Virus record (IMG/VR): IMGVR_UViG_3300035703_002824
Coordinates: 1-24,961 of that record
Strand: one strand, 5' to 3'
Origin: a virus
Length of the DNA stretch: 24,961 nucleotides
Below the pieces are notes generated by a model. The model worked only from the letters and a program-made list of their open reading frames with translations, did not search any database and was not told where the DNA came from. Made by a program: the position numbers and the translations under genes. Below, in pieces: positions 1 to 24,961 of the stretch. Position 1 is the first letter of the stretch. Every line of letters starts with the position of its first letter.

Positions 1-1629
1 CAAGCGCTCATCAACCGACTGACTGGCATCTTGCAGCCCGAGCGGCGCAACGCCTATCAGGATGTGCAGGTTCTGCCGAAGCTCGATGAGCTCAAGCTCA
101 CTGGGCCAAGAACGCTGATCGTTATCAAGCCAGACGGCAAAGTCCCGCCGAGCGAACTGCAGAACTTCTTTGACTACCAGCAGGAGAAAAACAACCTGCT
201 TGTACTCACCGGCCAGGACAGTCATATGGCTGATGCGGTCGAGGACCGACTGCGGGAGCTCTACGCGATCGAGCAGATTCACAAACGGCTGAAGGCTGGT
301 GACACGCTCTTTGAGGAAGCGCGCGACCGTATGGAAGAGGCCGAAGATCGCTTCGAGAAAGCGCTCTCGGCGGCCTACAACCGTGTGTACTTCCCCAGCG
401 TTGATGACATTGATGGGCGTGAGTTTCTCGCACCGGTCACCATCGACAACGGATTGAAGCTGGGCAAAGGAGATCAATCGGCTGAGGCTCAAATCGAATC
501 CCTGCTCGCCAGCCCGCGCGCCAACTACAAACTCGCAGCCGATCTCGCCGAGAACTTCAATGAATACTTTGCGATGGCTGAGGAATACCTCTGGCCATCA
601 GGCAAGGACAACCGGCGCACCCCTTGGAAGGACGTCGTCAGCCGTGCCAAGAGCAATCCCGTTTGGCCCTGGATGCCCGGCAGCGGCGGTATGGACACCC
701 TCAAGACGGAGGCACTGAAGCAGGGTCGCTGGCGATTGGGTGAGGATGGGTATGTCGAAAAGGGGCCGTTCCCCAAAGACAAGACCACTGTCAACGTGTC
801 AGTGGTCGGTAGCCATCCCGACACCGGCGAGACCATTTTGAGTCTCACTCCTCGGCACGCAGGCGAAAGCCCAATGGTCGTTTATGCAACCAGGCCAGAG
901 GAACTGGTTACCGGGAAAGCGGTGGACGATCTCGATAGCTTCACGACCGGAGAAGGCACCCTCTACTTCCTGGCCAAAGATCAGACCGGCCAGTACGAAA
1001 CTGGTGCGCCTGTTCGGTGGACTGCCGACCTCAAGATTCGCCACCAGGTTGATCCAGCCGCTGACAAGCGGCGCATTACCCTGGCGAGCACGCCCAAGGC
1101 AGATCTGTTCTACACGCTGGATGGCTCCAACCCCAAGGACGGCACGCCCTACGAGGGTCCGTTCGAGATCGGGCCTCAAGCGGTACGCCTCTTGGTTTAT
1201 GCGCGCGCTGGTGAAGCCAACAAGACAGCGGACTTTCAGGTTCCTGCGAGTGGCGACAAGACGGTTCAGATCGTTGATACCAAGCCAGCCAAGCTGCAAT
1301 CCAAGCGAGTCGCGCTCGATACCACTGATCGCGTCTATGGCGTCATCAACCGTTTCCGCGATCAGCCGGGCACTCGGTTCAAAGGTGTTCGCATTGAGAT
1401 TGGCGAGGGTGAGAACACTGTGACCATTCGCTTTCAAGAGCGAGAAGTAACCGCAGCAATGATTGAGGGTGTCGTGAACAGCCTTCGTCAGGTGTTGAAC
1501 GAAGACCAAGCACCGGTCGCCATCACCATTGCCGATGGCATCCAGTTCGACACCGGATTTGCTGCCAAAGAGTTCGCCAAGCTGGTGGGTATTGAGCTCA
1601 AGCCCGGCGACGTTATTCAGGAGAACTAA
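1..1629 (+). CDS. DUF499 family ATPase-type protein, C-terminal part (5' end outside window)
   Basis: The reading frame is open from base 1, so the gene starts upstream; about 542 residues are visible and the stop is TAA at 1627-1629. The visible part resembles the C-terminal half of DUF499 proteins, annotated as AAA-type ATPases of about 1000 residues; the nucleotide-binding part would be outside the window. There is a charged, probably coiled-coil stretch (EEARDRMEEAEDRFEKA). Near nucleotides 1070-1250 lies a chitobiase/beta-hexosaminidase C-terminal-like domain (FYTLDGSNP, then a YARAGE strand), which often ends these proteins. It heads a tight operon with DUF3780, DUF1156 methylase and PLD-helicase genes, so it is probably the ATPase of that defence complex. 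The family call rests on recalled sequence pattern and strong context; the ATPase role is inferred from the family, because no Walker motif is in view. Confidence 0.8.
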   Translation, partial: QALINRLTGILQPERRNAYQDVQVLPKLDELKLTGPRTLIVIKPDGKVPPSELQNFFDYQQEKNNLLVLTGQDSHMADAVEDRLRELYAIEQIHKRLKAGDTLFEEARDRMEEAEDRFEKALSAAYNRVYFPSVDDIDGREFLAPVTIDNGLKLGKGDQSAEAQIESLLASPRANYKLAADLAENFNEYFAMAEEYLWPSGKDNRRTPWKDVVSRAKSNPVWPWMPGSGGMDTLKTEALKQGRWRLGEDGYVEKGPFPKDKTTVNVSVVGSHPDTGETILSLTPRHAGESPMVVYATRPEELVTGKAVDDLDSFTTGEGTLYFLAKDQTGQYETGAPVRWTADLKIRHQVDPAADKRRITLASTPKADLFYTLDGSNPKDGTPYEGPFEIGPQAVRLLVYARAGEANKTADFQVPASGDKTVQIVDTKPAKLQSKRVALDTTDRVYGVINRFRDQPGTRFKGVRIEIGEGENTVTIRFQEREVTAAMIEGVVNSLRQVLNEDQAPVAITIADGIQFDTGFAAKEFAKLVGIELKPGDVIQEN

Positions 1630-1633
1630 AGAG

Positions 1634-2266
1634 ATGATTCAATCCAAGGCGGCAAGCAGCGCGGCAAAAAGCAAAGCGGTCGGGCAGAAAAGTCTGCACC
1701 CTACGCTGGGCTTTGGCGTGCCTGCCACCTCGGACCCGCATCACTTCAAGGTCATCATTCCCCGCAGCAACACCGGGCGCGTGCAGATCAGTGAGTACCT
1801 CGGCATGCAAGCCACCGCCGACGAGCACGCGGTTATAGACCGCGTATTGCTGGATCGGCCACGCTGGACGGCCATCCGTTCAGAAGTCCAGCGCGCGTTC
1901 AATGCCCGGCTCAATGGGCACGGGCTCAAGCCCAGCGCATGGAAAGTCGGCGATAACCCAGTGGACAGGCTGTTGGGCAAGGAGCTCTGTGTACTCGCGT
2001 GGGCCGTGGAACACATGGAGATTGAGAAAGTGCCGGTCGCCGTGAGGAATTGGCTGGCGCTGCGCCCCGAAGAGCGTTGGTGGCTCTTTGGTATGACGGC
2101 CATGAGCACGGGCGGCATCAACGACAGTGACAAAGGTTGGCGGTTGGCGTTGCGCCACGCGTTGGGCGACATCGCTCAAAGCGAACTGCTGCAACCCAAG
2201 GCGCGGCGTCAGCGCGCGGGCGACGACAACGACCGCCCAACTTTGGACCTATTTGGGAACGAATGA
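1634..2266 (+). CDS. DUF3780 family protein
   Basis: This is a 210-residue protein of unknown biochemical role. I chose ATG 1634 because AGGAGA (1619-1624) lies 9 bases upstream and the previous gene stops 4 bases before; a longer frame would run into that gene. Family-like features are the N-terminal GFGVP...SDPHHF segment, the central KVGDNPVDRLLGKEL segment and the C-terminal RPEERWWLFGMT segment. No catalytic motif, signal peptide or membrane segment is seen. The family is known almost only from loci with DUF499, DUF1156 and PLD-helicase genes, as here, so it is likely a small structural or specificity subunit of that system. The family is assigned from memory and the role is inferred from context. 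Confidence 0.8.
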   Translation: MIQSKAASSAAKSKAVGQKSLHPTLGFGVPATSDPHHFKVIIPRSNTGRVQISEYLGMQATADEHAVIDRVLLDRPRWTAIRSEVQRAFNARLNGHGLKPSAWKVGDNPVDRLLGKELCVLAWAVEHMEIEKVPVAVRNWLALRPEERWWLFGMTAMSTGGINDSDKGWRLALRHALGDIAQSELLQPKARRQRAGDDNDRPTLDLFGNE

Positions 2267-2269
2267 AGA

Positions 2270-5233
2270 ATGAATGAAGCGGTAAGAACAACAACTCCTC
2301 TAGTGCCGCTGGCGCTCAAGGACGCACCGGCCCTGATTGAATCGGTGTTCCCGGCGCAAAAAGTCTCGTTCGAGGCGCAAGCCGAACGCAAAGCGGTTGC
2401 TGCCCAGACGCTGACTGGGTTGGGTTCCTATTGGAAAGGGCGTAAGCCTCTGATCCTGGTGCGCGCCATCGTGCTTGGCAGCCTGCTGCCCGCGACTGAC
2501 GACCCTGAACAAGACCTCGCGGTGTTCGAGAAGTTGATGGCCTTCGATGAGGAAAGCCTTGCAAGGCGTGCGCTCGCTGAGAGCGCGCTGTCCGCGACGC
2601 GCTTGCAGGAACTGATTCCCATCAGCGACCCCGAGCGCTATTTTTCCGGACGTGGCTGGCGGCGCGACATCACCGACGATGACAAGTTGGTGCTATATCG
2701 CAGAGCATTGGCGACCTTTGGTAGCTACGAGGAAAAGGCCGGTCTGGGCAAACGCCCCGAAGAAGTGGATCAGGAATGGCTTTACGCTCCGGCGTGGGAG
2801 GCCGTTAACCAGCATTACGCGCATTTAGGCATCAACGCCAACAACATTGCCGAACTGGTTGAACAACTGGGGATGCTGCGCTATGGCCATCGGCCGAGGG
2901 CCGGTGACACCTTCAGTGGCGGAGGTTCCATTCCCTTCGAGGCAGCACGAATTGGCTGTGACGCCTACGCCTCCGACTTGAACCCGATTGCCTGCATGCT
3001 GACTTGGGGCGCACTCAATGTCATCGGAGCCTCGCCCGAGCGCCGCGCAGAGATTGATCGAGACCAACAGGCTGTGTTTGATGTGATCGATCAGGAGATC
3101 ACCAAGCTGGGCATTGAGCATGACGAGAAAGGCAACCGCGCCAAGGCCTATCTGTACTGCCTGGAAACACGTTGTCCCGAAACGGGATGGATGATTCCGC
3201 TCTCGCCGAGTTGGGTGATCTCGCCGAAACAAGGCGCGGTGGCGAAACTGATTCCTGACGAGAAGAACAAGCGTTTCGACATCGAAGTCGTCACGGGCGC
3301 ATCTGCAGCGCAGATCGCGGCTGCGGATAAGGGCACCGTACAAGATGGGGACATGGTCTACACCCTTAACGGTCGTACCTACCGTTCGCCGATCAAGACC
3401 TTGCGCGGCGATTTCCGTGACGCGGATGGCAATACCGGCAATCGCCTGCGTCGATGGGAGAAAGATGAGTTTCATCCACGGCCCGATGACATATTTCAGG
3501 AGCGCCTCTACGCCATCCAGTGGATTACTAAAAAGTCCATCAATGCTTCGCGGCAGATCACCTACTTCTCCACGGTGACAGAGGCCGACCTCGCGCGTGA
3601 GCGCCAGGTGGAAAAGCTGGTCTCTGAGAGTCTTGCTCAATGGCAGGCACAGGGGCTTGCGCCGGACATGGCTGTAGAGCCTGGTGCTGAAACAACTCGC
3701 CTCGGTCGTGAACGTGGGTGGACGCATTGGCACCACCTTTTTAATGCGCGACAACTCCTGCTTCAAGCGATCTCAATCAAAACATGGAGAAGTTCAGGCT
3801 CCGCCCCATTGGGCTGGATTAATCTGGCTAAGGCGGCCGATTTCAACTCAAGGCTTTGTCGCTGGGCCACATCGCAAGGCGGCGGACTGGGTGGACCGAA
3901 AGGCGTATTCTCGAATCAGGCACTAAATACCTTCTTCAATTACGCAACGCGCTCGTGGGCGGGCTTCGGGGCCTCGTCATTCAAGATGGCCGAGGCGTCA
4001 TTGCCTGCTGTGGAGCGCTCCATCGTGTCTGCGCCTGCGGAGCAACCTACGCAGAATTGTGAACTCTGGATCACCGATCCGCCCTACGCCGATGCAGTGA
4101 ACTACCACGAGATCACCGAGTTCTTCATCGCTTGGCTGCGCAAGAACCCGCCTGAGCCCTTCGACGAGTGGGTGTGGGATTCGCGCCGTGCGCTGGCCAT
4201 CAAGGGATCGGGTGAGGACTTCCGGCGCGGAATGGTCGCCGCCTACAAGGCGATGGCGGATCACATGCCAGACAACGGCATGCAGTGCGTGATGTTCACC
4301 CACCAGGACACGGGTGTTTGGTCGGACATGGTCGGCATCTTCTGGGCTGCTGGCTTGCAGGTCGTGGCAGCCTGGTACATCGCCACCGAAACGACGTCCG
4401 AGTTGAAGAAAGGCGGCTACGTACAGGGCACCGTGATTCTGATGCTGAAGAAGCGTGCTGCAGGTGATCGTGCAGGCTTCAAGCAACGCATCCTTCCTGC
4501 CGTGCGCAGCGAAGTTCAGCGTCAGATTGAAACGATGATGCACCTCAACGACGAGGTGAAGAGCAAACACGGCGAGCCCGTTTTCAACGACTCCGACTTG
4601 CAAATGGCAGGTTACGCCGCAGCGCTGAAGGTGCTGACGGCCTATACGCAAATTGGTGGCGAGGACGTGACTGCTTTCGCTCTGCGCCCACGCGTGCGCG
4701 GCGAGGTCACAGTGGTCGATGAAATCGTTCAGCAGGCGGCAGAAGCGGCCAACAGTCTGCTGGTGCCCGAAGGTCTGGCCGCCGACACCTGGGCCAAGCT
4801 GACGGGTATCGAGCGCTTCATGCTGCGCATGATGGACATGGAAACCACCGGCGCGGCCAAGCTCGACAACTATCAGAACTTTGCCAAGGCCTTCCGTGTT
4901 GAGGACTACAGCCGGGTGATGGGCAGCATGGCGGCCAATCAAGCTCGACTGAAGCGCGTGCCCGAGTTTGCCTCCCGCGACTTGACCGACAGTACCGAGC
5001 TCGGTGCGACCCGGCTTGGGCGCTTGATCATTGGCGTGCAACAGGTGTTGGCGGAAACCGAACCGCAGGCCATCGTCAGCCAATTGCAGGCCGAAATGGC
5101 CGACTTCCTCGAAGTGCGCTCACTGCTGGTGGATTTGTTGGCCTTTATTGAACGCAAAGCCCCGGAAGAGCAAGTTCGCGCCGGTGCTGAAGTGCTTGGC
5201 GCACGCCTCAAGAACCTGCGGTTTGGGGCCTAA
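2270..5233 (+). CDS. DUF1156/COG1743 adenine-specific DNA methyltransferase
   Basis: This 987-residue protein has an N-terminal DUF1156 region (around residues 15-120) followed by an amino-methyltransferase. The SAM-binding motif I is DTFSGGGS at residues 213-220, and the catalytic motif IV is DPPY near residue 603. The roughly 390 residues between them are long for a simple methylase. That spacer has C297 and C302 in a CLETRCPETGW segment, which looks like a reduced version of the Zn ribbon of COG1743; I see no clear second cysteine pair. It would methylate adenine N6 in host DNA, marking self. It starts 3 bases after the DUF3780 stop, and 4 bases separate it from the helicase gene. The methylase call is firm; target site and substrate strand are unknown. 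Confidence 0.9.
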   Translation: MNEAVRTTTPLVPLALKDAPALIESVFPAQKVSFEAQAERKAVAAQTLTGLGSYWKGRKPLILVRAIVLGSLLPATDDPEQDLAVFEKLMAFDEESLARRALAESALSATRLQELIPISDPERYFSGRGWRRDITDDDKLVLYRRALATFGSYEEKAGLGKRPEEVDQEWLYAPAWEAVNQHYAHLGINANNIAELVEQLGMLRYGHRPRAGDTFSGGGSIPFEAARIGCDAYASDLNPIACMLTWGALNVIGASPERRAEIDRDQQAVFDVIDQEITKLGIEHDEKGNRAKAYLYCLETRCPETGWMIPLSPSWVISPKQGAVAKLIPDEKNKRFDIEVVTGASAAQIAAADKGTVQDGDMVYTLNGRTYRSPIKTLRGDFRDADGNTGNRLRRWEKDEFHPRPDDIFQERLYAIQWITKKSINASRQITYFSTVTEADLARERQVEKLVSESLAQWQAQGLAPDMAVEPGAETTRLGRERGWTHWHHLFNARQLLLQAISIKTWRSSGSAPLGWINLAKAADFNSRLCRWATSQGGGLGGPKGVFSNQALNTFFNYATRSWAGFGASSFKMAEASLPAVERSIVSAPAEQPTQNCELWITDPPYADAVNYHEITEFFIAWLRKNPPEPFDEWVWDSRRALAIKGSGEDFRRGMVAAYKAMADHMPDNGMQCVMFTHQDTGVWSDMVGIFWAAGLQVVAAWYIATETTSELKKGGYVQGTVILMLKKRAAGDRAGFKQRILPAVRSEVQRQIETMMHLNDEVKSKHGEPVFNDSDLQMAGYAAALKVLTAYTQIGGEDVTAFALRPRVRGEVTVVDEIVQQAAEAANSLLVPEGLAADTWAKLTGIERFMLRMMDMETTGAAKLDNYQNFAKAFRVEDYSRVMGSMAANQARLKRVPEFASRDLTDSTELGATRLGRLIIGVQQVLAETEPQAIVSQLQAEMADFLEVRSLLVDLLAFIERKAPEEQVRAGAEVLGARLKNLRFGA

Positions 5234-5237
5234 GTGA

Positions 5238-7976
5238 ATGTCGATCCGGCGCTTCTCCTCCCGGACCCATCGGCTCGACGCGAGCTTCCTGCTGCAGCAT
5301 CTGCAGGGGGCTCGCAGCTATAAGCGTATCGCTGGCTACTTCACAAGCTCGCTATTCGAGGTCGCCAACGAACTGCTGGAAACGATTCCCGAGGTCAAGA
5401 TCGTCTGCAACGTGGACATCCACCCCGATGATCTGAAGGTAGCGCAGCTACGCGAAGCCAAAATGATGGGGCGTTGGAACGAGAAGGCCATCGAAGCGGA
5501 GGCCTTGCTCAATCGAGATCGTTACCGTCGCCTAGACGCCTTCTTGCAGAAGCATGGGCAGGCTGTGCGCGTGGCTCCAGACAACATCTGTGGCTTCGTG
5601 CATGGCAAGGCAGGCGTCATTGAGTTGGCCGATGGCCGCAAGTTGGGTTTCATCGGCTCGATGAATGAGACTCGCAGCGGTTGGCAGCGGCACTATGAGA
5701 TCTTGTGGGAAGACGAGTCCCCCGAAGGGGTCGCCTGGATTGAGGAAGAGTTCGAGTTCTTGTGGAATGCAGCTCGACCACTGCCGCAGGTGGTTATCCG
5801 GGAAGTCCATCGGCGTGGCTACCGCCGCGAGGTGTTGTTCGACGAGATCGACGAAGAGGAGGATCTCGCACCAGCGGCACTGATCGAATCGCCTCTCTAC
5901 CGCGAGGGGTTGTCGCTACAGCCTTGGCAGCAGGGGTTTATTACCGAGTGCCTGCGCCACCACCAGCAACACAAAGTGGTCAGGCTGCTGTTGGCAGACG
6001 AGGTGGGGCTCGGAAAGACGCTGTCACTCGGTACCGCAGCGCTGACACTTTGTTTGTTGGCGGATCGAGAGAATCAAGCGCGCAAGCCAGTGGTGATCTT
6101 TGCTCCGGCCACCCTGTGTGAGCAATGGCAGACAGAGATGATCGATAAGCTGGCCATCCCCTGCGCGCGCTGGGACACCTTGCGCAAGGTTTGGCTGGAC
6201 ACTGATGAACGCGTAATCTCTCCTGCAGGCCGCGAGCAGATAGCCAAGTGTCCCTTGCGGATTGGGATTGTCTCCACTGGCCTGATGATGCGGGACTCCC
6301 TGGAGAAACAGCACCTCCTGGGCCTGCGATTCGGTTTGGTCATCCTTGATGAAGCCCACAAGGCACGCGGTCGCCAAGGCTTCGGCAAGGATGCAGGCTC
6401 CCCGAATGAGCTGCTTGCGTTCATGCGAGAGATTGCGGCGCGTTCAGATCACGTTCTTCTGGGCACTGCTACGCCGGTTCAGACCCAACCAGAGGATTTA
6501 TGGGACTTGATCGGCATTCTCCACCAAGGCAAGGGGAACTTTGTCCTCGGCAATGACTTTGCGCCGTGGCATCGGCCTCGTGAGGTGCTGCCTATCCTTT
6601 CTGGGGAACAAGAGGTCACGGATATTGGGTTTGCGTGGCAACTGCTGAGATCGCCTTTACCCCTGGTTGACTCCACCCAAGAACCGCGAGCGAGAAAGCT
6701 GTTCAGCGCTATTCGTCAGGACTTGGGGCTCGTCAACGGGGAATGGCAAACCACCAAGACAGCTACAGATCTGACGGAGGATACCCGGGAGATCCTGGAA
6801 GACGAGTTGGAGCGCCGAATTTCGGGTGCCACCCTATTCCAGCGTGAGAATCCACTGGTGCGGCACGTTGTACTGCGCAAACGCGTCAGCCTTGAAGAGG
6901 CGGGGCTGTTGACCAAGGTCGGTGTCGACGTTCATCCAGATCGCCAGCTTGTCGGCGACCCACGTTGGTTCGATGCACTATTTGAGGCCAAGGCGCTGCG
7001 AACCAATGAGAACTTCCGTGAAGCCTATCGAGAGGCGCGCTTGTTTGGTAAGGCGCTTGGTAAGCGCGGCAAGGGCGGCGGGTTCATGAAAAATCTCATG
7101 GAGCAACGCATTTGTTCCAGCATTCAGGCGGGACTCAGTACCGCCAGGATGCTTCTGGAAGGCCGGACGATCCATCAAGAGGAAGACGAGCAAGAAGCTG
7201 ATCTAAAGGTTGAAAGCGGCGAAGAACGCGAGGTTTTGCTACGTTTGATTAGTCGGCTAGAGCACATTGAGGAAGACCCAAAACTCAATGCCGTTATCCA
7301 TTACCTGGAAAGAGAAAAGTGGCGCGAGCTCGGAGTTATTATCTTCAGTCAGTACTACGACACGGCAAAGTGGGTCGCCGACGAATTAGCCTTGCGGTAC
7401 CCGGATGAAGCAATTGGGCTGTACGCTGGCGCCGGCCGCAGTCGCTTGTATCAACGCGGTGATTGCGTAACGTGCGAGCGGGAAACGCTCAAAAAAATGG
7501 TGGCTGAACACGAGATCCGCATCATGGTTGCTACAGATGCGGCCTGCGAAGGTCTCAACCTACAAACGCTAGGCACCTTGATCAATATCGATTTGCCGTG
7601 GAATCCGACTCGCCTCGAACAGAGGATCGGACGCATCAAGCGCTTCGGCCAGAAGCGCGAAACCGTGGATATGCTCAACCTAGTGAATGAGCAAACTGTG
7701 GACGAGAAGATCTACGAACGTCTGTCGGAACGGATGCGCAATCGCTACGACTTGTTTGGATCAGTTCCAGACACCATCAAGGACGAATGGATCGAGGACA
7801 TCGAGACCCTCGGGGAAAAGATGGACGAGTTCATCAATGCGCAGAAAGAGGCGACGGGATTTGACCTGCGCTACACGGGCACGATGGAGCCACCGGAGAA
7901 AGATTGGCGGGATTGTTCGGAGGTGCTGTCACGAAGAGACTTCGCAGTACTAATGACCACGGCTTGGACGGGATAA
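5238..7976 (+). CDS. PLD-like domain plus SNF2/DEAD-type helicase
   Basis: The product has 912 residues. The N-terminal part (about 1-180) is phospholipase D-like, with one HxK half-motif (H122-G-K124) followed by GSMN at 140-143. This is the arrangement of PLD-family nucleases that work as dimers. The superfamily 2 motor follows: Walker A GLGKT (K260), DEAH at 371-374, motif III GTATP, and the C-terminal RecA lobe with ATDAACEGLNLQ and the arginine motif RIGRIKRFGQ (around residue 796). It is probably an ATP-driven translocase or helicase carrying a nuclease domain, and so the DNA-recognition or DNA-attack subunit. ATG 5238 is 4 bases after the methylase stop; an in-phase GTG at 5234 is not available because it is in another frame. 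The domain calls are firm; nuclease activity is inferred. Confidence 0.9.
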   Translation: MSIRRFSSRTHRLDASFLLQHLQGARSYKRIAGYFTSSLFEVANELLETIPEVKIVCNVDIHPDDLKVAQLREAKMMGRWNEKAIEAEALLNRDRYRRLDAFLQKHGQAVRVAPDNICGFVHGKAGVIELADGRKLGFIGSMNETRSGWQRHYEILWEDESPEGVAWIEEEFEFLWNAARPLPQVVIREVHRRGYRREVLFDEIDEEEDLAPAALIESPLYREGLSLQPWQQGFITECLRHHQQHKVVRLLLADEVGLGKTLSLGTAALTLCLLADRENQARKPVVIFAPATLCEQWQTEMIDKLAIPCARWDTLRKVWLDTDERVISPAGREQIAKCPLRIGIVSTGLMMRDSLEKQHLLGLRFGLVILDEAHKARGRQGFGKDAGSPNELLAFMREIAARSDHVLLGTATPVQTQPEDLWDLIGILHQGKGNFVLGNDFAPWHRPREVLPILSGEQEVTDIGFAWQLLRSPLPLVDSTQEPRARKLFSAIRQDLGLVNGEWQTTKTATDLTEDTREILEDELERRISGATLFQRENPLVRHVVLRKRVSLEEAGLLTKVGVDVHPDRQLVGDPRWFDALFEAKALRTNENFREAYREARLFGKALGKRGKGGGFMKNLMEQRICSSIQAGLSTARMLLEGRTIHQEEDEQEADLKVESGEEREVLLRLISRLEHIEEDPKLNAVIHYLEREKWRELGVIIFSQYYDTAKWVADELALRYPDEAIGLYAGAGRSRLYQRGDCVTCERETLKKMVAEHEIRIMVATDAACEGLNLQTLGTLINIDLPWNPTRLEQRIGRIKRFGQKRETVDMLNLVNEQTVDEKIYERLSERMRNRYDLFGSVPDTIKDEWIEDIETLGEKMDEFINAQKEATGFDLRYTGTMEPPEKDWRDCSEVLSRRDFAVLMTTAWTG

Positions 7977-7978
7977 CG

Positions 7979-9280
7979 ATGCTGGACGAGTACTCGATAG
8001 AACAGCGCGCGAGTCAAATCTTCGATGCGCGCAGTAGGGAATACTTCTCCGAGGTATTGAGCTGCTACACGGCGGGCAACTACCGGTCGGCTGTCGTGAT
8101 GCTGTGGTCGGTGGTAGTCTGTGACCTGCTTTTCAAGCTCCAGCATCTCGTTGATCTCTACGGTGACGACAAAGCGAAGGCTATTCTGGCCGAGATCGGC
8201 AAGCTGCAGCAGGCCAACGAGCGGTCCTCGGAATGGGAATCGAAGATGGTGGAGTTGGTGGCTGAGCAGACGCAGTTGCTGGACATCGCAGAGCGGGAGA
8301 ACCTACTGCACCTGCAACGCCAGCGCCATCTTGCTGCGCACCCAGTGGTCAACGCCAATTTCCAGCTACATCGTCCGAACCGTGACACGGCTCGTGCCCT
8401 GATTCGCAACGCGCTCGATGGACTGCTCACGAAGGCACCGATCTTGTCTAAGCAGATCGTGGGTGATCTGGTCGCGGATCTTGAGCAGGCATCGGGAATT
8501 CTGATCGACGACAAGAAGCTGAAGGCGTACTTGGAAAGCAAGTATTTCTCGCGTTTCAATCCGGAGGTCGAGAAGGCCGTCTTCAAGGCATTGTGGAAGT
8601 TTGTCTTCCGGTTGACCGACGAGAGGTGCGAGAAGAACCGTACCATCAACTACAGCGCATTGACTCTGCTTTATGGCCGCAACCCAGCGCAGTTTCAGAC
8701 GCAGGTCGAGGCCGACAGAGACTATTTCAGCACGATTGCAAAAGGTGGCCCACCCCTTGTGTGCCTGATTCACTTCCTGTCGCGCTCGGCGGGCATCTAC
8801 CGGTCGCTGGCGGATCACGCCAAAACGGCGATCCAGCACACAGCCGAGCAGGAAACATCGGCCCGTTGCTTGGCTTGGTTTACCGCTCCAACCATGCAGG
8901 AGCACGCAGATCGGCTGTGTGCGTGGATCGTCGGTGATGATTACCCGCAGATCGGGCGTGAGACGTGGGATGCTCTACGTGAGATCTCGGATTCGCAAGA
9001 ATGGGATAAATCTGTAGTGCGGCTCGCCTGCGCGTACTACGTGGCAAGCTCTAACTACGATGGCGCGGACAAGCGCTTCAACGAGGCAATTCGGCCAATG
9101 CTACCGGCGTTCGACATGGATGACTGCGTTGCACTGATTCGAGGCATTGAAACGAATGGTCAGACGTGGGAGCGGCGCGCAGCGTACACAGACCATCGTG
9201 AGCTTCGCGCCCGTGCGTTGGAGATCGATCCCGCGTTCAATCCAGCGCAGTATGCGGTCTTTAATCGTCATTTGGATTGA
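7979..9280 (+). CDS. Hypothetical protein with HEPN-like N-terminal domain
   Basis: The protein has 433 residues and no family name that I recognise. ATG 7979 was chosen because it follows the helicase stop (TAA 7974-7976) by 2 bases; an upstream in-frame start at 7904 would lie inside the helicase gene. The N-terminal 150 residues look all-helical: a helix pair around EVLSCYTAGNYRSAVVML, then RQRHLAAHP with R116-H117-x3-H121. This matches the R-polar-x3-H signature of HEPN ribonucleases and of DUF4145-like proteins. The remaining ~280 residues are soluble and helix-rich with no motif I can name. Its place between helicase and hrgA suggests an effector of the defence operon. The HEPN call is an inference from motif and helical pattern; an inactive scaffold helical domain is the alternative. 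Confidence 0.6.
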   Translation: MLDEYSIEQRASQIFDARSREYFSEVLSCYTAGNYRSAVVMLWSVVVCDLLFKLQHLVDLYGDDKAKAILAEIGKLQQANERSSEWESKMVELVAEQTQLLDIAERENLLHLQRQRHLAAHPVVNANFQLHRPNRDTARALIRNALDGLLTKAPILSKQIVGDLVADLEQASGILIDDKKLKAYLESKYFSRFNPEVEKAVFKALWKFVFRLTDERCEKNRTINYSALTLLYGRNPAQFQTQVEADRDYFSTIAKGGPPLVCLIHFLSRSAGIYRSLADHAKTAIQHTAEQETSARCLAWFTAPTMQEHADRLCAWIVGDDYPQIGRETWDALREISDSQEWDKSVVRLACAYYVASSNYDGADKRFNEAIRPMLPAFDMDDCVALIRGIETNGQTWERRAAYTDHRELRARALEIDPAFNPAQYAVFNRHLD

Positions 9281-9312
9281 CAACGGTGCGGGAGCTCCTC
9301 AAGAGGCATGGC

Positions 9313-10254
9313 ATGGCATTGAATTTACGACAGGTGGTGATTGGCTACCTCCGAGATCACGCGGAGCATAAATTTACTGCACGGCAGATTGCTGAGTGGA
9401 TTTTCGAGACCTTCCCTGAAGAGTGTCAGGCGAAGAAAGCCTGCAGCCAATACGTAAGCACCGATGCGGAGCTGTTGCAACAATTGGTTGCGGAGATCAG
9501 CTCCCAGCGCCCGCGCTTGCAGAAGAAGCACCCAGAGCTCAAGACGACTGAGGGCCGCCCACGGAAGTACTACTACTCCGAAAAGTCAGACATTGCTGAG
9601 GTGGCGGCGGCAGAGAGCACAATCGTCGTGCCCTCGGTTGACGTGAACAATACCAAGTTCGGCGAGCACGCGATGTACCCTCTGCTGTCGCTGTATCTGT
9701 GGGAAGAATTCGGGGTGTACTCGAAACGCATAGATGAGAAACGTTCATCGAACAAGCGCGGCCCGAACGGCAACCGTTGGCTCTACCCGGATCTGGTGGG
9801 CATGGAGGACTTGGGCGCGGACTGGCACCAGGAGGTGCGGGACTGCGTGAATCAGTATTCCGACAAGCGCACCAAGTTGTGGTCGTTCGAGGTCAAGTTG
9901 CTGATCAACCGGTCGAATGTCCGAGAGTGCTTCTTCCAGTCCGTCTCGAACTCCTCGTGGTCCAACTTTGGCTACCTGGTGGCCGCCGAGATCGAGGGGC
10001 AGGACACATTGAAGGAGCTGCGAATGTTGTTCGCGGCTCACGGCATCGGCCTGATCAAGCTGGATGCCGACAATCCGGCGGAAAGTCAGGTGCTGATTCC
10101 AGCCCGAGAAAGGGATGAAATCGATTGGGATATGGCAAACAGACTAGCCACGGAAAACCGCGATTTTCTCGACTACGTGAAGTTGGTGAAGCAGTTCTAC
10201 CAGACCGGCGAAGCGCGGCTGGCCGACTGGGACGTGCCAAAAGAGGCCGAGTAG
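9313..10254 (+). CDS. hrgA: HrgA/COG2958-like protein, putative PD-(D/E)xK nuclease
   Basis: This is a 313-residue protein from ATG 9313, which has AAGAGG (9301-9306) 6 bases upstream and gives the usual family start (M-x-LN). A TTG at 9277 overlapping the previous TGA would add 12 residues. Residues 1-90 look like a winged-helix or HARE-type domain (KFTARQIAEWIFETFPEEC). The C-terminal half has P159-D160, then E193-V-K195 in SFEVK, then Q209, preceded by E118 in a helix. This is the layout of a PD-(D/E)xK restriction-type nuclease. HrgA takes its name from a Helicobacter pylori gene that replaces a restriction enzyme gene beside a methylase. Here it ends an operon with a methylase and a helicase, so it may be the cleaving subunit. 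Family membership is likely; nuclease activity is inferred. Confidence 0.75.
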   Translation: MALNLRQVVIGYLRDHAEHKFTARQIAEWIFETFPEECQAKKACSQYVSTDAELLQQLVAEISSQRPRLQKKHPELKTTEGRPRKYYYSEKSDIAEVAAAESTIVVPSVDVNNTKFGEHAMYPLLSLYLWEEFGVYSKRIDEKRSSNKRGPNGNRWLYPDLVGMEDLGADWHQEVRDCVNQYSDKRTKLWSFEVKLLINRSNVRECFFQSVSNSSWSNFGYLVAAEIEGQDTLKELRMLFAAHGIGLIKLDADNPAESQVLIPARERDEIDWDMANRLATENRDFLDYVKLVKQFYQTGEARLADWDVPKEAE

Positions 10255-10262
10255 GCGCGAGG

Positions 10263-10553
10263 CTATTCGAGAGACCCAGTCACGATGAGTTGCTGTTCGG
10301 CTCTGCTGAACTCTCCTTGCCAGAATTCTCGGCCGTCAATGCTCAGACGTTTTAGCATCAGCTGAAAGCCCTCACAGTTGCGCTCTTTCGCAGTGGCAAA
10401 GTCACTCGTGTCGAATCGGGCCTCGCGAGCCAGCGTGGTTGCGAGCGACTTCATGGCGTGTTCGAACAGATCGAGTAGGTTGGATTGTTCGTCTTCATCG
10501 ATACCGTGAGAGGCAGCGTCCTCGATCACGGCCTTCTTGTACTTGGTGGTCAT
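10263..10553 (-). CDS. Small hypothetical protein at the prophage/defence junction
   Basis: The protein has 96 residues, is acidic to neutral, and has no signal peptide or membrane segment; I do not recognise a family. ATG 10553 is preferred over ATG 10559 because the GGAGAA upstream lies 8 bases from the former and only 2 from the latter. It is mostly helical by composition (LLDLFEHAMKSLATTLAREA). It converges with hrgA, with 8 bases between the two stop codons and no clear bidirectional terminator. It lies 76 bases downstream of the lysozyme gene on the same strand. It could be the last prophage gene (a moron) or a flanking host gene. Function unknown. Confidence 0.6.
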   Translation of the reverse strand: MTTKYKKAVIEDAASHGIDEDEQSNLLDLFEHAMKSLATTLAREARFDTSDFATAKERNCEGFQLMLKRLSIDGREFWQGEFSRAEQQLIVTGSLE

Positions 10554-10629
10554 CGGCATTTCTCCGTTGCGGGAATGACATGAACGCGCTGTGCGGCGGT
10601 AAAGCCAAGCTCTTTTGCGCGCTTTCGGC

Positions 10630-11097
10630 TCAAGCGTTGCGAAGTAGCAAGGCGACCTCAGCTTCCCGCCGCGTGACGAGTCCTGGCAGCACTTTCCCGC
10701 CGCCGTAGACCCAACGGCGCAGCTCTGTCGCGGCTGCGGGCCAGTCCCTCTGATTGATCCGTCGCCTCAGGGTCGATGTCTGAAGCCGCCCCGCGCCGAG
10801 GTTGAAGGTGAAGTCGACGATGGCCGCGAGCCGACCCTCGGACTCGGCGGACAGCACCGGGCAGTAACGCAGCGTGGCGGCGAGGGCCGTGCGCAGGTCC
10901 TGACGCAAGTAGGCCTCGCCCTCTTCCTCGCTGACCGGTGCATGGTCTGGCTTGCATAAACGCCCGTAGCCGATCGTCCAGTAGCCGGCTGGGCAGATAT
11001 AGGGGTGGGCGCGACGCAGTGGATCTGATTTGGGAACCCTGTGGAAGCCCTCAAATCGCTTCGCCAGTGCTATGGCGGCTTGTGGAATCTGACTCAT
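10630..11097 (-). CDS. Phage lysozyme (GH24 endolysin)
   Basis: This 155-residue enzyme hydrolyses the glycan strand of peptidoglycan at the end of the lytic cycle. It shows the GH24 (T4/P22-type) pattern: catalytic E16 in RFEGF, then C35 and T41 in ICPAGYWTIGYG, and the FNLGAG segment at 98-103 typical of the family. The usual active-site Asp position is Cys, as in many P2/P21-group lysozymes. There is no N-terminal hydrophobic signal-anchor, so release should depend on the holin encoded just upstream. The ATG overlaps the holin stop as ATGA. A longer in-frame reading to 11577 covers the holin gene in another frame and was rejected. Confidence 0.93.
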   Translation of the reverse strand: MSQIPQAAIALAKRFEGFHRVPKSDPLRRAHPYICPAGYWTIGYGRLCKPDHAPVSEEEGEAYLRQDLRTALAATLRYCPVLSAESEGRLAAIVDFTFNLGAGRLQTSTLRRRINQRDWPAAATELRRWVYGGGKVLPGLVTRREAEVALLLRNA

Positions 11098-11570
11098 GGC
11101 CGCACCCGGTCGAAGACGCGCCCGATGAACCAGAAGTTCAGTACGCCAGCCCACAGCGCTTGGTCGGCTTCCGTCCAGGCGTGCAGGATGGCTGTGCCCC
11201 AGCCAGCGCCTGCATTCAAAGCAGCCGCGAATGCTGCGGTCTTGGCTGCGCAGTACAAGGCCATGAACCAGTAGGTGATGACGGGGCGCACACTGATCGA
11301 CAGGGCATCTGCCCAGCGGACGCCAGTTTTCTCGCCCTGTGTGCGGACGGCCTCGCGCAGCGTCTCGATCGCGCCCACGTTCCACGCAGCTTCGGCACCC
11401 GCGCCGATTTCCTCCATGCGCTGCGCCCCGCGCAGCTTCTCGAACTCCAGCGCCTTGTCCTGCATCGCCAGTTCGTGGCCACGTTCGCCCTTGCGGTCGA
11501 GCCACTTGAGGAGTTCGGGCGCCAGGCGGAAGGCGCCGCCTAGCAGGCCGCCGAGAAGGGTCTCGATCAT
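11094..11570 (-). CDS. Holin of the 3TM family
   Basis: This 158-residue membrane protein should permeabilise the inner membrane to release the lysozyme. It has an N-terminal hydrophobic/amphipathic segment (LLGGLLGGAFRLAPELLKWL), a charged middle (residues 25-85), and hydrophobic segments near 93-120 and 123-150, with the SVRPVITYWF signature of the GTA/3TM holin family. ATG 11570 was chosen because it overlaps the upstream stop as ATGA and because the residues before it in the longer frame are low-complexity read-through of the previous gene. It also overlaps lysozyme by ATGA, so the cassette is translationally coupled. A family call is likely; timing function is not shown. Confidence 0.82.
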   Translation of the reverse strand: MIETLLGGLLGGAFRLAPELLKWLDRKGERGHELAMQDKALEFEKLRGAQRMEEIGAGAEAAWNVGAIETLREAVRTQGEKTGVRWADALSISVRPVITYWFMALYCAAKTAAFAAALNAGAGWGTAILHAWTEADQALWAGVLNFWFIGRVFDRVRP

Positions 11571-11857
11571 TGGCCACCTCCCATCAATTTGAGCTTGATA
11601 GCGGTTCCGACCAATAGCGCAGCCAGGATTCCGGTTGTGACGACTTTGATAGTCGTTTGCCAGGCGGTGCGACGTGCGTCGCGCCACGCTTCCAGAAGGT
11701 CGCGCAATTCCCTGATATCACGTGCAGCGTGGCCGTTTTCTAGCCCAAGATGGGCGAGGCAACGCTCAGCGCCACGTTGAGCTGCAACATCGAGCAGATT
11801 TTCGAAATCATTTTGGGGCAGGCTAATCCACCCCTCTTGGCTTTTGATTTCAACCAT
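11567..11857 (-). CDS. DUF6127-like small membrane protein of the lysis cassette
   Basis: The product has 96 residues with a soluble N-terminal helical part and one membrane segment near residues 71-91 (TTGILAALLVGTAIKLKL). ATG 11857 is favoured: GGAG sits 6-7 bases upstream, whereas the alternative TTG at 11869 contains that Shine-Dalgarno sequence. The gene overlaps the holin start by ATGA, so it is the first gene of a three-gene lysis unit. It resembles DUF6127 proteins found next to holins; it may be a second holin, an antiholin or a pinholin-like partner. Which of these is not shown by the sequence. Confidence 0.7.
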   Translation of the reverse strand: MVEIKSQEGWISLPQNDFENLLDVAAQRGAERCLAHLGLENGHAARDIRELRDLLEAWRDARRTAWQTTIKVVTTGILAALLVGTAIKLKLMGGGQ

Positions 11858-11900
11858 AGTTGTCTCCAAAGGTGAAATAAAACTGGTGCGGTAAGGTCGG

Positions 11901-12959
11901 TTAAAGACCAGCAGTCAAGGGTTCAGGCGCAATCACGAATCGCTCGCACTCGACGTGCGTCGTGTAGCCTTGGTTGCTCAAGCGATGCTCGACGCGCTTG
12001 ATGCGCCAATCGGTGGGGATTCCCGCGCGCAAGGAGAGCCAGAGACTCCCTTCAGCAGCGAGTCGAGGATCACCGGCAAGGCTGAAAGACAGTTCACCCT
12101 GCGCACGTTCTCCAGTGTTCTTGCGGGTAGCCGCCGCAGCCTTGGCCTCGGCTTCGGTGGCATGGACGTAGCGGATTTCCTCGAACGGCGGCGACCCGGT
12201 GGTTACTTCCCGGCGCTCACCTTTCTCGAAGTCCCACCAGTACGCCTTGGTGCCACCGGTGGTCGTGGTGGGTGGCTTTTGCGTGTCGCGGTCGCTGGTG
12301 GAGCCGCTGCCGCCAGGCTTGCGCGCCGAGTGTCGGTAGCGCCATTCGGCCAGATCACTGGCTTTGAGAGAGATCGTCGGCATCACCTGGCCGGTGATGG
12401 TCTTGATCGCACCCTGCTTGGCCAGCACCAGGAAGCCGGCCACGGGCTTGGCCACGGCATCGTGCTTGGCGGCCAGTCGGGTGAGCAGCGCCATGTCCGA
12501 CTCCTCAGTCTGGTCCAGGTGAGGGATGGCGATAGCCGCTAGTTCCGGATCGATCTTGGCTTGGTAGCGGTGCTCAGAAGCGATAGCCTCGACCAGCTGG
12601 CCCAGCGTCGTCTCATCCCAGGAACGGGTCTTGGGACTGCGAAACGGCCCGACCATATCGGCTGCCTTGGCCGATACCATCAGGGTGGCCGGTGGTGATC
12701 GGATCTCGATCTGATCGACTATGAAGCGGCCTAGCGACATGAGCCGGGTTTCGGCATAGCCCAGCGACACGGTCAGCACCGTGCCGATGCGCGGCAGCTG
12801 CGCAATCGCACCATCCTCACGGCGACGATCATCGAGGGTCAGTTTCAGCTCATCGGACTGGATGCCGGCTTCGTCGGTGACCACCAGCTCGATCAGCCGG
12901 TCGCGGATGGCAGCGGTGATCTCCACGCTGTTGGCGTAGATACGAAATAGCGGTTGCAT
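11901..12959 (-). CDS. D: Tail hub/late control protein D (P2 gpD-like)
   Basis: At 352 residues this is close to P2 gpD. It forms the hub under the tail tube (equivalent to T4 gp27), linking tube, baseplate and spike. The evidence is the N-terminal hub beta-domain (ELKLTLDDRR, GRFIVDQIEI), the SPKTRSWDETTLGQLVEAIA segment, and the C-terminal region with YWWDFEKGERR and the GLxxxTHVECE-like end (GYTTHVECERF). A Gly/Ser/Thr/Pro-rich linker lies near residues 215-235. It follows X by 10 bases, the normal P2 order U-X-D. It is the last tail gene before the lysis cassette. Confidence 0.93.
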   Translation of the reverse strand: MQPLFRIYANSVEITAAIRDRLIELVVTDEAGIQSDELKLTLDDRRREDGAIAQLPRIGTVLTVSLGYAETRLMSLGRFIVDQIEIRSPPATLMVSAKAADMVGPFRSPKTRSWDETTLGQLVEAIASEHRYQAKIDPELAAIAIPHLDQTEESDMALLTRLAAKHDAVAKPVAGFLVLAKQGAIKTITGQVMPTISLKASDLAEWRYRHSARKPGGSGSTSDRDTQKPPTTTTGGTKAYWWDFEKGERREVTTGSPPFEEIRYVHATEAEAKAAAATRKNTGERAQGELSFSLAGDPRLAAEGSLWLSLRAGIPTDWRIKRVEHRLSNQGYTTHVECERFVIAPEPLTAGL

Positions 12960-12969
12960 CTGCCTGTCC

Positions 12970-13188
12970 TCATGACCACAGCCGGATCACCGGCGCTTCT
13001 ACCGGCAGCGGCAACTCAGGCAGCTCGATCACCAGACCAGCGGTAAGTACCGGGGGCAACCGTGCCAGTGAGGGATTGGCCTCGAGCACGGCGGCCACCA
13101 CATCGCTGCGTCCATAGTGCTGCCAGATGAGGTCATCGAGGACATCCCCATCCCGAGTGATCACACGCTTGAGGATGGGGCGGCTCAT
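12970..13188 (-). CDS. X: Tail protein X (P2 gpX-like)
   Basis: This 72-residue protein has a LysM-like pattern (TRDGDVLDDLIWQHYG, then VVAAVLEANPSLA and a PPVLTAGLVIELP strand), which is the normal size and layout of gpX. It connects tail tube and hub during baseplate assembly. Its ATG overlaps the U stop as ATGA, which suggests coupled translation, and D follows after 10 bases. Confidence 0.92.
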   Translation of the reverse strand: MSRPILKRVITRDGDVLDDLIWQHYGRSDVVAAVLEANPSLARLPPVLTAGLVIELPELPLPVEAPVIRLWS

Positions 13189-13583
13189 GGTTGATCCTCC
13201 CCGTAGGCCTTGAGTTTGATGCGAAATTCGAGCTTTCTGGGCTGACCGTCATCCGCAAACAGGGTGCGGGTGTCGCCGATCTCCGTGATCACCCAGGCGC
13301 CCCAGATGCGGCCAAGACCATCGACCAGTTGCAGTGGCTTGCCTGCGTCAGCAAGGGATCTCATGGATTCGATCTGCCCAAGACCACCCTTGAAGCTCGG
13401 ATAGATCACGCCGTCGAGTTCGATCTCGCCGATGTTGCGTCCGACGAACTGCAGGGCAGGGTCACGGTTGATGCGTGCCTGCTCCTGCCAGCGCCAGGAC
13501 TGGTTGAGTGAAAACTTTTGGTAAGCGAGCGTGGCGATTTCAAAACGAAACTCGCCCAGGCCCAACATCACCCGTTCGGCCAT
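13185..13583 (-). CDS. U: Tail completion protein U (P2 gpU-like)
   Basis: At 132 residues this is the usual size for gpU. Family-like segments are MLGLGEFRFEIATLAYQ at the N-terminus, QFVGRN followed by IELDGVIYPSFKGG in the middle, and the C-terminal FRIKLKAYG. In P2 it is needed to complete the tail or baseplate around the tape measure. It lies 36 bases after T; that gap shows no hairpin or second gene. Confidence 0.92.
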   Translation of the reverse strand: MAERVMLGLGEFRFEIATLAYQKFSLNQSWRWQEQARINRDPALQFVGRNIGEIELDGVIYPSFKGGLGQIESMRSLADAGKPLQLVDGLGRIWGAWVITEIGDTRTLFADDGQPRKLEFRIKLKAYGEDQP

Positions 13584-13619
13584 GGTGAACCTCCGTAGCA
13601 GATAAAAGACTAGACGGGA

Positions 13620-16600
13620 TCAGTCATGCAATGCCGCGCTGGAGCCGCGCATTGCCTCACGGATTAGCCTACGCAGCTGACCGTCGAGTAAATTGGCCAG
13701 GGTCTGCGGATCGCTACCCGCAGGGGCATGGATCGTGATCTGCGGCGCGAAGTGAATCGAGGGGGTGCCTGAAATCGTTGCGTTACCAAGTGCTGACGGC
13801 GCCATACCCATCGAAATTGGCTTCACCTCATGCAGCGCCCGACGAAGCGGGTCATCCACCTGGCCAGGATGACCACGCCCAGCATCTATGGCGTTGCCAG
13901 GTCTAACTTGAGCTTGAGCCCCTGCTGCAAGAGGCATACCTGCCTGCACTGGACTTAGCGTCGACATGGCCCGCTCTGGCGCTAGATGCTCCGTGGCAGG
14001 CAGCCATAACTCGGGCATCGTCATGTCAGGTCTGGCCAGCGACAACGGCATGTCCTGCAGTGACTGCGCAAGTTGCCCGACTGTATCCACCACTGCTGGC
14101 CCAGCCGACGCCACCCCTTGCGCGAGGCCGAGCGAAAGCGCGCTGCCCAATGTGGCAAACACTCGCGACGGGCTGTTAATGCCGAGCATTGCCTTGAAGC
14201 GATCACGCACCCCGGCCGCGACTTCCCCAACGGCTGTCAGAGCTTGCTGCGCGGCATTTCGCACGCCCTGGGCAAGACCTTGCAGCATGGCGCCGCCCAA
14301 GGTCATGAATTGGCTTGGCAGATCACGCAGAGCGTTCAGCAGCGATCCAAACACCGATTGCAACGACTGCACTGGGGAGAAAGATCCCAAAACAGCACTC
14401 AGTTGCTGCCAAGCCGACTGCGCGCCACCGATCACGCCAGTCCACAAAGTACCGAAGAACCAAGCGAGCGGCTGCCAGGCCGCTTGGATTGACGACAGTG
14501 GCGACAATGAGACCAGACCCCGAAAGCCATCCATCAACCAGCCTACCAAGCTGCCCACGGCGCGAATCGGGAAGGTCAGCACAGAAAAGGCCGTGCTCAA
14601 TACACCGCCGACCACCGCACCGAGGGATTGGCCGGATGCGGACAGACTGTTGAACTCCTCCGTGGAAAGCGTCACTGGCGCAAGCAGCTGCCCGATCCAG
14701 CCAAGCACTCGGCTCACGCCATCAGCGATGAAGCCGAAAACCGTGGCTATGGCAGTCCCGATGGGTGCGAGCGGTGCCAATGCTGTGTAAAGACTACTAA
14801 TCGCCGGCTGCACGGCGGAGCGAATGCCCTCGAACACCCCGCCGACGTAGGATGCGATGGGGTCCCAGTACTTACGGATCACCAGGGCCAGCCCGGCGAC
14901 AGCAGCACCAATCCCCGCCACGATCCAGGTAATCGGGTTGGCCAACAAGGCTGCCGTGGTGGCACCAATGGCCGGAAGCATCGACCAGAATGCCAGCGCT
15001 GCAGATTTGATCGGGGCGAGTAACCCGAGTGCCCCCGTCTGAATACGAGTCCAGGCCACCGACAGTAGTCCGGCACTCGCTCCTGTCGTGGCCGCCTGCA
15101 CCTGCAGCAGCGCCAAGCCAGCCCGCGCCGACTGAAACGCCACCTGCGCCCCAAGGATCGGTCCCTTCACGAAGGTCCAGGCGTAGCCCAGGGCAATGGT
15201 CGCCACCTTCAAAGCCAGCACAGCACCGACAGTGCCCACCACCACTTGCGTGACGATGGGAAAACGTTCTGCCAAATTGGCGAGGCTGTCGATAGGCCCC
15301 ATCAGTGCGCCCACCAGGTTGTTCAAGGCCGGCAGCAGTGCATTGCCGACCGTGATGCCGAGCCGGCTCATCTGGTTCTTCAAGAGCTGCAGGTTGTTGG
15401 CGGTTGTGGCCGAGCGTGCTTCGTACTCTGCCTGCATCGAGCCGGCATAGGCGGTCTGATCAGCGACCAGACCCACCGCCTTCTCGTAGGTATCCATCGA
15501 ACCCACCAGCTTGGCGATGTCATCGGCGTACTCCATGCCGAAGAGGTCCGAGAGCGTGCCCATCAGGTCGGGGGCGTTTTTGACCTGCCGCAGGAAGGTC
15601 GTGAGCGCCCCTTGGGCATCGCGGCCGATCATTTCCTTCACGACCTCGGCCGATAGCCCGATGTCCTGCAACCCCTGCTGGAACTTGTCATTTTGCTTGT
15701 CGGCGGTCGCAAGCTTCATCAGCAGCGCATTGATGCCGGTGGCGGCGACCTCGGGTGGTGTCTTGAGTGCGAGGAAGGTGGCGCCAAGGGCATTGAGTTG
15801 CGCACCGGAGAGGCCGAAGAGCTTGGCTGTCGAACCCGCCCGGTTGGCGATGTTCAGAAGATCGGACGCCTTGGCATCCATGTTGTTGGACAGATGGTTG
15901 ATGGCGTCCCCGAGCTTCACCACCTCGTCCTGGGTGAGGCCAAAGATCGAGCGCAGACCCGTCATCGCCGCGCCAGCCTGCTGGCCGGACAGATCGAAGG
16001 CCACGCCCATCTTGGCGGCGTCCTCGGCAAAGCGCAGGAGTTCTTCCCGGGCGATACCGGCTTGACCGGCAGCCGCGACGATTGCCCCAATACCGTCAGC
16101 CGCCATCGGGATGCGCGTCGACATCAAGAGCACATCTTTGCTCATCTGACCGAACTGCTCGGGCGTGTCGAAGTTCACGACCTTCTTGACGTCGGCCATC
16201 ACCGACTCGAACTGGACCGCCGGCTGCACCAGACCATAGAGCGCGCCGCCCAAGGCGACCGCATCCATCATCTGGGCGCGGTAGGCGCTGCGGTTCTCCA
16301 GATTGCGTGCCTGGGCCTGCTGGGCACGCGTCAGGGCTTCGGTGCGAGAGCGCAGGGTCTCCAACTGGCTGCCCAGGCGTGCCGACTCAGTGCCCATGGC
16401 GCGGGTGTTGACGCCAGCGCGCTGCAGTGATCCCGAGAGTTCATCCACCGCAGCGCGCTGGCGGCGATAAGCCTCCTCGGCTCGGGTGGCGGCGGTACGA
16501 GCACGTTCGAGTTCGCGGGCTTGTTTGGCGGTGGCGCCGCCATCCTGCCCGGCGATACTGGCTTCCAGTCCGGAGACCTTTCGTTGGGATGCGCGCATGG

Positions 16601-16787
16601 CCAGTGCCGCATCCCGAGCTTGGGTGCGCAGGGTTTCGAGCTGACGGATGCCCGACTGCTTGTTGCCGAGCTCCGCCATGGTGGAGCCCAGCTGATTCAG
16701 CTGGGCCTGGGCGCCGCGCACGGCTGAGCCGAGGGAAGCGGCCAGCGTGGCACCGATACTGATCTGAACGGGATGCGCTGTGGCCAT
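13620..16787 (-). CDS. T: Tail tape measure protein (P2 gpT-like)
   Basis: This 1055-residue protein sets tail length and is probably ejected through the tube during DNA entry. The N-terminal ~170 residues are charged, heptad-rich coiled coil. A PhageMin_Tail-type domain follows at roughly 180-400 (PMAADGIGAIVAAAGQAGIA, LNALGATFLALK). Long hydrophobic segments at about 510-540, 595-635 and 670-700 are typical of tape measures that cross the host membrane. The C-terminal part is Gln/Ala-rich and ends in a small globular segment. The ATG lies 9 bases after the E+E' stop, with GAGG as ribosome site, so its expression may be linked to the frameshift product. Confidence 0.95.
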   Translation of the reverse strand: MATAHPVQISIGATLAASLGSAVRGAQAQLNQLGSTMAELGNKQSGIRQLETLRTQARDAALAMRASQRKVSGLEASIAGQDGGATAKQARELERARTAATRAEEAYRRQRAAVDELSGSLQRAGVNTRAMGTESARLGSQLETLRSRTEALTRAQQAQARNLENRSAYRAQMMDAVALGGALYGLVQPAVQFESVMADVKKVVNFDTPEQFGQMSKDVLLMSTRIPMAADGIGAIVAAAGQAGIAREELLRFAEDAAKMGVAFDLSGQQAGAAMTGLRSIFGLTQDEVVKLGDAINHLSNNMDAKASDLLNIANRAGSTAKLFGLSGAQLNALGATFLALKTPPEVAATGINALLMKLATADKQNDKFQQGLQDIGLSAEVVKEMIGRDAQGALTTFLRQVKNAPDLMGTLSDLFGMEYADDIAKLVGSMDTYEKAVGLVADQTAYAGSMQAEYEARSATTANNLQLLKNQMSRLGITVGNALLPALNNLVGALMGPIDSLANLAERFPIVTQVVVGTVGAVLALKVATIALGYAWTFVKGPILGAQVAFQSARAGLALLQVQAATTGASAGLLSVAWTRIQTGALGLLAPIKSAALAFWSMLPAIGATTAALLANPITWIVAGIGAAVAGLALVIRKYWDPIASYVGGVFEGIRSAVQPAISSLYTALAPLAPIGTAIATVFGFIADGVSRVLGWIGQLLAPVTLSTEEFNSLSASGQSLGAVVGGVLSTAFSVLTFPIRAVGSLVGWLMDGFRGLVSLSPLSSIQAAWQPLAWFFGTLWTGVIGGAQSAWQQLSAVLGSFSPVQSLQSVFGSLLNALRDLPSQFMTLGGAMLQGLAQGVRNAAQQALTAVGEVAAGVRDRFKAMLGINSPSRVFATLGSALSLGLAQGVASAGPAVVDTVGQLAQSLQDMPLSLARPDMTMPELWLPATEHLAPERAMSTLSPVQAGMPLAAGAQAQVRPGNAIDAGRGHPGQVDDPLRRALHEVKPISMGMAPSALGNATISGTPSIHFAPQITIHAPAGSDPQTLANLLDGQLRRLIREAMRGSSAALHD

Positions 16788-16796
16788 GGAGAAACC

Positions 16797-17188
16797 TCAG
16801 GAGGATGGCACGGCAGACAAGCGCCGCGCCAATGACAAGGCCTCGACCAACTCACTCACCTCTAGGGCGAGCAACTCGGATCGAGGCCAGTGGGTGTAGA
16901 GGGCGAGCTCCACCACGAGGGCGGAGAGCTCACCCGGATTCACTGCAAAAAACCGCCCAGCACCTTCTGCAATTGGGCGTAGTCCTTCATATCGAGCTGG
17001 TGGATCGCTGCCGGCGGCAGTTCAGCCAGGTTCGCGATCAGCCGGATCTCGCGCTCGGCATCGCTCCCCGCCGACTTCTGCGCGGCCAGGTGGTCACCGA
17101 CGGTAGGACGGCGCAGAGCAACGTCGGCAATGGGGACGCCATCGTGCTCGATGGGAAAGTTGAGTTTGATGCGTTCGGCAGTGCTCAT
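16797..17188 (-). CDS. E+E': Frameshift product E+E' (-1 frameshift tail assembly chaperone)
   Basis: If ribosomes slip back one base at the heptamer 16946-16952, translation continues past the E stop for about 48 more residues and ends at TGA 16797-16799, giving a protein of 130 residues. The extension contains VELALYTHWPRSELLALEVS, which matches the H-W-P-x-S-E-L pattern of P2 E'. The two-product E and E+E' scheme is conserved in nearly all myoviral and siphoviral tails, acting like lambda G and GT. The extension has no start codon of its own. Slippage frequency cannot be read from the sequence. Confidence 0.88.
16940..17188 (-). CDS. E: Tail assembly protein E (P2 gpE-like, zero-frame product)
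   Basis: The protein has 82 residues, with the pattern of tail assembly chaperones (PTVGDHLAAQKSAGSD, then LPPAAIHQLDMKDYAQLQKVL). ATG 17188 is preferred because AAGGAGA lies 7 bases before it. An ATG at 17224 overlapping the FII stop (TGATG) would add 12 residues and cannot be excluded. The last codons hold a T TTT TTG slippery heptamer just before the TGA stop. The protein is thought to bind the tape measure during tail assembly. Confidence 0.9.
   Translation of the reverse strand: MSTAERIKLNFPIEHDGVPIADVALRRPTVGDHLAAQKSAGSDAEREIRLIANLAELPPAAIHQLDMKDYAQLQKVLGGFLQ
16946..16952 (-). promoter_or_regulatory. Programmed -1 frameshift slippery site (T TTT TTG)
   Basis: On the minus strand the codons GGT TTT TTG contain TTTTTTG in the correct phase for X XXY YYZ slippage, two codons before the zero-frame stop (TGA at 16940-16942). 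P2 gene E is known to use the same heptamer. A stimulatory hairpin or pseudoknot downstream was not worked out. Confidence 0.88.
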
Positions 17189-17204
17189 TCGATGTTCTCC
17201 TTGT

Positions 17205-17228
17205 CGTTCATCACAGGCGTTCATCACA
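17205..17228. repeat. 11-bp direct repeat (13-bp period) at the FII/E junction
   Basis: CGTTCATCACA occurs at 17205-17215 and again at 17218-17228, separated by 2 bases. On the minus strand the upstream copy carries the FII stop overlapping an ATG (TGATG). The second copy recreates the same TGATG a few codons on, in a different phase. It looks like a small tandem duplication in the short FII-E spacer. Confidence 0.7.
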
Positions 17229-17736
17229 AACCAATCGCGGCACGAATGGCTTCCATCTGATCGGTGCCACCGACTTTGCGCACCAGGTTGATGGCGTCGA
17301 TCTCGATCAGTTCTTCGTCATCGATAGTCAGCTTGTAGTAGCTGGCGGCCACGGAGACCTTGAGGGTGCTTTTGTCGCCGGGCTTCCAGGTGCCGGCGTC
17401 GAGCTCCTTCCAGCCACCGCGCAGATTGACGATGACGGGTTTGGCCTCTGAGCCCTGCGCCTGGATGGCGCCCCGGATGGTGATTTGCGTTGTGGCGTTA
17501 TCCAGCAGGCCGAAGAGCTTGAACACCTCCGGATCGTGATCGGCAATCGTCAGCTCGGCTTCGAGCTTTTCCATGCCGAGGTCGATCTCGACCGGAAGAT
17601 CCATGCCGCCAGCCCGGTGCTCCTCGGTTTTGAGGGTGAGTTTGGGTAGTTGGATCTCGTCGATGCGCCCGGCGTAGCCGCGACCGTCGACGAAAAGGTT
17701 CATGTTCTTGAGAACGCGCGGCAGTTCGATGGCCAT
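17224..17736 (-). CDS. FII: Major tail tube protein (P2 gpFII-like)
   Basis: At 170 residues this is the standard size for FII. It forms the inner tube through which DNA passes. Recognised segments are LPRVLKNMNLFVDGRGYAG at the N-terminus, TLKTEEHRAGGMDLPVEID, and the C-terminal YYKLTIDDEELIEIDAINL with VRKVGG, all typical of FII. Its ATG overlaps the sheath stop as TAATG, so the two most abundant tail proteins are translationally coupled. Confidence 0.95.
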   Translation of the reverse strand: MAIELPRVLKNMNLFVDGRGYAGRIDEIQLPKLTLKTEEHRAGGMDLPVEIDLGMEKLEAELTIADHDPEVFKLFGLLDNATTQITIRGAIQAQGSEAKPVIVNLRGGWKELDAGTWKPGDKSTLKVSVAASYYKLTIDDEELIEIDAINLVRKVGGTDQMEAIRAAIGL

Positions 17737-18929
17737 TACAGAATCTCCTCAATGTAGTCATCGACCAGGTGCGAGCGAAAAATGATGTGCTCGGCCGGGT
17801 ACGGCGGGGTGAAGTCGAAGTTGAAGTAAATTTTGCCGTCCTGGATGGACTGGGGCGAATTGAGGTCCGGATCGGCCCAGCACTTGCCGCCGAGGATCGC
17901 GCCTTGCGCCTTCAACTGGCGTAGGTAGGCGTTGACGCCTTCGGTGACTTCCTCGACATAGGTCTTGGTGATGTTGCGATCCACGGCCCAAAGGTGGGCG
18001 CGCAGCAGCGACTCGTTGATCATGTCGGCGGTGCGACGGACGCTGAGGAAGGCCCACTTGGGGTCCGAGGAACAGGTGCGGTTGCCCCACAGGCGGTAGC
18101 CATCCTCCTGAATGATGGTGGCCACCTCGTTCTCGTTGAGGAGATTCGCCCGCGCATTCGGATCGCCCAGCGCAAAGTCCACCGGACGGTGGCTGCCAAC
18201 GATGCCGTTGATGACATTGTTCGAGGGCGACCACCAGAAGCCCCGGTCGTTGTCGATCTTGGCGATTAGACCGGCGACACGGGCGGAGACTGGCTCGGTC
18301 ACTACGGCCCCGTTCTTCATCACCTTGACGTGTGGATCGACCACGTAGATACGCGGCGAGCCCCAGTCCTCGCGGTAGTCGATGGCAGCGGCGTCCGTCG
18401 TGGTGGGACCATCGGCGATGATGACCGCGCGCAGGCGTTCGGCAACCCCGAGCAGTTCCGCCACGACCGGGTTCGCCAGTTGGCGGGTCTCGTCGTCGGG
18501 ATCGATGGGACGCTGGTGGGTAAATCCCGGTGCGATCAGGATGCGCGGCGTGACCTTGGCCACCGACTGCGCCGCCAGCAGTGCCTGTAGGCCCAGATAC
18601 TGACCCGTTGCCTCATCGACACCGCCGAGCACATTCGTCTGGGTCTCTGCTTCGGTCGTACCTTCGGCGACACGGATCACCACCACCAGTGCGCCGGCCT
18701 GATCGAAGATGCCATCAATGGCCATGGGCAAGGTGCCGGTAGCACCCAGCTTGGCCGCTTCCAGGCGAGAGCCGGCAATCAGCACCGGGGTGTTCAACGG
18801 GAAGGATGTTTCATCGGAACCCGGTGCTGTGCCGACGAGACCGATCACGGAGGATCGGACGGTACGAATGGGACGCGGGCCGTTGTCGATTTCAACGACC
18901 TCGACCCCGTGAAGAAAGTGATCTGCCAT
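17736..18929 (-). CDS. FI: Contractile tail sheath protein (P2 gpFI-like)
   Basis: This 397-residue protein forms the contractile sheath that drives the tube through the cell envelope. It begins with the family's FLHGVEVVEIDNGPRPI segment followed by SSVIGLVGTAPG, and it carries the R-G-F-W-W-S-P-S-N central motif and the C-terminal FNFDFTPPYPAEHI domain that interlocks sheath subunits. Length agrees with P2 FI. GGAG lies 7 bases before ATG 18929. A terminator hairpin sits only 18 bases upstream, so transcription must read through it or start elsewhere. Confidence 0.96.
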   Translation of the reverse strand: MADHFLHGVEVVEIDNGPRPIRTVRSSVIGLVGTAPGSDETSFPLNTPVLIAGSRLEAAKLGATGTLPMAIDGIFDQAGALVVVIRVAEGTTEAETQTNVLGGVDEATGQYLGLQALLAAQSVAKVTPRILIAPGFTHQRPIDPDDETRQLANPVVAELLGVAERLRAVIIADGPTTTDAAAIDYREDWGSPRIYVVDPHVKVMKNGAVVTEPVSARVAGLIAKIDNDRGFWWSPSNNVINGIVGSHRPVDFALGDPNARANLLNENEVATIIQEDGYRLWGNRTCSSDPKWAFLSVRRTADMINESLLRAHLWAVDRNITKTYVEEVTEGVNAYLRQLKAQGAILGGKCWADPDLNSPQSIQDGKIYFNFDFTPPYPAEHIIFRSHLVDDYIEEIL

Positions 18930-18946
18930 GGGTGGGCTCCAGAAGT

Positions 18947-18968
18947 AAAAAATCCGCCAGCGGCGGAT
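18947..18968 (-). terminator. Factor-independent terminator upstream of the sheath gene
   Basis: On the minus strand a perfect 7-bp stem ATCCGCC/GGCGGAT with a 3-base loop (GCT) is followed directly by a run of five to six T. It lies between the stop of the 105-residue gene (18999) and the sheath start (18929). It would end transcripts from the fibre module and separate them from the FI-to-D block, as the boundary between the V and F operons does in P2. Confidence 0.75.
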
Positions 18969-18998
18969 CGGAAAAGAAGGTGTGACGGTTCGATGGAA

Positions 18999-19316
18999 TC
19001 AGGCGATGGGCTTGCCCTCATCGGCCTCGATGGACTTCTCGCAGTGGTTCGGATCGAGCCGGTCGAGCAGTCGGCACAGCACACAGGCCCAGCGCTTGCC
19101 TTCGCGCGCCGCCTTGCCAGCACGACTGGAGAGCGTCTCGTCCTCGTGACCACCGAAAGCCGCGTTGGCCAGCTGGTCATGGGCGACCGCCAGGGTCCAG
19201 GCGCGTCGGGAACCGGCAAGTGCAGCGGCGAGCATCCAGACGGAGGCAATCACCGCTGCGATCTGACACAGCATCCAAAGGGTAAGCATCGAAATACGGT
19301 GTTGGATAGCAGCCAT
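18999..19316 (-). CDS. Small single-pass membrane protein of the tail cluster
   Basis: The protein has 105 residues, with one membrane segment at about 11-34 (LTLWMLCQIAAVIASVWMLA). A soluble tail contains DETLSSRAG and ends in DPNHCEKS, a pattern I recall from unnamed prophage proteins in similar positions. Cysteines at 78, 81 and 92 with His91 could form a small metal site, which is speculative. The ATG overlaps the upstream stop as TAATG, and GGAGGT lies about 8 bases before it. Its role is unknown; superinfection exclusion or a fibre-linked accessory role is possible by position only. Confidence 0.7.
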   Translation of the reverse strand: MAAIQHRISMLTLWMLCQIAAVIASVWMLAAALAGSRRAWTLAVAHDQLANAAFGGHEDETLSSRAGKAAREGKRWACVLCRLLDRLDPNHCEKSIEADEGKPIA

Positions 19317-19738
19317 TACTGGAGCACCTCCTGTACTCGGGTCTCGGTCAGCAGCCCGCTGGCTGCAAGCGCTTGCAGGCCCGCAATGGTCTGCGGGTCA
19401 GTGACATCGACGTGTTCGGCCAGTTTGAGCTTGTCGAGGAATACCTCAACCATCACCTCGGTCTTGGCGGCAGTGTAGACGGCGACCAACTCCTCCATGG
19501 TGAAGCGGTTCATGAAAGCGAGCTTGGTCAGTGGTGTCGTGGGGTGCTGCGCGTCCGCGATAGCGTTCTCCGGCGTGGGTTCAGGAAACGCAAAACTGCC
19601 ATCGGCCTGCTTGACCATCCCAGCTTGCACGCTGACAGCCGCTTTGGTCCATTTGAGGTCCGGATGAAACCGTCCCTTGGGGTCGGTGTCGGTGGTCTCC
19701 ACCACCAGGTCGTTATCGATTCGTATCCAGTTAGGCAT
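19316..19738 (-). CDS. Probable tail fibre accessory/assembly protein
   Basis: The product has 140 residues. ATG 19738 was chosen for its strong GAAGGAGGAAC ribosome site 5 bases upstream; an earlier frame start would overlap the fibre stop and has no such site. The N-terminal part (WIRIDNDLVVET, then a Lys/Asp-rich strand region) and a helical C-terminal half (LTKLAFMNRFTMEELVAVY) resemble small proteins encoded next to phage fibres. I cannot name a family. Its place directly after the fibre gene suggests a fibre chaperone, as with P2 G after H. That role is inferred. Confidence 0.65.
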   Translation of the reverse strand: MPNWIRIDNDLVVETTDTDPKGRFHPDLKWTKAAVSVQAGMVKQADGSFAFPEPTPENAIADAQHPTTPLTKLAFMNRFTMEELVAVYTAAKTEVMVEVFLDKLKLAEHVDVTDPQTIAGLQALAASGLLTETRVQEVLQ

Positions 19739-19755
19739 CGTATGTTCCTCCTTCA

Positions 19756-20997
19756 TCACCATTCAATGGCCACGTAGCCGGGGCCACCGCTACCACCGTT
19801 GCCTCCAGTGCCACCGTAGTAGTTGCCGTTACCGCCGCCCCCACCGCCATGGCCTCCGCTGCCGCCGCTGGCGTTGTAACCGCCACCTCCGCCACCGCCA
19901 CCCAAGAAACCACCCGCGCCTCCATGGGAGCTGCTGTTGGAGGTGTAGCAATACCCGCCAGATCCTCCACCCCCAGGGCCACCATTACCGCCCATCAGGG
20001 CGGTCGACTGGCCCCAGACACCGGCAGCCCCTCCGCCGTTGCAGTTCAAAAGACGCGGTGTGGCGAAGGAATAGGCTTTCACCGTGAGCAGTCCCGCTGA
20101 GCCAGTCACGGCGGTATAGAACTTGGGCACCACACTGGCCGCACTGGAAAAGTCAGCTAAATCGATGCCTGCCGTCGAGTAGTGCGTTCCCCACAGTGGG
20201 GTGGCGAAACTACCGTCGATGGCTGGGCCGCCGTTGCCGTACCCCATCGCATTGCTGGAATTGATGGAGATCTGGCCGGAGTCGGTGCCATGGCCACCAG
20301 CGCCACCTGAACCGCCGCCAGCGCCAGAAATGGCGATGTAGTTCGATGACGATTGTTGGGACCATTGAGTGGTATTTCCTCCTGGTCCGCCAATTCCACC
20401 ACCCCCTGCGCCTGCGGCGGTGTAGTGAGATTGGTAGCCGACACTGCCACCGTTACCGCCATTACCGAGCCAGGACCCAGCGGCACCCCCACCGCCACCC
20501 CCGTGATTCTCCGCGCCCGATCCCCAGGAGCCGTAGCAGCCACGACCACCGGTGCCGCCAGTGCGGTTGAACAGTGTTCCTCCTGTGCCAGAGCCACCAG
20601 CGCCCCCACTGCTGTAACTGTTGCCGTGGCCGTCAGCCCCCTGACCACCGGTGGCCGATAGCAGGCTACCCACACTAGAGGTGCCGCCGTTTCCGGCCTT
20701 GCTGTTGTTGCTACTTGATCCAGCACCTCCAGAACCCACTGTGATCGCCAGCACCTGGCCTGGGGTGACGTCGTACTCACCCATCGCAAAACCGCCACCC
20801 CCACCACCGTTGCCTGCGTAGTAGGTGGTTTTGGAGCAGGCGCCGCCGCCGCCCGCACCCACCACGATGGCGCGGATGCGGGAGACGCCGGCAGGTACTG
20901 TGAAAGCATGGCTGCCTGCCGAGGTGAATTCCTGGTAGTTCTTGTATTGGCGAGGATCGACGGTATCGGTGCTCACACTTCGCAAAAATCGTCCCAT
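19756..20997 (-). CDS. Glycine-rich tail fibre/adhesin
   Basis: This 413-residue protein is likely the receptor-binding tip of the fibre. Residues 1-45 form a short non-repetitive start with FTVPAGVSRIRAIVVGAGGGG, typical of the glycine-rich phage domain. Two glycine-rich blocks follow (about 46-258 and 320-405), separated by an ordered insert at 260-318 rich in Phe, Ala and Ser. The C-terminus is GPGYVAIEW, a usual ending of this domain. Such blocks can pack as polyglycine-II helices with variable loops between them, as in the gp38 adhesin of T-even relative S16. The ATG overlaps the previous stop as TAATG. Receptor unknown; structure inferred by analogy. Confidence 0.82.
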   Translation of the reverse strand: MGRFLRSVSTDTVDPRQYKNYQEFTSAGSHAFTVPAGVSRIRAIVVGAGGGGACSKTTYYAGNGGGGGGFAMGEYDVTPGQVLAITVGSGGAGSSSNNSKAGNGGTSSVGSLLSATGGQGADGHGNSYSSGGAGGSGTGGTLFNRTGGTGGRGCYGSWGSGAENHGGGGGGAAGSWLGNGGNGGSVGYQSHYTAAGAGGGGIGGPGGNTTQWSQQSSSNYIAISGAGGGSGGAGGHGTDSGQISINSSNAMGYGNGGPAIDGSFATPLWGTHYSTAGIDLADFSSAASVVPKFYTAVTGSAGLLTVKAYSFATPRLLNCNGGGAAGVWGQSTALMGGNGGPGGGGSGGYCYTSNSSSHGGAGGFLGGGGGGGGYNASGGSGGHGGGGGGNGNYYGGTGGNGGSGGPGYVAIEW

Positions 20998-21308
20998 TAC
21001 GCCACCTCCTCAATGCCCCAGGCGTTGAAGGTCACGCTGGCCGCATTGGCCTGTACGACCACCTTCTGTCCCGCCGCCAGAGACAGCGCGGTGCGTTCCA
21101 GGACCTCTGCGGTCCCGAGGCTCACATCAAATTCGATGAACTCGCTATCGGTAGGCGTGGCAGACGCGGTCAACGCCACGCGCAACTTGGCGGCTGTCGT
21201 GCCCTTGTTGCAGGCAGCGACATTAACCACCGCTCGACGGCCGGTGGGTACTTCGTAGAGGGTCGCCAGCGTGTTGGCGGCTGGCAGCGCCGTTCCCAGA
21301 ATGGACAT
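20997..21308 (-). CDS. Small beta-rich phage structural protein
   Basis: This 103-residue protein has a pattern common in tail and fibre modules: LATLYEVPTGRRAVVNVAAC with CNKG, then EFIEFDVSLGTAEVLERTAL and a C-terminal NAWGIEEVA. It looks like a single beta-sandwich domain. I do not know a characterised member; by position it is probably part of the baseplate or fibre base. It is joined to the glycine-rich fibre by a TAATG overlap. Confidence 0.75.
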   Translation of the reverse strand: MSILGTALPAANTLATLYEVPTGRRAVVNVAACNKGTTAAKLRVALTASATPTDSEFIEFDVSLGTAEVLERTALSLAAGQKVVVQANAASVTFNAWGIEEVA

Positions 21309-21320
21309 CGAGGGGGCTCC

Positions 21321-21881
21321 TTAGAGTTGGGCAAGGAAGAAGGTCTTGCGCCCCAGCACTAGTTGCTGGGTCACGCTGTTGGCCGCAGCTTGCGCCGTGG
21401 CCACGGCCTGATCGGCTGCGTTTTGTGTCGCGACAATCGCCTGGTCTCGGCTACTGGCGGTTTGCTGGATCGCGGTCTGGGCCGCCGCATTGACTGTGGC
21501 GACCGTGCTGGTCTCGGTCTGTGCCATCACCGCCAGTGCCGCGTCCTTGGTCTGGGTGACCGAAGTCTCTGCGGACGTCTTGGCCGCCGTGATGAAACTC
21601 TCAGCGGCGGTCTTGGTGGCCGTGACGTTGGCAATGGCCACATCGGCTGCTGTGGCAATGGTGTCCAGCGTCGCGGTCTCCACTGCATTGGCATGGGCCG
21701 ACATCTCCGCCATCTTGATGTCGCCCATCTCCTCGACTTCGAGGACGGTGGCGCGACCACCGATGCGGTCGATGGCGGTGCCGAGATAGGCAAGCTCTTC
21801 CGGGGTGGCGATCTCGGCGGCGGTTTCGATCTTGGCTTTGATCGCGCGCACCGCATCGCGCAGCAAGGGGTCTTTGGCCAT
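21321..21881 (-). CDS. Alanine/threonine-rich coiled-coil tail protein
   Basis: The product has 186 residues. The first ~55 form a charged helical region (DPLLRDAVRAIKAKIETA, ELAYLGTAIDRIGG). Residues ~55-170 are dominated by Ala, Thr, Val and Gln in a near-regular seven-residue spacing, which predicts a long trimeric or dimeric coiled coil. AAGGAG about 8 bases upstream supports ATG 21881. The composition fits a fibre shaft or a connector between baseplate protein and the distal fibre. No named family is recognised. Confidence 0.75.
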   Translation of the reverse strand: MAKDPLLRDAVRAIKAKIETAAEIATPEELAYLGTAIDRIGGRATVLEVEEMGDIKMAEMSAHANAVETATLDTIATAADVAIANVTATKTAAESFITAAKTSAETSVTQTKDAALAVMAQTETSTVATVNAAAQTAIQQTASSRDQAIVATQNAADQAVATAQAAANSVTQQLVLGRKTFFLAQL

Positions 21882-21893
21882 GGGGTGTGCTCC

Positions 21894-22100
21894 TTAAAAG
21901 CCGAACTGGTGAAACACCCGCAAGCGCTGGCGGTGCAGTTGTTCGGTGAGTTGGTCTTGGCCCTGCTCAGAGGACGCCGCCTGCGTGGCCACATCCGCAT
22001 CGATGCGGGTGATGGCTTCGCGCAGGTTCAGGACGTCTTCAGAGAGCAGGTGCTCGGGGTGCGGCAAGGGGTAGCCGCGCGGTGTGCGCTCGGAGGGCAT
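21894..22100 (-). CDS. Small hypothetical protein of the tail module
   Basis: The protein has 68 residues, mostly helical (LNLREAITRIDADVATQ), with a Pro-rich start (RGYPLPHPEHLL). It has no signal or membrane segment. It lies 12 bases after the DUF4815 gene and 12 bases before the coiled-coil gene, with a GGGGGTG ribosome site. Its tight packing and same-strand position support a real gene; the helical stretch may pair with the coiled coil of the neighbour. Function unknown. Confidence 0.65.
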   Translation of the reverse strand: MPSERTPRGYPLPHPEHLLSEDVLNLREAITRIDADVATQAASSEQGQDQLTEQLHRQRLRVFHQFGF

Positions 22101-22112
22101 CGTTCACCCCCT

Positions 22113-24961
22113 TCAGGTGACGATCACGCGCAGATTGCGCACGAAGGGCCGGTGCGCAGGCGTACCTGACAAGGCGAGCTTCACGCGCGTGGTGCGGTCG
22201 GCGCCAACACCGACGAGACTGGTGGCCTTGTAGGTGCGCTCGACCCAGCCGTTGCCGACCTCCACCCCGGAAGACAAGGAGAGCGCCTGGAAACTGGCGG
22301 GCGTGCCCGACTCGGCCTGCACTGCCACGCTGGACGTACCGGGGGTCAGCGCATCGAAGGTCACCGACACATTGAAGGTGGCGGCGGCGGGAATAGCGCG
22401 CGAGAGGTAGTCCCCTGCCGCCTCCAGCGTGCCGAACACCAGTTGCGTGCCTGGATACAGGATCGGGCTTGCCGTCTCGGTACCCGTCAGCTTGGCCGAC
22501 ACAGCCAGGTTGCCCGAGAGCTTCTCGCTCAAGGCCAGCCCCTGGTATTCCGACAGGGTGTAGATCCGCCCCTGCACATCGGTCGCCAGGAACTGCACAT
22601 CGGTGCCGGCGGCCGGACGCTCGACGCCCGCGAGCGCCATCACATCCGACAGGTTGGTCACCGCGTACTGGCCCAGCGAAACGGTCTTGCTGGTCTGCGT
22701 GAAGCGGCAGCCCAGCAGCCGAAACGACAGGTCCTGCGTCTGGTGCGGCGTCCAGGTGATGCCATTGCTCGACGAGAGCAGCACGCCGATTTGGTAGGGC
22801 TGAGCCGTCACCCAGCCGGTACGCGGGTCGTACTTGCCGAGCTCAGCCACCGACACGGCGTGGTTGGCGTCGTCAGTCAGCACCACGAGGGCGTACTCGC
22901 GGTTGGCTTCCAGAGCGACCGGGTCGAGCGTGATTCGCGTGGCATTGCCATCGGTCTTGATGTCAGATGCCAGCAACCGGCCTTCGGTCAGCACGGTGGT
23001 GGTGGGCATCCCGACTTGCGTCTCACGGATCTGCACGATTACCGGCGCCGATCCCCCTTTGGCGGTGAACCACAACTCCAGCCCACCGATGGTGCGGCGC
23101 TCGGGTAACGTGAAGGTCTGGGCCAGTGGGTCCCAACGGCGCACCACCGTGGTTAGGATGCGGCGGCGGGTTTCAGTGACGATCTGGCCGCGCCCGACAT
23201 AGGTCGCCGAACCGTAGCTGCCACCCACCCCAAGAAACTCCACCAGCTTCGCCCCGGCAGGAATCGCCTGCGGGATCTGGAAACTACCCGTGAGCAGACC
23301 AGCTGCATTGGCAGTGGTGCCTACAGGCTGACTGATCCCGATGCCATCGAAGCGCAAGGCGGCCAGCGCTTCGCTGGGACCAAAGCCTTCCACCCGATAG
23401 GCCACCTGCAACGCACGCAGAAACTGCGCTTCCTCGCTGGAGGACGCCAGCACCTGTTCCGAGCGCCGGGTCTCGACCACCTGTTCGAGCACACCGCTGC
23501 CGGTGATCAGGCGCTCGGTCACGTCGGACGCCCAGGTGGTGTTGGTTACCGTGAACTGGTCCACAGCGGGATTGAGCGTTACCCGGGCCGGTACCGGCTC
23601 GAAGGCCTGGTAGGGGTTGATCTTCATCGACCCGGTACGCGCCAGTTGTTCGATCACCGGGGTCAGGGTGTAGTCCAGGGTCAGCAGTGCATTGCCGTTG
23701 TCCTTGGCGTGCTGCGCACTGGCGGTGATCGGAAGTGTCAGCACTCCGGCCACAATGGCGCCGGTTTGCACCACGCCCTGGTCCCGCAGGTCGTCATCGA
23801 GGAAGTTGTCAACGAAGAGGCCCTTCTTGGCGGACGGCTCGCGGATGTTGGCATCCACGCGCAGGCGCTCCAAGGCCATCAGGTCGTAGAGGTCGGCGAT
23901 CTGGCGCTGCATCGCGGTGAGTTCCGAGACCTTGATGGTGCGAATCGCCACGTTGCGCACAGCGGGTTCCGAATCACTCTGCCAGTCGTAGGCGATCTCG
24001 GCCAGCGCGAGACGTGAGGCTGGTGCGGTCGGGGCGACCGGATTGCGAACCTGGCTGATGCCCTTGATGCGCTCGACCTGACCATCGGCAGTCAAAGCCA
24101 GCACATCGACGCGCGGCAGCTTCCACTGGTAGTCGATGTACATCGTGGAGCCCTGCACCACACCCGTGACCTTGAAGCCGGTGTCGGTTAGATTGGTCGG
24201 GGTGATGCTGGCGATGTACTGGTAGGTGACCTGGTAGCTCGATCCCGGTGCGGGTTCGGTGCCACCCGGGCTCCAGTCGATCTCATCGCCCACCACCTTG
24301 TAATCCGTGCCCTGGGCGTAGGTGGTCGCACCTTGCTGGATGGTGAGCACTGCCACCACGGTCGGCTCGGTCAGCACATCGCGGCTACCGGTGAATGCGC
24401 CATGGACCACCGTCTCGGTCTTCTGCTGGGTGACCTTGATGTCGAGCACCTGCGCGAGCGGCGGCCGATTGATCGTGACGACCATCGAGCTATTGCCCGA
24501 ATCGTTGAACACCTGAGGTTCCGACGACACGCGCTGCAGATCGGGATCGATGGGCAGACGCAACCGTTGCGACTGGCTGCGCTCGACCTTGAAGCCATCG
24601 ATGTTGGCACGGCCTTCTGCCACGGAGAAGATGTGCTCTTGGGCATCGGCATCGGTGCTGAGGAATCGGACACCCAACCCTTCGGTGACGTAGTGGCCGT
24701 TGGCGTCATAGTCGTAACGGGCCAGGCTCGCAATCACGCCATCGAGCACCGGCGGCTGGCGGCGGTTCTCAAGGATGCCGTTGTCCAGCGCATATACCGC
24801 GTGGAAGTCTCCGGGCTGTCCGTCCGAGGTGCCCGCGCCTTCCCAGCCCCAGGCGAGCGTCTCCTGAAGACGCCCGGCGCCGGGCTCCTGGTAGTTGCGC
24901 ACGCCCACTGCGGGCTCGCGCAGATGGGGGTCTTCCAGTTCGGTGATGGTGCGGGTGGAGA
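22113..24961 (-). CDS. DUF4815 family tail/baseplate protein (5' end outside window)
   Basis: About 949 residues are visible. The frame stays open to the window edge, and the residues upstream of the internal GTG at 24908 (TELEDPHLREPAVG) read as coding, so the true start is outside. The first ~600 residues match the DUF4815 pattern (NYQEPGAGRLQETLAWGWEG, DGFKVERSQ, IADLYDLMALERLR). The C-terminal part is a series of beta-rich domains, likely fibre or carbohydrate-binding modules. The family occurs in large tail-associated proteins of myoviruses. Here it stands where P2 has baseplate and fibre genes, so it probably links baseplate and fibre. Family is likely; exact role is inferred. Confidence 0.78.
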   Translation of the reverse strand, partial: STRTITELEDPHLREPAVGVRNYQEPGAGRLQETLAWGWEGAGTSDGQPGDFHAVYALDNGILENRRQPPVLDGVIASLARYDYDANGHYVTEGLGVRFLSTDADAQEHIFSVAEGRANIDGFKVERSQSQRLRLPIDPDLQRVSSEPQVFNDSGNSSMVVTINRPPLAQVLDIKVTQQKTETVVHGAFTGSRDVLTEPTVVAVLTIQQGATTYAQGTDYKVVGDEIDWSPGGTEPAPGSSYQVTYQYIASITPTNLTDTGFKVTGVVQGSTMYIDYQWKLPRVDVLALTADGQVERIKGISQVRNPVAPTAPASRLALAEIAYDWQSDSEPAVRNVAIRTIKVSELTAMQRQIADLYDLMALERLRVDANIREPSAKKGLFVDNFLDDDLRDQGVVQTGAIVAGVLTLPITASAQHAKDNGNALLTLDYTLTPVIEQLARTGSMKINPYQAFEPVPARVTLNPAVDQFTVTNTTWASDVTERLITGSGVLEQVVETRRSEQVLASSSEEAQFLRALQVAYRVEGFGPSEALAALRFDGIGISQPVGTTANAAGLLTGSFQIPQAIPAGAKLVEFLGVGGSYGSATYVGRGQIVTETRRRILTTVVRRWDPLAQTFTLPERRTIGGLELWFTAKGGSAPVIVQIRETQVGMPTTTVLTEGRLLASDIKTDGNATRITLDPVALEANREYALVVLTDDANHAVSVAELGKYDPRTGWVTAQPYQIGVLLSSSNGITWTPHQTQDLSFRLLGCRFTQTSKTVSLGQYAVTNLSDVMALAGVERPAAGTDVQFLATDVQGRIYTLSEYQGLALSEKLSGNLAVSAKLTGTETASPILYPGTQLVFGTLEAAGDYLSRAIPAAATFNVSVTFDALTPGTSSVAVQAESGTPASFQALSLSSGVEVGNGWVERTYKATSLVGVGADRTTRVKLALSGTPAHRPFVRNLRVIVT

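Follow-up and report, generated by a model that had tools for sequence, protein, structure and literature searches.

A HrgA-like protein with a predicted PD-(D/E)XK nuclease domain at the fixed border of a prophage defence hotspot

Introduction

Since 2002, HrgA has figured in the literature chiefly as a Helicobacter pylori marker gene, without an agreed activity. As cited in two reports, the HrgA of Helicobacter and Campylobacter is encoded by a gene found in place of hpyIIIR and is a homologue of cj1602 (PMC4687069, PMC4615327). In the literature searched, no publication linking HrgA by name to a nuclease fold was found; Aravind and Iyer 2012 may name HrgA. Proteins that join a HARE-HTH to an REase domain have been described either as auxiliary effectors or as readers of modification (PMC12839542, PMC10853773), and nucleases fused to a winged helix have been shown to read 6mA (PMC11037411).

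The hrgA copy described here lies in a stretch of 24,961 nucleotides, referred to as the window (IMG/VR virus record IMGVR_UViG_3300035703_002824, positions 1 to 24,961). As this is a virus record, the window is most likely a prophage. It opens with a Type-2 BR system, known as a locus of DUF499, DUF3780, DUF1156 methylase and HKD/SNF2 helicase genes (PMC12839542).

Organization of the Locus

The features bearing on hrgA, with the basis of each assignment in brackets, are the following.

1-1629, plus strand: DUF499 ATPase, C-terminal half, cut by the window edge (PDLC02192, profile positions 496-1022)
1634-2266, plus strand: DUF3780 gene of the Type-2 BR system, open reading frame listed from 1529 (PF12635, NF042961)
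2270-5233, plus strand: DUF1156 N6-adenine DNA methyltransferase of the Type-2 BR system (PDLC02189, NF042963)
5238-7976, plus strand: HKD/PLD-SNF2 helicase of the Type-2 BR system (PDLC02193, NF042964 above cut-off)
7979-9280, plus strand: PD-T7-3-like defence gene, open reading frame listed from 7904, likely start 7979 (PADLOC PDLC04108, E 7e-165)
9313-10254, plus strand: hrgA-like gene, 313 aa, winged helix and predicted PD-(D/E)XK nuclease domain (frame, conservation, predicted fold)
9313-9588, plus strand: winged helix, residues 1-92 (AlphaFold secondary structure, pLDDT 81-91; fold comparison)
9589-9663, plus strand: linker, residues 93-117 (residues 101-114 of low confidence, pLDDT <50)
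9664-10212, plus strand: predicted PD-(D/E)XK nuclease domain, residues 118-300 (conservation, predicted fold)
9664-9666, 9787-9792, 9889-9891, 9895-9897 and 9937-9939, plus strand: codons of the site residues E118, P159-D160, E193, K195 and Q209, respectively
10263-10559, minus strand: 98-aa gene convergent to hrgA, no family match (co-occurrence with prophage hrgA)
10630-11136, minus strand: phage lysozyme/endolysin, constant lysis module beside the hotspot (PHROG endolysin, PF00959)
11094-11869, minus strand: two more genes of the constant block, phrog_6637 and DUF6127/phrog_10540 (PHROG, Pfam)

Beyond the lysis block, a contractile-tail cluster that includes sheath and tape measure genes follows on the minus strand. 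The hrgA frame is intact and open throughout 9313-10254, and the same ATG (9313) is the start in close homologues. The PD-T7-3-like gene belongs to the swappable cassette: it was not found in the other hrgA loci examined. It is inserted between the BR helicase and hrgA, the place taken by a GmrSD gene in another locus (L086).

Conservation of the Catalytic-Type Residues

The homologue set comprised 145 unique full-length sequences drawn from genomes, viral contigs and plasmids, and clustering at 70% identity gave 40 representatives from several phyla, including distant members in Helicobacter, Leptospira and Persicobacter with about 25-35% identity. E118, P159, D160, E193, K195 and Q209 are invariant in 40/40 representatives, as are N213, S214 and W216, and the conserved positions are held by 144-145 of the 145 unique sequences. 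Tyrosine replaces D160 in one of the 145, the remaining departures being fragments or disrupted copies. Selection on the gene is purifying, with a median dN/dS of 0.04 in the nuclease domain versus 0.11 in the winged helix. In 14.5% of 20,000 shuffled copies of HrgA the pattern PD-x(8,60)-[DE]xK-x(8,25)-Q arises by chance, so that the motif alone is little proof of a nuclease and other support is needed.

The family was found in 17 of 398 sampled genomes of the phylum Pseudomonadota, and a Bacteroidota relative in 34 of 296 sampled genomes. A search of 50,697 deposited phage records gave no HrgA matches, and hence no named phage relatives. One Helicobacter plasmid (L065, NZ_AP028023.1) carries three hrgA copies, with matches at 4350, 20914 and 45585, and the hrgA of Thermomonas beijingensis is split across two contig ends (L054, L058). 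This split, and the ending of several viral contigs within hrgA, are as would be expected if the gene were repeated in those genomes.

The Predicted Nuclease Fold

AlphaFold modelled the whole protein from 44 aligned sequences with a mean pLDDT of 84.6, and the C-domain alone with a pLDDT of 89.1 and a pTM of 0.87. In C-domain numbering, the predicted elements are helix 7-22, strands 24-28, 50-55 and 76-87, helix 92-103 and strand 108-116, which match the alpha-beta-beta-beta-alpha-beta core of the PD-(D/E)XK superfamily, with one extra helix between strands 2 and 3. In the model, E118 opens the first core helix, D160 directly precedes strand 161-166, E193 and K195 lie within strand 187-198, and Q209 within helix 203-214; the D, (D/E) and K characteristic of the superfamily are present at strands 2 and 3 as D160, E193 and K195.

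Searched with Foldseek, the C-domain gave 3dnx (SPO1766) as its best match (E 6e-4), followed by AF1548, MspJI and AspBHI. In structure alignment the top Z scores were those of PaqCI (9.9 over 141 residues), the MmcB-like 3dnx (9.2), EndoMS/NucS (8.2) and AF1548 (8.0), and the lower rows contained Cdn1, EcoT38I, Can2, Card1, AspBHI, MspJI, FokI, HindIII, Hjc and NucC. The matches are nearly all PD-(D/E)XK proteins, the class to which PaqCI, 3dnx, EndoMS and the others are known to belong. By itself a Z score of 8-10 is modest; it is the uniformity of the match list, together with the placement of the invariant residues, that makes firm the assignment of the modelled C-domain to the PD-(D/E)XK fold with an intact site. 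The alignment to EndoMS begins at C-domain residue 6 (HrgA 117), opposite EndoMS residue 131. Glu132 and Glu179 of EndoMS lie at Mg2+ sites (PMC6829318), and the start of the alignment is consistent with E118 being the counterpart of Glu132.

Sequence comparison with Pfam, NCBIfam, PADLOC, PHROGs and the PDB, made with the single sequence and with profiles, gave no nuclease relative. The best PDB profile row, a homing endonuclease (E 0.026), was rejected as its alignment covers none of D160, E193 and K195. Since the nuclease domain has no Pfam match, the HrgA family is invisible to standard defence annotation.

The preliminary description of this gene had named the product HrgA-like and had read E118, P159-D160, E193-x-K195 and Q209 as the layout of a PD-(D/E)xK nuclease behind a winged helix. 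These residues stand exactly where it had placed them, and the fold is borne out by the AlphaFold core, the structural matches and the invariant site. A loss of D160, E193 or K195 in most homologues, named there as a refuting outcome, did not appear, as every representative keeps all three. The profile search that it proposed gave a divided answer: sequence profiles returned no nuclease match, whereas comparison of structures did. The name agrees with the annotation 'HrgA protein' of homologous plasmid genes in Helicobacter, Vibrio, Shewanella and Alteromonas (tblastn), and the alignment with the proteins so annotated contains invariant columns common to both. The winged-helix N-terminus also holds, residues 1-93 being matched to winged helices of many kinds in the fold comparison.

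The Winged-Helix Head

In the window copy, Pfam found no HARE-HTH (PF05066) in the N-terminus, and hhalign of this head against HARE-type N-termini gave a probability of 0.7% and an E of 0.079, with no alignment. In the HARE-type homologues, which are distant HrgAs, Pfam recognizes HARE-HTH in the N-terminus of 7/7. The family thus combines one nuclease domain with two kinds of winged-helix head, or with one kind that has diverged beyond detection. As no HARE-HTH is detectable in the window head, the proposed modification-sensing role of HARE is not simply transferable to it.

The 5' part of the gene was the more divergent one in 175 of 399 close pairs, versus 17. Between the window and two near relatives (L075, L001), third-position differences amount to 0.43-0.53 in codons 1-60 and to no more than 0.20 thereafter, a step near codon 60 that is consistent with a crossover inside hrgA. 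The idea that the winged helix is matched to, and travels with, the upstream system was rejected (Mantel test of codons 1-60 with HsdR, r 0.07, p 0.175).

A Fixed Gene beside Exchanged Defence Systems

In prophage-type loci the downstream side of hrgA is constant and the upstream side variable, and hrgA is the fixed border gene of a prophage hotspot, located between the lysis genes and the defence slot. The upstream neighbour lies on the same strand as hrgA, as if in one transcription unit, and mostly 5-70 bp away. According to family labels made on representatives, these neighbours include type I and type III R-M, McrBC, BrxL, GmrSD and the BR system, as well as CBASS cyclase with 2TM or patatin genes, SprT/YgjP, a caspase-like gene and a protein kinase. 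A 'PglZ' label for the BrxL neighbour in one locus (L007) was not confirmed by Pfam. Many of the loci are cut by viral contig ends.

Among relatives with 55-91% identity, the neighbouring system is swapped wholesale. The nearest relative, L075, aligns with window positions 9303-11730 at 86% and has type III R-M upstream; its homology with the window, like that of L001, which also carries type III R-M, begins at 9303, 10 bp before hrgA. Across loci the 250 bp upstream of hrgA are at the level of shuffled sequence (0.61 vs 0.60), while in the same loci hrgA is 78-90% identical and the downstream 300 bp are about 66-87% identical. HrgA protein distances correlate with those of the 98-aa downstream gene (Mantel r 0.57) and not with those of HsdR (r 0.09, p 0.2); nucleotide distances of the nuclease region show a weak correlation with HsdR (r 0.225, p 0.008).

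Beta- and gammaproteobacteria account for most occurrences of the hotspot. The idea that every such hotspot has hrgA was rejected, as only 9 of 43 wider loci with room have the gene. A search for a conserved left border gave nothing beyond a regulator of about 314 aa, identified as WYL-like by reading of its sequence, which in 6 of 10 contigs stands directly upstream of the defence cassette (L199, L200, L201, L202, L204, L207). In L063 (9980-10300) a second Type-2 BR system adjoins the same lysis block, with only about the last 53 residues of HrgA kept; relative to the window, about 2.1 kb are missing, comprising the PD-T7-3-like gene and the 5' part of hrgA. In a further set (L026, L031, L033), two Xanthomonas loci have hrgA directly after mnmE (90-148 bp), and in an Advenella locus mnmE lies about 8 kb upstream of hrgA, with type I R-M genes between. 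These mnmE-linked loci suggest that there is a second hotspot, at whose far end hrgA lies.

The convergent 98-aa gene, which matches nothing in PHROG or Pfam, is the near-exclusive companion of hrgA in these prophages. It occurs in 14/14 hotspot loci with hrgA and in 3/65 without it. When the 98-aa gene itself was searched for, with a narrow alignment in the viral scan, hrgA adjoined it in 47 of 50 loci that had room, the gap usually being 8-30 bp. In two exceptional loci, L390 and L403, hrgA is missing, and the immediate neighbour of the 98-aa gene is HsdR (the type I R gene) or a CBASS-like cyclase. These are apparent natural losses of hrgA with the neighbours kept, which suggests that the neighbours can do without hrgA. 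In loci other than these prophages hrgA is found without the 98-aa gene (25 of 101 loci), so that the 98-aa protein is not an obligate antidote. Shared descent within a linked block could explain the pairing as well as a common function.

Possible Roles of HrgA

The reading towards which we lean is that HrgA is a stand-alone, partner-independent accessory DNase, probably type IV-like. The winged helix (residues 1-92) would bind DNA, and the flexible linker would join it to a metal-dependent PD-(D/E)XK domain, in which D160, E193 and K195 would perform the cutting, helped by E118 and Q209. The winged helix may recognize some property of incoming DNA, be it a modification, a sequence or a structure, that is absent from the host, whereupon the nuclease would cut, giving a presumed defence against DNA that enters later. 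Such an enzyme would need a rule for sparing its own genome, and recognition of a feature absent from the host is the simplest. As a fixed border gene beside exchanged defence systems, hrgA is independent of each of these systems. Many 6mA methylase systems are found together with HrgA, and a C5-methylase is encoded in 10 of 23 hrgA genomes and absent from 13, so that there is no clear avoidance; a general dependence on 6mA or 5mC is therefore unlikely, and for 5mC it was rejected on this count.

It is less likely, although a serious alternative, that HrgA is an auxiliary or backup effector of the upstream DNA-modifying system and needs the products or cues of that system, being switched on when the system is blocked or trimming the DNA ends that it makes. 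The gene usually follows an R-M, BREX, BR or CBASS gene on the same strand at no more than 70 bp, and HARE-HTH and REase fusions are reported as auxiliary effectors of BREX/BR (PMC12839542) and beside Dnd genes (PMC10853773). HrgA nevertheless does not co-diverge with its neighbour, which can belong to any class (CBASS and McrBC included), with no signal common to all. Some hrgA copies have no such system, and BR methylase and helicase genes were found in the same hotspot without hrgA (L311, L325).

HrgA might instead serve the phage itself, for example by cutting host DNA or processing phage DNA late in growth. We consider this improbable. The lysis module is the constant neighbour of hrgA, and HrgA tracks a phage-side gene; against this, hrgA is on the strand opposite to the lysis genes and beside defence genes, most phages with the same lysis block lack it, and homologues occur on plasmids and in many Bacteroidota genomes.

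More doubtful still is the possibility that HrgA causes defence cassettes to be exchanged, in the way that a homing endonuclease spreads itself, by cutting the recipient hotspot and promoting the recombination that imports a new system. If true, this would explain why hrgA was first noticed as replacing a restriction gene, why the borders of exchange coincide with its 5' end or lie just within it, and why the small partner gene stays with it.

The preliminary description had taken linkage to a methylase as a sign that this copy is a real nuclease, and that argument fails. The neighbour of hrgA is swapped among relatives, so that no stable linkage to one methylase exists, and the nuclease domain differs between the window copy, beside BR, and those of L075 and L001, beside type III R-M, by a dN of only 0.002 against a dS of 0.27-0.29. 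That HrgA and the DUF1156 methylase form a cognate, type II-like pair, with HrgA as the restriction enzyme that cuts unmethylated DNA, is accordingly very improbable. The defence genes are adjacent in the window, and in H. pylori hrgA stands where the GATC restriction gene hpyIIIR would be (as cited in PMC4687069). The methylase is, however, replaced in almost all relatives, HrgA does not track HsdR, and the BR system has a nuclease of its own in the HKD helicase (PMC12839542). BR also occurs without hrgA, and hrgA mostly without BR, so that the gene is not a regular part of the Type-2 BR locus. On plasmids of Helicobacter, Megaera, Persicobacter and Leptospira no annotated DNA methylase lies within 6-10 kb of hrgA, which argues against an obligate cognate methylase.

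It is equally hard to credit that HrgA is a regulator that binds DNA and whose nuclease fold is dead, since all catalytic positions are invariant in the representatives and the nuclease domain is under tighter constraint than the winged helix, even though the latter resembles many transcription factors.

The predicted structure and the invariant PD-(D/E)XK site make the HrgA family directly testable as a nuclease. The hotspot, for its part, is a natural experiment in which one nuclease is retained while the adjoining defence system is exchanged.

Comparison with Known Systems

The Helicobacter HrgA, compared here through a plasmid copy with 26% overall identity, is homologous to the window protein in the nuclease domain and has all the same catalytic residues. 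The window HrgA differs from it in having another winged helix and in its place in a prophage defence hotspot, where it replaces no one particular restriction gene. The HARE-HTH and PD-(D/E)XK endonucleases of BREX/BR and Dnd neighbourhoods follow the same plan, a DNA-binding winged HTH with an REase, but the window N-terminus gives no HARE-HTH match. Fusion endonucleases of the DpnI type (PMC11037411) likewise have their nuclease domain and winged helix within a single stand-alone chain. Their domain order, PD-(D/E)XK followed by wH, is the opposite of that in HrgA, and they need 6mA, whereas HrgA is found together with many 6mA methylases. PaqCI, the MmcB-like SPO1766 (3dnx) and EndoMS/NucS are the best structural matches to the nuclease domain, yet they share only 9-20% identity with it, have other partner domains and show no sequence-profile link. 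The hotspots of P2-like phages and satellites (PMC9122126) resemble the hrgA hotspot in being prophage loci with exchangeable defence systems. The hrgA hotspot differs from them in that it lies next to a lysis block (endolysin, DUF6127, phrog_6637) and that its border can hold a fixed gene for a predicted nuclease.
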